Assembly: GCF_039538065.1 (NCBI RefSeq)
Contig: NZ_BAABBR010000001.1
Coordinates: 682,001-746,000 of the forward strand
DNA: 64,000 bases
DNA from: Sphingomonas rosea
Lineage (GTDB): Bacteria > Pseudomonadota > Alphaproteobacteria > Sphingomonadales > Sphingomonadaceae
Direction of reading: 5' to 3'
Below the pieces are notes generated by a model. It did no database searches. It was not told the origin of the DNA and worked only from the letters and a program-made list of their open reading frames with translations. Shown in pieces: positions 1-64,000 of this stretch (position 1 is the first letter of the stretch; each line of letters starts with the position of its first letter). The position numbers were made by a program, and so were the translations under genes.

Positions 1-1027
1 TCGCCGTATCGCCGGCCAGCTTGGCCCGCGGCGAGAAACGATTGGCCGCGGTGCCGATGAGGTGCCAGCCTTCATTATTGAGATTGGTGGTATGGTTCGC
101 CTTGAATCCGCACTGCTTGGCGCCGCTCGACCGAACCAGGTCCTTGGTGACGTTTTGTGCCGGTGGGCAGGCCGAGCCGAGGCATGGCGCCAGGGTCACG
201 CCGGCGCCGCTGCTGATGTCGTAGATGTCGAAGCGGGTGTTGATCGCCGTGATCGCCGGGGTCGGGGAACCCGTGCTGACGCTTTGACTGCCCTCGATCT
301 GCTGGCACTGGAATACCGGATTCTCGAATGCCAGCCCCTTTTGCGTCGAGCCGGCATCCTGCGGGCCGATGTAGCCAAAATTACCCGGCGACCAGTTGTT
401 GCCCGTCTGCGAGACGGCCCGGATACCGGCGCCGCGGATCGCGTCCCAGTCGATCGCCGCGCCGGTCGGGGGGCAGATCATCAAGGGCGGCACCTTGCAC
501 AGCGCCGTGCCGAGACCCGCCCGGGCCTTGGCCGGAAGGTCGCCGGACGTGATCGCCCCGACGATCGGCGTCAGCGCGAAATTGGCGCGCCGCGCGCCCA
601 CGACAATTTCGACGAACCGCGCTTCCGCGACCGTTTCGGCCGGCGTGGTCGCAGCCTTGTCGGCGAAGAAGCGGATGCTTGAAGCCGTGTCGTCGGTGAT
701 GCCCGAACCATCGGCGTCGCAGACTCCCGTTTCGGCGATCGTCACCGGCAGGCCCCCGCCGTCATTGGCGAGGCGGGTCTCGTTCTGAATGACTTCGCGG
801 GCCGCGGCGACGGCCCGGCCGCACGCGCCGGCTTCACCGTCGAGCTGGCTCGCGGCAGCCAGCGCGGCCTGATCGGCGGCGCTCTGAAGTTCGGTGTCGA
901 GGGTCGCCATGCGGGCATAGTCGAAGGCGATACCTCCGGCCGCGATCAAACCGACAAGCGACAGCGCGACGATCGGAGCAACCGCTCCCGTTTCCTCTCC
1001 CGCCAGCCATCGGCACTTACCGAGCAC
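1..1027 (-). CDS. TadG/TadE-like Flp pilus-associated protein, partial (C-terminus outside window)
   Basis: About 342 codons are present and the frame runs open off the left edge, so the C-terminus is missing. The start is a GTG at 1027 preceded by an AAGGGGAG ribosome-binding site; no ATG fits. The N-terminus has one hydrophobic segment (about residues 14-32, containing APIVALSLVGLIAAGGIAF) followed by a YARMATLDTELQSAADQAAL motif, which is the usual entry of TadE/TadG-like pilus proteins (Flp pilus-assembly TadE/G-like family). The rest is a secreted-type domain with several cysteines. It sits 15 bp after the small lipoprotein and downstream of cpaC, so it is probably the last of the visible Tad genes and acts in the cell envelope as a minor pseudopilin or assembly factor. 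Confidence 0.8.
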   Translation of the reverse strand, partial: MLGKCRWLAGEETGAVAPIVALSLVGLIAAGGIAFDYARMATLDTELQSAADQAALAAASQLDGEAGACGRAVAAAREVIQNETRLANDGGGLPVTIAETGVCDADGSGITDDTASSIRFFADKAATTPAETVAEARFVEIVVGARRANFALTPIVGAITSGDLPAKARAGLGTALCKVPPLMICPPTGAAIDWDAIRGAGIRAVSQTGNNWSPGNFGYIGPQDAGSTQKGLAFENPVFQCQQIEGSQSVSTGSPTPAITAINTRFDIYDISSGAGVTLAPCLGSACPPAQNVTKDLVRSSGAKQCGFKANHTTNLNNEGWHLIGTAANRFSPRAKLAGDTA

Positions 1028-1042
1028 GACTCAAAACTCCCC

Positions 1043-1354
1043 TTAGTTGACCCCGCCGCCGCCACCACCACCACCGCTTCCGCTCACTGCCTGCGAGGTG
1101 CTGACCCGTTGGACGTCCTTCACCTTGTCGGTGCGGTAGCGCTTCGCGGCCGCGGCGGCCTTGTCGGCATCGCTCCCCGGCTGGCGCGCGTCGGCGGCGT
1201 AGACGGGATCCGGATTGATCGTCTGCACCGCCTTGTTCCAGGCGACAGCCTCGCCGAACTGGCGATCGACCGAGCCGGTGCGCGCATCGACCGTATTGCA
1301 GCCGGCAAGGCCGGCCGTCGCGACGATGAGGATCAGGCGGTGCTTAGAGGACAT
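1043..1354 (-). CDS. Small lipoprotein in the Tad pilus locus (cpaD position)
   Basis: The protein is 103 residues from an ATG at 1354, chosen because a GGA ribosome-binding site lies 8 bases upstream; upstream in-frame ATGs at 1360 and 1372 are less well placed. A lipobox LAGC puts the lipidated cysteine at residue 19. The mature part is charged, has a KRYRTDKVKDVQRV segment and ends in a run of eight glycines after SGS. It overlaps the end of cpaC by 11 bp. In Caulobacter-type Tad loci this position is held by cpaD, a larger lipoprotein, but I cannot recognise CpaD domains here. It may be a reduced or unrelated outer-membrane partner of the secretin. Confidence 0.7.
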   Translation of the reverse strand: MSSKHRLILIVATAGLAGCNTVDARTGSVDRQFGEAVAWNKAVQTINPDPVYAADARQPGSDADKAAAAAKRYRTDKVKDVQRVSTSQAVSGSGGGGGGGGVN

Positions 1355-2825
1355 GGCCATAATCCTTTTCAAAGCCGGTCGGCTTGGCCGCGGCAGTGGA
1401 TGGGGCCCCGCCCGCTGCAGGCGGCGGCGTTGATGGGCTCGTCACTCCGAGTTCGGGCGCGGCGCCGACGCCGGTGTCGGTTCGCCCGAGGAGGAAGAGG
1501 TCGGCTTCGTTCGGGGTGCGCACCCGGTCGGTCGGGACCTTGAGCTGGTCGGGCCGCACCGGCCGGACGAGCCGCGGGGTGACGATGATCACCAGCTCGG
1601 TCTCCTCGCGCTGGAAGCCGGTCGAGCGGAACAGCGTTCCGATGATCGGCAGCGAGCCGAGCAGCGGCACCTGCCGGATGGTATCCTGGAAGTCGCGGCG
1701 AAGCAGGCCCGCCATGGCGAAGCTCTCGCCGTCGCGCATCTCGACCACGGTCTTGGCGCGGCGGGTCTGGAGGCCCGGCACGCGAAGCCCGTTGATGATC
1801 ACCGAGGCGGTCGGATCGATCGAGCTGACCTCGGGCTCGACGACGAGGTTGATGACCCCGTCGGCCAGCACGGTCGGGGTGAAGGCGAGGCTGACGCCGA
1901 ATGGCTTGAACTGGACGGTGATCGCCTGGCTGCCGCCGCCGTTGTTCGTCCCCCCGCCATTGCCCTGGACGGTGGGGATCGGGAACTCGCCGCCCGCGAG
2001 GAAGCTCGCCGTCTCGCCCGACAGCGCGATCAGGGTCGGCTCGGCGAGCGTGGTGATCGCGCCCTTGCGCTCGAGCGCGTCGAGCGTGAGGTTGAAGTTG
2101 CTTCCGAACGCCCGAAACGTCCGCGAGATGATGCCGAAGCTGTCGGTGATCGCGCCGAGCGTCGGCGGGCCCGATCCGACCAGCCCCGCGCCGCCGCCGA
2201 TCGCGCCAGTCAGCTTGCCCGCGTCCGAGCCGACGAAGGTGCCGACGCCGATCTGCTTCAAGGCCGAGCGCTTCACCTCGGAGAAGCGGACCTCGAGCAT
2301 GACCTGCTGCGAGGAGCCGACCGAGAGGAGATTGACGACCTTGCCCGGCGCATAGGTTTCGGCGAGCTGGACCGCGCGGTCCGCCATCGGCCCGCTCGGC
2401 ACCATGCCTTCGAGCACCACCGCATCGTTCGAAAGTCGCGCCCCCATCTGGCCCGCCGGGAAAAGCTCGGCGAGCTGGCGGCGCAGGCCGAGGACATCGG
2501 GCCCGACCGCCACGTCCATCACCGCGATCAGCGTGTTGTTGCGATCGTAAAGGGTGAGGCTGGTGGTGCCCGCCTTCTTGCCCAGCACGTAGAGGCTGCT
2601 GCTGGTCAGCGGCAGGACGTCGGCAATCTCGGGATTGCCGATCAGCGCCTTGGCGAACGGCCGGTCCGACCGAAGCACCTGGCTCTTCGCTACCGGCACG
2701 ACGAGCTCGCCGGCATGCACCCCTTGCGCCTGCGTCAGGGTCGCCACCTGGGCGGCGGCCGAGACCGGCGCGAGCACCAGCGCGGCCATGCTGCCCAAGG
2801 CAGCGAGGATCGATCGACTAACCAC
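1344..2825 (-). CDS. cpaC: Tad pilus outer-membrane secretin CpaC (RcpA)
   Basis: The 493-residue protein forms the outer-membrane channel of the Flp pilus. I place the start at a GTG at 2825, which overlaps the cpaB stop by 8 bp and follows a G-rich ribosome-binding site; the longer frame upstream would lie inside cpaB. A signal peptide (SRSILAALGSMAALVLAP, then AAAQ) is followed by the N-terminal CpaC domain (KSQVLRSDRPFAKALIGNPE), a BON-like segment (VVLEGMVPSG) and a C-terminal secretin domain with the characteristic VPLLGSLPIIGTLF stretch and the VTPRLVRPV end. The last 60 residues are rich in proline and alanine. Gene order flp-cpaB-cpaC matches known Tad operons. Confidence 0.93.
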   Translation of the reverse strand: MVSRSILAALGSMAALVLAPVSAAAQVATLTQAQGVHAGELVVPVAKSQVLRSDRPFAKALIGNPEIADVLPLTSSSLYVLGKKAGTTSLTLYDRNNTLIAVMDVAVGPDVLGLRRQLAELFPAGQMGARLSNDAVVLEGMVPSGPMADRAVQLAETYAPGKVVNLLSVGSSQQVMLEVRFSEVKRSALKQIGVGTFVGSDAGKLTGAIGGGAGLVGSGPPTLGAITDSFGIISRTFRAFGSNFNLTLDALERKGAITTLAEPTLIALSGETASFLAGGEFPIPTVQGNGGGTNNGGGSQAITVQFKPFGVSLAFTPTVLADGVINLVVEPEVSSIDPTASVIINGLRVPGLQTRRAKTVVEMRDGESFAMAGLLRRDFQDTIRQVPLLGSLPIIGTLFRSTGFQREETELVIIVTPRLVRPVRPDQLKVPTDRVRTPNEADLFLLGRTDTGVGAAPELGVTSPSTPPPAAGGAPSTAAAKPTGFEKDYGHVL

Positions 2826-3759
2826 CAAAGCCCCCCACTTCGTAACTGGTTTGCGTGGTCCCCCTGACCACGTCGACACTGTTTCGCACGGCCTGCACCA
2901 TCGGTTGGGCGAGCGGTTTTGGCGTGGGTTTGCGAACGGGCGCACGTGCCGGCTTCACCGCGGTCCAGCCCGGGTTCGGCGGCGCGGCGAGGTTCGCCGC
3001 CGCGAGCTGCGGGCGATAGGTGCCGGCATAGGTGCCGTAACGCAGGTCCTCGAGGCTGACGGTCGAGAGCGCGAGTGCATCGTCCTGCTCGCCGGGCTTG
3101 CGCAGCACGAGGCTCAGATCGCCGACCTGCTGGCCGAGCGCGAGCTTCTGCGCCTCGAGCGGCGTCACTTCGAGCGTCGCGGTCTTGGCGGCCAGAGGCT
3201 TGCCTTCCTCGTCGCTCTTGGCGCGCTTGCCCATGGCGATGACCCGCGTGTTCTGCAGCAGGACATCGGTCACCTGTTCGTTGCTTCCGGTCTTGCCGGC
3301 AATCTGGCGGGTGATGAGGACGTCGACGCTGTCGGCCGGCTGGATGAAGCCCGCGACACCCGAGACGTCGTTGATCCGGACCGACACCGCCCGCTTGCCC
3401 TCCGGCAACAGCGCGGCGATCGACGCGCCCGCGCCGGGTCCGGTGACCTTGCCGGCCAGGATGAGTTCGTTCGCGGCGATCGGCATCAGCGCGATCCGAC
3501 GCTTGCCGGGCGCGATCAGCTCCGCGGCTTCGCTGAAGCTGCCGGCCGGAAGCGCGTCCTTGGGATAGTTGATGAAGCGGATATTCTCCTGCTTCAGCGC
3601 GGTGCCGTACTGGAGCGGCACCGCGGCGACGGCGACCTTCACCATGCCGTCGGGCGTCTGGCTGTTCTTGCCCGCGGTCAGGAAGGCATTGGCGAGGATG
3701 ACGGCGATCAGGCCGATAAAGACCGCGATGCCCAGAGCCATCAAGGATTGGCGATTCAT
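2818..3759 (-). CDS. cpaB: Flp pilus assembly protein CpaB (RcpC)
   Basis: The protein has 313 residues. An N-terminal membrane anchor (about residues 7-28) is followed by an SAF-type domain (VPLQYGTALKQENIRFINYP) and the RcpC/CpaB core with SVRINDVSGVAGFIQPADSVD, then a conserved ATLEVTPLEAQKLALGQQVG segment. CpaB is a periplasmic component of the Tad machine that supports the secretin. The gene lies 111 bp after flp and its stop overlaps the cpaC start, which suggests translational coupling. The C-terminal 70 residues are basic and proline-rich and look less conserved. The start ATG at 3759 lies directly before the anchor. Confidence 0.93.
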   Translation of the reverse strand: MNRQSLMALGIAVFIGLIAVILANAFLTAGKNSQTPDGMVKVAVAAVPLQYGTALKQENIRFINYPKDALPAGSFSEAAELIAPGKRRIALMPIAANELILAGKVTGPGAGASIAALLPEGKRAVSVRINDVSGVAGFIQPADSVDVLITRQIAGKTGSNEQVTDVLLQNTRVIAMGKRAKSDEEGKPLAAKTATLEVTPLEAQKLALGQQVGDLSLVLRKPGEQDDALALSTVSLEDLRYGTYAGTYRPQLAAANLAAPPNPGWTAVKPARAPVRKPTPKPLAQPMVQAVRNSVDVVRGTTQTSYEVGGFGG

Positions 3760-3870
3760 CAGTCTTATTCCCCGCTAGAGACTATTCGGCATCGTCGGCT
3801 ATCGAGAGCTGCGGCCAGTCATCAGTCGATTGGGCTGTTCGCGTTGTCACACGAACAGCCCGGAAACGAC

Positions 3871-4068
3871 TTAGCCCGCGGCCGCCGGCGCGCAGGTGGT
3901 GTCGCTCGGATCGTCGATGCAGCCCGAAGCGTTGTTCATTGCGTTACCAATGGACCCGCCGAGCGCGAGCGCGGCAACGGCAATACCCGAGCCGACAATG
4001 GCGAGGATGAGGGCATATTCGGCCGCCGAGGCGCCCGCGTCGTCCTTGAGCATCTTGATGAAAGTCAC
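3871..4068 (-). CDS. flp: Flp/PilA family type IVb prepilin
   Basis: This is the 65-residue major pilin of the Flp pilus. I choose a GTG at 4068 because AAGGAG lies 7 bases upstream; an ATG at 4074 sits only one base from the same ribosome-binding site. The short basic leader ends in DDAG, and processing by a TadV/CpaA-type peptidase would cut between G12 and A13, leaving the usual glutamate at +5 (ASAAEYAL). A hydrophobic helix follows (ILAIVGSGIAVAALALGG). The C-terminus carries two cysteines (SGCIDD and TTCAP), which could form a disulphide. No prepilin peptidase gene lies between it and cpaB. A CtrA-like site lies about 180 bp upstream. Confidence 0.9.
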   Translation of the reverse strand: MTFIKMLKDDAGASAAEYALILAIVGSGIAVAALALGGSIGNAMNNASGCIDDPSDTTCAPAAAG

Positions 4069-4240
4069 GTGCATTCTCCTTCCCTGAAGGACCCGCCCCA
4101 GCGCGGAACGTCCCCGGATCAAGCGTCACGGACTGGTGTCGAGGTTCCCCCCTCGACAATTGGTATTTCGGCGCGGCCGAAACCCGGGAAATACGCCCCC
4201 CAAGGCAGCGCCGACGGACCCCCAGGCCGGTCGGCTAGGG

Positions 4241-4255
4241 TTAAGAGAATGTTAA
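4241..4255. promoter_or_regulatory. Putative CtrA-binding site upstream of flp
   Basis: The sequence TTAA-GAGAATG-TTAA matches the CtrA consensus TTAA-N7-TTAA exactly and is followed by AC, as in many Caulobacter sites. Its centre is about 180 bp upstream of the flp start. In Caulobacter the pilin gene pilA is CtrA-dependent, which makes the placement plausible. Binding is an inference. Confidence 0.55.
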
Positions 4256-4341
4256 ACCTGATTTTATGTCAACGACGCACTTTGGCGCCGACGAGCGTCG
4301 ATGAATTGTGAATGGCGCCTAAGGATTTGAGTTGGGCTGAT

Positions 4342-4356
4342 TTTGGCACCGCCAAA
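4342..4356. promoter_or_regulatory. Palindrome TTTGGC-N3-GCCAAA, possible operator
   Basis: A perfect 6-bp inverted repeat with a 3-bp centre lies in the AT-rich part of the flp upstream region. The shape suits a dimeric regulator, but no cognate factor can be named. Confidence 0.25.
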
Positions 4357-4464
4357 CTGTTCCGCTTCGGGATTCTGATTTTACCGTTCAGGATCACAAA
4401 GTGGCAGATTTAGCGCGATTCCCGCCAAGAGAATCAATTCGGAATCAGAACGAGTCGTGATGAC

Positions 4465-5250
4465 TCACGCTGGCAAGCGATGTCGGAAAGTAACATTCAC
4501 TCGGGTCGAAAGTAGGAGGTAAGGAAGCCAAAGGGCGATACTGATCAACACCTTCTTCACATTGCCGTCGAGCAGCCCGTGCAACGCGCCCGCGACGCCC
4601 GTCGGCAGTCCGACGGCCATGCTGACATGCGCGATGAAGAGTTGCGACGCGATGTCGACCATCCACACCAGGAGGAGGAAACGGGGGAACAGCGCGACGC
4701 GGCGCAGCGCCATCACGAAGGCGATGACGTAGAGGCTGCTGAGCAGGACCACGTCGACCGTCATCGCTAGATGCAGGGTCGCAAGCCACGCGGGTGCTCC
4801 GGCGGAGATGGCGGGCATGGTCACGAGATATTCGGCGGTGCGGACCGGCACATTGATCAGCATGCCGATCAGCAGCGACAGCATGATCCCGCTGGTGCCG
4901 TAGAGCGCATGGCGCTCTGCTTCATGGCGTCCGACATCCCGCCAGCGACCGACCTGCGCGAGGCGCAAGCTCGGCTGCGGCAGCCGGTCGCCATCGGCGA
5001 ACCAGCGCAGCGCCAGGACGAAGGTCGCGACGGGCGCGACGGTCAGGAGGATGTAGGGCGCAACCGTCGTTTCGCCCGCGCTTGCCGCAGGGCTGAACAG
5101 GATGCGAAGCACGGATGCGACGGCGACGAGGAGAAACCAGCCGACCGCGATCTGCGGAAGCCGCTGCTCGAGCCGTGCGAGCATGCCGGTCGAGCGACCG
5201 TGGAGGCGCTCGCTCAGGGCTCGGAACATGGCAATGGCAGCAGCGGGCAC
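4465..5250 (-). CDS. Integral membrane protein, DUF2569-like
   Basis: The protein is about 261 residues if it starts at the GTG at 5250, which has a GGAAGGAAG ribosome-binding site; an ATG at 5229 is an alternative. I see at least five hydrophobic segments, including VGWFLLVAVASVLRILF, APYILLTVAPVATFVLALRW and VVLLSSLYVIAFVMAL. The pattern of short loops and the end (LWLPYLLLSTRVNVTFRHR) resemble the DUF2569 family of inner-membrane proteins of unknown function; this is recognition by eye and not firm. It stands alone between the pilus locus and the glucan locus, 111 bp from the GH3 stop. No function is proposed. Confidence 0.65.
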   Translation of the reverse strand: MPAAAIAMFRALSERLHGRSTGMLARLEQRLPQIAVGWFLLVAVASVLRILFSPAASAGETTVAPYILLTVAPVATFVLALRWFADGDRLPQPSLRLAQVGRWRDVGRHEAERHALYGTSGIMLSLLIGMLINVPVRTAEYLVTMPAISAGAPAWLATLHLAMTVDVVLLSSLYVIAFVMALRRVALFPRFLLLVWMVDIASQLFIAHVSMAVGLPTGVAGALHGLLDGNVKKVLISIALWLPYLLLSTRVNVTFRHRLPA

Positions 5251-5361
5251 GTAAAGCTTCCTTCCACGACGCCCGCTCCTTTTCTCCCACAACCCCTTTT
5301 GGCTTGGTTAATGCCCTGTCCGTTTCGCCGGTTCCTGCCGTTTCGCCTCCGTTATGGAAAA

Positions 5362-7749
<2,388 letters not shown>

Positions 7750-7762
7750 CCGCCCCGCTCCA

Positions 7763-7776
7763 TGAGAACGTTCTCA
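7763..7776. promoter_or_regulatory. LacI-type operator upstream of the GH3 gene
   Basis: TGAGAACGTTCTCA is a perfect 14-bp palindrome with the central CG typical of LacI/GalR operators. It lies 14-27 bp before the GH3 start, where a bound repressor would block transcription. It shares the core GAACGTTC with the two operators at 14534 and 14558, which points to one regulator for all three. Confidence 0.75.
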
Positions 7777-7814
7777 AGAAATGTCTCGCATGCACCCCCT
7801 GCCTTTGCAAGCGG

Positions 7815-9002
7815 CTAACGCGCCGCGCGCATCCGCCACAGAAGAATGGTCGCCGCGAGCGCGCAGCCGGCGAGCGCGAGGAACAGGCCGGTGAAACCGA
7901 AGCTCGGCACCAGCGCAAGCGTCAGCCACGGCATCACGAGCGAGGGTCCGGTGTTCGTCAGGTTAAAGACGCCAAGGTCGCGCCCGCGATGGTCGGGCCG
8001 CGGCAGCACCCGCAGTGTCTGTGCGCTGTGGAGCGAGAGAAAGACCGAGGCCGACAAGCCGAATAGGACGTAGCCCCCGATCGCGACCTCAAGCCCCTTC
8101 GCCGAGGCCATGACGAGGAGCCCCGCGCCGGCGCCGGCCGCGCACAAGGTGAGCGGCGCGAAGGGACGATCGTGGCGGTCGGCCCAGCGCCCCGCCGCCA
8201 GCGCCAGCGGCACCGCACCAAGCAGGATCAAGCCGAAGATCTGCGCGACGCGGGCGTCGGTCATCGCCGGATCGATCGCGCGAAACCAGAACAACAAAAA
8301 CGCGAAGAGCGCCGCCTCCGAAATCTGCACGAGCAGCCGCGCCAGCCACATGCGCACGATCTCGCCCCGCCGCCGGGAACGTGGGCCGGCTTCCGTCGGG
8401 CGTCCGTCGACATCGGTAATGCGGCGCGGTCGTCCGACAAGCAGCACCGGCATGACGCAGAGGAAGACCAATAATGCGACAAGCCACAGCCGCACGTCCG
8501 CCGAGGCCAGTCCAGGCAGGGTCACCAGCACCCCCGCCCCGGCTCCCGCCGCTGGCGCGAAAGCGAGCAATCCGCCGAGAACCCCTTTTTGCTGATCAGG
8601 GACCACGTCCCCCGCCCAAGCGCTCAAGGGCGCCAGCATCATGTTGAGCCCGACTTGCCACGCCACGAGCAGGGCGATCACTTGCCACGGCGAGCGGGTC
8701 ATCCCGAAGGCGCCGAGCAGCAGCGACGACAATAGCAAACCCGCCGCGATCCACGGCACTCGTCGGCGGGTCGCGTCGCTCGCCCAGCCGAAGCCGATGT
8801 TCGACAGGCTCGCCGAGATCGCGCCGAAAAAGGTCGCAAAGGCCAGCCAGGCGACATCCTGGTCGGCTGCCATCGCGGTGATCCGAAGCGGCAGCAGGAT
8901 CGTGAGAAAGGGCACATAGGCGACCGATCCGCCGGCCACCGCGAGCGCATAGAGCCACAGGAAGCGCCGCGACTGAAGCGCCGGGACGCTGCCCTGCGTC
9001 AA
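7815..9002 (-). CDS. Major facilitator superfamily sugar transporter
   Basis: The protein has 395 residues with about twelve hydrophobic segments in two halves. The loop after the second segment (GWASDATRRRVPW) and its counterpart in the second half (GRWADRHDRPFAP) are the MFS signature loops. The family imports small solutes across the inner membrane with a cation or proton. Its start overlaps the stop of the LacI gene (ATGA), and it lies between two beta-glucanases, so glucose or short beta-glucan oligosaccharides are the likely substrates; this is inferred from context only. Confidence 0.85.
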   Translation of the reverse strand: MTQGSVPALQSRRFLWLYALAVAGGSVAYVPFLTILLPLRITAMAADQDVAWLAFATFFGAISASLSNIGFGWASDATRRRVPWIAAGLLLSSLLLGAFGMTRSPWQVIALLVAWQVGLNMMLAPLSAWAGDVVPDQQKGVLGGLLAFAPAAGAGAGVLVTLPGLASADVRLWLVALLVFLCVMPVLLVGRPRRITDVDGRPTEAGPRSRRRGEIVRMWLARLLVQISEAALFAFLLFWFRAIDPAMTDARVAQIFGLILLGAVPLALAAGRWADRHDRPFAPLTLCAAGAGAGLLVMASAKGLEVAIGGYVLFGLSASVFLSLHSAQTLRVLPRPDHRGRDLGVFNLTNTGPSLVMPWLTLALVPSFGFTGLFLALAGCALAATILLWRMRAAR

Positions 9003-10051
9003 ACGGGCGCCGGTCCGGTCGAGCCGCGCTCGATCAGCCGCGCGGGCACCACCACCGGAAGCCTGGGCATTTTCTCGCCCCGGCTCGCCGCGATCAGCAA
9101 TTCGACCGCCTGGCTCACGGTCTCGGCGATCGGCTGATCGATCGCGGTCAGCGGCGGATTGGCGAAGGTAGTGACGGGGGTGTTGTCGAAGCTGACCAGC
9201 GAGAGCGCTTGCGGAATGGCGATCCCCATGGCTTCGGCGACGTCGCGGGTCGCCAGCGCCATCTGGTCGTTGCTGGCCAGGATCGCGGTCGGCCGCGGCT
9301 CGAGCGACAGCAATGCCCGCGCTGCCGCCACGCCGGAGTCATAGCTGAAGTCGCCCCGCACGCAGAGCCCTTCGCGCGGCAGCCCCGCTTCCGCCATCGC
9401 GTCGCGCCAGCCCGCCTTGCGCCACTCGCTCAGCGAATATTCGGCCGAGCCGGCGATGAAGCCGATCCGCCGGTGGCCGAGCGCGACCAGCTTGGCGGTC
9501 GCGTCACGCGCCGCATCCTCGTCGCCCATGACCAGCGGGATCCCGCCGGCCTGTCCGGTCGAGCCGATCCGGGCATAGGGCACGCGGCGGCTTTCGAGGA
9601 AGGCGGTGATCTTGGGATTGTCCGAATGGGGCGGCGTCAGGATCACGCCGTCCGGCTGAAGCGCGGCAAGCGTCGCCGTCAGCTCGCGCTCGACATGATC
9701 GTCATGCGTGTCGACCAACTCGAACAGCATCCGGTAGCCATGCTCGGCGCATTTCAGCATGCCTCCCAGCAGCATCTGGTCGACCCAGTCCGAGCCCTGC
9801 CGCGCGCGCCACGCCTCGATCGTGCGGTCACGGTCGTTGAGCGCGAGAATGAGGTAGGAGCGCGAGCCGCTCATCCGCTGCGCCGCGATCGAGGGAATGT
9901 ATCCCAGCCGGTCGATCGCTTCCTGTACCCGCTCGCGCATCTCCTCGCGGACATTGGGCTCGGCGTTGATGACCCGGCTTACCGTCTGAAGCGAAACCCC
10001 GGCATCGGCGGCGACATGCTTGATCGTGACGGCCTGGCGCCTTCTCGGCAT
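8999..10051 (-). CDS. LacI family transcriptional regulator
   Basis: The protein has 350 residues. The N-terminal helix-turn-helix is clear (TIKHVAADAGVSLQTVSRVI) with the hinge region after it (AAQRMSGSRSY). The rest is a periplasmic-binding-protein-like sensor domain with EWRKAGWRDAM, LASNDQMALA and LSLVSFDNTPV, as expected of LacI/GalR proteins that bind a sugar ligand. It is 4 bp downstream of the GH16 gene and overlaps the transporter, so it is co-transcribed with the genes it probably controls. The three palindromes with core GAACGTTC in this locus are its probable operators. Confidence 0.93.
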   Translation of the reverse strand: MPRRRQAVTIKHVAADAGVSLQTVSRVINAEPNVREEMRERVQEAIDRLGYIPSIAAQRMSGSRSYLILALNDRDRTIEAWRARQGSDWVDQMLLGGMLKCAEHGYRMLFELVDTHDDHVERELTATLAALQPDGVILTPPHSDNPKITAFLESRRVPYARIGSTGQAGGIPLVMGDEDAARDATAKLVALGHRRIGFIAGSAEYSLSEWRKAGWRDAMAEAGLPREGLCVRGDFSYDSGVAAARALLSLEPRPTAILASNDQMALATRDVAEAMGIAIPQALSLVSFDNTPVTTFANPPLTAIDQPIAETVSQAVELLIAASRGEKMPRLPVVVPARLIERGSTGPAPV

Positions 10052-10055
10052 CGGC

Positions 10056-11099
10056 TTAGCGGTCTCCCTGGCAGGATTGCCCGCTAGCCCCGTCGGGCCG
10101 GCATTGCCAGACCCGCACCCAATCGACCTGCATCGTCTGCGGCCAGATCGTCTCGTCGACGCCCGTTACGCCGCGCTCCTCGGAAAGGCCGCCGCCGACC
10201 GCGAGGTTCAGGATGAGGTGGAAGGCGCGGTCGAACGGCGCGTCGGGACTGTTCGATGCCGCGCTCCACCATTCGCCGCGGCGCTTGGTGGCATAGACCC
10301 GGCCATCATAGGTCCAGTCGATCCGCCCCGGCGCCCACACCACGCCGAACGTATGAAAGCCGTCGAGGACATCGACCGCCTTGGTTTCGGTACTGTTGAA
10401 CGCGTTGGCGGGCCACTGGCCGCCGAAGTGCAGCGTGCCGAGGATCGTGTTCTCGCGACTGCCCGGGCAGGAAGCGCAAGGAACGCCGAGATTTACGGCC
10501 TCGAGGATGTCGATTTCGCCCGACGCCGCCCACGGTCCGTAAGTCTTGTCCTCGGGCAGCATCCAGAACGCAGGCCAGGTCCCCTGCCCGGCCGGCAGCT
10601 TGGCGCGCATCTCGATCCGGCCATAGGTCCACGATGCCTTGCCCCGGGTCACCATGCGCGCCGACGTAAAGTCCTTGGTGACCTTCTCGACGGCGCCCGA
10701 GGCCGGACGCAGTTGCGCGGGCTGGGCCGGGCCCGTGAAGCGCTCCTTGCGGGCGGTGATGGTGAGAAGGCCGCCGCCGACCGCGGCATTGGCGGTTCGG
10801 TCGGTGTAGCACTGCCGCTCGTTGTTGCCGCCGCCCCAGCAGTCGCGGTCGAAGTCCCACTTGGTCCGATCGACGGCCGTGCCCTCGAACTCGTCCGACC
10901 AGACGAGCTGCCAGCCGCGTTCCCGTGCCGGCTCGCGCGCCTCACCGGGCCCCGGCATGGCCACCGTGGCGACGATCTTCTTCGGGCTGTCGGGGCCGAG
11001 CTTGACCGGCGTCGGAGCGGCGACGGCACGCCCTCCATCCGCGGCGGTGCAACCCGCGAGGGCGAGCGCGGCGAGCAACATGGCGGGACGCAAGGTCAT
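10056..11099 (-). CDS. Glycoside hydrolase family 16 lipoprotein, endo-beta-1,3(4)-glucanase
   Basis: The 347-residue protein cleaves internal bonds of beta-1,3- or mixed-linkage glucans such as laminarin. A lipobox LAGC puts the lipidated cysteine at residue 17. The active-site motif GEIDILEAV holds the nucleophile E195, the helper D197 and the acid/base E200. Upstream residues (WQLVWSDEFEG) and the substrate-cleft segment (TWPAFWMLPED) fit laminarinase-type GH16 enzymes. The catalytic domain spans about residues 62-340 with no carbohydrate-binding module. Endo-cleavage here and exo-cleavage by the GH3 enzyme would together degrade the polymer. Confidence 0.94.
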   Translation of the reverse strand: MTLRPAMLLAALALAGCTAADGGRAVAAPTPVKLGPDSPKKIVATVAMPGPGEAREPARERGWQLVWSDEFEGTAVDRTKWDFDRDCWGGGNNERQCYTDRTANAAVGGGLLTITARKERFTGPAQPAQLRPASGAVEKVTKDFTSARMVTRGKASWTYGRIEMRAKLPAGQGTWPAFWMLPEDKTYGPWAASGEIDILEAVNLGVPCASCPGSRENTILGTLHFGGQWPANAFNSTETKAVDVLDGFHTFGVVWAPGRIDWTYDGRVYATKRRGEWWSAASNSPDAPFDRAFHLILNLAVGGGLSEERGVTGVDETIWPQTMQVDWVRVWQCRPDGASGQSCQGDR

Positions 11100-11126
11100 C
11101 GGCCTTCCCTTCTACACGCGCGAAAC

Positions 11127-11153
11127 GGCGCGGGGGACATGATCCCCCGCGCC
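11127..11153 (-). terminator. Hairpin after the TonB receptor gene
   Basis: A perfect 10-bp stem (GGCGCGGGGG / CCCCCGCGCC) with a 7-base loop lies 5 bp after the receptor stop. On the minus strand it is followed by a short T-rich stretch (CGTTTC). It may act as a partial terminator that lowers expression of the GH16-LacI-MFS genes relative to the receptor. Confidence 0.6.
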
Positions 11154-11158
11154 TTCGA

Positions 11159-14100
11159 TCAGAAGTCGAATCTGGCGAGGAAGGTGAAGCGCCGGTCGTT
11201 GCGGAAGGCCGAACGGGTCACCCGGTTGCCGTCGAAGTCGATGACCTGCGTCGTGCGCGTCACCTCGTCGAGCAGGTTGACCCCCTGCACGCCGAACTTG
11301 ATCCGCTTGTTGAGCGAATAGAAGACCGACGCGTCCAGCTGCCCGCTCGACTCCTGCCAGATCGGCGAGAAGGGGAAGATGTCGTCGCGCGGCGTGATCA
11401 GGAAGTCCGATCGCCAGTTGTAGGCCGTGCGCGCGGCGAACTTGCCCTTCTCGTAGAACAGCACGGCGTTGACCGTGTGCTTCGAGATGCCGGCGAGCGG
11501 CTGCTGCGAGGCGAAGGAGCTGCGCTGAGCGCCGCCGACCTGCGTGTTGCGGAAGTCGCCGCCGTCCACATAGGTGTAGGTCAGCTGCGTGCCGAGGCCG
11601 CCGAGCAGGCCGGGCAGAAAGTCGTAGACCTGCTGATAGGCGATTTCGAGGCCCTTGAGCTTGCCCTTGCTTCCGTTGATCGGACCGTTGACCTCGACCG
11701 GAATGGTCAGGCCGCCCGGACTGGTGAAGGGCTGCAGATCGACGCCGCCATTCACGATGCCCTTGATGTCCTTGTAGAACAGGGCGCCGGTGAGCGAGCC
11801 GACACGAGCGAAGTACCACTCGAGCGACAGATCGTAGTTCCACGAGGTCACCGGGCGCACGTTGCGGTTGCCGGTGAACAACTGGAATAGCGGCCCCGTT
11901 TCGAGCGTGCCAGCGGCGCGCAGGTCGTTGGTATTGTCGCCGATCGTGCCACCCGAGGAGAACAGGTTGAGGTCGGGGCGCGAGATGCCCTTCGACACCG
12001 CGACGCGCACAAGCTTGCCGCGGCCGAAGTCGAACTTGGCATTGAAGCTCGGCAGCCAGTGATCGAAGGTGATCGCGCGATTGTCGTTGAGGAATTCGCC
12101 GGTGAAGGCGTTGGCGAATTCCTGCTGGCGCGCCGGCGACAGGCTGCAATAGCCCGGCAGCGACTGGCCCGGCGGGGTCTGGTTGCAGGCCGCGACGATC
12201 TCGGCGACCTGGACCTTGCCGTCCTTGTTGCCGCTCGGCCCGTTGTCGAACGAGAAGCCGTTCGGGAAGCCGATCAGCCCGGTCGTCTTGACCCGCGTCT
12301 GGACGTAGCGGACGCCGATATTGCCATCGACCTTGACGTCGCCGCCGAGGCCGCCGCCGAAGTCGACCCGGCCGTAAGCGGCCTTGGTCACTTCGCCCAC
12401 TGCCGAGATTTCCGGCGGACAGTAGGGCGTGCAGGCGACGGTCTTGCCGTCGATCTGCGTGTAGGAACGACCCTGCACGCCGAAGAATGGGTTGGGCGTC
12501 TGCGAGAAATTGTTGATCTCGGTCGCCTGCTGCTTGCTAATCCCAGCAAGATATTCCTTCAGGAAGTCATCGCCGCCGAAGAAATAGGACGAACCGTTCG
12601 GGATCGGGATCGGGACATTGCCGCGCTGGAAATTGTCACCGAACGGGCTGCGGACCGACGAATAGTTGGGGAAGTCGCTGACGAAGGCGCCGCCCGCAAT
12701 CGCAAATTCCTGACCCGGAAGGCCGGTGTAGAAGCGGCCCGGAACGAACGGGCAGTTGGGGCCCGCATTCCACGGCGCGCAGCCGGCGCGGCCGGCCCAC
12801 GGCGCCGACAGATTGCCCCAGGTGCTGAAGTTGGTGTTCCGGGTGGTGCGATCGCGATCGGCCCAACGCGCACCGAAGCGGACGTTCTTGATGAAGCCGG
12901 TATCGCTGATCTTGTATTCGGCGTCGGCACGCAGGCTGCTGAGCTTGGCGTCGTTCTTCTCGATGCTGTCGAGGAGGAACCAGTAATAGTTGTAGAAGCC
13001 GCTCGAGAAATAATCCGACGGCGAACCGATCGGCGCCAGGAAGGACACCTTGGGAGTCTTGCCCGTGGCGTCGATCGCGACGTCGGCCCACGTGCTCATC
13101 GCGCCGATGACCGAATTGCGCTCAAGGTCCGAGGTGATCCGCTGGGCCTCGAAATTGAGCTTCAGGCGGTCGCTGACGTTCCACTTGGCGTCGAACGAGA
13201 AGTCCTCGGTCGTCCCCTTGGCTTCGCGCTGGAAGCGCAGGCTTTCGAGCGGAATGCCGCCGCGGCCGAACGGGTTAGCATAGGCATCGCCGGGGCGCTG
13301 CGTCAGGATGCCGCTCTGGAACACGCCATTGCTGTCGAACTGCCACGTGCTGCCAGCCCGCGGGACGGGGTAGAGCGCGTCGTCGTTGACCAGGGCGAGC
13401 AGCGCATATTCGTCGGTGAAGAAGCTGGTCTTGGACCGCAGCCACTCACCGGTGGCGATGAATTTGCCGTCGGACGATTCCCACTGGACCGACGCATTGT
13501 AGGCGCGACGCTTGCGCTCGAGCTCGGTGGTGCGGACGCCGGCGCCCTTGGGCGCGACAACCGTGCCGGGCGGCGGGAAGTTGGCTTCGGTGAAATTGGG
13601 ATCGCCGAAGATGCCGCCCGAATTGACCGCGTTCACGCGAAGGCAGGGCCCGTCGAGCGTCGCCGCACGATAGCAGGGATCGGTGAGCTGCGAGGCATCG
13701 GTGCGCGAGATGAGGCGCGAATCGGTGAAACCGGCCTGAAGGCCGAAGCGGCCGATCCGCGTATCGACGGTGTTCGAGCCGAGGATCGAGACGCCGGGCG
13801 TCCACTTCTTGGCCATGTCGCCGTAATTGGCTTCGATCGAGCCGGCGACGTGGATTCCGTTGCGGTCGAGCGGCTTGCGGGTGACGAGGTTGACCGTGCC
13901 CGAGATGCCGCCGTCGACCATGTCGGCGGTGACGTTCTTGAACACCTCGACTCGGCCAAGCAGCTCGGACGAGACGTCGTTGAAGCTCAGCTCGCGGCCG
14001 CCGGTGGCCGAGAAGATGTCGCGGCCGTTGAGTTCGGAGCGCACGAACGGAAGACCGCGCAGGATGACGCCGGTTCCTTCGACCGAGAAGCGGTCGGGAT

Positions 14101-14455
14101 CGCTGCTCTTCTCGAAGCGGCCGATGTTGATGCCGGGGACGCGCTGCAGGGCTTCGGCGACCGAGCGGTCGGGAAGCGCGCCAATGTCCTCGGCGGTGAT
14201 GACGTCGACCACGGTGTCGGCCCGGCGCTTGCGCGACTGCGCGCTGCCAAGCGCGGCGCGGAAACCGGTGACGACGATCTCGTTGGGATCCTTTTCGGGG
14301 GTCTTGGCGACCTCTTCCTCGTCGCCGGCCTTGGGATTGGCCGGCGCGGCATCCTGCGCGAACGCGGGCTGCGCGGCCATCAGCGCAAAGGCCGAGGCGC
14401 TGGTCAGGATGCAGAGCCGGCCTGCACCAATCCCGTTCCGATGACGACGAATCAA
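11159..14455 (-). CDS. TonB-dependent outer-membrane receptor (Xanthomonas/Caulobacter type)
   Basis: The protein is about 1098 residues. I place the start at a TTG at 14455 because GGGGGAG lies 7 bases upstream; a GTG at 14497 is in frame but has no such site. A signal peptide ends around AQPAFAQ. Then come a TonB-box-like segment (NEIVVTGFRAAL), the plug domain (DRSVAEALQRVPGINIGRFE, GTVNLVTRKPLD) and a long 22-strand barrel ending in an aromatic residue (FTFLARFDF). Receptors of this type import glycans and other large nutrients in sphingomonads and caulobacters, where SusD is absent. Here it is the likely entry port for beta-glucan oligosaccharides. Two operators lie upstream. Confidence 0.92.
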   Translation of the reverse strand: MIRRHRNGIGAGRLCILTSASAFALMAAQPAFAQDAAPANPKAGDEEEVAKTPEKDPNEIVVTGFRAALGSAQSRKRRADTVVDVITAEDIGALPDRSVAEALQRVPGINIGRFEKSSDPDRFSVEGTGVILRGLPFVRSELNGRDIFSATGGRELSFNDVSSELLGRVEVFKNVTADMVDGGISGTVNLVTRKPLDRNGIHVAGSIEANYGDMAKKWTPGVSILGSNTVDTRIGRFGLQAGFTDSRLISRTDASQLTDPCYRAATLDGPCLRVNAVNSGGIFGDPNFTEANFPPPGTVVAPKGAGVRTTELERKRRAYNASVQWESSDGKFIATGEWLRSKTSFFTDEYALLALVNDDALYPVPRAGSTWQFDSNGVFQSGILTQRPGDAYANPFGRGGIPLESLRFQREAKGTTEDFSFDAKWNVSDRLKLNFEAQRITSDLERNSVIGAMSTWADVAIDATGKTPKVSFLAPIGSPSDYFSSGFYNYYWFLLDSIEKNDAKLSSLRADAEYKISDTGFIKNVRFGARWADRDRTTRNTNFSTWGNLSAPWAGRAGCAPWNAGPNCPFVPGRFYTGLPGQEFAIAGGAFVSDFPNYSSVRSPFGDNFQRGNVPIPIPNGSSYFFGGDDFLKEYLAGISKQQATEINNFSQTPNPFFGVQGRSYTQIDGKTVACTPYCPPEISAVGEVTKAAYGRVDFGGGLGGDVKVDGNIGVRYVQTRVKTTGLIGFPNGFSFDNGPSGNKDGKVQVAEIVAACNQTPPGQSLPGYCSLSPARQQEFANAFTGEFLNDNRAITFDHWLPSFNAKFDFGRGKLVRVAVSKGISRPDLNLFSSGGTIGDNTNDLRAAGTLETGPLFQLFTGNRNVRPVTSWNYDLSLEWYFARVGSLTGALFYKDIKGIVNGGVDLQPFTSPGGLTIPVEVNGPINGSKGKLKGLEIAYQQVYDFLPGLLGGLGTQLTYTYVDGGDFRNTQVGGAQRSSFASQQPLAGISKHTVNAVLFYEKGKFAARTAYNWRSDFLITPRDDIFPFSPIWQESSGQLDASVFYSLNKRIKFGVQGVNLLDEVTRTTQVIDFDGNRVTRSAFRNDRRFTFLARFDF

Positions 14456-14533
14456 AGTGTGTCTCCCCCTGCCAGATGGCGTCGGCGCGGGGCGCACTAC
14501 CCCCGATACCTATCCCAAGAGATAACTTGGCTC

Positions 14534-14545
14534 GTGAACGTTCAC
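14534..14545. promoter_or_regulatory. LacI-type operator 1 between receptor and halogenase genes
   Basis: GTGAACGTTCAC is a perfect 12-bp palindrome with a central CG. It lies about 80 bp before the receptor start and 82 bp before the divergent halogenase-like gene, so one repressor could control both promoters. Confidence 0.75.
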
Positions 14546-14557
14546 AACAAAAAATAA

Positions 14558-14567
14558 TGAACGTTCA
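14558..14567. promoter_or_regulatory. LacI-type operator 2 between receptor and halogenase genes
   Basis: TGAACGTTCA is a perfect 10-bp palindrome; including the next base the right half is identical to operator 1 (GTTCAC). The two centres are 23 bp apart, close to two helical turns, which would put two repressor dimers on the same face of the DNA. Confidence 0.7.
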
Positions 14568-14626
14568 CATCTTGCCTCGCGCACTGTGCTCGGCGAGTTT
14601 CATCCCGCATTGTGGAGGGACAGGCA

Positions 14627-16156
14627 GTGGCGGCTATACGGCACATCGTCATCGTTGGCGGCGGCACGGCCGGGTGGATGGCGGCGGCCGCATTGTCGCG
14701 GCTGCGCGAAGGCAACGACCTCGCCATCACCCTGATCGAATCGGAGGAGATCGGCACCGTCGGCGTCGGCGAGGCGACCATCCCGCCGTTCGTCGAGTTC
14801 AATCAGTTGCTCGGCATCGACGAGCGCGAGATGATGGCCGCGACGCAGGCGACGTTCAAACTGGGCATCCAGTTCGTCAACTGGGGCCAGCAGGGCGAAA
14901 GCTACATCCACCCGTTCGGCGCCTACGGCTATCCGATCGACGGTGTCGGCTTCCAGCAGCATTGGCACCGGGCGCGATCGCTCGGGGACCCGCGCCCGAT
15001 CCAGGTCTTCAATCTCGAGACGATGGCCGCCTATTTCGGCAAGTTTGCGCGCACCGACGACTATCGCCGCGAGGACCTGCCCCCGGTCAATTACGCCTAT
15101 CACATCGACGCCGGCCGCTACGCCAAATACCTCCGCCTCCTCGCGGAGAAGCGCGGCGTTGTGCGGCGCGAGGGCCGGGTCGCCGATGCGGCACTCGACG
15201 GCGAAACGGGCTTCGTCCAGTCGGTGACGATGCAGGACGGCACGGTCGTGGCGGGCGACCTGTTCGTCGATTGCTCGGGCTTCCGCGGGCTCCTGATCGA
15301 GCAGGCGCTGAAGACCGGCTACGAGGATTGGCGCCATTACCTGCCCTGCGATCGCGCGGTCGCATTGCCGTGCCTGCGCGAGGACGACTCGCCGCCCGCG
15401 CCCTTCACCCGCGCCACCGCCCATTCGGCCGGCTGGCAATGGTGCGTGCCGCTGCAGCAGCGCAACGGCAACGGCCATGTCTATTGCAGCGAATACCTGT
15501 CCGACGACGCCGCGCTCGAGACGCTGACCGGCAACCTCGCGGGCAAGCCGCAGGCCGATCCCAATTTCCTTCGCTTCACGACCGGCCGCCGCAAGAAGTT
15601 CTGGAACGGCAACGTCGTTGCGCTGGGCCTCGCGGCGGGCTTCATGGAGCCGCTCGAGTCGACCTCGATCCACCTCATCAACACCGGCGTGAACAAGCTC
15701 ATCTCCCTGCTGTCGCTGGAGGGCATCACGCCCGTCCAGGAAGAAGCCTTCAATCGCCTGACGACCAAGGAATATCTTCGCATCCGCGACTTCCTGATCC
15801 TCCATTACAACGCCACCGCGCGCACCGACTCGGACTTCTGGAATCACGTCCGGACGATGGCCGTCCCCGACACGCTGACCGAGAAGATGGAGCTGTTCCG
15901 CCTGAACGGGCAGATCTTCCGCGAGGAGGATGAACTCTTCACCGAGACCAGTTGGGCGGCGGTGATGATGGGCCAGGGGATCGCGATGGAAGGCCATAAT
16001 CCGATGGCCGCGCGGATCCCCGCCGACAAGCTGCGCGGCGAGTTCAACGAGATCGAGAAGTCGGTCCGCTACGTGATCGACCGCATGCCTTCGCACGCCG
16101 AGTATCTCGCGCGCTATTGCCCCGCCGGCGGGATGCCGGCCGGCGTCGCGGCCTAG
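14627..16156 (+). CDS. Tryptophan-halogenase-family flavoprotein
   Basis: The protein has 509 residues. I choose the GTG at 14627 because GGAGGGA lies 6 bases upstream; a GTG at 14612 would place the ribosome-binding site inside the gene. The N-terminal dinucleotide-binding loop is GGGTAGW (residues 11-17). The catalytic lysine of flavin halogenases corresponds to K78 (ATFKLGIQF), and the halogenase WxWxIP motif appears as WQWCVP. Members of this family are common beside TonB receptors in sphingomonads and caulobacters, where their substrate is unknown. Divergence from the receptor over shared operators suggests it belongs to the glucan regulon rather than to antibiotic synthesis. Its stop overlaps the convergent kinase gene by 4 bp. 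Confidence 0.88.
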   Translation: MAAIRHIVIVGGGTAGWMAAAALSRLREGNDLAITLIESEEIGTVGVGEATIPPFVEFNQLLGIDEREMMAATQATFKLGIQFVNWGQQGESYIHPFGAYGYPIDGVGFQQHWHRARSLGDPRPIQVFNLETMAAYFGKFARTDDYRREDLPPVNYAYHIDAGRYAKYLRLLAEKRGVVRREGRVADAALDGETGFVQSVTMQDGTVVAGDLFVDCSGFRGLLIEQALKTGYEDWRHYLPCDRAVALPCLREDDSPPAPFTRATAHSAGWQWCVPLQQRNGNGHVYCSEYLSDDAALETLTGNLAGKPQADPNFLRFTTGRRKKFWNGNVVALGLAAGFMEPLESTSIHLINTGVNKLISLLSLEGITPVQEEAFNRLTTKEYLRIRDFLILHYNATARTDSDFWNHVRTMAVPDTLTEKMELFRLNGQIFREEDELFTETSWAAVMMGQGIAMEGHNPMAARIPADKLRGEFNEIEKSVRYVIDRMPSHAEYLARYCPAGGMPAGVAA

Positions 16157-17805
16157 CTTCGCGCCGCCTCGGCGAGCCCGCCGATACTGCTGGCCAGCTT
16201 CTCGAGCGAGAAGGGCTTGGTGATCAGCGACATGCCGGGACCGAGGAAATCGGTCAGCGTCGTCGCGTGTTCGGCATAGCCGGTAATGAACAGGATCGGC
16301 AGGTCGGGCCGCAGCTGGCGGGCCCGGTCGGCGAGTTCGCGGCCATTGATCCCCGGCATGCCGATATCGGAGACCATGAGGTCGATGCGCTCGTCCGACC
16401 CAAGCCGAGCGAGCGCGTCTTCGGGGTCCGAGGTCTCGATCGGCTCGTAGTTCAGTTCCTTGAGCACCTCGCGGATCAGCATCCGCACGGCCTCCTCGTC
16501 CTCCACGACCAGCACCCGCTCGCCCGAGCCCTGGATTGCGGGGGCGGCATCCTCGACATCGCCGACCGTCTCGGCCTTGCTGGTCGGAAGATAGAGACAC
16601 ACCTGCGTGCCTTCGCCCGGCGCGCTGTTTATCCGCACGGTGCCGCCGCTTTGCTTGGCGAAGCCATAGACCATCGACAGCCCAAGCCCGGTCCCCTGCC
16701 CCAGCGGCTTGGTCGTGAAGAAAGGTTCGAACACTTTTTCGAGCACCTCGGGCGACATTCCGCTGCCGGTGTCGGCGACCGAGATGAGAAGGAGCTCGCC
16801 GCCGTCCGGCGCGAGCGGCCCGTCGGCTTGCTCGGCCATCCTTGCCGAGATCGTCACCTCGCCGCCCTCGGGCATCGCATCGCGCGCATTGACCGCAAGG
16901 TTGAGCACGGCGTTCTCGAGTTGATTGGAATCGACCAGCGCGGGCGGAAGCCCCTCCGCAATATCGAGCCGAAGGCGGACATTCTCGGGCAGCGCGTGCG
17001 CGGCGAGCGACGCCACCGCGTGCAAGACCTCGGCCACCGCGACCGGCCGCGGGTCGAGCGGTTGCCGGCGCGCGAAGGCGAGCAGGCGGTGGGTCAGCGA
17101 CGCGGCCCGCTCGGCCGAGGTCAGCGCGGTGTCGAGGTAGCGATCGACGCGATCATATTGCCCGTCAGCGATCCGGCGGCGCATCATGTCGAGCGATCCG
17201 ATGATGCCGGTCAGCATGTTGTTGAAGTCGTGCGCGATCCCGCCCGTCAGCTGTCCGACCGCTTCCATCTTCTGGCTCTGCCGGAGCGACGCCTCGGCCC
17301 GCTCGCGCTCGGCCACTTCCTGCCGGAGCCGCTCCATCGCCTGCTCGAGCTCGGCGGTTCGCGCCCGGACCTGCCCCTCGAGCAAGTCGGCCGATTGCGC
17401 TAGCGCGAGCCGCTGCTGGTGAAGGTCGACGAACACGCCGACCTTGCTCCGCAGGATGTCGGCCTCGATCGGCTTCTGAATGAAATCGACCGCGCCCGCC
17501 TCGTAGCCGCGGAAGCGGCGATGGACGTCGCCGCTGCCGGCAGTCACGAAGATGATCGGGACCCGGCGCGAGCGCTCGTTGCCGCGCATGAACTCGGCCA
17601 GCTCGAATCCGTCCATCCCGGGCATCTGCACATCGAGCAACGCCAGCGCGATGTCGTGCTTGAGGAGCAATTCGAGCGCTTCCTCGCCCGACCGGGCGCG
17701 CAGGAAGGTGAGGTGCGGTGCCTTGAGCAGCGCTTCGAGCGCGACGAGATTTTCCTGGAGGTCGTCGACGATCAGAAGGTCGACGGGCATGGTCGAAACG
17801 CTCAT
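16153..17805 (-). CDS. REC-histidine kinase-REC hybrid signalling protein
   Basis: The protein is 550 residues, starting at the ATG at 17805 that overlaps the cheB stop (ATGA). It has no membrane segment. The order is a receiver domain (phospho-acceptor D58 in LLDVQMPG), a coiled coil (about 125-175), a HisKA domain with H192 (GGIAHDFNNML), an HATPase domain (LENAVLNLAVNARDAMP, then GTGLGLSMVYGF) and a C-terminal receiver (VSDIGMPGING). The front receiver probably takes a phosphate from the large kinase at the head of the cassette, and the rear receiver passes it on. The H-D-F-N-N form of the histidine box is typical of hybrid kinases of this group. Confidence 0.9.
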   Translation of the reverse strand: MSVSTMPVDLLIVDDLQENLVALEALLKAPHLTFLRARSGEEALELLLKHDIALALLDVQMPGMDGFELAEFMRGNERSRRVPIIFVTAGSGDVHRRFRGYEAGAVDFIQKPIEADILRSKVGVFVDLHQQRLALAQSADLLEGQVRARTAELEQAMERLRQEVAERERAEASLRQSQKMEAVGQLTGGIAHDFNNMLTGIIGSLDMMRRRIADGQYDRVDRYLDTALTSAERAASLTHRLLAFARRQPLDPRPVAVAEVLHAVASLAAHALPENVRLRLDIAEGLPPALVDSNQLENAVLNLAVNARDAMPEGGEVTISARMAEQADGPLAPDGGELLLISVADTGSGMSPEVLEKVFEPFFTTKPLGQGTGLGLSMVYGFAKQSGGTVRINSAPGEGTQVCLYLPTSKAETVGDVEDAAPAIQGSGERVLVVEDEEAVRMLIREVLKELNYEPIETSDPEDALARLGSDERIDLMVSDIGMPGINGRELADRARQLRPDLPILFITGYAEHATTLTDFLGPGMSLITKPFSLEKLASSIGGLAEAARS

Positions 17806-18362
17806 CGCTCTACCAAGCCGAGAAGATGGTCCGCGATGGCGTCGAGCGACAGGGTCCTTGCGGTCGCGCAACGGGCAAGGGCAGCGGTCGGCATGGCGGC
17901 GGCATAGGCCGTCGCGGGGTCTTCGACCAGTATTTGCCCTCCAGCCGCCTCGATCGCCAGCGCGCCGCGCGATCCATCCTCGTTGGCGCCGGTGAGGACG
18001 ATCCCGAGGAGCTCCGCACCGAAGGCGTCGGCCGCACTCTCGAAAAGCACGTCGATCGACGGACGCGAGAAGAGCACGGGCTCGTCGGAAGACAGGGAGA
18101 TGCTTGCGTCCGGTTCGACGAGCAGGTGATAGCCGGGCGGCGCGAAATAGACGGTGCCGGGACGGATCTGCTCCTTGTCGTCGGGTTCGACCACCGCGAC
18201 CGCGCATTTGGCGGAGAAGAGCTGGGTCAGCCCCGACGGCGCCGAGGGCACGTGGACGACGACCAGGATCGGCAGCGGAAACTCGGCCGGCAACCGCGGA
18301 AGAATGTCGGACAGCGCCTGCACCGCGCCCGCCGACGCCCCGATCACCACCGCCGCGGTCAC
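17802..18362 (-). CDS. cheB: CheB-type methylesterase domain protein without receiver
   Basis: The protein has 186 residues, starting with a GTG at 18362 that overlaps the cheR stop (GTGA). It consists of the CheB catalytic domain only: the serine S10 in GASAGAV, the histidine H37 in VVVHVPS, RPSIDVLFES and LTGANEDGSRG, which carries the likely catalytic aspartate. Classical CheB has a receiver domain in front; here it is missing, so activity cannot be controlled by direct phosphorylation and may depend on the receiver of the adjacent hybrid kinase. It would remove methyl esters from glutamates on a partner protein. No chemoreceptor gene lies nearby. Confidence 0.88.
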   Translation of the reverse strand: MTAAVVIGASAGAVQALSDILPRLPAEFPLPILVVVHVPSAPSGLTQLFSAKCAVAVVEPDDKEQIRPGTVYFAPPGYHLLVEPDASISLSSDEPVLFSRPSIDVLFESAADAFGAELLGIVLTGANEDGSRGALAIEAAGGQILVEDPATAYAAAMPTAALARCATARTLSLDAIADHLLGLVER

Positions 18363-19207
18363 GCGTCGCTCCGCTGGTAGATCTTCTCTTCGCGGACGAA
18401 CTCGGTGAAGGCGTCGGCATGGTCGGAGAAGCGCAATGTCTCCTTCGAGCCCAACCCAAGAAATCCGCGCCGAGTCAGGGACTCGCGGAACAGTCCGACC
18501 GCGCGATCCTGCAATGGTCGGTCGAAATAGATCATCACATTGCGGCACGAGACCAGCTGGCACTCGGTGAAGACCTCGTCGCTCACCAGGCTATGGTCGG
18601 AGAACACGACCTTCTCACGCAGCTTCTTGTCGAACACCGCGCGCCCGTAGGCCGTGGCGTAATAATCGGCGAGCGAGGTCCTGCCGCCGGCCTGCTGGTG
18701 ATTGCGGGTGAAGCTCGCGATCCGGTCGAGTGGATAGACGCCGCTCTTCGCCACATCGAGCGCGGCCGGGTTGATGTCGGTCGCGTATATCATGGTCCGG
18801 TCGAGCAGTCCCTCCTCGAGCAGCATGATCGCGAACGAATAGACTTCCTCGCCATGGCTGCACCCGGCAATCCAGATCTTGAGCGAGGGATAGGTGCGGA
18901 GATGCGGAATGACCTTCTCGCGCAACGCCTTGAAGTAGCTCGGATCACGGAACATCTCGCTGACCTGCACGGTCAGATAGTCGAGCAAGCGCCCGACCAT
19001 GCCCTCGTTGTGCAGCAGCGCATCCTGCATTGCCGAAAAGGTCGAAAACTCGAGCTGCTCGCGCGCCTGTCGAAGGCGGCGCTTGATCGAGGCCCGCGCA
19101 TAATGGCGGAAGTCGTAATGATAGCGCAGCGCGAGCGCCTCCAGCAGTAGCTGGATCTCGATATCCTCGACCGCCGGGGTCGGCTCCGTGTTCACCGCGG
19201 CATCCAC
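18359..19207 (-). CDS. cheR: CheR-type protein-glutamate methyltransferase
   Basis: The protein is 282 residues from a GTG at 19207; a GTG at 19195 overlapping the kinase stop (GTGA) is an equally possible start. The N-terminal helical domain (YHYDFRHYARASIKRRL) is followed by the SAM-binding domain with LKIWIAGCSHGEEVYS, IYATDINPAALD and VSCRNVMIYFDRPLQ, the standard CheR motifs. It transfers methyl groups from S-adenosylmethionine to glutamates. Together with the receiver-less CheB it forms a writer/eraser pair set between two kinases, which suggests that the modified protein is the sensor kinase or an unlinked receptor. Confidence 0.92.
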   Translation of the reverse strand: MDAAVNTEPTPAVEDIEIQLLLEALALRYHYDFRHYARASIKRRLRQAREQLEFSTFSAMQDALLHNEGMVGRLLDYLTVQVSEMFRDPSYFKALREKVIPHLRTYPSLKIWIAGCSHGEEVYSFAIMLLEEGLLDRTMIYATDINPAALDVAKSGVYPLDRIASFTRNHQQAGGRTSLADYYATAYGRAVFDKKLREKVVFSDHSLVSDEVFTECQLVSCRNVMIYFDRPLQDRAVGLFRESLTRRGFLGLGSKETLRFSDHADAFTEFVREEKIYQRSDA

Positions 19208-22200
19208 ACCCGGACGAGCGACAGCAGTTTGTCGACGTCAAGCGGCTTGGCCATGTAGTCGCTCGCGCCGGCCGCGAGGCACTTCTCTTGGTCGTCGGGC
19301 ATCGCCTTGGCGGTCAGCATGATGATCGGCAGCTTGGCCCAGCGCTGCTCGTCGCGGATCCGCCGGGTGGCCTCGAGCCCGTCCATGACCGGCATCATCA
19401 CGTCCATCAGTACGAGATCGATCGAATTGCCGTCAGTCGTCGATCGAGCCAGCGCGTCGAGCGCTTCCTGTCCGTTGCGCGCGATCGCGACCTTGGCCCC
19501 GCGCGGCTCGAGAATGTTGGTCAGCGAATAGACGTTCCGAACATCGTCCTCGACGACGAGGATCGTCCGCCCTTCCAGCAGGGCATCGCGGTTGCGCGCC
19601 TGCTGGATCATCTTCTGCTGCTCGGGCGGCAGTTCCGACACGACCTGGTGGAGGAACAGGGTCACCTCGTCGAGCAGGCGCTCGGGTGATTTCGCGCCCT
19701 TGATGATGATCGAGTTCGAATAGCGTCGAAGCCGCTGCTCGTCGGCCTGGCTGAGGTCGTGCCCCGTGTAGACGATGACCGGCGGAAAACTGTGTTCGCC
19801 GTCCTTGCTCAATGTCTCGAGCAGCGAATAGCCCGAGGCATCGGGCAGCGAGAGATCGAGCACCATGCAGTCGAACGTCTCTTCGCTCAGCAGCTTCAGG
19901 CACTCGGCCGCGGTCCCGACCCCGACCGTCTCGATCTCGGGCCCGGCGAGCAGCTTGGCGACCGCCTCGCGCTGGCGGTCGTCGTCCTCGACGATCAGCA
20001 CCCGTCGCATCGTCCGGGTCAGCTGTGCTTCGAGAGTCTCGAGCGCATGCGCCAGCTCCTCGCGCTTCACCGGCTTCACCAGATAGCCCATCGCGCCGAG
20101 CGAAAAGGCGGTCTGGGTCTGATCGCTCGCCGAGATGACGTGGATCGGGATGTGCCGGGTCTCGTCCTCGCGCTTGAGGCGGTCGAGCACCGACAGGCCC
20201 GACTGGTCGGGCAGGCCAAGGTCGAGCACGATCCCGCTCGGCTTGTGCTCGCGGGCGAGTTCAAGCGCTTCTTCGGCGGTGCCGGCGACGAGCGTCTGGA
20301 ACGAGGCTTCACGCGCGATGTCGCGCACGATGCCCGCGAAGGTCCGGTCGTCCTCGACGATGAGGAGCACCCGGCGATTTCCTTCCAGCCGGTCGCGATC
20401 GTCCTCGAGCGGCGACAGCCGCACGGGCTTGCGCTTCGGCTTGGCGACTGGCGCGGCGGCCGGCACCTCGGGCCTGGGTGCCGCCGAAAGGGCACGCGGC
20501 TCGGCCCGCGCCGCCACCAGCCCCGGATCGTATTCCAGCGGAATGGTGACGGTGAAGCTGCTGCCGACCCCCGGCTCGCTCTTGAGCGTGATCGCGCCGC
20601 CGAGCAGCCGCGCGAGTTCGCGCGAGATCGACAGCCCGAGACCCGTGCCGCCGAACTTGCGGTTGATCGAGCCATCGGCCTGCCGGAAGGCTTCGAAGAT
20701 CGCCTGCTGCTGGTCCGGCGCGATCCCGATCCCCGTATCGGTGACGGTGAGCGCCACCCGGTCGGATCCGGCCCGCGCGATCCCGAGGGTCACCTTGCCG
20801 CTGCCCGTGAATTTGAAGGCGTTGGCGAGCAAGTTCTTGAGGATCTGCTCGAGCCGCTGGCGATCCGACACGATGTCGGCGGGTACGTCCTCGTCGACCG
20901 CGATCTCGAATTCGAGGTCGCGCTCCGCCGCGATCGGGTCGAACGTCCGCCGGAGGTCCTTGGTCAGCCGGGCAATCTCCACCGCCTCGGGCCGCACCTC
21001 GATATGGCCGGCCTCGATCTTCGACAGGTCGAGGATGTCGTTGATGAGGTTGAGAAGGTCGTTGCCCGACGCCTGGATCGTCTTGGCGAACTGCGCCTGT
21101 TCGTCGGTCAGGTTGCCCGTCGGGTTGTCGCCGAGCAGCTTGGACAGGATCAGGAGCGAGTTAAGCGGCGTCCGCAGCTCGTGGCTCATGTTGGCGAGGA
21201 AGTCGGACTTGTACTGGCTCGCCTGCTCGAGCTCGCGCGCCTTGAGTTCGATCGCCGCGCCGGTCTTCGCGAGGTCGTCGCGCTGCCGCTCCAGCAGCTG
21301 CGCCTGCTCTTCGAGCTGCGAGTTGGTCTGTTCGAGCTCGACCTGCTGCTGTTCCAGTCGGACCGCCGATTCCTTGAGCGCGCGGCTCTGTTCCTCAAGC
21401 TCCTCGTTCGAAACGCGCAGCTCCTCGCTCTGGACCTGCAGCTCTTCCGACTGCCGCTGCGTCTCGCCGAGCAGGGTCTGGAGCTCGGTGCGATACTTGG
21501 CCGAACGGAGCGCGGTCCCGGCAAGGCCCGCCACCTGGTCGAGGAGTTCGAGCACCTGCCCATCGACCGGCTGGAGGAAACCGAGCTCGATCACCGCATT
21601 GACGAGGCCGTCGGCCTTGAGCGGAGCGATGACGAGGTGACGCGGGCGATCCTGGCCGAGCGCCGACCCGATCGAGATATAGCTGTCGGGAATGTCGTCG
21701 ATGACCATCGGCTTGCCCGATTCGGCGACCCGCCCGAGCAGCCCCTCGCGCAGCTTGAAGCGCTGCGGGACATTGGCGTCGCCCGGCACGCCGAGCATCG
21801 CCATCCGCTCGAACACGCCATGCTCGCCCTTGAACAGGACCGTCGCCTGCGCGCCCGTATAGCCTGTCAGGTAATCGACGATGTCGCCGCTCAGCTCCGC
21901 GACATTCTTGTCGCCGAGCATCGCCTGGCCGAGCTCGGCCTCGCCCGTCTGCAGCCAGAGCTGGCGGCGGCGCGCCACGGTGGAGCGATGGGTGAGGAAG
22001 CCGATGGCGATCGTCAGCGCCATGCCGAGGAGCGCGGCCATGATCGCGCTGAGGGTCGCCGTCCGGAAGGCCGCATCGCGCGCTTCCAGCCGCGCCACGC
22101 GGCTCTGTCGCTCGTCCGAGCGCATCTGCGCGATCCGTGCCCGAACCGCGTCCATCTCGCTCTTGTCGCGGTCGGGGTTGACCGCCGCGAGAGTCCCCGC

Positions 22201-22626
22201 GAGCCCGTCGCTCTGGCGCAGCCTGATCGATGTCGCGAGGCTCCGGAACTTGGTCGCGATCTGCGGCCGCAACGCGCGCAGGCTCGCCTGCTGCGCGGAA
22301 TCATTGTGGGTCAGGCGGTCGAGATTGGCCAGCGTCGCCTGGCTCCGGGCCTCGGCATCGCGATAGGGCTGGAGATAGGCCTGGTTGCCGGTCAGCAGGA
22401 ACCCGCGCTGCCCCGTTTCCGCATCCTGCATCGCCGACAGCAGGTCACCCAGGCTGGTGATCACCTCGTGGGTCGCGGTGACCCGGTTGGTCTCCGACCG
22501 CACCGCCTGGATGTTGAGATAGGTGATGACCCCGGTCGCGATGAAGAAGGCCAGCGCCGCAAGCACCCCGACAAATGTGCCGAGCGAGGCCCGGGCGGCG
22601 GAGATACTCTCGTCGTTTGTCTTCAT
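19192..22626 (-). CDS. CHASE3-GAF hybrid histidine kinase with three receivers
   Basis: The protein has 1144 residues. Domains in order: membrane segment (17-38), CHASE3 periplasmic sensor with DAETGQRGFLLTG (68-80), second membrane segment (about 190-212), GAF domain (about 235-375), a glutamine/glutamate-rich coiled coil (380-470), HisKA with H482 in MSHELRTPLNS, HATPase (to about 697; GGTGLGLSIS), an alanine/proline linker, and three receivers with acceptors D802, D924 and D1075. There is no DNA-binding output. It heads a four-gene cassette with cheR, cheB and a second hybrid kinase. Similar coiled-coil kinases linked to CheR/CheB occur in other proteobacteria, mostly without known signals. 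Confidence 0.93.
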   Translation of the reverse strand: MKTNDESISAARASLGTFVGVLAALAFFIATGVITYLNIQAVRSETNRVTATHEVITSLGDLLSAMQDAETGQRGFLLTGNQAYLQPYRDAEARSQATLANLDRLTHNDSAQQASLRALRPQIATKFRSLATSIRLRQSDGLAGTLAAVNPDRDKSEMDAVRARIAQMRSDERQSRVARLEARDAAFRTATLSAIMAALLGMALTIAIGFLTHRSTVARRRQLWLQTGEAELGQAMLGDKNVAELSGDIVDYLTGYTGAQATVLFKGEHGVFERMAMLGVPGDANVPQRFKLREGLLGRVAESGKPMVIDDIPDSYISIGSALGQDRPRHLVIAPLKADGLVNAVIELGFLQPVDGQVLELLDQVAGLAGTALRSAKYRTELQTLLGETQRQSEELQVQSEELRVSNEELEEQSRALKESAVRLEQQQVELEQTNSQLEEQAQLLERQRDDLAKTGAAIELKARELEQASQYKSDFLANMSHELRTPLNSLLILSKLLGDNPTGNLTDEQAQFAKTIQASGNDLLNLINDILDLSKIEAGHIEVRPEAVEIARLTKDLRRTFDPIAAERDLEFEIAVDEDVPADIVSDRQRLEQILKNLLANAFKFTGSGKVTLGIARAGSDRVALTVTDTGIGIAPDQQQAIFEAFRQADGSINRKFGGTGLGLSISRELARLLGGAITLKSEPGVGSSFTVTIPLEYDPGLVAARAEPRALSAAPRPEVPAAAPVAKPKRKPVRLSPLEDDRDRLEGNRRVLLIVEDDRTFAGIVRDIAREASFQTLVAGTAEEALELAREHKPSGIVLDLGLPDQSGLSVLDRLKREDETRHIPIHVISASDQTQTAFSLGAMGYLVKPVKREELAHALETLEAQLTRTMRRVLIVEDDDRQREAVAKLLAGPEIETVGVGTAAECLKLLSEETFDCMVLDLSLPDASGYSLLETLSKDGEHSFPPVIVYTGHDLSQADEQRLRRYSNSIIIKGAKSPERLLDEVTLFLHQVVSELPPEQQKMIQQARNRDALLEGRTILVVEDDVRNVYSLTNILEPRGAKVAIARNGQEALDALARSTTDGNSIDLVLMDVMMPVMDGLEATRRIRDEQRWAKLPIIMLTAKAMPDDQEKCLAAGASDYMAKPLDVDKLLSLVRVWMPR

Positions 22627-22682
22627 GGCGCGCGGCGGTTCCCCGTTGACGGTCGCCCCGCGTTTCCATGCCGGGCCGTCAT

Positions 22683-22713
22683 GCGCAACCCGAAAAGGCC
22701 TTTCGGCGTGCGC
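22683..22713 (-). terminator. Possible terminator after the acyltransferase gene
   Basis: An imperfect inverted repeat (GCGCA, CCGAAA, AGG / CCT, TTTCGG, TGCGC) lies about 40 bp after the acyltransferase stop in the 125-bp gap. There is no long T run, so the assignment is weak. Confidence 0.35.
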
Positions 22714-22751
22714 GAGCCATTGGTCCGCCCGCCTCGGCTACGGCTTTTCGC

Positions 22752-23912
22752 TCAGGTGTGAGCGAGTGCAATAGCCGGGTCGCGCCGCGTCGCTGGCTGG
22801 CGCTGCCCCAGCACCCACGCCGCCTCGGGGGCGAAGCGATGGACCAGAAGCTCGATCAGCACGGGACCCGCCAGGGCCACCACGAAGACGATCGGGAGGA
22901 GACTCCAGAGATCGGCCGGCCCCACGCGCACCACGACCGCGATGAAGATCGAATGCAGCAGGAAGATCGTGAAGGAATAGGAGCCGACGGCCGAAAGTGC
23001 CCTCGACCGCGGCATTGCGACCTGCAGGAGGTAGAGGCTGGTCAGCCCGACCCCGAGGCCGGTCACGCCGAACCGCGAAATCGCACTGGTGGCCGAAATC
23101 TCCCGCACCGCTGCCCAGAGGAGGATCGCAAACAGGCCCGCGCTGACCGGGACGAGCAGTCGCTGGAGACGGGCGACTTCCTTGCCGAAGCTGTTGATCA
23201 CCACCCCGAAGGCGAAGAACGGCAAGAGATAGAAAGCCTGCCCAAGGGAAAAGGTCTGAATGTCCCGGATCGGCGTGAAATAGAGGATGAGGCTTGTCGC
23301 CATGATCACCGCGACGGCGAGTTGCGGCTTGCGCCAAAGGAGACATTCGGTGACCGCGACGATCACGAACACGACCATGATCGACTGAAGGAACCATAGC
23401 TGCGAATAGCCGAAGATCAGCGCATGCGGGGCATCGGCGATCGTCGGCCCGGCCATCCCCGGCACGATCGTCCTGATCGCCAGAAAGACGATGGTCATTG
23501 TCACGAACGGGATGAGGAGACGCCGGATCTTTGCCGCCGTGAATCGGGGAAGATTGCCGGGAGTGGCGCGGCGGTAGGCGTAGACATAGCCCGACAGGAA
23601 ACTGAACAGCGGCATCCGGACCAGCGCGAAGACCTCGTTGAACAAGGCGAGGCCCGCGCTCTGCGTGTCGAGGTGCTGCGTCGCACCGAGCGCGGCGTGG
23701 TAACCGACCAGGAACAGGCAGGCGAGACCGCGGAGCGTATCGATGTTCGTCGCCCCCGCGCCGCGTCGACCGGAGGCTGCAACCGGCGTATCTGGACGGT
23801 CGGCTCGGACGCTCCGCAGCGTCCCCGCAATGCCCGTGGATGAACCAGAAATACGCAACAAGGCCGACAACTCCCCCAATAAGGGGAGCGCTATACTCAC
23901 CGCAAACGCCAA
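22752..23912 (-). CDS. Acyltransferase family 3 (OafA/YrhL-like) membrane protein
   Basis: The protein has up to 386 residues with about ten hydrophobic segments. The family signature is present at the front (NIDTLRGLACLFLVGYHAAL, about residues 56-75) and later segments show RMPLFSFLSGYVYAYR and SFTIFLLHSIF. Members move acetyl or other acyl groups onto sugars of exopolysaccharides, lipopolysaccharide or small molecules at the inner membrane. The first 55 residues are unusual for the family, and a TTG at 23861 with a GGGGGAG ribosome-binding site could be the real start. It stands alone; its acceptor is unknown. Confidence 0.85.
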   Translation of the reverse strand: MAFAVSIALPLLGELSALLRISGSSTGIAGTLRSVRADRPDTPVAASGRRGAGATNIDTLRGLACLFLVGYHAALGATQHLDTQSAGLALFNEVFALVRMPLFSFLSGYVYAYRRATPGNLPRFTAAKIRRLLIPFVTMTIVFLAIRTIVPGMAGPTIADAPHALIFGYSQLWFLQSIMVVFVIVAVTECLLWRKPQLAVAVIMATSLILYFTPIRDIQTFSLGQAFYLLPFFAFGVVINSFGKEVARLQRLLVPVSAGLFAILLWAAVREISATSAISRFGVTGLGVGLTSLYLLQVAMPRSRALSAVGSYSFTIFLLHSIFIAVVVRVGPADLWSLLPIVFVVALAGPVLIELLVHRFAPEAAWVLGQRQPATRRDPAIALAHT

Positions 23913-24292
23913 GATGGCGTTCCAAGATGGCTTTGATGACGAACCATGATGGGTCTAAACGGCAATTAAACGCCGGTCGAACAGTCATCAATAAAAGAGA
24001 TACATGACGACGGAGATCGCGTGTCTTGGTGCAGGCGTCCATCATGTTGCCATGAATCTGCATTGCTTTGTCACTTCATCACGATCACCTCAGGCTTGAA
24101 AGTTGTCGGGACGACGTTTCGGCGCATGGGGCGAAGAGAAAGCCACGACGCGGGCCTTGAGGCCATGCCAGTTGATCGTGAGGATGTCCCCGCTGGGAAG
24201 TCGTCGGCCAAGGTTCCAGATCAACGAGGCCGCCCACTGCCATCCCGTTCGTGGAGGCCGCGAGCACAAGCGCTTCGCTTCAGCTGAAGAAG
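23913..24292. other. Intergenic region between acyltransferase and tRNA-Ser
   Basis: About 380 bp without a supported gene. The part next to the acyltransferase (23940-24090) is AT-richer and probably holds its promoter. The rest has short open frames on both strands that lack ribosome-binding sites and recognisable motifs. I see no attachment-site duplication or repeat next to the tRNA. Confidence 0.5.
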
Positions 24293-24383
24293 TGGCGGAG
24301 CGAGAGGGATTCGAACCCTCGATACGGTTTTGCCGTATACTCACTTTCCAGGCGAGCGCCTTCGACCACTCGGCCACCGCTCC
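24293..24383 (-). tRNA. tRNA-Ser (anticodon GGA)
   Basis: The 91-nt gene folds as a class II tRNA. The acceptor stem GGAGCGG pairs with TCGCTCC (one G-U pair), followed by discriminator G and an encoded CCA. The anticodon stem CTCGC/GTGAG frames a loop with GGA, which reads UCC and UCU serine codons. A long variable arm (TACGG/CCGTA) and the T arm (GAGGG, TTCGAAT, CCCTC) complete the fold. Confidence 0.97.
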
Positions 24384-24484
24384 GCACTTGTTCTTCGTGC
24401 CTGGATGGCGGCGCTCTTAGGGGTTGGCGGGCTGGCCCACAACCCGCTTGGGGTTCGCGCCGCGGATCGTTACACCCGCGGACG

Positions 24485-24886
24485 ATGCGTCCCTTCGGTC
24501 CTGCCCCGTCCCTGTCCGAGATCGAGGCGCTCGCCGCCGCCGCGCTCGCCCGCCTGCCCGAGCCCTTCGCCGCCACCGCGCGCGAGGTCGTGCTGCTGGT
24601 CGAGGAGTTCGCCGACGAAGAGACGCTCACCGAAATGGGGATGGACGATCCCTATGAGCTCACCGGCCTCTATGTCGGCCGCCCACTGACCGAGCGCAGC
24701 GTCGACGACAGCGGCCGGCTCCCCGACCAGGTTTTCCTCTATCGCGCGCCGATCCTGCTCGAATGGTGCGAAAGCGAGGAAACGCTCGAGCATCTCGTCG
24801 CCCATGTCGTGATCCACGAGATCGGGCATCATTTCGGCCTGTCGGACGACGACATCCACGGGCTCGAGGAAGCGGCGGGCGAATGA
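24485..24886 (+). CDS. Zincin-like metallopeptidase family protein
   Basis: The protein has 133 residues from an ATG at 24485; the open frame extends upstream through the tRNA, which is not coding. The zinc-binding helix is HEIGHHFGLSDDDI (HExxH with a third ligand downstream), near the C-terminus. The acidic middle part (EEFADEETLTEMG) and the YVGRPL segment match the small family of possible metallopeptidases known as zincin-like (PF06262). Substrate unknown. Its stop overlaps the ccmA start (ATGA), so it is co-translated with the heme exporter genes, an arrangement seen in other sphingomonads. Confidence 0.85.
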   Translation: MRPFGPAPSLSEIEALAAAALARLPEPFAATAREVVLLVEEFADEETLTEMGMDDPYELTGLYVGRPLTERSVDDSGRLPDQVFLYRAPILLEWCESEETLEHLVAHVVIHEIGHHFGLSDDDIHGLEEAAGE

Positions 24887-25446
24887 GCCTGCTCGTCCTC
24901 GAGGACGTCGCCTGCTGGCGTGGCGGGCGGCTGCTGTTCGAAAGCCTGTCGCTGGCCCTGGCGCCCGGCGAGGCGATGCTCGTCACCGGCCCCAACGGCA
25001 CCGGCAAGTCGAGCCTCCTGCGCCTCGCCGCCGGCCTCCTCCGTCCGCTCGCCGGCCGGGTCACCGCCGCGCCCGGCGCGCTGGCCGACGAGCGCCCAGC
25101 GCTCGATCCCGAGCTTGCCCTCGAGCGCTCGCTCGCCTTCTGGGCGGTGCCGAGCGCACCGACCCCCGCGCAGGCGCTCGACGCGGTCGGCTTGGGCGGG
25201 ATCGCCGAGGTCCCCGTCCGCTTCCTCTCGACCGGCCAGCTCCGCCGTGCGGCCCTTGCCCGGGTCCAGGTCGTGGGCGCGCCATTGTGGCTGCTCGACG
25301 AGCCCGCCAACGGCCTCGACACCGCCTCGGTCGAGCGCCTTTCGGGTCTGATCGCGGGCCATCTGTCCGGCGGCGGCGCGATCCTCGCCGCCTCGCACCA
25401 GCCACTTCCCGGCGCCGACTGGCGGACGCTGGAGCTACGGCCGTGA
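24883..25446 (+). CDS. ccmA: Heme exporter ATP-binding subunit CcmA
   Basis: The protein has 187 residues, starting at the ATG at 24883. Walker A is GPNGTGKSS, the signature is LSTGQLRR (LSGGQ with threonine in the third position, as is usual for CcmA), and Walker B is LWLLDEPANGLD. CcmA with CcmB forms the ABC part of the cytochrome c maturation system, which releases heme-loaded CcmE from the CcmC complex. Length is at the short end for the family. The ccmB gene follows with a GTGA overlap. The oxidase subunits encoded downstream in this window need heme proteins as partners, though the operons are separate. Confidence 0.9.
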   Translation: MSLLVLEDVACWRGGRLLFESLSLALAPGEAMLVTGPNGTGKSSLLRLAAGLLRPLAGRVTAAPGALADERPALDPELALERSLAFWAVPSAPTPAQALDAVGLGGIAEVPVRFLSTGQLRRAALARVQVVGAPLWLLDEPANGLDTASVERLSGLIAGHLSGGGAILAASHQPLPGADWRTLELRP

Positions 25447-26081
25447 TCCGCCGGCTCGTCGCTCGCGATCTTCGCCGTGCGCTCGGCGGGAGCGCGCTCC
25501 TGCCGATCATCTTCTTCCTGCTCGTCGCCGCGCTCGTTCCCTTCGCGGTCGGCCCCGACGCCAGGCTCCTCGCGCGCGTCGGCCCCGGCCTGATGTGGGT
25601 CGCCGCGCTCACCGCCGCGCTGCTGCCGGTCGAGCGGCTGGTCGAGCCTGACCGCGCCTCTGGCCACCTCGACCAGCTGGCCTTGCGCGGCCTCAGCATG
25701 GAGGAAGTCGCGCTGGCGAAGGTGCTCGCCCACTGGCTGAGTTTCGGCCCGCCACTGCTGCTGGCCGCCGTTCCGGGATCGGTCCTGCTCGGACTACCCG
25801 CCGAGGCGCTCACACGGACGCTCGTCACGCTCGCGATCGGGACCCCGGGCCTCGCCGCGCTCGCGATCGCGGTCGCCAGCCTCACCGCCGGCCTTCGTCA
25901 GGCCTCCGCACTCGGCGGCCTTCTCCTCCTCCCGCTCGCCATTCCCCTGCTGATCTTCGCTGCCAGCGCGGCCGGCGATCCACGCGCGGGCGCACTCCAG
26001 CTCGAAGCCGCGGTCAGCCTGTTCCTGGTGATCGGCGCGCCCTTTGTCGCGGGCGCCGCCATGCGCGCGGCCCGGACCTAG
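25443..26081 (+). CDS. ccmB: Heme exporter membrane subunit CcmB
   Basis: The 212-residue protein starts with a GTG at 25443 overlapping the ccmA stop. It shows six hydrophobic segments and the family features RDLRRALGG at the front, PVERLVEPDRASGHLDQL after the second segment, and GLRQASALGGLLLLPLAIPLLIF near the end. It is the permease partner of CcmA in cytochrome c maturation. No ccmC or ccmE follows: the next gene is convergent and overlaps the ccmB stop by 4 bp. Confidence 0.9.
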   Translation: MIRRLVARDLRRALGGSALLPIIFFLLVAALVPFAVGPDARLLARVGPGLMWVAALTAALLPVERLVEPDRASGHLDQLALRGLSMEEVALAKVLAHWLSFGPPLLLAAVPGSVLLGLPAEALTRTLVTLAIGTPGLAALAIAVASLTAGLRQASALGGLLLLPLAIPLLIFAASAAGDPRAGALQLEAAVSLFLVIGAPFVAGAAMRAART

Positions 26082-26941
26082 TCCTTCACCCAGCGTGCGA
26101 ACAACGCGGTCGGTAGCAGCAGCCCGCGCGCTTCCTCGCGCATCGCCATCTCGCCGACCTCGACCCGTCCGCCGAGATGCGCGAGCTTCTGGTTCAGGAG
26201 CACGCCGAGGCTGATCGCACTCATTCGCACCGCATAGACCGTGAGCACAAGGAACCGGCTGTTCTCGTCGAGCAGCCGCCCGCAGTCCTCGATCAGTCCG
26301 GCGAGCTGCTCCTCGAGCCGCCACACTTCCCCCGTCGGGCCACGCCCGAATTTGGGCGGATCGAGGAGGATCCCGTCGTAGCGCCGCCCACGCCGCACCT
26401 CGCGTGCGGTGAATTTGGCGGCATCGTCGATCATCCAGCGGATCGGCCGGTCGGACAGCCCTGACAGCGCGGCATTTTCCTTGCCCTGCTCCACGCTCTT
26501 CTTGGACGCGTCGACATGGGTCAGCCGCGCCCCCGCCTCGCTCAACAGGAGCGTCCCCACCCCGGTATAGCCGAACAGGTTCATCACCTCGGCGCCATCG
26601 GCGCGCGCCCGCATCCAGTCCCATTGCGGCGCCATGTCGGGGAAGAAGGCGAGATGCCGGAAATTGGTCAGGCTCGCCTCGAACCGTACCCCGTCGCGCT
26701 TCAGGTTCCAGCCACCCGGCACCACCCGGTGCTGGACCCAGCGTCCGCCGCCATCCTCGTCGCTGCCGGGAACGAACGTCGCATCGGGATCCCACTGCTC
26801 GTTCGCCGGCGCCCACATCGCCTGCGGCTCGGGCCGAGCGACGGTGAACCGCCCGTAGCGCTCGAGCTTGGCGCCATTGCCGCTGTCGACGAGGCCCCAG
26901 TCGGCCCAGGGTTCGGCGACGATGGTTAGGAGTCCGCTCAT
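26078..26941 (-). CDS. Class I SAM-dependent methyltransferase (RlmI-like, rRNA type)
   Basis: The protein has 287 residues, starting at the ATG at 26941 that overlaps the peptidase stop (ATGA). The SAM-binding loop is VMNLFGYTGVGTLLLSEAGA, followed by HVDASKKSVEQGKENAALSG and the catalytic-type motif ILLDPPKFGRG. This combination is typical of 23S rRNA cytosine methyltransferases of the RlmI/RlmK group and of the Methyltrans_SAM domain. A PUA domain, present in RlmI, is not visible. The exact target base cannot be told from the sequence. It ends the run of oxidase-related genes. Confidence 0.83.
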   Translation of the reverse strand: MSGLLTIVAEPWADWGLVDSGNGAKLERYGRFTVARPEPQAMWAPANEQWDPDATFVPGSDEDGGGRWVQHRVVPGGWNLKRDGVRFEASLTNFRHLAFFPDMAPQWDWMRARADGAEVMNLFGYTGVGTLLLSEAGARLTHVDASKKSVEQGKENAALSGLSDRPIRWMIDDAAKFTAREVRRGRRYDGILLDPPKFGRGPTGEVWRLEEQLAGLIEDCGRLLDENSRFLVLTVYAVRMSAISLGVLLNQKLAHLGGRVEVGEMAMREEARGLLLPTALFARWVKD

Positions 26942-28164
26942 GCCGCCCTCGCCGCCGGAAGCCCGAGCGTCGCTTCGGCCGGTCCGCTCGCCAGCATCGC
27001 CGAGCCCGCCGCACGGACCCGGTCGACATCGAGCGCGTCGAGCTTTGCCAGCAGTTCGGCGCGCGGGATCAGCCGCCCGTGGGTCAGCCACTGCCGCGCC
27101 GCCTGCGCCGCCTGCCCCCACGGCGTCTCGAGCGCCATCGCCTGCCCGGCACGCACCTGGATCCGCGCCCGGTCGAGTTCGCGCTGTTCGAGCCCCGCCG
27201 CCGTTTCGGCCAGCGTGTCCGCGATCAGCGCCTGCGCCGACCGGCCTTGCTCGCGCGCCGTCGCGGCATGGACATGGAGGAGCCCGATCTCGTCATGCGG
27301 GTGAAGCCCCGCGCTCACCGTATAGGCCAACCCCCGCTCCTCGCGCACCGCCTGGAACAATCGCGACGAGGTCCCGCCGCCGGCCACGTCGGCGAACAGC
27401 CGCGCGGCCAGATACTCCTCGCCGTGGATCCCGGGGCCCGCATGGCCGAGCGTCAGCTGTGCCTGGTCCGCCTTGGCCCGCCCGCGCCGCCGGTGGCCCG
27501 TGAACCGCCCCGCCACGGGCTTGGGCGCGGTCCCGCCGGCAAGCCCGCCGAAATGCCGCTCCGCCAGGGCAACCACCGCCTCATGCTCGACCGCGCCCGC
27601 CGCCGACAGCACCATCGAGCCGCCGCGATAATGCGTGTCGCGCCAGCCGAAGAGGTCCGCGACACCGATCCCGCGCACGCTCTCCTCGCTGCCGAGGATC
27701 GAGCGCCCGAGCGGCTGGTCGGCAAAGGCCGCGCTCCACAATTGATCGAAGATGATGTCCGACGGCGTGTCCTCCGCCTCGGCCAGTTCCTGCAGCACCA
27801 CCTCGGCTTCGCGCACGAGATCGTCCGCGTCGAAATGCGGCCTGGCGATCAGCGCCCCGAGCAGTTCGACGCCAAGCGCGACATGCTCGCCCAGCACCGC
27901 CGCGGTGAAGCTCGTCCCGTCGCGCTCGGTGCAGGCGTTGAGCTCGCCGCCGACGTCCTCGATCGCCTCGCTCAGTGCCCGCGCCGAGCGGCCGCCGGCG
28001 CCCTTGAACACCATATGCTCGAACAGGTGTGCAAGCCCGTTCAGCCGCGCCTCCTCGTGCCGCGAACCGACGTCCGCGAACAGCGCGATGCTCGCGGTCT
28101 CGAGCCCCGGCATCGCCCGGGTGATGACCGTCAGGCCATTGCCGAGCTGGCTGACCGCGCTCAT
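26938..28164 (-). CDS. M16 family zinc peptidase (mitochondrial processing peptidase-like)
   Basis: The 408-residue protein begins at the ATG at 28164, overlapping the SURF1 stop (ATGA). The inverted zinc motif HxxEH is H46-LF-E49-H50 in HLFEHMVFKGAGGRSA. The C-terminal half carries the RxxxGLAY element (VREERGLAYTVSAGL), as in processing-peptidase beta-type M16 proteins. No signal peptide is seen, so it probably acts in the cytoplasm or is exported by another route. In alphaproteobacteria a gene of this type is often found downstream of the oxidase assembly genes, as here. Its substrate in this organism is unknown. Confidence 0.9.
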   Translation of the reverse strand: MSAVSQLGNGLTVITRAMPGLETASIALFADVGSRHEEARLNGLAHLFEHMVFKGAGGRSARALSEAIEDVGGELNACTERDGTSFTAAVLGEHVALGVELLGALIARPHFDADDLVREAEVVLQELAEAEDTPSDIIFDQLWSAAFADQPLGRSILGSEESVRGIGVADLFGWRDTHYRGGSMVLSAAGAVEHEAVVALAERHFGGLAGGTAPKPVAGRFTGHRRRGRAKADQAQLTLGHAGPGIHGEEYLAARLFADVAGGGTSSRLFQAVREERGLAYTVSAGLHPHDEIGLLHVHAATAREQGRSAQALIADTLAETAAGLEQRELDRARIQVRAGQAMALETPWGQAAQAARQWLTHGRLIPRAELLAKLDALDVDRVRAAGSAMLASGPAEATLGLPAARAA

Positions 28165-28766
28165 GCCTTGCGCCACCGGGCACGCAGCGCGACGCCGTAA
28201 ATGATGAGTGCGATGGCCGCGAAGGCGAACCACTGCACCATGTAGCTGCGATGATTGTTGGGGATTTCCGACAGGTCCGGCCCCGGATTGGCCGACAGGC
28301 CGGCCAGCGGCGGATCGGCCACCACCATCGCCGGGGCCGGGCGGTGATCGCTCAGCAGCCGGAGGAGCGAGCGGCTGTCGGGCGCGGTCGACAGATATCC
28401 CGTGACGAGCCCGCCCTTCCACGCCGGCAGTGCTCCGGGGCGTGCCTGGGTCCCGAGCTGCACCGCGATCGGCTCGCCGAGCGACGAGCGCCGGCATTGG
28501 GCGATCACCCGGAAGCCATATTTGCCCGCCCCCGCGAGATCGGGCGTCGCGGCATCCTCACAGTCGAGGCGAACGGGCCGCAGCTGGTTGAGCGAAAGAT
28601 CGGTGCCGCGCGCGAGCGTAAGCTGCGGCGCATCGACGTTGCGCGCGAAGCGGGCGATCAGCGCCTCCTTCTCTTGCCCGCGGTCTCGCTGCCACAAGCC
28701 GAGCGCGATCATCACCGCCACCGCCGCCAGGACGACGATCGTCGCGAACACCGGAACGCGCCTCAT
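28161..28766 (-). CDS. SURF1-like cytochrome oxidase assembly protein
   Basis: The protein has 201 residues with membrane segments at both ends (VPVFATIVVLAAVAVMIALG at the front, WFAFAAIALIIYGVAL at the back), the SURF1 topology. The front LGLWQRDRG motif and the late PGPDLSEIPNNHRSYMVQWF segment match the family. SURF1 helps insert heme a into subunit I of the aa3-type oxidase. The gene overlaps both neighbours by 4 bp, within the ctaE-DUF983-surf1 block. It is shorter than many SURF1 proteins but contains both ends of the family. Confidence 0.9.
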   Translation of the reverse strand: MRRVPVFATIVVLAAVAVMIALGLWQRDRGQEKEALIARFARNVDAPQLTLARGTDLSLNQLRPVRLDCEDAATPDLAGAGKYGFRVIAQCRRSSLGEPIAVQLGTQARPGALPAWKGGLVTGYLSTAPDSRSLLRLLSDHRPAPAMVVADPPLAGLSANPGPDLSEIPNNHRSYMVQWFAFAAIALIIYGVALRARWRKA

Positions 28767-29131
28767 TGGACCAGCCGCCCTTCATGCGCGGCATTGCGAT
28801 ATTCCGCACCGAGCAGCCACCCCTTGGCCAGCCGCAGCCCGCCGAGCGTCAGCCCGAGCCCCAGCGGGAGCCAGACGAGATGGACCCACCAGGCGGGCTC
28901 GAGCGCGGCGTCGAGCCAGACCGCGCCGATCACCAGCAGCGCGCCGACGATGAGAATGAGGAAGGCCGCCGGCCCGTCGCCGACGTTGAACTGCGCGAAG
29001 TCGAGCCCGCAGCGCTCGCAGCGGGCGCGAAAACGAACAGGGCCGGCGAACAGCCGGCCCTCGTGACATTGGGGGCAGCGACCGGCGAGCACATCGCCCG
29101 CCGGTCCCGTGTTCGAAATCAGCCGTGCCAC
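28763..29131 (-). CDS. DUF983 membrane protein with a zinc-ribbon front
   Basis: The protein is 122 residues if it starts at the GTG at 29131, which overlaps the ctaE stop by 13 bp; a GTG at 29152 would add 7 residues. Two CxxC motifs (GRCPQCHEG and ARCERCGLDF) form a probable zinc ribbon, followed by GDGPAAFLILIVGALLVIG and a second membrane segment. This is the DUF983 pattern. The gene is regularly found between ctaE and surf1 in alphaproteobacteria, which suggests a role in oxidase assembly, but its function is not established. Confidence 0.87.
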   Translation of the reverse strand: MARLISNTGPAGDVLAGRCPQCHEGRLFAGPVRFRARCERCGLDFAQFNVGDGPAAFLILIVGALLVIGAVWLDAALEPAWWVHLVWLPLGLGLTLGGLRLAKGWLLGAEYRNAAHEGRLVQ

Positions 29132-29949
29132 TCGGCGCCCCAGCCGCCCCACAGGTAGATGGAAACGAACAGGAACAGCCAGACGACGTCGACGAAGTGC
29201 CAGTACCAGGCCGCTGCCTCGAAGCCGAAATGCTTCTCGGGGGTGAAATCGCCCTTCTTGGCGCGGATGTAGCAGACGATCAGGAAGATGGTCCCGATCA
29301 GGACGTGCGCGCCGTGGAAACCGGTCGCCATCATGAAGGTCGAGCCGTAGACGTTGCCGCCGCTGGTGGTGGTGAAGCCGAACGGCGCGTGGGCATATTC
29401 ATAGGCCTGGATCGCGCTGAAGATCGCCCCGAGGATGATCGTCAGCAGGAGGCCGGTCTCGAGGCCCTTGCGATCATTGTTGATCAGGCTGTGGTGCGCC
29501 CAGGTGACCGTGGTGCCCGAACAGAGCAGGATCAGCGTGTTCAGGAGCGGGAAGCCGAGCGGGTTGATGACCGCCATGTCCTTGGGCGGCCAGACCCCGC
29601 CGACAGCGTCGACCGCGCTCGGGAAGAGCGCGTTGTCGAAGAAGGCCCAGAACCAGGCGAGGAAGAACATCACTTCCGAGGCGATGAACAGGATCATTCC
29701 GTAGCGCAGGTGGAGCTGCACGATCGGGGTGTGATCGCCGGCATGGCTCTCGTGCACCACGTCGCGCCACCAGCTGAACATCGTCAGCAGCACGCCCGCC
29801 GCGCCGAGCAGCAGAACGAACTTGCCGTAGGGATTGTCGTGCATCGTGAGCACGCCGCCTGCGGTCAGCGCGAGCCCCGAGAAGGCACCGATCAGGGGCC
29901 ACAGGCTCGGGGGCAGGATGTGATACGGATGGTTGCGCGTCGCGGCCAT
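29119..29949 (-). CDS. ctaE: Cytochrome c oxidase subunit III
   Basis: The protein has 276 residues with seven hydrophobic segments. Family features include NHPYHILPPSLWPL at the front, WWRDVVHESHAGDHTP, the SEVMFFLAWFWAFF segment with a conserved glutamate, and FHGAHVLIGTIFL followed by HFGFEAAAWYWHFVDVVWLF. It is the third core subunit of the aa3-type oxidase in the inner membrane. It lies 42 bp after ctaG and overlaps the DUF983 gene. Confidence 0.97.
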   Translation of the reverse strand: MAATRNHPYHILPPSLWPLIGAFSGLALTAGGVLTMHDNPYGKFVLLLGAAGVLLTMFSWWRDVVHESHAGDHTPIVQLHLRYGMILFIASEVMFFLAWFWAFFDNALFPSAVDAVGGVWPPKDMAVINPLGFPLLNTLILLCSGTTVTWAHHSLINNDRKGLETGLLLTIILGAIFSAIQAYEYAHAPFGFTTTSGGNVYGSTFMMATGFHGAHVLIGTIFLIVCYIRAKKGDFTPEKHFGFEAAAWYWHFVDVVWLFLFVSIYLWGGWGAEWHG

Positions 29950-29991
29950 GGGTCCTCGAAAGCTCGAAATCGTGAAAACTGCGCCCGCGCT

Positions 29992-30558
29992 CTAGCGAGC
30001 CTCGGCGCGCTTTTCCACCGGATAAAAAGTGTAGGACAGCGTGATCTCGTCAATGTGCGCCGTGGCGGGGTCGGTGCGGATCTTCGGATCGACGAAGAAC
30101 ACCACGGGCATCTGCACTTTCTGGCCGCCGTGCAGCGTCTGCTCGGTGAAGCAGAAGCATTCGAGCTTGCTGAAGTATTGGCCGGCGATCTCGGGCGAGA
30201 CGTTGAAGCTCGCAGTCCCCGTGGTCTCGCGCGCGGTCAGATTCTTGGCGCTGTAATAGGTCACGATCCGCTCGCCCGGTACGACCTTGGTCAGCCGCGT
30301 CTCGGGCTTGAATTCCCACGGCATGGCCGGCGAGACATTGGCATCGAAGCGGACCCCGACCGGAGCCAGCGCGGCCTGCGCGCCGGGAGCCGCATCGGCC
30401 CGCATCGGCGTACCCCCGAAGCCCGTCGCCTGGCAGAAGATCCGGTACAGCGGCACGCTCGCATAGGCGAGGCCGAGCATGAATAGCACGAAGGCGACCG
30501 CCCGCAGCGCGACCGTCCGGTTGCGGCGGGCGAGATCGGGCGCCGCCGCGCTGGTCAC
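29992..30558 (-). CDS. ctaG: Cytochrome c oxidase assembly protein CtaG (Cox11)
   Basis: The protein has 188 residues and starts with a GTG at 30558 that overlaps the preceding microprotein stop. A membrane anchor (VALRAVAFVLFMLGLAYASV) is followed by the copper-binding motif CFCFTEQTL, which delivers copper to the CuB site of subunit I. The PVVFFVDP and ITLSYTFYPV segments close the family domain. The position between ctaB and ctaE is standard. Confidence 0.96.
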   Translation of the reverse strand: MTSAAAPDLARRNRTVALRAVAFVLFMLGLAYASVPLYRIFCQATGFGGTPMRADAAPGAQAALAPVGVRFDANVSPAMPWEFKPETRLTKVVPGERIVTYYSAKNLTARETTGTASFNVSPEIAGQYFSKLECFCFTEQTLHGGQKVQMPVVFFVDPKIRTDPATAHIDEITLSYTFYPVEKRAEAR

Positions 30559-30686
30559 CGATTCACCGTCATCTTGGCGATGGTGATGAAGAAGGTCAGC
30601 GCGATGAAAGCGAACAGGAGCATCGCGGTGGTCTTGGCCGCCTTGCGCTGCCGCGCGCGGACCACTTCGTCCTCGGGCAGGCTCAC
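30555..30686 (-). CDS. 43-residue single-span membrane protein in the oxidase operon (CoxF-like)
   Basis: A frame of 44 codons runs from a GTG at 30686, overlapping the ctaB stop (GTGA), to a TGA that overlaps the ctaG start (GTGA). The charged front ([18 protein letters not shown]) precedes one membrane segment ([17 protein letters not shown]). Small proteins of this size and layout lie at the same place in other alphaproteobacterial oxidase operons. The double coupling argues that it is real although it is too short for most gene callers. Its role is presumably in oxidase assembly, by position only. Confidence 0.8.
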
Positions 30687-31582
30687 AGGAAGCGGTCCAC
30701 GACCAGCGCGCCGAACACCGCGAACTGATAGACGATCGAGAATTTGAACAACGCCTTCTCCGGTCCCATGCCCGCCGCTTCGGTCGCCTTGTTGGCCAGC
30801 ACCCGCAGGCTCAGGAACAGGAAGTAGACGCTGAGCACGCTCGCCACGACCCCGTAGATGGGCCCGGTCAGGCCGAGCGGCCACGGCGCGATCGCGACCG
30901 CCGCCATCGGCACCGAATAAAGCGCGATTTGCCGCCGCGTGGTCTCGATGCCCGCCACCACCGGGAGCATGGGCACGCCGGCGTTGGCGTAATCGGTCTT
31001 CACAAACAGCGACAGCGCCCAGAAGTGCGGCGGGGTCCACAGGAAGATGTTGAGGAACAGCAGCACCGGCAGCAGCTCGATCTTGCCGGTCGCGGCAACC
31101 CAGCCGATCAGCGGCGGGAAGGCGCCCGCAGCGCCGCCGATGACGATGTTCTGCGGCGTCCGGCGCTTGAGCCAGACGGTGTAGATGCCGACGTAGAAGA
31201 AGATGGAGAAGGCGAGGATCGCCGCCGCGAGATGATTGGCGGCAAGGTCCATCAGGACGACGCTGCCCGCGCTCAGGCCCACCGCAAACTGGAAGGCGGT
31301 CTGCGGGTCGAGCCGACCGCCGGGAAGCGGCCGCCCGGCGGTCCGCTTCATCTTGGCGTCGAGGTCGGCCTCGTACCACATGTTGAGCGCGCCCGCCCCG
31401 CCCGCGCCGAGCGCGATGCACAGGATCGCGGTGAAGGCCAGCACGGGGTGCATGGTCCCGGGCGCGGCCAGCAGGCCGGCGAGACCGGTGAAGACCACCA
31501 GGGTCATGACCCGGGGCTTGGTCAGCGCGAACAGGTCGCGCCAGTCGGCCGGAAGGTCGCGGGTGGGGACGGCAATGCTCAT
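30683..31582 (-). CDS. ctaB: Protoheme IX farnesyltransferase (heme O synthase)
   Basis: The protein has 299 residues from the ATG at 31582; an earlier in-frame ATG lacks family homology. It transfers a farnesyl group to heme b to make heme O. The prenyl-diphosphate site is [20 protein letters not shown] (about residues 76-95), with the NxxxDxxxD and RT-GRPL pattern, and the second motif [10 protein letters not shown] follows. Eight or nine membrane segments are visible. Its stop overlaps the start of the 43-residue membrane protein. It is separated from ctaD by three unrelated genes, so it needs its own promoter in the 58 bp before the start. Confidence 0.96.
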
Positions 31583-31640
31583 GGATGGGCGCCCTATAGT
31601 CCGCTTTACGTGGCAGCGAAAGGCGGCATAAGGTCGTTGC

Positions 31641-32249
31641 ATGACCAATGGATTATTGATTGCGATCAGCAGCTTGGCGCTCGCCGCCGGCGTTGCTCAG
31701 GCGACCCTGCCGAGCGCCGCCGCTCCCGCCGCCCAGGCTCCCGCCAAGGAAGACCTCGTCCGCGTCGCGCTCGACACCGAAAAGGGGCGAATCGTCCTCG
31801 ATCTCGACCGCGGCCGAGCGCCGGTCACGACCGCCAATTTCCTCCGCTACATCGATGCCGGGCGCTTCGACGGAATCACCTTCTACCGCGCCATGCCCTA
31901 CGGGAAGGACAATGGCCTCATCCAGGGCGGCATCACCAGGGACGCCAAGTTGCTCTACCCGGCGATTGCCCACGAGCCGGCGAGCAAGACCGGGATCCGA
32001 CACGAGCCCGGCACCATCCTCATGGCCAATGCCGGGCCGGGCACCGCGAAGAGCGACTTCTTCATCACGATCGGCGCCATCCCCTTCGGCGACGATTTCG
32101 CGCCCTTCGGCCATGTGGTCGAGGGCATGGACGTGGTGAAGGCGATCTTCGCCTCGCCCACCGATCCCGAAAAGGGCCTCGGCGCAATGAAGGGGCAGAT
32201 GCTCTCGCCGGGAATCAAGATCACCGCGGCCAAGCGGGTCGCCGGCTAG
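31641..32249 (+). CDS. Exported cyclophilin-type peptidyl-prolyl isomerase
   Basis: The protein has 202 residues with a signal peptide ending near [10 protein letters not shown], so it probably works in the periplasm. The cyclophilin domain shows [53 protein letters not shown] segments. It speeds proline isomerisation during protein folding. It is divergent from ctaB with 58 bp between starts and ends with a 4-bp convergent overlap with the DnaJ gene. This gene interrupts the oxidase genes. Confidence 0.92.
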
Positions 32250-32794
32250 CGCGCGGGTGCGGGCGCCTTGCCGTCCGCGCCGATCACCGTGCACGGACCG
32301 TCGGCATAGCGGCACCCGGGCTCGCGCGTCGGGTCGACCATCGTCTGGCCCGCCTGCGCCGTTCGGGCCGGCACCGGCTCGGGCGGCGGGGTGATCGAGG
32401 TGAAGGTGAAGAAGAAGATCGTCACCAGCGCCGCCAGCCCGAGAATGACGACCTTCGCCTTGCGCGAGGGCGGCTCGACCTCGACTTCATAGGGCCGCGG
32501 CGGCTGCCAGTGCGTCGCGCGCGGCCGCGGGCGCCGATAGCTCTGGTCGGGTCCGGTGAAGATCGGCCCGGGCTTGGGCGACGCCCGTTGCCGGTCATAG
32601 GCCGCCCGCGTGTCCGGGTCCTTGAGGCAGGCATAGGCCTCGTTGATCGCCTGCGCCTGGATCGCCGCATCGTCCGACCGGTTGATGTCGGGATGATAGC
32701 GCCGCATCAGCGTGCGATAGGCGAGACGGATCGCGGCATCGTCGGCACCGCGCTCGACCCCGAGGGTCGCATAATAGTCGCCCGAGGCTTCCAT
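32246..32794 (-). CDS. DnaJ-domain membrane protein
   Basis: The protein has 182 residues. The J domain occupies residues 6-65 with the HPD motif at 34-36 (RRYHPDINR) and NEAYACLKDPDTRAAYD behind it. A proline- and arginine-rich linker leads to one membrane segment (KVVILGLAALVTIFFFTFT) and a short tail with two cysteines. It lacks the zinc and substrate-binding domains of DnaJ, so it is a specialised co-chaperone that recruits Hsp70 to the membrane. It lies in minus orientation between two plus-strand genes. Confidence 0.9.
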   Translation of the reverse strand: MEASGDYYATLGVERGADDAAIRLAYRTLMRRYHPDINRSDDAAIQAQAINEAYACLKDPDTRAAYDRQRASPKPGPIFTGPDQSYRRPRPRATHWQPPRPYEVEVEPPSRKAKVVILGLAALVTIFFFTFTSITPPPEPVPARTAQAGQTMVDPTREPGCRYADGPCTVIGADGKAPAPAR

Positions 32795-32891
32795 CTTTCA
32801 GCAGGATAGCGAGCGGGACTGCTCGGGCCAAGGGCGTCCTTAACCCTAACCGCTGGGACTGACGTTAACCTGGAGCAGCTAAACGGGCTGC

Positions 32892-34232
32892 ATGTTTCAT
32901 CGATCGATCAGCGTCCCCATGGCCACCCGCGCCGAGATCATTGCCGCCTTCAGCTATGCCCTCGACCTCACCGAAGGCCAGCCCGCCGGCCATTGCATCC
33001 GCGCCTGCTGGATCGGGATGCAGGTCGGCCGGGCCCTCGGCCTCCCCAGGCGCGACCTCGGCGACCTCTACTACACCCTGCTCCTCAAGGACCTTGGCTG
33101 CAGCAGCAACGCGGCGCGCATCTGCGAGCTCTACGAAGCCGACGATCGCGCCTTCAAGCAGGGCTACAAGACCGTCGGGACCAGCCTCGCCGCCACCCTG
33201 CACTTCGTCTTCAGCAAGACCGCCCGCGGAAAGCCGCTCGGTCGCCGCCTGTCGGCGATCGGCAACATCCTGAGGAACGGCGACGAGATTGCGCAGGAGC
33301 TGATCGTCTCGCGTTGCACCCGCGGCGCCGACATCGCCCGCACGCTGCGCTTCTCGCCAGTGGTATGCGAGGGCATCTACCGTCTCGACGAGCATTGGGA
33401 CGGCTCGGGCCGCCCGGGCCGGCTCCAGGGCTTCGCGATCCCGCTCGTGTCGCGCATCGCGCTCCTCGCGCAGGTGGTCGACGTCTTTCACGGCCATGCT
33501 GGGCCCGAGGCCGCACTCGACGAGGCCCGCCGCCGCAGCGGCATCTGGTTCGATCCCGACCTCGTCCGCGCGCTCGAGGAAGCCGCGCTGAGCCCGACCT
33601 TCTGGACCAACCTCGGCTCGCCGACGCTCGAAGGCCGGGTCGTCCGCCTCGCGCCCATGGACGACACAGAGCGCTTGGGTGAGGATTATCTCGACGCCAT
33701 CGCCGACGCCTTCGGCCAGGTGATCGACGCCAAGAGCCCGTTTACCGCCGGACATTCGCAGCGCGTCGGCGACCTGTCCGGGCGGATGGCCCGCGCCTTC
33801 GGTCTCGATTCCGACCGCGCGCGCTGGCTGCGCCGCGCCGCGGTTCTCCACGATGTCGGCAAGCTGGGCGTCTCGAGCGCGATTCTCGAAAAGCCCGCCG
33901 GTCTCGACGAACGCGAGTGGCAGGAGATGCGCACGCATGCCACCCACACTCGCGCCATCCTCGGCCGGATCGGCGCGCTCGCCGACATCGCCGACATCGC
34001 CGCCGCCCACCATGAGCGGCTCGACGGCACCGGCTATCCCCTCGCCCTTCCCGCCGCCGCGATCGGCCGCGAGACCCGGATCATCACCACCTGCGACTAT
34101 TATGACGCGCTGACCTCGGACCGCCCCTATCGCGCGGCGATGTCGGTCGACGAGGCGCTCGCCACGATGGACGCCGCCGCCGGCACCGCGCTCGACCCCG
34201 ATTGCCTCGCCGCGCTCAAGCGCAGCCTCTGA
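32892..34232 (+). CDS. Tandem HD-domain protein with HD-GYP phosphodiesterase domain
   Basis: The protein has up to 446 residues. The C-terminal half is an HD-GYP domain, with H288, the H320-D321 pair in LHDVGKLGV, and HHERLDGTGYP at 373-383, so it may break down cyclic-di-GMP or a related nucleotide. The N-terminal half repeats the same plan in decayed form: H34, K66-D67 in place of the HD pair, and DEHWDGSGRPG at about 166-176. That half probably has lost metal binding and serves as a sensor or dimer partner. The ATG at 32919 is an alternative start. It is convergent with ctaD over a shared terminator. Confidence 0.9.
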   Translation: MFHRSISVPMATRAEIIAAFSYALDLTEGQPAGHCIRACWIGMQVGRALGLPRRDLGDLYYTLLLKDLGCSSNAARICELYEADDRAFKQGYKTVGTSLAATLHFVFSKTARGKPLGRRLSAIGNILRNGDEIAQELIVSRCTRGADIARTLRFSPVVCEGIYRLDEHWDGSGRPGRLQGFAIPLVSRIALLAQVVDVFHGHAGPEAALDEARRRSGIWFDPDLVRALEEAALSPTFWTNLGSPTLEGRVVRLAPMDDTERLGEDYLDAIADAFGQVIDAKSPFTAGHSQRVGDLSGRMARAFGLDSDRARWLRRAAVLHDVGKLGVSSAILEKPAGLDEREWQEMRTHATHTRAILGRIGALADIADIAAAHHERLDGTGYPLALPAAAIGRETRIITTCDYYDALTSDRPYRAAMSVDEALATMDAAAGTALDPDCLAALKRSL

Positions 34233-34249
34233 CCGCCGTCGCCTGAAAC

Positions 34250-34290
34250 GAGAAAGGCCGGCCCCGCATCGCGCGGGACGGGCCTTTCTC
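34250..34290. terminator. Bidirectional terminator between the HD-GYP gene and ctaD
   Basis: GAGAAAGGCC at 34250-34259 pairs perfectly with GGCCTTTCTC at 34281-34290, with further G/C pairing inside. It lies 18 bp after the HD-GYP stop and 20 bp after the ctaD stop, which are convergent. Confidence 0.8.
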
Positions 34291-34310
34291 TTGTTCGGGT
34301 CCGGACTGCC

Positions 34311-36014
<1,704 letters not shown>

Positions 36015-37154
36015 TTAGTTGGCCGCGCCGGCCGCGGGGGTCGCAGCGGGGGCGGAAGAATTGGCGGGGGCGGCGGCGGGCGTCGGCGCGGCGGTCACCG
36101 CGGCCGGGCTCACCGTGGTCGAGCCGGTGCTGTCGGGCGCCGCGGCCGGGGTCGCGCCCGGCATGGTCCCGCCCTTGGTGGCGACCCACTGCGCGTAGCG
36201 CTCGGGAGTCACGACCTCGATCGCGATCGGCATGAAGCCGTGGCGCGCGCCGCACAGTTCGGAGCACTGGCCGAAATAGACGCCGGGGCGATCGACCTTG
36301 ACCCAGGTCTCGTTGAGGATGCCCGGGTTGGCATCGGTCTTGATCCAGAAGGCCGGCATGGCGAAGCTGTGGATCACGTCGTTCGAGGTGACGATGAACT
36401 TCACCACCTTGCCCGCCGGGATCACCAGCCGCTCGTCGACCGCGAGCAGCTTGGGGCCGTCGGCGTCGGTGCGGAACTTGGCGCCGGCCGGCTGCTCGCC
36501 CTTTTCGTGGAGCATGTTCGAGACGATCTCGAAGCCGCCGTTGTCCGGATACTGGTAGGTCCAGTACCACTGGTTGCCGACCACCTTGACCGTGAGGTCG
36601 GCGGGCGGCGGGCTGTACTGGTGGCGGATGAGGCGGATCGACGGAACCGCGATCGCGACCAGGATCAGCACTGGCGCCAGCGTCCAGATGACCTCGACCA
36701 CCGTGTTGTGGCTGGTGCGGCTCGGGACCGGGTTCGCGCCGCGGCGGAACTTCAGGATCACGTAAATCAGCAGGATCAGGACGACCGCGCTGATGATCGC
36801 GCACAGCACGAGCAGCCAGTTGTTGTGGAAGGCGGCGGCCTCCTTGCCGACCGGCGAGAACTGGTCCTGCAGGCCCGCGCGGCCATCGGGAACGCCGATG
36901 CCGGGGGTCGGCGCGGCATGCTGGAAGGCGGGCGCGGCGCCGGTGGCGGGCGCAACGGCGCTCGCACCCGGGGTGGGATCGGTCGCGGTCGCAGCAGGCG
37001 TCGCGGCCGGATTGGCGGCGGCGGCGCTCGGGCCGGCCGGGGTCGCAGCTTGCTGCTGTTCCTGCGGAGCCGCCGTCGTCGCCGTCTGTCCCTGGGCGGC
37101 CGCGGGAACCATCCCGGCGGCAGCAAGCGCAATCAACCAATTTCTCAAGTTCAT
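36015..37154 (-). CDS. ctaC: Cytochrome c oxidase subunit II
   Basis: The protein has 379 residues from the ATG at 37154; the open frame continues upstream through non-coding DNA. A signal peptide (WLIALAAAGMVPAAAQG) is followed by about 70 residues rich in alanine, proline and threonine, then two membrane segments (LLVLCAIISAVVLILLIYVI and VIWTLAPVLILVAIAVPSI). The CuA site is in the C-terminal cupredoxin domain (FGQCSELCGARHGFMPI). After it comes a second alanine/proline-rich tail of about 60 residues. The core is normal; both low-complexity extensions are unusual for subunit II. Confidence 0.97.
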   Translation of the reverse strand: MNLRNWLIALAAAGMVPAAAQGQTATTAAPQEQQQAATPAGPSAAAANPAATPAATATDPTPGASAVAPATGAAPAFQHAAPTPGIGVPDGRAGLQDQFSPVGKEAAAFHNNWLLVLCAIISAVVLILLIYVILKFRRGANPVPSRTSHNTVVEVIWTLAPVLILVAIAVPSIRLIRHQYSPPPADLTVKVVGNQWYWTYQYPDNGGFEIVSNMLHEKGEQPAGAKFRTDADGPKLLAVDERLVIPAGKVVKFIVTSNDVIHSFAMPAFWIKTDANPGILNETWVKVDRPGVYFGQCSELCGARHGFMPIAIEVVTPERYAQWVATKGGTMPGATPAAAPDSTGSTTVSPAAVTAAPTPAAAPANSSAPAATPAAGAAN

Positions 37155-37330
37155 CTCAGCCCCGGTCACAGGTTCAAGCCATCGGTCGACCCGGCCGGGC
37201 CACCTGAAATCGGCGGCCTTATAGGCAGGGGTTCCCGCACGCTCAAGCGCTTGTCTGTGCCCGCCGGGCTGCCATAGAACAACCCATCCGAAAAGCGGTG
37301 TCCGATCCGCCGGGGGAAGGGGCCAAAACA

Positions 37331-37912
37331 ATGACCGAAAACGATATTCTGGCCGAGTTCCGGGCCGCCGAGGCGCTTCTCGAGGGTCATTTCATCCTTT
37401 CCTCGGGTCTTCGGTCCCCGCGCTACCTCCAGTGCGCGCGAGTCCTGATGGATCCGCGTCGCGCCGAACGGCTCGCCACCGCCCTCGCCGAGCGCATCGA
37501 TCCGTCGCTCCGTGCCCAACTGCAGGCGGTCGTCTCGCCCGCGATGGGCGGGGTGATCATCGGCCACGAAATGGGCCGCGCGCTCGGCCTCCCGGCCATG
37601 TTCGTCGAGCGCCCGACCGGCACGTTCGAGCTGCGCCGCGGCTTCCGCCTCGAGCCCGGCACCCGGGTCCTGATGGTCGAGGACGTCGTCACCACCGGCC
37701 TTTCGAGCCGCGAGGCGATCAGGGCGATCACGGCGGCCGGCGGCGAGGTGATCGCGGCCGCCGCGCTGGTCGACCGATCGAACGGCACCGCCGACCTCGG
37801 CGTCCCCTTCACACCCCTCATCCGCCTCGACGTCCCGACCTACGAAGCCGACGCGCTTCCCCCCGACCTCGCCGCCATCCCCGCGATCAAGCCCGGCAGC
37901 CGCGCCGCGTGA
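37331..37912 (+). CDS. pyrE: Orotate phosphoribosyltransferase
   Basis: The 193-residue enzyme joins orotate and PRPP to form OMP in pyrimidine synthesis. The start at ATG 37331 follows a GGGGGAAGGGG ribosome-binding site; an upstream in-frame start is in the promoter region. The front motif [19 protein letters not shown] and the PRPP loop [14 protein letters not shown] are clear. Length suits the short alphaproteobacterial form. It is divergent from ctaC and overlaps the next gene (GTGA). Confidence 0.96.
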
Positions 37913-38916
37913 TCATGCCCCTCGCCGCCGCCGCTGCGCTTGCCGCCGCTCCGCTCGGCGCGACTGTCGACAAGATTGCCGCCGACAGCGGCTTTGCCGG
38001 CGAGATCCTGATCGGCAAGGGCGACAAGATTGTCCTCAACAATGCCTATGGCGCCGTTGCACCGAGCGGCAAAGCGAAGCACCAGGTCGGCGCGCACTGG
38101 CGCCTCGCCTCGATCACCAAGCAGGTCACGGCCACGCTCTTCCTCAAGGCCATGGAAGAAGGTCGCGTGCCCGGGTCGCTCGATACTCCGATCGACGGGC
38201 TCGGCGACGTCACCTGGCGAATGCTGCTGACCCACCGCAGCGGTCTTCCCAACCCCGACGAAACGCCCAAGGATGCCGCGGGTGTGCCGGCTTTCTACAA
38301 CCAGCCGCTCACCCAGGCGATCGCCCATTGCTCGTCGCGGCCCGGCAAACCCGGCGCCGACTTCGCCTACAACAATTGCGATTATCTCGTCCTTGGCGGC
38401 GCGGTCATGGGTCGCAACCTGCTCGCCGACCCACAAGGGTGGCGGGGCTGGCCCGCGGGCATGACCATGGCGCGGCCGGGCGAGCTCGGCGTCCCCGGCT
38501 TCGTCGCCGGCAAGCCCGAACCGCGCTTCCGGCTCGATACCTTCTCGACCTCGGGCGGCCTGATCGGCACCGCTCGTGACGTCTTTCGCTTTGACCGCCA
38601 GCTGATGACCGGCAAGCTCCTTTCGCCCGCCGCCCGCGCGCTGATGTGGACTGCGGAGGGCGGTCGCAGCTATCAGGCGCTCGGCCAATGGGTCTTCCCC
38701 GGCAAGCTCGAGGGCTGCGCCGACCCCGTGCAGATCGTCCAGCGCGACGGCGAGATCCAGGGTGTGCAGGCGCGCAACTTCATCCTCCCCGACAAGGACG
38801 TGGCAGTGGTCCTCTTCACCAATCGCAGCAGCGACGATTTCGCGCTCGGCGAGGTGTGGCAGGGCAAGGGGTTCGTCTACGACCTGCTCTCCGCCGCCGC
38901 CTGTCCGACCGCATGA
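37909..38916 (+). CDS. Beta-lactamase-fold serine hydrolase (exported)
   Basis: The protein has 335 residues from the GTG at 37909 overlapping the pyrE stop; an ATG at 37915 is also possible. A short hydrophobic leader ([13 protein letters not shown]) suggests export. The catalytic SxxK is S68-IT-K71 (RLASITKQV), and the YxN tyrosine is in [19 protein letters not shown] is the usual family segment. Such proteins include class C beta-lactamases, D-aminopeptidases and esterases; I cannot tell which activity this one has. Its place between pyrE and pdxJ interrupts an otherwise housekeeping row, and the 170 bp after it hold three inverted repeats. Confidence 0.85.
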
Positions 38917-38957
38917 TTGAACAATAGGATTTCGCCTGTCATGCCGGTCCGGGGGGC

Positions 38958-38987
38958 GCTTGCCTCGCGCTCCGGGGCGAGGCGAGC
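38958..38987. repeat. Inverted repeat 1 between the serine hydrolase gene and pdxJ
   Basis: GCTTGCCTCGC (38958-38968) pairs with GCGAGGCGAGC (38977-38987), 10 of 11 positions, over an 8-base loop. It could act as a terminator for the pyrE unit, but there is no T run after it, so a dispersed palindromic repeat is as likely. Confidence 0.6.
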
Positions 38988-39022
38988 CAGGGTCACAGTA
39001 CGTGACTTTCGCCGTGACCCTG
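38988..39022. repeat. Inverted repeat 2 between the serine hydrolase gene and pdxJ
   Basis: CAGGGTCAC (38988-38996) pairs perfectly with GTGACCCTG (39014-39022), 9 bp with a 17-base centre. It begins one base after repeat 1. Confidence 0.6.
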
Positions 39023-39039
39023 TACGAAGGGGGATGGGG

Positions 39040-39076
39040 TCACTAAATCGCAGGGGGATCCTGGGACCTTTAGTGA
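39040..39076. repeat. Inverted repeat 3 just upstream of pdxJ
   Basis: TCACTAAA (39040-39047) pairs perfectly with TTTAGTGA (39069-39076), with a G-rich centre of 21 bases. It ends 10 bp before the pdxJ start and would cover its ribosome-binding region if it folds in the mRNA. Confidence 0.55.
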
Positions 39077-39086
39077 TGCACCGCCG

Positions 39087-39815
39087 ATGACCTTTCCCCT
39101 CCGACTCGGCGTCAACATCGACCATGTCGCGACCATCCGGAACGCCCGCGGCGGCGATTTTCCCGATCCGGTCCGCGCCGCGCACATCGCCGAGGCGGCC
39201 GGCGCGCAGGGCATCACCGCCCACCTCCGCGAGGACCGCCGCCACATCCGCGACGACGACCTCGTCCGCCTCAAGAACGAGATCGCCCTCCCTCTCAACC
39301 TCGAGATGGCCGCGACCGAGGAGATGCTCCGGATCGCGCTCCAGACCCGCCCCCACGCCGCCTGCATCGTCCCCGAGAAGCGCGAGGAACGGACCACCGA
39401 GGGCGGGCTCGACGCCGCCGGCAAGCGCGACCACCTCGCCCGTTTCTGCGACGAGCTCGGCGCCGCGGGCATCCGCGTCTCGCTCTTCATCGAACCCGAG
39501 GCGGCGCAGATCGACGCCGCCGCTTCGCTCGGCGCGCCGGTGGTCGAGCTTCACACCGGCCGCTACGCCCATCTCCCCGAGGACGGCCGCGAAGCCGAAC
39601 TGAAGCGCCTCGCCGACGCCGCCGCGCTTGCCGCCAAGAACGGGATCGAGCCCCATGCCGGCCATGGCCTGACCTTCGCCAACGTCGTCCCCGTCGCCGC
39701 CATCCCGCAGCTCGCCGAGCTCAACATCGGCCATTTCCTGATCGGCGAAGCCATCTTCGTCGGCCTCGAAACCAGCATCCGCCGCATGCGCGACCTGATG
39801 GACAGCGCGCGTTGA
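39087..39815 (+). CDS. pdxJ: Pyridoxine 5'-phosphate synthase
   Basis: The 242-residue enzyme condenses 1-deoxyxylulose 5-phosphate with 3-amino-2-oxopropyl phosphate in vitamin B6 synthesis. The front [24 protein letters not shown] holds conserved active-site residues, with further motifs [37 protein letters not shown] and [11 protein letters not shown]. Length is normal. It is followed by acpS with a TTGA overlap, the same pairing as in many proteobacteria. Confidence 0.97.
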
Positions 39816-40222
39816 TCGTCGGCCTCGGCTCGGACCTCTGCAACATCGAGCGGATCCAGAATTCGCTCGACCGCTTCGGCGAGCGCTTCCTCAACCGCGT
39901 CTTCACCGAGGTCGAGCAGGCCAAGGCCGCGCGCCGCCCCTTCACCGCCGCGGGCACGCTGGCCAAGCGCTTCGCCGCCAAGGAAGCCTTCTCCAAGGCG
40001 GTCGGGACCGGCTTCAAGCGCGGGGTCTTCATGAAGGATATCGGGGTCGTCAATCGACCAAGCGGCGCCCCCACGCTACAGTTGGATGGAGGGGCCCGGG
40101 CGCGGCTTGACGCGCTCACCCCTGCGGGCCACGCCATGCATGTGCATCTGACCATGACCGACGATCACCCCTGGGCGCAGGCCTTCGTGATCCTCGAGGC
40201 CGTCCCCCTTTCGGAGAGTTGA
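39812..40222 (+). CDS. acpS: Holo-[acyl-carrier-protein] synthase
   Basis: The 136-residue enzyme moves 4'-phosphopantetheine from CoA onto acyl carrier protein. It starts with a TTG at 39812 that overlaps the pdxJ stop (TTGA); no ATG lies before the conserved front. The magnesium ligands are D8 (IVGLGSDL) and E58 ([15 protein letters not shown]). Length and motifs are standard for the AcpS class. It is followed directly by lepB with no gap. Confidence 0.95.
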
Positions 40223-41110
40223 GTGAGCGAGACCGTAGTCCAAAAGGCCGAGGCCGCTTCGCAGGCGCCCGCCGCGACGCCCGACGACAAGGCGCCGCCG
40301 GCCGACAAGGGCTCGGCCCTGTGGCGCGAGATCAAGGGTCTGTTCTGGGTGCTGATCGCGGTGCTGCTGTTTCACAGCTTCGTCGCCAAGCCCTTCTACA
40401 TTCCCAGCGAATCGATGATGCCCAACCTGCTAAAGGGCGACCGGCTGGTGGTCAGTAAGTATCCCTACGGCTGGTCGTGGGTGAGCCCAAGCTTCTACGT
40501 CTGGCCCGAACAGAAGGGCCGCATCTTCGGCAGCCTTCCCAAGCAGGGCGACATCGCCATCGTTACCCCGCCCGGCCGCAAGGAAGACTGGATCAAGCGC
40601 GTGATCGGACTTCCCGGCGACACGATCGAGGTTCGCGGCGGCCGCCTCATTCTCAATGGCGTCCCGGTCAAGCGCCAGATCCTTCCGCCGCGCCTCGTGC
40701 CGGTCGACGCCAACGCACCCTGCTCGCCCGTCCAGTTCGCCGGACGGCTCGTGCAGACCGGCAATGGCCAGTTCGCCTGCTCGCTGCCGATCGTCCGCGA
40801 GACCCTGCCCGATGGCGCGACCTATGACACGGTCGACCTCGGCCAGTCGCAAGGCGACGACTTCGGGCCCGTCACCGTTCCCGAACGCCACGTCTTCCTG
40901 ATGGGCGACAATCGCGATCGCAGCGCCGACAGCCGCTACACGCTCGACGAGGGCGGCCTCGGCGGACCGGTGCCGTGGGAGAATATCGGTGGACGGGCCG
41001 AGTTCGTCACCTTCAGCCTCGACGGGCAGGCGGAATGGTGGAACCCGATCAGCTGGTTCACCAGCCTGCGCGGAGGCCGAGCCGGCACCAGCCTTCGCTC
41101 CGGGGTCTGA
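40223..41110 (+). CDS. lepB: Signal peptidase I
   Basis: The 295-residue membrane protease removes signal peptides from exported proteins. It starts with a GTG immediately after the acpS stop. A charged front of 30 residues precedes one membrane segment (LFWVLIAVLLFHSF). The catalytic serine is S64 (YIPSESMMPNL) and the catalytic lysine K125 (DWIKRVIGLPGD); the GDNRDRSADSR box is also present. The extra segment between these boxes (about 135-190) carries two cysteines. Confidence 0.96.
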   Translation: MSETVVQKAEAASQAPAATPDDKAPPADKGSALWREIKGLFWVLIAVLLFHSFVAKPFYIPSESMMPNLLKGDRLVVSKYPYGWSWVSPSFYVWPEQKGRIFGSLPKQGDIAIVTPPGRKEDWIKRVIGLPGDTIEVRGGRLILNGVPVKRQILPPRLVPVDANAPCSPVQFAGRLVQTGNGQFACSLPIVRETLPDGATYDTVDLGQSQGDDFGPVTVPERHVFLMGDNRDRSADSRYTLDEGGLGGPVPWENIGGRAEFVTFSLDGQAEWWNPISWFTSLRGGRAGTSLRSGV

Positions 41111-41112
41111 GC

Positions 41113-42285
41113 ATGACCGGGGGGCAGGAGATCGCAGGGCACGTCGAGCTTCCCGGACCGACCGAATTCGAGGACCCGCTGGTCCGCACCGAGTTTCGCA
41201 AGGCGTGGGTCTGGATCGGCTCGATCCTCGCCGTCGCCGCGCTGATCTTTCTCTCCAAGCCACTGCTGCTGATCGTCGGCGCAATGGTCTTCGCGGTGCT
41301 GCTGGACGGAGGGACGCGTCTCCTCGGTCGGGTTCTCCCTATAAAGCGCGGCTTCCGGCTCGCCATCGTCACGCTCGCCGCCTTCGGCTTCCTCGGCTGG
41401 GTTCTCTACACGGCCGGCTCGACCTTCGTCGGCCAGTTCGCCGCGCTCGCCGCGACCATCGAGACGCAGGCGCTCCGGCTCTACGCCTGGGCAATGCAGA
41501 TCGGGCTCGTGCCGCAGGGACCGGTCGAACATTTCACCGACGTGCTGCGCGGGCTTGCCAGTAACCTCGGCGGCGGGGCGATCTCTGCAGGGACCAGCGG
41601 CTTCGGGCGGCTGACCAGCGCGATCGGCGGGTTCGTCGCGGCGCTGACCAACGCCTTCCTGATCATCGTCCTCGGCATCTTCCTCGCGACCGAGCCCAAG
41701 GTCTACGACCGGGGCGTCGCGTGGATGATCCCACTCCGCCACCGCGGCGAATATTATCATATCCTCGCGAGCGTCGGCTTCACGCTTCGCCGGCTGCTGT
41801 TCGGCCGCCTCGTCGGCATGCTGGTCGAAGGGATCTTCACCTTCTTCATGCTCTGGGCAGGCGGCGTGCCGATGGCAGCCCTGCTCGGCCTGATCACCGG
41901 TATCCTTGCGTTCATTCCCAATGTCGGGGCGATTGTCTCGGGACTGCTGATGGTCGCGGTCGGCTTCTCGGCCGGGACCGATCAGGGAATCTGGGCGATC
42001 GTCACCTACTTCGCCGTCCAGAACATCGACGGCTATCTGATCCTGCCCTACATCGCCCGCAAGACGGTCGACCTGCCGCCCGCGATGGTGCTGGCGGCGC
42101 AGCTGGTCTTCGGCGCCCTGTTCGGCTTCCTCGGACTGCTGCTCGCCGACCCCATCATGGCGACGCTCAAGGTGACGCTCGAGAAGATCTCCGAGCGAAA
42201 GGGCGTTACTGACCCGGCGGCAGCTGGCCACCCTGCTGCTGCATTGCCTGCAGCGCCGCATTCGCCACCACCCGCTTCACCGTGA
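41113..42285 (+). CDS. AI-2E family transporter (PerM/YdiK type)
   Basis: The protein has 390 residues from the ATG at 41113, two bp after lepB. It shows about eight hydrophobic segments in the AI-2E arrangement, with the late segments GLITGILAFIPNVGAIVSGLL and GLLLADPIMATLKV that mark the family. Members export small molecules or ions; the substrate here is not known. The last 27 residues, rich in alanine and proline, are encoded antisense to the end of the FKBP gene, and may be a recent extension of the frame. This ends the pyrE-to-permease row. Confidence 0.88.
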   Translation: MTGGQEIAGHVELPGPTEFEDPLVRTEFRKAWVWIGSILAVAALIFLSKPLLLIVGAMVFAVLLDGGTRLLGRVLPIKRGFRLAIVTLAAFGFLGWVLYTAGSTFVGQFAALAATIETQALRLYAWAMQIGLVPQGPVEHFTDVLRGLASNLGGGAISAGTSGFGRLTSAIGGFVAALTNAFLIIVLGIFLATEPKVYDRGVAWMIPLRHRGEYYHILASVGFTLRRLLFGRLVGMLVEGIFTFFMLWAGGVPMAALLGLITGILAFIPNVGAIVSGLLMVAVGFSAGTDQGIWAIVTYFAVQNIDGYLILPYIARKTVDLPPAMVLAAQLVFGALFGFLGLLLADPIMATLKVTLEKISERKGVTDPAAAGHPAAALPAAPHSPPPASP

Positions 42286-42712
42286 TCTCGAAGTCGAGCG
42301 GGCTGTTCGGCGGGATCTTCGAACCCGGGGGCGGATTGGCGCCGTAGGCGAGCGCGCCGGGGATGCGGATCTTGTAGCGACCGCCCTGCTGCATGTTCTG
42401 GAGCGCCTCGGCAAAGCCCGGAACGACCTGACCGACGAGCAGCGGCGCGTCCTGCGCCTCGTCGAACTTGGTCCCGTCGGGCGTGGTCCCGACATAATCG
42501 ATCAGGACACCGTCCATCGCGGTGATCTTGGGACCTTGGCCAGGCTTGATCGTCCGGATTTCGAGGCCGCTCGGCTTCACCTCGGGTCGCATCGGCGCGG
42601 CGCCCGCCCAGGCAAGGGCAGCGCCGGCCAGCACCAGCAGGATGAGCCCGAAGGCAAGCCGCAGCTTGGTGCCGGCGGCGACGGGGCGGATCGGGACCTG
42701 GGTGACGCTCAT
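42206..42712 (-). CDS. FKBP-type peptidyl-prolyl isomerase, membrane-anchored
   Basis: The 168-residue protein has a basic front and one membrane segment (LAFGLILLVLAGAALAWAG), so the catalytic domain probably faces the periplasm. The FKBP domain shows VLIDYVGTTPDGTKFDEAQD, VVPGFAEALQNMQQGGRYKIRIPGALAYG-type elements and NSPLDFEITV. It catalyses proline isomerisation. The gene overlaps the convergent permease gene by 80 bp. It lies downstream of rpsU, with a terminator between them. Confidence 0.92.
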   Translation of the reverse strand: MSVTQVPIRPVAAGTKLRLAFGLILLVLAGAALAWAGAAPMRPEVKPSGLEIRTIKPGQGPKITAMDGVLIDYVGTTPDGTKFDEAQDAPLLVGQVVPGFAEALQNMQQGGRYKIRIPGALAYGANPPPGSKIPPNSPLDFEITVKRVVANAALQAMQQQGGQLPPGQ

Positions 42713-42746
42713 CGGGATGTTCTCGCTGGCTGGAGCACAAATGGAA

Positions 42747-42772
42747 AGGCCGCCCGGTAAGGGGCGGCCTTG
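42747..42772 (-). terminator. Terminator of rpsU
   Basis: AAGGCCGCCC (42747-42756) pairs perfectly with GGGCGGCCTT (42763-42772). On the minus strand a TTT tract follows the stem. It lies 31 bp after the rpsU stop. Confidence 0.8.
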
Positions 42773-42802
42773 ATACCGGTCAAGAGTGAGCCGGCCGGAA
42801 CC

Positions 42803-43009
42803 TTACCGGGCGCCTTCACGCTCGGCGCGCTTGCGCTCGAGCTTGCGGGCCCGGCGGATCGCTGCGGCGCGCTCACGCGCGCGCTTCTCCGACGGCTTCT
42901 CGTAGTGACGGCGCAGCTTCATCTCGCGGTAGACGCCCTCGCGCTGCAGCTTCTTCTTGAGCGCGCGCAGCGCTTGGTCGACATTATTGTCGCGAACGAT
43001 GATTTGCAT
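42803..43009 (-). CDS. rpsU: 30S ribosomal protein S21
   Basis: The 68-residue protein starts at the ATG at 43009; the open frame upstream is not part of it. It is recognised by [20 protein letters not shown] at the front and the arginine- and lysine-rich tail ([20 protein letters not shown]). S21 binds the 30S subunit near the anti-Shine-Dalgarno region and aids initiation. It is a single gene with its own terminator. Confidence 0.96.
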
Positions 43010-43322
43010 AAAAGGTCCGTCACTCCATGTCTTAAAGGTTGCGCCCACGCCGCGCCTTTCAAGAGCGGCTAGGCATCGCACCGACCTCGACCAGAGCCGG
43101 AAGGTACAGGCGACCAAAGCGGTCCGCGCAGGCACGTCGCCCGCCGGAAGGGCAGGCACCTAACAGCGATGACCCGATTCGACAAGCGGCGTTCCGCGAC
43201 TGCGACGAAACGCCGAGTCCGCGCGGTCGGACGAGGGCCGGCGCGCGCAATGGTTATCGCGTGTTAACCTATTGGCATGTATACGACTTTCTGCACTTTC
43301 GATTTTCCGGGGGCACGAATTC
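43010..43322. other. Divergent promoter region between rpsU and the L,D-transpeptidase gene
   Basis: This 313-bp gap separates two divergent genes and must hold both promoters. The part from 43255 to 43322 is AT-rich (a GTTAAC palindrome and a TATACGACTTT stretch lie here), as expected for the transpeptidase promoter. I see no supported gene or repeat in it. Confidence 0.5.
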
Positions 43323-44033
43323 ATGAGCTTCAATCGCCGCGACATGCTGCGCAATCTGGGCCTCGGCGGCGCGGCCGCCCTGGTTTCCGGCGCAGCGCTC
43401 GCCGCGGATTTGCCCGGCCTCATTGCCGGGCAGAAGGCGCTGACAAGCGAGCCGCTGGTGCCCGTGACCCCGGTCGCGACCGTTCCGGCGAATGTTGCGT
43501 CGATGCCGGCCGCGCCTGTCGGGGTCGATCCCGCGCTCTTCGCCCGAGCCAAGGACGCGCTCGAGCGGCACCGCAATTCGCTTCGGCACACCGACAAGAT
43601 TGGCGTGGTGGATTTTTCCAAGGCGAGCCGCGAGGCGCGCTTCCACGTGGTCGATCTGGCCAATGGTCAGGTCGCGAGCCATTTCGTCGCGCACGGCCGC
43701 GGGTCGGACACCGGCCACACCGGTTTCCTCGAGCAATTCTCGAATGCGTTCGGTAGCAATGCGACGTCGAACGGCGCCTATTCGAGCGGCGACTTTTATC
43801 AGGGAAAGTACGGGCTCTCGATGAAGGTCGATGGGCTCGACTGGACCAACAACAATGCCCTGGGCCGCGCCATCGTCGTCCACTCGGCCTGGTATGCCGA
43901 GCAGGACATGATCGCGCTCCATGGGAAGCTTGGGCGTTCGGAAGGCTGTTTCGCCTTCGGCCAGCAGAGCCACTTCGAAGTGATGCGGCAGCTTGCCGAC
44001 GGACGCCTCATCTACGCCGACAAGATCGCCTGA
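43323..44033 (+). CDS. Tat-exported murein L,D-transpeptidase family protein (YkuD_2 type)
   Basis: The 236-residue protein starts at the ATG at 43323. The leader has a twin-arginine pattern (FNRRDMLRNLG) followed by a hydrophobic stretch and AALAAD, so export may use the Tat path. The catalytic domain shows the late motif HSAWYAEQDMIALHGKLGRS and the active cysteine in SEGCFAF. This matches the short family of murein L,D-transpeptidase catalytic-domain proteins that differs from the classical YkuD fold members in its H/C spacing. It probably acts on peptidoglycan in the periplasm; its exact reaction is not known. Confidence 0.87.
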   Translation: MSFNRRDMLRNLGLGGAAALVSGAALAADLPGLIAGQKALTSEPLVPVTPVATVPANVASMPAAPVGVDPALFARAKDALERHRNSLRHTDKIGVVDFSKASREARFHVVDLANGQVASHFVAHGRGSDTGHTGFLEQFSNAFGSNATSNGAYSSGDFYQGKYGLSMKVDGLDWTNNNALGRAIVVHSAWYAEQDMIALHGKLGRSEGCFAFGQQSHFEVMRQLADGRLIYADKIA

Positions 44034-44054
44034 CTTTCAGCGGGCGCTGAGAAG

Positions 44055-44090
44055 AAAGAGGGCTCCGGCGCTGTCGCCGGAGCCCTCTTT
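44055..44090. terminator. Strong bidirectional terminator between two L,D-transpeptidase genes
   Basis: A perfect 16-bp stem (44055-44070 with 44075-44090) and a CTGT loop end in TTTT on the plus strand and in TTTCTTCT on the minus strand. It lies 21 bp after the YkuD_2-type gene and touches the stop of the convergent YcbB-type gene. Confidence 0.93.
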
Positions 44091-44092
44091 TG

Positions 44093-45412
44093 TTATTTGG
44101 CCGCCGACTTGACCGCGGGCTTGGTCCCGCCGTCGCGGTCCATCAGCGCGGCCATCACCGGCGCGTCGCGCTTGTAGAGGTCGGTGTACTTGACGATGCT
44201 GCCGTCGGTCAGGGCCGCGACCGAGAAATAGACGATGTAGACCGGCACCTTCTTCACGAAATTGGCCTGCACGGTCTTGTTTGCCGCGAGCGTGGTCTGG
44301 ACCCGCTCGGCATTCCACTCGCCGCCATCATCCGCCAGCAGCTGGCTGGCGAGATCGAGAATGTCCTTGGTGCGGATGCAGCCATGGCTGAAGAACCGCG
44401 CCTGGCTGTCGAACAGGCCGCGATTGTTCGTGTCGTGCAGATAGATGTTCTGCGGATTGTACATCACGAACTTCATCTTGCCGAGCGCATTGCCCGGGCC
44501 CGGCGGCTGCCGCCAACGCTGGACCTTTCCGTCCTTGCCCTTGACCGCGACATAGCCCTTCTTGCCGGCAACGTCGCTCGACAGGCTCGGCGGCACTTCC
44601 CACCAGGGATTGAGGATCACGCCGGTCGCCTCGACCGCGAGCTGCGGGGTCGGGGTCTTGGTCGCGCCGGCAATCGCCTTGTTCTTCCAGCGCGTGACGC
44701 CGTTCTCGACCAGCGTCGCATGCTCGCCCGGCACGTTGACGATGATGTAGCGGCTGCCGAGGTCGCGCGGCAGCCAGCGCCAGCGATCCATGTTGAGACG
44801 GATCTTGGCGACGGTCGCAGTGTCGGTCTTGCTCGCCTTTGCCAGTGCCTGGCGGAGCGACCCATATTGAGGATGGGTCGGAAGCAGGCCGTCGAGCACG
44901 GCGGCAATCCCCTCGCCCGCGAACGCCTGGTCAAGGAGAGTCCGGCTGCGGCCCTCGGGCATGTCCGGATCCTTGACGAACCACTGCACCCGGGCCGAAC
45001 CGCGGACGTGGCCGAGCGCCACATCCTTGGCGAGCTTGTCGAACGTGCTGGTGGCGACCGCCGAATAAGCGACCGGGTCGCCAGCCTTCAGCGCCGCGTC
45101 GAGCACCGCCGGATCATAGTCACGCGGATCGAGCCCCTCCTTGCCGACACCGCGGATGTAGCTCAGCAACTCGAGCACCTGCGGTGCCTGCCACACCGGT
45201 GGCGGAAGCTGGACCACCGGCGGCGCAACCACCGGCTGCACCGTCGTGGCAGCCTGACCGGGCGCGGGCTGCGGCGCGAGCGGATCGGTCGTCGGAGGCG
45301 TCGACACCACCGGGTTCGCCGGCGTTCCTGCCGGGCGCGTCTGCGCCAATGCCGTGCCGGCGCTCAACGCCAGAACCACCGAAGCCACCGCATACCCACG
45401 CATTGTCGCCAC
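44093..45412 (-). CDS. Murein L,D-transpeptidase (YcbB/LdtD-like)
   Basis: The protein has 439 residues with a signal peptide ending at GTALAQ. A proline- and threonine-rich linker leads to a helical domain (VLELLSYIRGVGKEGLDPRDY) typical of the scaffold domain of YcbB, then the YkuD catalytic domain with the active-site SHGCIRTKDILDLASQLL. YcbB-type enzymes make 3-3 cross-links in peptidoglycan. The peptidoglycan-binding domain between scaffold and catalytic parts seems shortened. The ATG three codons downstream is also a possible start. Confidence 0.9.
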   Translation of the reverse strand: MATMRGYAVASVVLALSAGTALAQTRPAGTPANPVVSTPPTTDPLAPQPAPGQAATTVQPVVAPPVVQLPPPVWQAPQVLELLSYIRGVGKEGLDPRDYDPAVLDAALKAGDPVAYSAVATSTFDKLAKDVALGHVRGSARVQWFVKDPDMPEGRSRTLLDQAFAGEGIAAVLDGLLPTHPQYGSLRQALAKASKTDTATVAKIRLNMDRWRWLPRDLGSRYIIVNVPGEHATLVENGVTRWKNKAIAGATKTPTPQLAVEATGVILNPWWEVPPSLSSDVAGKKGYVAVKGKDGKVQRWRQPPGPGNALGKMKFVMYNPQNIYLHDTNNRGLFDSQARFFSHGCIRTKDILDLASQLLADDGGEWNAERVQTTLAANKTVQANFVKKVPVYIVYFSVAALTDGSIVKYTDLYKRDAPVMAALMDRDGGTKPAVKSAAK

Positions 45413-45650
45413 CCTTCGCTCTTCCTTATCGGCGGGCCTTCTGCCCTTGCCTCCTGTTACCCGAGATGAACGTCATTCTCCAGTGTCCGGCAGGCCACAT
45501 TCGACCTCACGCAACAGTCTTTTCGTCTTGTTGCTCCAAGGCTTAGCTTGGTCTGGCCTTTAATTGCCGATTGCGCCATAGCGACCGCTTGGCAAGCGGC
45601 CCGGCCGACGCCATCCCATCCTAAGTTTGCAGTCCCAGGAGTTTTCTCGG

Positions 45651-45965
45651 TTGGTCATCGACGCCCATATCGCCCAGGACCCGTCGGGCGGCGATCGCCG
45701 TGGCCTGCCGCGCGCGCCGGTCGATCTCGAGGCGCATGTCCGAGAGATGGGGACGACAGGGACCGAAGCGCGGGTGCTCAACATCTCCGCCGAGGGCTTC
45801 ATGGCCGAAACCAGCGCGGAATATGAGGTGGGTGCGCGGGTCTGGCTGCTCCTGCCCGGCCGCGAACGGGCAAGCGCGGTGGTGCGCTGGACCGCCGCGG
45901 GCAAGCTCGGCGCACAGTTCGCCGAGCCGCTCAGCGAGGATGCGCTCGCCCAGCTCGGCGGTTAG
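45651..45965 (+). CDS. PilZ-domain protein
   Basis: The protein has 104 residues if it starts at the TTG at 45651, which has AGGAG 9 bases upstream; a TTG at 45627 lacks a ribosome-binding site. The PilZ signature is present: GDRRGLPRAPVDLEAHV (RxxxR type) and NISAEGFMAET ([DN]xSxxG). This is the c-di-GMP-binding pattern. It has no other domain, so it probably works as a single-domain adaptor, perhaps linked to motility or envelope control. The HD-GYP protein at 32.9 kb could influence the same second messenger. Confidence 0.85.
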   Translation: MVIDAHIAQDPSGGDRRGLPRAPVDLEAHVREMGTTGTEARVLNISAEGFMAETSAEYEVGARVWLLLPGRERASAVVRWTAAGKLGAQFAEPLSEDALAQLGG

Positions 45966-46639
45966 CTTCGGTCGCGCCGCTTGAGGGCGCGCTGGACCGT
46001 CGGCAGCATGCCGGTGACGATCCGCTTCACGCCTTCGAAATTGGGATGCACGCCGTCGCCGAGCAGCAGTGCGCGATTGCCGACCACGCCCTGCAGCATG
46101 AACGGATAGAGCTCGGCGTCATATTTGCGTGCGAGCGTCGGGAAGATGGCTTCGTAGCGGCGACGGAAATCAGGCCCGAGATTGGGCGCGGCGAGCATGC
46201 CGGCGACGAGGATCGGAATGCCCTGCCGATGGAGTTCGCCGAGAATGGCGTCGAGATTGGCTTCGGTGATCTTGGGATCAACCCCGCGCAGCATGTCGTT
46301 GGCACCAAGCTCGACGATCGCCAGCGTTGGCTTCTGCCCGAGGCGCTGAAGAGTCCAGCCGAGCCGCGCGCGCCCGCCCTGCGTGGTGTCGCCCGACACG
46401 CCCGCGTCGTGGACGGTCGCCTTGAGGCCGTGCCGGCGAAGGCTGTCCTGGAGCTGCGGCGCGAAGCCGAGACCACGGCCAAGGCCGTAGCCGGCGGTCA
46501 GGCTGTCACCGAAGGCAAGGATCAGCGGCCCCTCGCTCGCCTTGTCAGCGGTCGGCTGCGCAGTCGCGGCAGCAACGGGGGCGGAGGCGATCATGAAGGG
46601 AAGCAGGAACCAGCGGTGCACCCCCGCCATGTAGGCCAT
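45962..46639 (-). CDS. tesA: GDSL-type esterase / acyl-CoA thioesterase I, TesA-like
   Basis: The 225-residue protein has a signal peptide (front 25 residues, ending near AAATAQ) and so is periplasmic. SGNH-hydrolase blocks are all visible: block I AFGDSLTAGYGL with S46, block II DAGVSGDTTQGG, block III ELGANDMLRG, block V DGVHPN. It hydrolyses esters and thioesters of broad range. It is divergent from the ABC transporter gene over 36 bp, the same pairing tesA-ybbA known from Escherichia coli. The stop overlaps the convergent PilZ gene by 4 bp. Confidence 0.93.
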   Translation of the reverse strand: MAYMAGVHRWFLLPFMIASAPVAAATAQPTADKASEGPLILAFGDSLTAGYGLGRGLGFAPQLQDSLRRHGLKATVHDAGVSGDTTQGGRARLGWTLQRLGQKPTLAIVELGANDMLRGVDPKITEANLDAILGELHRQGIPILVAGMLAAPNLGPDFRRRYEAIFPTLARKYDAELYPFMLQGVVGNRALLLGDGVHPNFEGVKRIVTGMLPTVQRALKRRDRS

Positions 46640-46675
46640 TGCCGATGCCCTTCAAGCTTCCTAGCTCGGCATGGC

Positions 46676-47347
46676 ATGACCTCCGTCCTTGTTCAGCTCG
46701 CCGATGTTCGCCTCACGCTTGGCAAGGGCTCGGCCCGCACCGAGATCCTCCGGGGAATCGATTTCATCATCGCCGAGGGCGAGACCGTCGCGGTGCTCGG
46801 CGCATCGGGTTCGGGCAAGAGTTCGCTGATGGCGGTGATCGCGGGCCTAGAGCGAGCGACCTCCGGCTCGGTGCAGGTGCTCGGTGAGGACATGAGCCGG
46901 CTCGGCGAGGACGCGCTGGCGCGGCTTCGTGGCCGCTCGGTCGGGGTGGTACTACAGGCCTTTCACCTGCTTCCGACCATGACTGCGCTGCAGAACGTCA
47001 TGGTCCCGCTCGAGCTCTCCGGCGCGACCGATGCGCGGGATCGGGCGCGCGCCGAACTGGCCGCGGTCGGGCTCGGCGCGCGCGAAGGCCATTACCCTGC
47101 GCAGCTTTCGGGCGGGGAACAGCAGCGCGTGGCAATCGCCCGCGCCACCGCCCCGGCACCGAAGCTGCTGCTCGCCGACGAGCCGACCGGCAATCTCGAC
47201 GCCGCGACCGGTGCCCGGATCATCGACCTCCTATTCGACCGCGTGGCGGCGGCCGGGGCGAGCCTCCTTGTCATCACGCACGATCCCGTGGTGGCGGCGC
47301 GCGCGGGACGGATCGTGCGGATCGCCGACGGGCTGCTCACCGCATGA
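46676..47347 (+). CDS. ybbA: ABC transporter ATP-binding protein, YbbA/LolD type
   Basis: The 223-residue protein starts at the ATG at 46676. Walker A is GASGSGKSS, the signature is LSGGEQQRVAIARA, and Walker B is LLLADEPTGNLD, the set typical of the MacB/LolD/YbbA group. It works with the FtsX-type permease encoded next (ATGA overlap). The group drives mechanotransmission or lipoprotein-type transport from the inner membrane rather than simple uptake. The link to tesA is conserved from gammaproteobacteria, but the substrate is not known. Confidence 0.92.
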   Translation: MTSVLVQLADVRLTLGKGSARTEILRGIDFIIAEGETVAVLGASGSGKSSLMAVIAGLERATSGSVQVLGEDMSRLGEDALARLRGRSVGVVLQAFHLLPTMTALQNVMVPLELSGATDARDRARAELAAVGLGAREGHYPAQLSGGEQQRVAIARATAPAPKLLLADEPTGNLDAATGARIIDLLFDRVAAAGASLLVITHDPVVAARAGRIVRIADGLLTA

Positions 47348-49824
47348 TCGCCGGGCTCCGGCTCGGCCGCCGGGACCTCGCGCAGGGGATCGGCGGGCTG
47401 TGGCTGCTGCTTGCCTGCCTCACGATCGCGGTTGCAGGGCTGGCCGCCGTCACCAGCCTCGCAAGCGCGATCGGCTCGACCATCGACGGTCAGGCGCGCG
47501 AGTTGCTCGGGGGCGACGTGGCGCTCAGCGTCTCGCAGCGGCAGGCAAGCGAAGCGGAGCTGGCGGCGATGCGCCGGCTCGGTACCGTCCGGGGCAGCGT
47601 CACCTTGCGCAGTACCGCGCGGCTGCCGGGCGAGCGGACCGTGCTGGTCGACCTGAGCGGGATCGAGCCGGGCTGGCCCGCCGCCGGGCGCATCACGCTC
47701 GCCTCGGGCCGGCTGCCCGGAAGCGCTGGCGAGGCCGCGGTCGGGCGCGAATTGGCCGAGCGTTATGGCCTCGGCATCGGGAGCCCGGTGCGGATCGGCT
47801 ATGCGAACCTTCGGGTCAGCGGCATCGTCGACGAACTCCCCGCGCCATCAGGCTTTGCCCTGTCGCCGCCGGTTCTCGTGAGCCAGGCCGGCCTCGCCGC
47901 CAGCCGGCTCGTCCAGCCCGGCAGCCTTTACACCAGCAGCTACCGCCTCGCGCTTCCGCCGGGCGCCGATGGCGCAGCGCTCGGCAAGGCCTTCCAGCAG
48001 CGCTTTCCTGATGGCGGCTGGCGAGTGACCGACAAGGGCGACGCCGCCTCGGGCACGCGACGCTTCACCGACCGGACGGGACAGATGCTGCTGCTGATCG
48101 CGCTCGGCGCGCTCGGGATCGGCAGCATCGGGATCGCGTCGGCCGCCTCGGCCTTCGCCGCCTCGCGCCGCGCCACCATCGCGATCCTCAAGGTCCATGG
48201 CGCGCGGCAGCGCGACCTGCTGATCATGCTGGGAACGAGCGTCGCCCTGCTCGCCGGCCTGGCGATCCTGCTCGGTCTCGCGATCGGCGCGGTGGTGCCC
48301 GGCGTCGTCGGCAAGGCGGCGGCCGATCTCCTTCCCGTGGCCCCCGATCCCAGCCCGCAGTGGGGTGCCCTTGGACGCTCGGCCCTGTTCGGCCTGTTGG
48401 TGACGCTCGCCGCTACCTGGCTTCCCCTCGCCCGGGCAGCCCGGGCACGACCGGCGGCGGTGCTCCGCGGCGACGTCGATGAAGGCGGTACGCGTGCCCG
48501 GGACCTCATCGTGCCTCTGCTTGCCGCCGCTGGCGTGGTCGCGCTGGCGATGCTCACCTCGGAAAACAGACTGACGACGGGAGTGACGATCGTTGGCGCG
48601 CTCGCGCTGGCCTTCCTGTTCGCGGGTGCCGGCTGGGTGATCGCACGGCTCGCCCGCGCCGCGAGCGGCGTCGGCGGCCCCCTGACCCGCCTCGGCCTTG
48701 CCGCGCTCCACCGTCCGGGCGCGGCGACCGTTCGCCTCAGCGTCGCGCTTGGCCTTGGCCTGTCGCTCCTCGTCGCGCTGTCGGGAGTCGGGGCCAGCAT
48801 CCGAAGCGAGCTAGGCGAAAACATTCCCGCCAAGGCCCCGGCCTTGTTCATGCTCGACATACCCGCCGCCGAGGAAGCCCGCTTCCGGCAACTTGCGGCA
48901 GCGACGGCGCCGGGCGCCGACCTTCGCCTTGTCCCCTCGCTGCGTGGTCCCGTGACGGCCTTGAATGGCCAGCCGGTCTCGGCGATGCGCGCCATCCCCG
49001 AGGGCGCGTGGATCCTGCGCGGCGATCGCGGCCTGACCTTCGCGCGCGACCTTCCGGTCGGCAACAAGGTCGTCGCGGGAGGCTGGTGGCCGCGCGACTA
49101 TGCCGGCCCGCCGCTGGTCAGCATCGACATGGAGGCCGCCAAGGCGCTCAACCTCAAGATCGGAGACACGCTGACCGTGGCCGTGCTCGGCGTTCCGATC
49201 GAGGCGCGGATCGCGAGCTTTCGGACGATCGACTGGCGCAGCTTCGGCTTCAACTTCGCAATCATCTTCGCACCGGGCACGCTCGAGCAGGCGCCATACA
49301 CGTTGATGGCGACGATCGCGCCGCCTCGCGGAACCTCAACCCTCCGGTTCGAGCGCGACCTTGCCGAGGCGCTGCCGATGGTCAGCACCATCCGGGTGAG
49401 CGACGTCGTCACCCGAGTGACCGCGATTCTCGAGGGCCTCGACGGCGCGATCCGGATCGCGACGCTTGTCGCCATCCTCATCGGGGTGACTGTCCTCGCG
49501 GGCGCGGTCGCCGCCACGCGCCGGGCACGCACCCGCGAGAGCGTGCTTCTGAAGCTTGTCGGTGCGTCGCGCTCGGACGTCCTTAAGGCGCAGGGAATCG
49601 AGTTTGCGGCGATGAGCGGGGGAATCGTTCTCCTGGCCTTCGCCGCCGGCACGATCGCCGCGTGGCTGACTGTGACCAGGCTGTTCGACTTCGCCTTCCG
49701 GCCCGACTGGCTGATCCTGGTCGCGCTTCCGCTGGCGGGGATGCTGGTGGCAATCCTGACCGCTCTCGGCGCCGCCTGGCCGGCGCTCCGGGCCCGTCCG
49801 GCCGCTGCGCTTCGCGACCTTTGA
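47344..49824 (+). CDS. ybbP: FtsX-like ABC permease, YbbP type
   Basis: The 826-residue protein has about ten membrane segments in two FtsX units. After the first segment there is a periplasmic MacB-core-like region (QARELLGGDVALSVSQRQ), the first FtsX domain is near residues 245-370, and the second near 700-826 (ESVLLKLVGASRSDVLKAQG). It is the permease partner of the preceding ATPase. Length and layout match YbbP. Genes of this type are often next to tesA; its cargo is unknown. Confidence 0.9.
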   Translation: MIAGLRLGRRDLAQGIGGLWLLLACLTIAVAGLAAVTSLASAIGSTIDGQARELLGGDVALSVSQRQASEAELAAMRRLGTVRGSVTLRSTARLPGERTVLVDLSGIEPGWPAAGRITLASGRLPGSAGEAAVGRELAERYGLGIGSPVRIGYANLRVSGIVDELPAPSGFALSPPVLVSQAGLAASRLVQPGSLYTSSYRLALPPGADGAALGKAFQQRFPDGGWRVTDKGDAASGTRRFTDRTGQMLLLIALGALGIGSIGIASAASAFAASRRATIAILKVHGARQRDLLIMLGTSVALLAGLAILLGLAIGAVVPGVVGKAAADLLPVAPDPSPQWGALGRSALFGLLVTLAATWLPLARAARARPAAVLRGDVDEGGTRARDLIVPLLAAAGVVALAMLTSENRLTTGVTIVGALALAFLFAGAGWVIARLARAASGVGGPLTRLGLAALHRPGAATVRLSVALGLGLSLLVALSGVGASIRSELGENIPAKAPALFMLDIPAAEEARFRQLAAATAPGADLRLVPSLRGPVTALNGQPVSAMRAIPEGAWILRGDRGLTFARDLPVGNKVVAGGWWPRDYAGPPLVSIDMEAAKALNLKIGDTLTVAVLGVPIEARIASFRTIDWRSFGFNFAIIFAPGTLEQAPYTLMATIAPPRGTSTLRFERDLAEALPMVSTIRVSDVVTRVTAILEGLDGAIRIATLVAILIGVTVLAGAVAATRRARTRESVLLKLVGASRSDVLKAQGIEFAAMSGGIVLLAFAAGTIAAWLTVTRLFDFAFRPDWLILVALPLAGMLVAILTALGAAWPALRARPAAALRDL

Positions 49825-49912
49825 AGGGCCATCAATCCATCGCAAAGCGCCGCAGTGTCACGGAACCTTCACGAGGCCCATGCCGTTGAAAGCCCTCGAA
49901 AGGATTATCGGC

Positions 49913-50173
49913 ATGACTAGCTTCCCGTCTCTTGGCGACCTCGGCCTCAAGCACGATCCCAAGGGCCGCGGCTATCATGCGGTCTACCGCGACCACGAGG
50001 TCAACCACTGCCCCGGCTGCGGCCGTACGCACTGGCTGATCGGTCGGATGTCGGCCGAATGTGCCTTCTGCGCGACGGCCTTGCCGCTCGCCGAAGCGAG
50101 CACGCGGCATCATAGCGGTCCCGCGGTGATCCAGCATCGCAACCGGAATCAAGGACACGCCTGGGCGGCGTAA
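49913..50173 (+). CDS. Small zinc-ribbon protein, unknown function
   Basis: The protein has 86 residues from the ATG at 49913, which has AAGGA 8 bases upstream. Two cysteine pairs (HCPGCGRTHW and AECAFCATAL) make a probable zinc ribbon. The front GDLGLKHDPKGRGYHAVYRD and the histidine-rich tail are not recognised. The good ribosome-binding site and paired cysteines argue for a real gene. No function is proposed. Confidence 0.75.
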   Translation: MTSFPSLGDLGLKHDPKGRGYHAVYRDHEVNHCPGCGRTHWLIGRMSAECAFCATALPLAEASTRHHSGPAVIQHRNRNQGHAWAA

Positions 50174-50238
50174 CGAGACGTCCCCACGGCGTCAGGGAAG
50201 GGCAGCGGTAGTAGCGCTAGCCTGTCGATTGGGGACGA

Positions 50239-51129
50239 CTAACGCGAGGATGAAGGCGCCGGTGTCCGTCTGACGGGCACCGGCGCATTGCATAGGTCGA
50301 CCCCTCCGGCCGGGACCTGGAAGAACTGATCCTGCCGATTGGCCCGCGCGTGAATATAGCTCGCGAAGGTCGCGCCCGTGGTGCGCATCACCTGGAAGCT
50401 CGGACGATCGGTTGCCGGCATCGCCGACGCGAGGCGGACCGAGGCGATCTTCCGCGCCACCGTCCCGGCCTTGTAGAACCCAAGCGCCTCGGTGCCGCGC
50501 GGCAGCGCCGACATGTTCTCGATCCCCTCGATTACCCGGCCGACGAGCGCGATGTTGCGATCGAGGTGGCGCGGGGCCTGCCCGATCACCGCGTAGAGCT
50601 CGCCGCCCATGCCCGTGTCGGGTGCCATGTCGCGGCCGACACCGACCATCCCGTAGCAATGGGTGAGATTGGCCCGGCCCGTCTTTGGATTCCATGCGAC
50701 CGGCCAACCGCCGGCGTGCCCGACACGCGGCGCATATTGATCGGCATAGCCGAGCGGCCGCAGGGTCAGCCCCTTGACCGATCGGCTATATTCCGCCGGC
50801 GGCTTGGCGACGACGCCCGCCGGGGTCGGCGGACCGCCCTCATTCACCCCCCATTGCGCGACATAATTGTCCTGCACCCGGTAGATGCTCGAGCCCTTCC
50901 AATAGCCCGCATTCGCGAGCGCGCGGACGTTGGCGACGTGAACCGGCGCGAAGTCGGGCGCGAGCTGGATGACCGTCCGTCCACCGCCCTCATAGTCGAT
51001 GACGAGAAGATCGGCCGGCGACACCGTCTGCCAGTCGGCAGCGGGCGCCTTGGACACGATTTCGGAGGGGGTTAGCGGCTTGGCCGAGGGCGCGGCGGCC
51101 ACGGCGGCGAGAGCGAGGAGCGCGATCAT
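50239..51129 (-). CDS. Exported cyclophilin-type peptidyl-prolyl isomerase (long form)
   Basis: The protein has 296 residues with a short signal peptide (LLALAAVAAAPSAKP). The cyclophilin core is recognised from VHVANVRALANAGYWKGSSIYRV, YVAQWG, and GELYAVIGQAPRHLDRNIALVGRVIEG. Compared with small cyclophilins there is an insertion of about 45 residues after the first strands, and the C-terminus extends 70 residues. It is probably periplasmic. Start is 19 bp from the divergent purT start, so both promoters must overlap coding sequence. Confidence 0.9.
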   Translation of the reverse strand: MIALLALAAVAAAPSAKPLTPSEIVSKAPAADWQTVSPADLLVIDYEGGGRTVIQLAPDFAPVHVANVRALANAGYWKGSSIYRVQDNYVAQWGVNEGGPPTPAGVVAKPPAEYSRSVKGLTLRPLGYADQYAPRVGHAGGWPVAWNPKTGRANLTHCYGMVGVGRDMAPDTGMGGELYAVIGQAPRHLDRNIALVGRVIEGIENMSALPRGTEALGFYKAGTVARKIASVRLASAMPATDRPSFQVMRTTGATFASYIHARANRQDQFFQVPAGGVDLCNAPVPVRRTPAPSSSR

Positions 51130-51148
51130 GACCTTACCCTATCGCGGG

Positions 51149-52351
51149 ATGACGCGTTGCGGTAGCACCCACCCCATGTTCCTCGCCAAGCTGATGCTGC
51201 TCGGATCCGGTGAACTCGGGCGCGAGTTCGCGATCGCCGCCAAACGCCTCGGTTGCATGGTCGTCGCCTGCGACCGTTATCCCGGTGCTCCCGCAATGCA
51301 GGTCGCCGATGCGAGCGAGGTCTTCTCGATGCTCGACGGCGCGGCGCTCAGGGCCGCAGTCGAGAAGCACCGCCCCGACTTCCTCGTTCCCGAGATCGAG
51401 GCGATCGACACAGCCGCGCTGGCGCAGCTCGAGGGCGAGGGCTGGCACGTGGTACCCTCGGCAAAGGCCGCGCAGCTCACCATGAACCGCGACGGCATTC
51501 GCCGCTTCGCCGCCGAGGAGCTCGGCCTCACCACCAGCCGCTACCGCTTCGCCGAGAGTGAGGACGAGGCGCTCGCCGCGGTCGATCACGTCGGGTTGCC
51601 TTGCGTCATCAAGCCCGTCATGTCCTCTTCGGGCAAGGGGCAAAGCACCGCCACGACGACAAATGAGGTCCGCTCCGCCTTCCGCAACGCGATCGAGAAA
51701 ATGCGCGGCGACCGGCCGCGGGTGATCGTCGAGGAATATATTCGCTTCGACAGCGAGATCACGCTGCTGACGGTCGCGGCGGCCGACGGCGTGCATTTCT
51801 GTCCGCCCATCGGGCATCGCCAGGAGGCGGGTGACTATCGCGAGAGCTGGCAGCCGGCAGCGCTCTCGCCCGGCGTGCTCGAGGCCGCCCAGCGGCAGGC
51901 GGCGACGATCGTCTCGGCACTTGGCGGCCGAGGACTGTTCGGCGTGGAGTTCTTCGTCGCCGGCGACCGCGCGATTTTCTCCGAGCTCAGCCCGCGTCCG
52001 CATGACACCGGCATGGTGACGCTCATCAGCCAGTCGCCGAACGAGTTCGAACTCCACCTCCGCGCCATCCTCGGCCTGCCTGTCGCACCGATCCTCGCTG
52101 CGGGTCCGAGCGCGTCGGCGGTGATCCTTGCCGACCGGGCTAGCACCCGATTCCGCTTCGAAGGCGTGACCGACGCCCTCGCCCTTTCGCAAGAGGCAAC
52201 CCCGGTCGACCTTCGGCTGTTCGGTAAACCGGAAACCCTTCCGGGTCGGCGCATGGGCGTGGCGCTTGCGCGCGCGGCCAGCACCGAGGATGCCGTAGCG
52301 CTCGCCAAGCGCGCCGCGGCGGCGGTCCGGATCGATTACGAAGAGGAATGA
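51149..52351 (+). CDS. purT: Formate-dependent phosphoribosylglycinamide formyltransferase
   Basis: The 400-residue enzyme converts GAR to FGAR using formate and ATP in purine synthesis. I choose the ATG at 51149 because the 15 residues before MLLGSGELG then match the length of the E. coli protein; an ATG at 51128 would overlap the divergent gene. The ATP-grasp elements are VIKPVMSSSGKGQS and VEEYIRFDSEITLL, followed by GLFGVEFFV and FSELSPRPHDTGMVTL. It overlaps the next small gene (ATGA). Confidence 0.95.
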   Translation: MTRCGSTHPMFLAKLMLLGSGELGREFAIAAKRLGCMVVACDRYPGAPAMQVADASEVFSMLDGAALRAAVEKHRPDFLVPEIEAIDTAALAQLEGEGWHVVPSAKAAQLTMNRDGIRRFAAEELGLTTSRYRFAESEDEALAAVDHVGLPCVIKPVMSSSGKGQSTATTTNEVRSAFRNAIEKMRGDRPRVIVEEYIRFDSEITLLTVAAADGVHFCPPIGHRQEAGDYRESWQPAALSPGVLEAAQRQAATIVSALGGRGLFGVEFFVAGDRAIFSELSPRPHDTGMVTLISQSPNEFELHLRAILGLPVAPILAAGPSASAVILADRASTRFRFEGVTDALALSQEATPVDLRLFGKPETLPGRRMGVALARAASTEDAVALAKRAAAAVRIDYEEE

Positions 52352-52764
52352 CGATGCGCCTGTTGTTCGTGCCCGCCCTCCTTCTCGCCACCGCCGCCTG
52401 CGGAGGCGGCGACAACAAGGCGGCCGCGCCCAAGGACCCCGCCATCGCGGTCCGCGGACCCGAGCAGGAGCGGCTTCACCAGCTCACCGACGAAATGCGC
52501 GACATCGCGCTCAAGCGGGCGATCCTCGCCAGCGGCCTGCGCTGCAAGCGGGTGGTCCGCTCGGGCTACGTCACCGAGTATAACAAGCTGTCGATGTGGG
52601 AAGCCGACTGCGACGACAAGCGGCAGTGGGGCATCTTCGTGGGGCCCGACGGCAGCGCTCAGGTTCGTCCCTGCACCGACAATGCGCGCTTCAAGCTGCC
52701 GGCTTGCCAGATCGCGGCCGATCCCAGCGGCCGCACCGCGCGGGGCATAAAAAAGGAGGGCTGA
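52348..52764 (+). CDS. Lipoprotein of unknown function
   Basis: The protein has 138 residues. A lipoprotein signal peptide ends at TAAC with the lipidated cysteine at residue 18. The mature part contains four more cysteines (LRCKRVV, EADCDDKRQ, RPCTDN, PACQIA), which could form two disulphides in the periplasm. It overlaps the purT stop, so it is translated from the same message, but there is no clear functional link. Family not recognised. Confidence 0.8.
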   Translation: MTMRLLFVPALLLATAACGGGDNKAAAPKDPAIAVRGPEQERLHQLTDEMRDIALKRAILASGLRCKRVVRSGYVTEYNKLSMWEADCDDKRQWGIFVGPDGSAQVRPCTDNARFKLPACQIAADPSGRTARGIKKEG

Positions 52765-52781
52765 CCGTTCGGTCGCCCTCC
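52755..52781 (-). terminator. Terminator for the small secreted protein gene, overlapping the lipoprotein stop
   Basis: GGAGGGC and GACC pair with GGTC and GCCCTCC across a GTTC loop, with one bulged T. On the minus strand six T residues follow directly, a classical intrinsic terminator 29 bp after the small secreted protein gene. The lipoprotein stop codon lies inside the stem. Confidence 0.85.
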
Positions 52782-52809
52782 TCATCATCATTTGCACTCA
52801 CCGCAGCGC

Positions 52810-53094
52810 CTAATCGCAGCGGCGGCTTTCCTTGAACTCGCCGGTCGCGGTCTTTTCGCGAACGACGATGCAGTTGCCCTGCTTGCTTTCCTCGCGCCAG
52901 CTTCCGTCCGGATTGTTGATTCGGTTGCCGGGCTTGGGCACGCGCTGGCCGTTGCAGATCATGTAGTTGAGGCCGGGCGGCGAGACGCAGCCCTGCCCGC
53001 TCGACTGCGCCGCTGCCGTCCCCGGCAACGCCGCTAGACCGAAGCCGGCCGCGGCGAGCGCGGCAGCAAGGGTGGTGGACATCAACGTACGCAT
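52810..53094 (-). CDS. Small secreted cysteine-containing protein
   Basis: The protein has 94 residues. A signal peptide (AAALAAAGFGLAALPGTAAA) is cleaved near AAAQ. The mature 65 residues have four cysteines (QGCVSP, MICNGQR, GNCIVV, RRCD) and a GSWREE segment. A strong terminator follows. I do not recognise a family; size and cysteine spacing suggest a periplasmic or surface protein with two disulphides. Confidence 0.78.
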   Translation of the reverse strand: MRTLMSTTLAAALAAAGFGLAALPGTAAAQSSGQGCVSPPGLNYMICNGQRVPKPGNRINNPDGSWREESKQGNCIVVREKTATGEFKESRRCD

Positions 53095-53183
53095 CGAATC
53101 AGGCTCCTTCGCAAGAATGCTGATACGCGAAGCGACCTGAACCGTCGATGACGGCAGGCCGCTCTGCTCTTGCGATGAATCGA

Positions 53184-53205
53184 GCCGCCCCGTTTGGGGA
53201 CGGTT
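53184..53205 (-). terminator. Possible terminator of rpmJ
   Basis: GCCGCCCC and GGGGACGG(TT) pair across a GTTT loop 11 bp after the rpmJ stop, with one mismatch. No strong T tract follows, so the call is tentative. Confidence 0.45.
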
Positions 53206-53215
53206 CAGCCAGAAC

Positions 53216-53341
53216 TTAGCCCTGGCGCGCCTTGAAGCGGCGATTCGTCTTGTTGATGACGTAGGTACGGCCGCGACGACGGATCACGCGGTTGTCCCGG
53301 TGACGGTCCTTGAGGCTCTTGAGCGAATTGCGAATCTTCAT
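53216..53341 (-). CDS. rpmJ: 50S ribosomal protein L36
   Basis: A 41-residue frame from the ATG at 53341 reads [20 protein letters not shown] at the front, then [20 protein letters not shown]. This is L36 of the type that lacks the zinc-binding cysteines and histidine (the C-minus form), as in many alphaproteobacteria. It is too short for a 60-residue cutoff and is easily missed. It is a single gene upstream of a small hairpin. Confidence 0.95.
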
Positions 53342-53428
53342 GGCGGGACGCCCGTCTCTTTATATACTGGTTGTCGGCTGACGCCCGTAGGCTTCGGCGA
53401 GCGCCCCTATGGGAGGGCGCCGCCCGAG

Positions 53429-55003
53429 TCAAGGTTTGGCGAAGTAATCGCCCTTCTTCCAGGCCGGCCGCTTGGGGCTGTCGGCGAGCTCGCGGGCGAT
53501 ACGATAGTTGAGCTCGCCATAGCGGGCCAGCGCGCCCCAGTTGATTGCCTGGTTCAGGTCGTCGTTCGGACGGTGATAGGTGTCCTCGAAGAACTTGTCC
53601 CAGAACGGCTTGCCGCCATTGGCATGGCCGGTGAACATCAGGATCGCCGGGATGCCGCGCAGCACCAGCGGATAATGGTCCGAGCGGACAAAGATGCCCT
53701 GCTCGGGCATGGGGTCCGGACCGACGGAAATGCCCATCGTGCGGCCGGCCTTGGCGACGGCGTCGGCGATCGTGCTGTGTTCGGCCCCGAAAGCGGTGAC
53801 GTCGGTAAAGTCGTAAAGCGGGAGCGGCATGTCGAGATCGACGCCCGCGACGATATCCTTCACCGTCGGATGCTCGGCCCAGTAGGACGCGCCCAGAAGG
53901 CCCAGCTCCTCGCCGGTGTTGGCGACGAACAGGAGCGAGCGCTTGGGTCGCTGGCCCGACGCCTTGAAGCGCTCGGCGGCCTCGAGCATCGTCGCGACCC
54001 CCGCGGCATTGTCGAGCGCGCCGTTGAAGATCGCGTCCTCGCCCGGCTTGGCATTTTCGTTGATGCCGAGGTGATCGAGGTGGCCCATCAGGACAACATG
54101 CTCGCCCGCAAGGCGCGGATCGCTGCCGGGCATGCGGCCGATGACCTCGGGGCTGGTGAAGTCGCTCCAGCTCGACTTGACGTTCATCGCGATCGACGAT
54201 CCCAGCGCGAAGCCCGGAAGCGGCTTGCCCGCCGCGCGGGCGGCGAGGATCGCGGAATAGGGCTTGGGCGAAGCAGCGAAGAGCCGCTCGGCGAGCGAGC
54301 GGGCGATGACGCCGCGGACGCGCAGACCCATCGGGGTCGAACCGGCGCGGCCGGCCTTGTCGATCCAGTCGGTCACCGGACGGGTGCCGGCATTGCCGCC
54401 GCTGATGTCGAGGATGCCGATTGCGCCGGCCTGCGCCGCCATCTCGGCCTTGCGAGAGGACAGGTGGGCGGCGATGTCGCTCGGCAGGCCCGGCGGCGTG
54501 CCGCCCAGCGTGATCACGATCTTCCCGCGAACGTCGAGCCCGGCATAATCGTCGAGCTTGAGCTTGGGGTCGCGGAGGCCGTAGCCGACGTAGACCAGCG
54601 GCGCGCTGAGATTGCGGACCGCCTCGGTCACGCTCGGGCGAACCGCGATGTCCTTGGTCGTCAGCGCTTCGGTCTTGCCGCCGAGCGTCAGATTGAAGGT
54701 CGGCGTGCCGTCGATCGACGCGCGGCGGAAGGGCACGCGCTGGTACCAGGTGCCATTCTCGCCGGCGGGCTCGAGGCCGAGCGCCTTGAAGCGGCTGGCG
54801 ACATAAGCAGCGGCGATCTCATGGCCGCGCTTGCCGGTGCCGCGACCCTCGAGCAGGTCGTCGGCCAGGAACTGGACGGTGGCATGGACCCGGTCGGCCT
54901 GATCCTGCGGCGCCTTGTAGAGCGGTGCGATTTTGGCGGTGGGCGCGGGCGCCGCGGCGATGAGGACCGCGGCGAGCGGGACGGCGAGCAGATTCAGGCG
55001 CAA
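53429..55003 (-). CDS. M28 family zinc aminopeptidase, exported
   Basis: The protein is about 524 residues if it starts at the TTG at 55003, which overlaps the galE stop by 10 bp and directly precedes a signal peptide (LNLLAVPLAAVLIAAAPAP). A PA domain insert is seen around LVYVGYGLRDPKLKLDDYAG and GKIVITLGGTP. Zinc ligands lie in the M28 motifs MGHLDHLG, GALDNAAGVA, ANTGEELGLLG, VDLDMP and TYHRPNDD. It cleaves N-terminal residues of peptides in the periplasm or outside the cell. The start codon is the uncertain point. Confidence 0.88.
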   Translation of the reverse strand: MRLNLLAVPLAAVLIAAAPAPTAKIAPLYKAPQDQADRVHATVQFLADDLLEGRGTGKRGHEIAAAYVASRFKALGLEPAGENGTWYQRVPFRRASIDGTPTFNLTLGGKTEALTTKDIAVRPSVTEAVRNLSAPLVYVGYGLRDPKLKLDDYAGLDVRGKIVITLGGTPPGLPSDIAAHLSSRKAEMAAQAGAIGILDISGGNAGTRPVTDWIDKAGRAGSTPMGLRVRGVIARSLAERLFAASPKPYSAILAARAAGKPLPGFALGSSIAMNVKSSWSDFTSPEVIGRMPGSDPRLAGEHVVLMGHLDHLGINENAKPGEDAIFNGALDNAAGVATMLEAAERFKASGQRPKRSLLFVANTGEELGLLGASYWAEHPTVKDIVAGVDLDMPLPLYDFTDVTAFGAEHSTIADAVAKAGRTMGISVGPDPMPEQGIFVRSDHYPLVLRGIPAILMFTGHANGGKPFWDKFFEDTYHRPNDDLNQAINWGALARYGELNYRIARELADSPKRPAWKKGDYFAKP

Positions 55004-56004
55004 ACGGCGGCTTCTTTCTGAAAGAGGCGGCGCTCCCAGGACAGGGCGCTTTCGATGATGGTCCCGGTATCGGCGAAGCGCGGCTGCCAACCCAGTCGTT
55101 CGACCAAGCGGCGATTGGCGGCGACCAACTGCGGGGGATCGCCCGCGCGGCGCGGTCCGAGGACGCGCTTGACCGGCGTTCCGTTCACCCGGTCGAGCAT
55201 CTCGAGCATCTCGAGCACCGACGTGCCCCGGCCGTAGCCGCAGTTGAAGGTGAAGCTCTCGGCCGGGTCGGCGATCAGGGCCTCGAGCGCGAGAACATGG
55301 GCGGCGGCGAGATCGGCGACGTGGATATAGTCGCGGATGCAGGTGCCGTCGGGAGTCGGATAGTCGGTGCCGAACACGTCGACGTGGCTGCGCTTGCCGA
55401 CCGCTGCCTCGCAGGCGACCTTGAGGAGGTGGGTCGCGCCCTTGCCGATCTGGCCCGAACGGCCCTTGGGATCGGCCCCGGCCACGTTGAAGTAGCGCAG
55501 CGCGCCGTAGTTGATGGCGCCGGTGGCCGCGACATCACGGAGCATCTGCTCGGTCATCAGCTTGGACCAGCCGTAGGGATTGATCGGGCGGGTCGGGGCG
55601 TCTTCGTCGATCGGCACCGTTTCGGGCGCGCCGTAAGTCGCGGCGGTCGATGAGAAGAGGAGATGGCGGACGCCCGCCTCCATCGCTGCGCCGAGCAGCG
55701 CGTGGCTCGCGACGGTATTGTTGCGATAATAGAAATGCGGGTCGGTGACGCTTTCGGGAACCACGATCGAACCGGCGAAATGCATGATCGCGCCGACCCG
55801 ATGCTCCTTCAGGACCGCGCGCATGGCGGCCGCGTCGCCGATGTCGGTTTCGATCAGCGGCACCTCGTCGGGCACCACCTCGCGCGAGCCGTTGGAGAGG
55901 TTGTCGACCACCACCACCGGCCATCCCGCGTCATAAAGAGCGAGGACGGCGTGGCTTCCGATGTAGCCGGCACCGCCGGTGACGAGGATCGTGGGCTTGC
56001 TCAT
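54994..56004 (-). CDS. galE: UDP-glucose 4-epimerase
   Basis: The 336-residue enzyme interconverts UDP-glucose and UDP-galactose. It starts at the ATG at 56004. The NAD-binding loop is VTGGAGYIGSH, followed by VVVVDNLSNGS and MHFAGSIVVPES; the catalytic tyrosine and lysine are in YGWSKLMTEQ. RYFNVAGADPKGR and DYIHVADLAAAH complete the family pattern. It supplies galactose for surface polysaccharides or channels galactose into metabolism. The M28 gene overlaps its end. Confidence 0.96.
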   Translation of the reverse strand: MSKPTILVTGGAGYIGSHAVLALYDAGWPVVVVDNLSNGSREVVPDEVPLIETDIGDAAAMRAVLKEHRVGAIMHFAGSIVVPESVTDPHFYYRNNTVASHALLGAAMEAGVRHLLFSSTAATYGAPETVPIDEDAPTRPINPYGWSKLMTEQMLRDVAATGAINYGALRYFNVAGADPKGRSGQIGKGATHLLKVACEAAVGKRSHVDVFGTDYPTPDGTCIRDYIHVADLAAAHVLALEALIADPAESFTFNCGYGRGTSVLEMLEMLDRVNGTPVKRVLGPRRAGDPPQLVAANRRLVERLGWQPRFADTGTIIESALSWERRLFQKEAAVCA

Positions 56005-56065
56005 GGCTGTCGGCGCTAGCGGCCAGCCAAGTTGAAGGAAAGAGCCGCCTTTTGACGCCGTGACG

Positions 56066-56464
56066 TCAGTCGACGCGGGTCCAGACCTGCGTCTTGCAGA
56101 TGAGGCCCGCAAAGCAGCCCGACACGCTCATCTTGCCCGGCGCCTGCATGGTGACCGTGCTTCCGACCTTGGAGCGGATCTTGGGGACATAGACCTGCCC
56201 CTTCCACTTGCCGTGGCCGGCAGGACGCAGGTTGGTAAGCATCTGCTCGCCCTCCAGACCGTCTTCCATGCCGCGGGCCTTGGCCTTGGCATCCTCCCGA
56301 GCCGAGGCGCGGACGACCTTGCCGCACCAGGCCTCGCCGCACGGCGCGATACGCACGACGATCGACTTCTTGGGATTGGTCCACAGGCCTTCGAGCGGGC
56401 TCTGCGCCATCGCCGGGGTCGCGAGCAACGCCAGGGCCGAAGCGAGAAAAGCAAGGTTTCGCAT
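56066..56464 (-). CDS. DUF2147 family exported protein
   Basis: The 132-residue protein starts at the ATG at 56464 with a signal peptide ending at AMAQ. The mature domain begins with LEGLWTNPKKSIVVRIAPCG and contains DAKAKARGMEDGLEGEQML and a GKMSVSGCFAGLICKTQVW end, the DUF2147 layout. Three or four cysteines may form disulphides. Members occur widely in proteobacteria, with no settled function; a lipocalin-like barrel is a possibility. Confidence 0.85.
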   Translation of the reverse strand: MRNLAFLASALALLATPAMAQSPLEGLWTNPKKSIVVRIAPCGEAWCGKVVRASAREDAKAKARGMEDGLEGEQMLTNLRPAGHGKWKGQVYVPKIRSKVGSTVTMQAPGKMSVSGCFAGLICKTQVWTRVD

Positions 56465-56526
56465 GGACGTGCCTATAGCATGGGAGTCTTTCGCCAGCCT
56501 TGCCGAAGCGTGGCGGGATTGTGGCG

Positions 56527-59500
56527 TCAATAGGTCGGGCAGTTGATGACTCGCGCCTTGGGGATGACCTCGGCGTCACGCGGGTGGCGGGCCATGGGCG
56601 GGCGGCTCGGCCCTGCCCCGTCTCCGCGCCCGACCTGCGGATCGAAGTGCTGGCTGTCGCTCAGCGAGCGGAGCCGCCAGCTGTCGTCCTCGAGCCGGCT
56701 GGCGATCAGGTGGCATACCGCCTCGTCGTGCTGGACGATGCCGTGCACGACCATCAGCCGGGCGCCCATCACCACCTTGCGCTGGGCGGCGAAGGCATCG
56801 GGCCAGACGACGAGGTTGGCATTGCCCGTCTCGTCCTCGAGCGTGATGAAACACACGCCCTTGGCGCTTCCGGGGCGCTGGCGGATGAGCACAAGTCCTG
56901 CGAGGCTGACGCGCTTGCCGTAGCGGACGTCGCGCAGGTCGGCGGCCCGGACGAAGCCGCGCGCCGCATAGTGATCGCGCAGGAACTGCATCGGATGCGC
57001 CTTCAGGCTGAGGCGCGTGGTCTGGTAGTCGCTGACCACATGCTCGGGGAGTGGCATGGCGGGGAGGATGGCTTTCTCCCTTTCCTCCCCCTCCTCGCGG
57101 GCACGAGCGGCGGCGAAGAGCGGAAGCTCGGGCGCGGGCCGGAGCGTCCGCGCGTCCCACAACGCTTGGCGGCGATCCATCCCGATCGAGCGGAAGCAGT
57201 CGGCCTCGGCGAGGCGGACGACGGCATGGGGCGGGACCTGGCCCCGGCGATGGAGGTCCTCGACCGCCTTGTAGGGGGCCGCCGCGACCAGCCGCGCCGC
57301 ATCCATCGCGCGCAGTCCCTCGACCTGGCGGAGGCCGAGGCGCAACGCGACTTCGGCATGCGTCCTTCGACTTCGCTCGGGACGAACGATGCCCTGGGTC
57401 GCGACATCCGTTCGTTCGTCCTGAGCGGAGTGGAGCGCAGTCGAAGGGCGCGGGACCTCGAGAGAGCAATCCCAGCCGCTCTCGTTCACGTCGACCGGCA
57501 GCACCGTCACTCCGTGCGCCTGCGCGTCCTTCACGATCTGGGCGGGGGCGTAGAAGCCCATGGGTTGCGAATTGAGCAGCGCCGCGGCGAAGGCGGCGGG
57601 ATAACGCCAGCGCAGCCAGCTCGAGACGTAGACGAGATGCGCGAAGCTCGCCGCATGGCTTTCGGGAAAGCCATATTCGCCGAAGCCGCGGATCTGGTGG
57701 AAGCAGCGTTCGGCGAACTCGCGCTCGTAGCCGCGCGTGACCATCCGCTCGACCATCTTGTCCTGGAGGAGGTCGATGGTGCCGCGCGAGCGGAAGGTCG
57801 CCATCGCCTTCCTGAGCTGGTTGGCCTCGGCGCTCGAGAATTTGGCCGCGTCGAGGGCGATCTTCATCGCCTGCTCCTGAAACACCGGCACGCCGAGCGT
57901 CCGCTTGAGGATGCGCTCGAGTTCGTCGGGCGGGCCATGGTCGGGCGAGGGGCGCGGATAGTCGACCGGCTCCTTGCCCTGCCGGCGCTTCAAGAAAGGG
58001 TGGACCATGTCGCCCTGGATCGGGCCCGGGCGGACGATCGCGACCTCGATCACCAGGTCGTAGAAGCAGCGGGGCTTCAAACGCGGGAGCATGTTCATCT
58101 GCGCCCGGCTCTCGATCTGGAAGACGCCCAGCGAATCGCCCTTGCACAGCATGTCGTAGACGCGGGGCTCCTCGCGCGGGACGGTGGCGAGGTCGAGTTT
58201 TCGCCCATGCACTTCCTCGATCAGCCCGAAGCATTTGCGAATGCAGGTCAGCATGCCCAATGCGAGCACGTCGATCTTGAGGATGCCGAGATCCTCGATG
58301 TCGTCCTTGTCCCATTCGATGAAGGTGCGGTCGGGCATCGCGCCGTTGCCGACCGGCACCGTCTCGATCAGCGGTCGCTCGGTCAGGATGAACCCGCCGA
58401 CATGCTGGCTGAGGTGGCGCGGCATGCCGATCAATTGCTCGGCGAGCTTGATCGTCCGGGCGAGATGCGGGTCGGTGAGGTCGAGCCCCGCCTCGGTGAC
58501 GTGGGTTTCGGTGACGTCCTCGCCCCAGCCCCAGATGGTCCCGGCGATCGAAGCGCAAATGTCCTCGGACAGGCCCATCACCTTGCCGACCTCGCGGATC
58601 GCCGAGCGCGGGCGATAGTGGATCACGGTAGCGCACAGGCCGGCGCGGTCGCGGCCATATTTCTCGTAGATATGCTGGATCACTTCCTCGCGCCGCTCGT
58701 GCTCGAAATCGACGTCGATATCCGGCGGCTCCTTGCGCTCCTCGGAGATGAAGCGCTCGAACAGGAGGTCGGTGGTGGAAGGGTCGACCGCGGTGACCGA
58801 CAGGCAATAGCAGACCGCGCTGTTCGCCGCCGAGCCGCGGCCCTGGCAAAGGATCGGCGGCTCGCAGCTTCGAGCAAAGGCGACGATGCTGTGAACCGTC
58901 AGGAAGTATCGCGCGAAGTCGAGCCGCTCGATCAGCCGGAGCTCGTGCTCGATCTGCCTGACGACCTTGTCGGGGACGCCATCGGGATAACGCTCGGCCG
59001 CCCCCTCCCAGGTGAGGTGGATCAGTTGCTCCTGCGGAGTGCGCCCCTCGGGCACGCTTTCGCGCGGATATTCGTAACGCAGCTCGTCGAGGCTGAAGTG
59101 GAGGCCGTCGGCGAAGTCGCGCGTCGCGGCAATGGCGTGGGGCCAGCGCTCGAACAGCCGGATCATCTCGTCCGGGCCCTTCAGATGCCGCTCGGCATTA
59201 GGATTGAGCCGCGTGCCGGCAGTGGCGAGCGTCACCTTCTCGCGGATGCAGGTCACGATGTCCTGCAGCGGGCGCTTTTCGGGGACGTGGTATAGGACGT
59301 CGTTCGACGCGAGGATGGTCGCGCCGACACTCCGCGCCAGACGGTCGAGCCGCTCGATCCGCGCGAGGTCGTCGCCGCGATAGAGGTGCGTGGCAGCGAT
59401 GTGGCGGAGGTCGGGCAACGCGGCGCGGATCGCGGGCAGCCGCGCCTCGAACGCGTCGAGGTTCTCGCCCGGGCAGGCGATGAAGGCGATGCCCTCGCGG

Positions 59501-60021
59501 TGCTCCGCGACATCGTCGAGGGTGAGGTGACACTCGCCCTTGGGAGCGCGGCCCTGCCCAAGGCTCAGCAGGCGCGACAGGCGGGCATAGCCTTCGCGGT
59601 CGCGCGGGTAGGCGAGGAACTCGATATCCCCGCCCTCCCCCTGCGGGGAGGGGGCCGGGGCGAGGCCGGGTTCGTGAAGTCCCGGGCGGATCGCGACAAC
59701 CCCTCCCCCGGCCCCTCCCGCAGGCGGGAGGGGAGACGATTGGATCACCAGCCGGCACCCGATCAGCGGCTTCAGCCCGGCCGTCTTGGCATTGGTGTGG
59801 ACCCGCACGACCCCGGCCAGCGTGTTGCGGTCGGCGACCCCCATCGCGTCCATACCGAGTTCCATCGCGGTCGGAATGAGCTCGAGCGCGTCGGACACCC
59901 CGCGCAGGAACGAGAAGGGCGTGGCGATGCCGAGCTCGACGAACGCGGCCTTGGGCATCGGCGGGAGCGGACCGTCCTCGCGCTCGAGCCGGCGGCGGGC
60001 ATAGCCTTCCTGTTCAGGCAT
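56527..60021 (-). CDS. dnaE2: Error-prone DNA polymerase DnaE2 (ImuC) with two in-frame repeat insertions
   Basis: The 1164-residue polymerase copies damaged DNA with ImuB. The PHP domain starts with FVELGIATPFSFLRGVSDAL; the polymerase core has PDIDVDFEHERREEVIQHIY with catalytic aspartates and QHVGGFILTERPL; the C-terminal OB domain shows GKRVSLAGLVLIRQRPGSAK and FITLEDETGNANLVVWP. Two stretches do not belong to the family: about 38 residues of proline, glycine and alanine after RLVIQ in the PHP domain, and about 33 residues between WDCSLE and VALRLGLRQ. Each is the translation of a palindromic DNA repeat. Without them the length is about 1093, normal for DnaE2. It lies 9 bp after imuB. Confidence 0.95.
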   Translation of the reverse strand: MPEQEGYARRRLEREDGPLPPMPKAAFVELGIATPFSFLRGVSDALELIPTAMELGMDAMGVADRNTLAGVVRVHTNAKTAGLKPLIGCRLVIQSSPLPPAGGAGGGVVAIRPGLHEPGLAPAPSPQGEGGDIEFLAYPRDREGYARLSRLLSLGQGRAPKGECHLTLDDVAEHREGIAFIACPGENLDAFEARLPAIRAALPDLRHIAATHLYRGDDLARIERLDRLARSVGATILASNDVLYHVPEKRPLQDIVTCIREKVTLATAGTRLNPNAERHLKGPDEMIRLFERWPHAIAATRDFADGLHFSLDELRYEYPRESVPEGRTPQEQLIHLTWEGAAERYPDGVPDKVVRQIEHELRLIERLDFARYFLTVHSIVAFARSCEPPILCQGRGSAANSAVCYCLSVTAVDPSTTDLLFERFISEERKEPPDIDVDFEHERREEVIQHIYEKYGRDRAGLCATVIHYRPRSAIREVGKVMGLSEDICASIAGTIWGWGEDVTETHVTEAGLDLTDPHLARTIKLAEQLIGMPRHLSQHVGGFILTERPLIETVPVGNGAMPDRTFIEWDKDDIEDLGILKIDVLALGMLTCIRKCFGLIEEVHGRKLDLATVPREEPRVYDMLCKGDSLGVFQIESRAQMNMLPRLKPRCFYDLVIEVAIVRPGPIQGDMVHPFLKRRQGKEPVDYPRPSPDHGPPDELERILKRTLGVPVFQEQAMKIALDAAKFSSAEANQLRKAMATFRSRGTIDLLQDKMVERMVTRGYEREFAERCFHQIRGFGEYGFPESHAASFAHLVYVSSWLRWRYPAAFAAALLNSQPMGFYAPAQIVKDAQAHGVTVLPVDVNESGWDCSLEVPRPSTALHSAQDERTDVATQGIVRPERSRRTHAEVALRLGLRQVEGLRAMDAARLVAAAPYKAVEDLHRRGQVPPHAVVRLAEADCFRSIGMDRRQALWDARTLRPAPELPLFAAARAREEGEEREKAILPAMPLPEHVVSDYQTTRLSLKAHPMQFLRDHYAARGFVRAADLRDVRYGKRVSLAGLVLIRQRPGSAKGVCFITLEDETGNANLVVWPDAFAAQRKVVMGARLMVVHGIVQHDEAVCHLIASRLEDDSWRLRSLSDSQHFDPQVGRGDGAGPSRPPMARHPRDAEVIPKARVINCPTY
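57364..57447. repeat. Palindromic repeat element inserted in frame in dnaE2 (C-terminal half)
   Basis: The outer arms CCTTCGACT (57364-57372) and AGTCGAAGG (57439-57447) are perfect complements, as are the inner arms GGACGAACG (57380-57388) and CGTTCGTCC (57413-57421). The whole 84 bp equals 28 codons without a stop. This matches by memory a CGAACG/TTCGAC repetitive extragenic palindrome seen in many proteobacterial genomes. Here it lies inside a gene. Confidence 0.85.
59628..59733. repeat. Second, G/C-rich palindromic element inserted in frame in dnaE2 (PHP domain)
   Basis: A left half of C and G runs around CTGCGGGG (59640-59659) and a right half around CCCGCAGGCGGGAGGGG (59717-59733) are inverted copies of each other, and each half is itself a hairpin (CTCCC/GGGAG type). 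The element encodes proline-, glycine- and alanine-rich residues that are absent from ordinary DnaE2 proteins. Exact borders cannot be set without homologues. Confidence 0.8.
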
Positions 60022-60030
60022 GACCCGGCC

Positions 60031-61566
60031 TCACGCGAATAGCCCGTGGACGAACCACAAGGGCGCGCCGCCGCGGCCGTCACCGACGACGCCCTCGCGG
60101 AAAATCCAGAAGCGGCGGCCCTCGCTGTCCTCGACCTTGTAATAGTCACGCAGCCGGGCGGTGGAGCGCTCGCGCCACCATTCGGGCGAGATCCGCCGTG
60201 GTCCCTGCGCGCGGGCGATGTCATGCACCTTGCGGCGCCACACGAAGCGCCGCGGCAGCCCCTCGGGAGTGGCGTAGATGACCGCCACTTCCTCGGGAGC
60301 ATCGAGGAGCCGGGTGGGCTGGTCTGCGGGGGGCGCGGCGACGGCGGGCGGCGACGGGTCGGTGTCGACTCCCGCGCCCCAGCCGGCCGCGCGCTCGGGC
60401 ACATGGCTGTCGACCCGGACCGGCCGCCGCACCTTTGACGGGCCGAGCCGGACGCTCAGCCGGTCGATCAGCGCCGCCACCGCCGTCTCGCCCGTGGCCT
60501 CTCCGAGCAAGGCGTCCTGTGCCGAATCGAGCTTCTCCCACCAGCGCACCTCGAGCGCGAAGGCGTCGATCCCGAAGCCGGGGTCGATTCCCTGCCGCTC
60601 GAGCATGCCCGACAGGAGCCGATGGAGATGGTCGGGCGCGCGCGTCGGGATCGAGGTCGCGACCTGGACCTCGCCGAGACTGCCGTCGACCCGGAAGGCG
60701 GTCAGGACGAGGTGCCGTGCGCCGAGCTTGCGGGTCGCCAGTTCGCGCGCCAGCGGCGGGACCAGCCGGGCCAGCGCCTGTGCCGCGGCCTCGGGATGAA
60801 CCACCGGCTCCTTGATCGGCAACAGCGCGCGCGGCGGCGGATCCTCGGGCAAAGGGGTAAGCGGCTCGGGCTTGCGGCCAAGCGCGCGGTCGAGCGCATC
60901 GAGCGGGTGTTCGTCCTTGGGAAAGCGCCGGGCGAGCGCCTTGCGCGGCACGCCGGCAAGGTCGCCGACCTGCTTCAGCCCCAGCCGCACCAGCATGTGA
61001 TTGGCCACCGCCGACAGCCGCAGCGCCGCGATCGGGAGCGGCGCCAGGACGCGCGCCAGTTCCTCGTCATGGACCGGGCGCGGCTCGGCAGCATAGCGGG
61101 CGAGGCCCCATGCGGCGCCGGCGGTCGGGGCGATCGCGGCCCGCGCGGTGACCCCCATGGCGGCGAACCGCGCTTCCATGTCGCGCATCAGCCCCTTCTC
61201 GTCGCCGAACAGGTGCGCGACCCCGCTGACATCGAGCCGCAGCGCATGCGCGCCATCGACCTCGACCAGCGGCGACCAGCGGCTCGCCCAGCGCGCCGCC
61301 GCGCGTAGCCATGCTTCCTCGCCCGCGACGTCGGCTTGCTCGGCCTCGAGTCCGGGATCGAGCGCCCGCGCGTCGGTCAGCCGACCGCCGGGCCGTGCGC
61401 CGCGCTCGGCGGCCGCCGGGGTGACCGCATGGATCAGCTGGCCGTGACGCCCCTCGAGCGTGAGCACCACCGGCCGGGCCAGCGCCTCATCCGGTGCGTC
61501 GCTGCCATTGGCCCAGCGCTCGATCGCCAGGTTCGGCAGCCACAGGGAGCAGATTCGGCGGTTCAC
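60031..61566 (-). CDS. imuB: Y-family polymerase-like protein ImuB
   Basis: The 511-residue protein begins with NRRICSLWLPNLAIERW, where true Y-family polymerases have catalytic aspartates; ImuB lacks them and serves as the hub that links DnaE2 to the sliding clamp. The palm and finger parts include VTARAAIAPTAGAAWGLAR and LGLKQVGDLAGVPRKALARRF. The C-terminal 130 residues carry LRDYYKVEDSEGRRFWIFRE, typical of ImuB in alphaproteobacteria. The start overlaps the end of imuA by 80 bp. Confidence 0.94.
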   Translation of the reverse strand: MNRRICSLWLPNLAIERWANGSDAPDEALARPVVLTLEGRHGQLIHAVTPAAAERGARPGGRLTDARALDPGLEAEQADVAGEEAWLRAAARWASRWSPLVEVDGAHALRLDVSGVAHLFGDEKGLMRDMEARFAAMGVTARAAIAPTAGAAWGLARYAAEPRPVHDEELARVLAPLPIAALRLSAVANHMLVRLGLKQVGDLAGVPRKALARRFPKDEHPLDALDRALGRKPEPLTPLPEDPPPRALLPIKEPVVHPEAAAQALARLVPPLARELATRKLGARHLVLTAFRVDGSLGEVQVATSIPTRAPDHLHRLLSGMLERQGIDPGFGIDAFALEVRWWEKLDSAQDALLGEATGETAVAALIDRLSVRLGPSKVRRPVRVDSHVPERAAGWGAGVDTDPSPPAVAAPPADQPTRLLDAPEEVAVIYATPEGLPRRFVWRRKVHDIARAQGPRRISPEWWRERSTARLRDYYKVEDSEGRRFWIFREGVVGDGRGGAPLWFVHGLFA

Positions 61567-62224
61567 GCCCCACCACCCATCGTCCGGGCAGCCGCCGGCG
61601 CGAGCGGAAGAGTTCGGCGTCCCAGCGTGGGCTGCCCGGGGCCTTGGGGTCGAAGGAATGGGTTTCGCTCGGCGCGCTGCCCAGCCGCCAGCGCTCGCGC
61701 GCGCCGCTGAGATTGGCGCTGCCCTGCAACCGGACTAGCCAGCAGGCGACCCCGGACTTTTCCGCCGCCACGGCCAGCCGCCGTGTCGCGGTGAAGTCGA
61801 GCGCCTGCGGATCGCCCCACAATTCGCCGATGACGCCGCCTAGCGCAGGGCATCGCAGGCCTTCCTCCATCGCCCACAGGGCAGCCTTGGCGTCGCGCGC
61901 CTCGACATGGATGAGCTCGGCGGCCAGTGGCCCGAGACCGGCCGCATGGACCCGCCCGCCCTCGAGGATCGCCATCCGCTCTTGGATCCACAGCAAGGGC
62001 CGGGCCGGAGCAACCTGCGCGAGGACGAAGCCGGTCCATCCGGCGTCGCGCGGAGAATCGGCGAAAAGTTCGGACAGGATGGCGCTGCCGGCACCCGGCG
62101 AAAGCCGGAGCGCGGGTTTGTCGCGGGCAGGCAAAGGCCATTGGTGCCCGGCCTGTGCCGGAAAACCATCCTCTTCAGCCGCACGGCTCCCGCCGCCGGC
62201 GACAAGGCGAAAACCTCGATCCAC
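61487..62224 (-). CDS. imuA: ImuA, RecA-like component of the inducible mutasome
   Basis: The 245-residue protein starts with a GTG at 62224; the ribosome-binding site is weak, so the start is not certain. It shows GWTGFVLAQVAPARPLLWIQE, GGVIGELWGDPQALDFTATRR and LRLQGSANLSGARERWRL-type segments that mark ImuA. A clear Walker A motif is not seen, as is usual for the short alphaproteobacterial form. The last 27 codons lie inside the imuB start region. ImuA is needed for damage-induced mutagenesis with ImuB and DnaE2. A LexA box lies 19 bp upstream. Confidence 0.88.
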   Translation of the reverse strand: MDRGFRLVAGGGSRAAEEDGFPAQAGHQWPLPARDKPALRLSPGAGSAILSELFADSPRDAGWTGFVLAQVAPARPLLWIQERMAILEGGRVHAAGLGPLAAELIHVEARDAKAALWAMEEGLRCPALGGVIGELWGDPQALDFTATRRLAVAAEKSGVACWLVRLQGSANLSGARERWRLGSAPSETHSFDPKAPGSPRWDAELFRSRRRLPGRWVVGREPPNLLPVAAEPGDRALGQWQRRTG

Positions 62225-62242
62225 ACGACTCGCAACGTTCTT

Positions 62243-62257
62243 GTTCTGCTTTTGTTC
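62243..62257 (-). promoter_or_regulatory. LexA (SOS) box upstream of imuA
   Basis: GTTC-TGCTTTT-GTTC (reading GAAC-N7-GAAC on the coding strand) is an exact match to the alphaproteobacterial LexA motif. It lies 19-33 bp before the imuA start, where bound LexA would block the promoter. A further GTTC sits directly before it, at 62237-62240. Confidence 0.85.
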
Positions 62258-62301
62258 TTATTCGCGCGAGTATGCGAACGGAGTCAATCGGGCGACTCCA
62301 G

Positions 62302-62816
62302 CTACTTCAAATTGGTCCGCTGCTCCTCACAGACAGATGCGGCAAAACGGGCCACCGGCCGCAACGTCGGGCTGGATCCGCGCTCGGCATAGGACTTTTC
62401 GCGGATGATGCAGGCGTCGATCGACCGCATTGCCAGGCTTCGCCACGCCCTCGCCGGATCGGCGCTGCGCTCGAGAAACTGGAGCTCGGCGGCATGCGCC
62501 GGCCGGAGCGTCGCCGATGGCAGGATATTGAGGCGTCGCCCGGCAAGATTGAGCTGCGCCGCAATCCCGCGCTGCCCGGCCGCGATTCGGTCGGCCTCGG
62601 ACGTGAGCCCCGGCACCCGCTCCGCGATCAGCTCGGCCGCGCGGACCAGCAGCAGGGTCCGCGACGCCGACTCACCGACATATTCCTGCGGGCTGACCAG
62701 ACCGGCCGACGATCCCGATGGGCGATCGACGCGCGGCGGGACCCGAACGGGCTCAGGCGCCGGTCTCGTCGCGCAGCCGGCAAGAAGCCCGCAGGCGACG
62801 AGAGCCGCTACGCGCT

Positions 62817-62820
<4 letters not shown>
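62302..62820 (-). CDS. Lipoprotein of unknown function downstream of fumC
   Basis: The 172-residue protein has a lipobox LAGC near residue 16. A proline- and arginine-rich stretch follows, then a helical domain ([41 protein letters not shown] segments) with two cysteines near the end. Its ATG overlaps the fumC stop (ATGA), so the two are co-translated. I do not recognise the family. It ends 45 bp before the LexA box. Confidence 0.8.

Positions 62821-64000
<1,180 letters not shown>

Follow-up and report, generated by a model that had tools for sequence, protein, structure and literature searches.

How did an 84-bp palindrome come to lie in frame inside a gene whose product is an error-prone DNA polymerase? 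Does the protein gain anything from it? These questions are raised by the dnaE2 gene of Sphingomonas rosea. We address them in the window (the whole stretch of DNA analysed, 64,000 nucleotides), in its source genome (G000, 2.68 Mb) and in 71 genomes of the genus.

The dnaE2 gene and its two variable sites

The features concerned have the following window coordinates.

56527..60021, minus strand: dnaE2, error-prone DNA polymerase, 1164 aa (NCBIfam NF004225, 1374 bits; cut-off 939)
57343..57456, minus strand: site A, residues 856-893, between the motifs LE and RLGLR; 4 residues in the shortest relatives
57364..57447, minus strand: palindromic element 1, codons 859-886 of dnaE2 (PSTALHSAQDERTDVATQGIVRPERSRR), 84 bp, in frame and stop-free
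57360..57378: outer arm of element 1, pairing with 57433..57451 (19 nt, 89%)
57433..57451: partner of the outer arm
57367..57389: inner arm of element 1, pairing with 57412..57434 (23 nt, 87%)
57412..57434: partner of the inner arm
59617..59748, minus strand: site B, residues 92-135, in the PHP domain, family 2
59633..59665: arm of the site B palindrome, pairing with 59700..59732 (33 nt, 73%)
59700..59732: partner of the site B arm
60031..61566, minus strand: imuB-like gene, lying upstream of dnaE2 (Pfam IMS, 32.1 bits; cut-off 23.2)
61487..62224, minus strand: imuA-like gene (weak ImuA_translesion match, 36 bits, below the cut-off of 150)

The polymerase gave profile matches to the PHP, pol3 alpha, finger, HHH_6 and OB-fold domains. 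It is classed as DnaE2 by the family model together with imuA- and imuB-type neighbours, the ImuA match being weak and below cut-off. The imuA-like gene had no Pfam match, and both neighbouring reading frames are open. The nearest DnaE2 among the best 80 of 592 confirmed named loci is that of Parasphingopyxis (63% identical). Core dN/dS is 0.10-0.16 (six pairs, five including the window's gene), and the gene is therefore maintained by purifying selection. A tRNA gene on the minus strand (24296-24383) is the sole Rfam match in the window at gathering score; the same search gave no match at site A.

An earlier note on this DNA had described an in-frame, stop-free block of 84 bp with two nested pairs of perfect 9-bp arms. 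Both points hold: the block is exactly codons 859-886, and the 9-bp cores are seen by eye within the longer inverted-repeat arms. Its extent had been given as 28 codons plus flanks, which is right for the palindrome, but the full block spans residues 856-893. Since site A has 38 residues here and 4 in the shortest relatives, about 34 are extra. Positions 57360-57451 fold with z = -3.6 (none of 200 shuffles folded equally well), and the whole site A insert folds with z = -2.8. The element 1 half pattern, with up to 3 mismatches, has one match in the window and none in 100 shuffles. The two shuffle tests reject a chance palindrome at 57364-57447.

The AlphaFold model (mean pLDDT 82) has the fold of bacterial polymerase III alpha. 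Its pLDDT is below 50 at residues 861-887, in site A, and 101-128, in site B, and each of these stretches is flanked by two strands. Site A sits where the model has a beta-hairpin turn, shortly ahead of the helix-hairpin-helix region; a flexible loop at this place in the model agrees with the tolerant loop supposed earlier. The low pLDDT speaks against an insert derived from an ordered domain. A single mobile palindrome had been proposed, and element 1 does occupy site A, but there is a second insertion, at site B, which comes from another repeat family and folds with z = -4.5 (59632-59733).

Copies of the repeats and build of the unit

A genome search for other copies, suggested earlier as a check, found them. 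The source genome contains 43 element 1 halves with at most 3 mismatches, and the reversed control pattern has 0 matches, so the objection that no other copy exists falls away and the description as a dispersed palindromic repeat stands. With at most 2 mismatches, the element was found in 36 of 71 genus genomes (reversed control, 1 match over all). G029 has the most halves, 62 at that threshold.

Each half of the element is a hairpin in its own right. The unit, derived from 152 units in five genomes, has a 6-bp stem (CGTCCT/AGGACG), a 12-nt loop and an unpaired tail of AACGA type. Its GAAC end is partly due to selection because units were chosen by the loop and by 3 of the 4 letters of GAAC. 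Stem pair 3 co-varies, being C-G in 94 units and G-C in 49. It is paired in 144 of 152 units against 81 expected under independence, and pair 4 in 109 against 88, both expectations coming from shuffles that ignore the kinship of copies. Pairs 5 and 6 show little gain over column composition.

The element had been taken to be mostly intergenic, and codon usage in the flanks agrees. Of 26 elements in the source genome, 24 are not in a coding frame; the other two, in dnaE2 and in a 2-oxoacid dehydrogenase E2 gene, have flanks that share one coding frame, without a stop. Five genomes (four covered in part) supplied a sample of 96 elements, the DnaE2 copies of four relatives not being among them; 89 lay outside a coding frame and 7 were flagged within one: dnaE2, E2 (three times), L227, L257 and L258. 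The flag at L258 is doubtful, as this element adjoins a likely start codon. Judging by familiar motifs, the host at L227 is presumably a carbamoyl-phosphate synthase small chain, and that at L257 we take to be an acyl-CoA carboxylase.

Family 2, a GC-rich repeat of PLPPAGG type, has 10 matches in the source genome, its copy in dnaE2 included. The two families adjoin each other at G000:C1:1818790-1818875 (L011, L217), where an open reading frame has its 3' end and where they may form its C-terminal tail; from its motifs, we take this frame to encode a membrane hydroxylase. The RAYT profile (PF01797) has no match in the source genome, which rejects a RAYT-driven REPIN there. It matches in 3 of 61 genus genomes, and these three loci contain no copy of family 1 (that of element 1) or family 2.

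Site A in relatives, the E2 linker and DnaE1

DnaE2 was found in 68 of 71 genus genomes; the other three had no match at the cut-off used. Four rows are incomplete at site A, three at contig ends (G003, G061 and G063) and one split (G010, with a short loop by motif). Split dnaE2 frames occur in a few relatives (G010, G077). In G031, dnaE2 matches are spread over three contigs (C62, C150 and C151), the main one and two more.

Site A holds a palindromic repeat in 22 of the 64 readable genus sequences: family 1 in 11, family 2 in 10 and a CGTC-type REP in one. The remaining 42 have a conserved non-palindromic segment (9) or a loop of 4-14 residues (33), and the earlier statement that ordinary DnaE2 proteins continue here with almost no gap is a fair one. 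The site A loop is a recurrent landing pad for at least three repeat families in the genus, their mutual unrelatedness being judged by eye. Fold z is -2.5 or lower in 20 of the 22 repeats and -1.4 in G007 and G085, the latter carrying a single half. All 22 inserts have frames open across both flanking motifs, in part by construction because rows were chosen as stop-free stretches. Of 13000 codon-shuffled inserts, 134 were assigned to family 1 and 267 to family 2, a false-call rate of 1-2%. Site B was classed as palindromic in 14 of 66 readable genus sequences (2 of the 68 rows are incomplete there); G020 counts among the 14 through its family match, and its fold is weak (z = -0.8).

A tree was built from 73 rows (67 from the genus and 6 others), with insert columns excluded and L214 (G074) omitted. 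Over the 69 rows scored, site A needs at least 17 switches between palindrome and none, or at least 18 among family states; site B changes state at least 7 times. These counts do not separate gain from loss, and they come from a quick tree with some weak forks and long branches, on which the outgroup rows do not fall on one side. Two sister pairs, G033/G066 and G071/G080, differ in site A occupancy.

Homologues had been expected to lack exactly this block. Relatives without it do exist, but the close ones variously carry the same family, an unrelated palindrome or a short loop. Similar arms are kept in G000, G029, G021 and G083, and the spacer between the arms varies freely among carriers. In the same clade as G000, G020 has an unrelated palindrome, and G011 and G017 have loops of 13-14 aa. 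Conserved sequence of equal length but without a palindrome, if found in close relatives, had been named as evidence against an insertion. A segment of that kind (RSWGSTAL...PDSLP, 37-39 aa, z from -0.6 to 1.6) does occupy site A in nine genus members (L037, L039, L041, L044, L045, L178, L179, L180 and L182), but these belong to another clade, with DnaE2 72-75% identical, and the closest relatives (85-88% identical) are without it. It is perhaps an old domesticated insert. In G015 (L043), this segment stands beside a family 1 repeat at site A.

Beyond the genus, 84 other DnaE2 sequences were compared, nearly all of them from Alphaproteobacteria and 80 of them named (the best 80 of 592 confirmed and hence not a random sample). 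Site A is palindromic in 8 of the 84 and long and non-palindromic in 12; site B is palindromic in 1 and incomplete in 1. Given these 12 and the nine genus segments, not every site A insert is a recognisable repeat. Nine genomes carry inserts of other families, and in the three genomes tested the insert has counterparts dispersed over the genome that carries it, with at least 70 matches in G009, at least 68 in the L099 genome and a few (16) in the L098 genome, the insert's own place and both strands being counted. The G009 insert (L197:1153-1284) fits CGTC family 1 by eye. The L099 sequence (L099:5533-5709) is an uncultured Erythrobacter DnaE2 with a long site A palindrome that has dozens of matches in its own genome. 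A third variable place, near residue 190, has inserts resembling translated repeats in L095, L105, L121 and L173 from other Alphaproteobacteria.

The second intragenic copy in the source genome, of family 1, lies in the flexible linker of the 2-oxoacid dehydrogenase E2 (L007:1085-2464; G000:C1:127655-129034). Among 30 E2 loci (from the best 30 of the 67 genomes that matched), the linker between the lipoyl and subunit-binding domains is readable in 27 and was called as family 1 in 11 (one also flagged as family 2), family 2 in 4 and neither in 12. Close relatives differ here too: G000, G029 and G017 have family 1, G020 and G021 have family 2, and G011 and G083 have none. When the family 1 inserts of both proteins, DnaE2 and E2, are taken together, 18 of 22 forward halves give the peptide PSTSL and 17 of 19 reverse halves give VRPERSR, counts that are not independent because some inserts are inherited. 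The matching hairpin of DnaE1, judged by loop length, has a repeat-sized insert in 0 of 20 genomes, its loop being a few residues longer in 4; DnaE2 site A is occupied in 9 of the same 20.

Origin of the insert and relation to known systems

We consider it highly probable that a mobile palindrome of REP-like build inserted into a loop of DnaE2 that tolerates it and persisted there as an in-frame, stop-free and harmless insert. A non-autonomous palindrome of two inverted hairpin units would have inserted at the beta-hairpin tip, where an insert that is in frame, stop-free and harmless would be retained. The site A segment is presumably translated and would form a disordered loop some 38 residues long. 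In different lineages, palindromes dispersed in the genome would have landed in the loop and been lost or replaced; the repeats would spread in a transposition-like way, and copies that break genes would be purged. Element 1 itself presumably moved by transposition, and the hotspot would reflect selection against insertion elsewhere rather than DNA targeting. Tolerance alone leaves unexplained why DnaE2 and E2 are hit so frequently among many loop-bearing proteins.

Site A might instead attract palindromes at the DNA level, through a target sequence, SOS-induced transcription or repair synthesis, so that insertion rate and not only tolerance would shape the pattern. We think this unlikely. It would fit the meeting of at least three families of unlike sequence at one place in the genus, and many genes bearing REPs are noted in one report to be genes of DNA synthesis and repair (Di Nocera et al. 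2013, PMC3733652). Yet mutually unlike families would require a common target, 13 empty sites that were inspected have no common palindrome by eye, and the insertions lie in loops or linkers in both DnaE2 and E2. The E2 gene, presumably not an SOS gene, has the same pattern. A broader proposal is that the DnaE2 hairpin loop is a landing pad across the Alphaproteobacteria as a class, on which many palindromic repeat families would converge because their spread is tied to the induction of dnaE2 by DNA damage, such that an error-making polymerase records its genome's current selfish repeat; we give it a small chance of being right. The earlier note had gone as far as exaptation, and we found no evidence for a benefit. 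Selection of the insert for altering DnaE2 (its partner binding, activity or mutation rate) seems to us very improbable. The arms are indeed alike in four genomes, and the same report speculates on a possible contribution of REP insertions to mutators (PMC3733652), but the unrelated palindrome of G020, the short loops of G011 and G017 in the same clade, the freely variable spacer and the disorder of the segment in the AlphaFold model all speak against such selection.

The two remaining explanations can be given almost no credence. Ordinary length variation in a low-complexity linker, with a palindrome arising by chance or codon bias, draws on the variability of the region in many relatives and on the 12 of 84 other sequences with long non-palindromic inserts; it does not fit the folding of site A (z = -3.6) and site B (z = -4.5), the dispersed copies of both families in the source genome or the rarity with which codon-shuffled inserts are called as either family. 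Decay of dnaE2 to a pseudogene, in which insertions would be unopposed, might be read from its two insertion sites and from the split frames of G010 and G077. Against it stand the open frame of 1164 aa and the open imuA- and imuB-like neighbours, and the core dN/dS rejects it. Insertion of a mobile palindrome into a tolerant loop is the reading that we retain.

In one polymerase, different repeats thus seem to have occupied a single loop again and again, and the replicative paralogue shows none in the 20 genomes examined; tolerance and targeting are therefore open to test against each other. The relatives offer a natural series of loop insertions in DnaE2. Where proteins of these bacteria contain unusual peptides (PSTSL..., VRPERS..., PLPPAGG...), a translated repeat can be the source, and the locus is an example of selfish DNA ending up within a working protein.

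Coding palindromes are best known from Rickettsia. The Rickettsia palindromic elements, also cited in PMC3733652, likewise lie in frame in otherwise normal proteins. They belong to a different bacterial group, and the likeness drawn earlier is apt as one of working. Compared with the DnaE2 of imuA-imuB-dnaE2 cassettes, the window's protein has the same gene, domains and neighbours and differs in its two extra loops of repeat sequence, which are disordered in the model. REPINs share with element 1 the dispersed, inverted pairs of hairpin units and the short unpaired tail, but element 1 is without the GTAG tag, its unit ending in GAAC (an end partly due to selection), and PF01797, the mark of a cognate RAYT, is absent from the source genome. 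It is accordingly placed neither with GTAG REPs nor with REPINs. CGTC REPs (families 1-4) are defined by an unpaired CGTC at one end, an 8-9 bp stem starting with A-T pairs, a loop of 4-5 and a tail of CCA type (PMC3733652); element 1, with its 6-bp stem, 12-nt loop and AACGA tail, falls outside them. CGTC REPs are without a dedicated transposase, a feature that element 1 shares as far as the RAYT search goes.

Dispersed, palindromic, mostly extragenic and in some copies in frame, element 1 works like an intragenic REP-like element. REPs inside genes, many of them genes of replication and repair and with DnaE2 named as a host, were reported in 2013 (PMC3733652), and the kind is therefore known. 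This report is the one direct precedent found in the literature searched, in which neither element 1 nor the repeated use of a single DnaE2 loop by several families was found in print. The GTAG/CGTC REPs that it describes and element 1 are both short, mostly intergenic palindromes that form inverted dimers and lie in some cases within genes, DnaE2 included. In the available part of the report, the site common to two hosts is that in recB of two Xanthomonas, whereas here several families converge on one place in many species.
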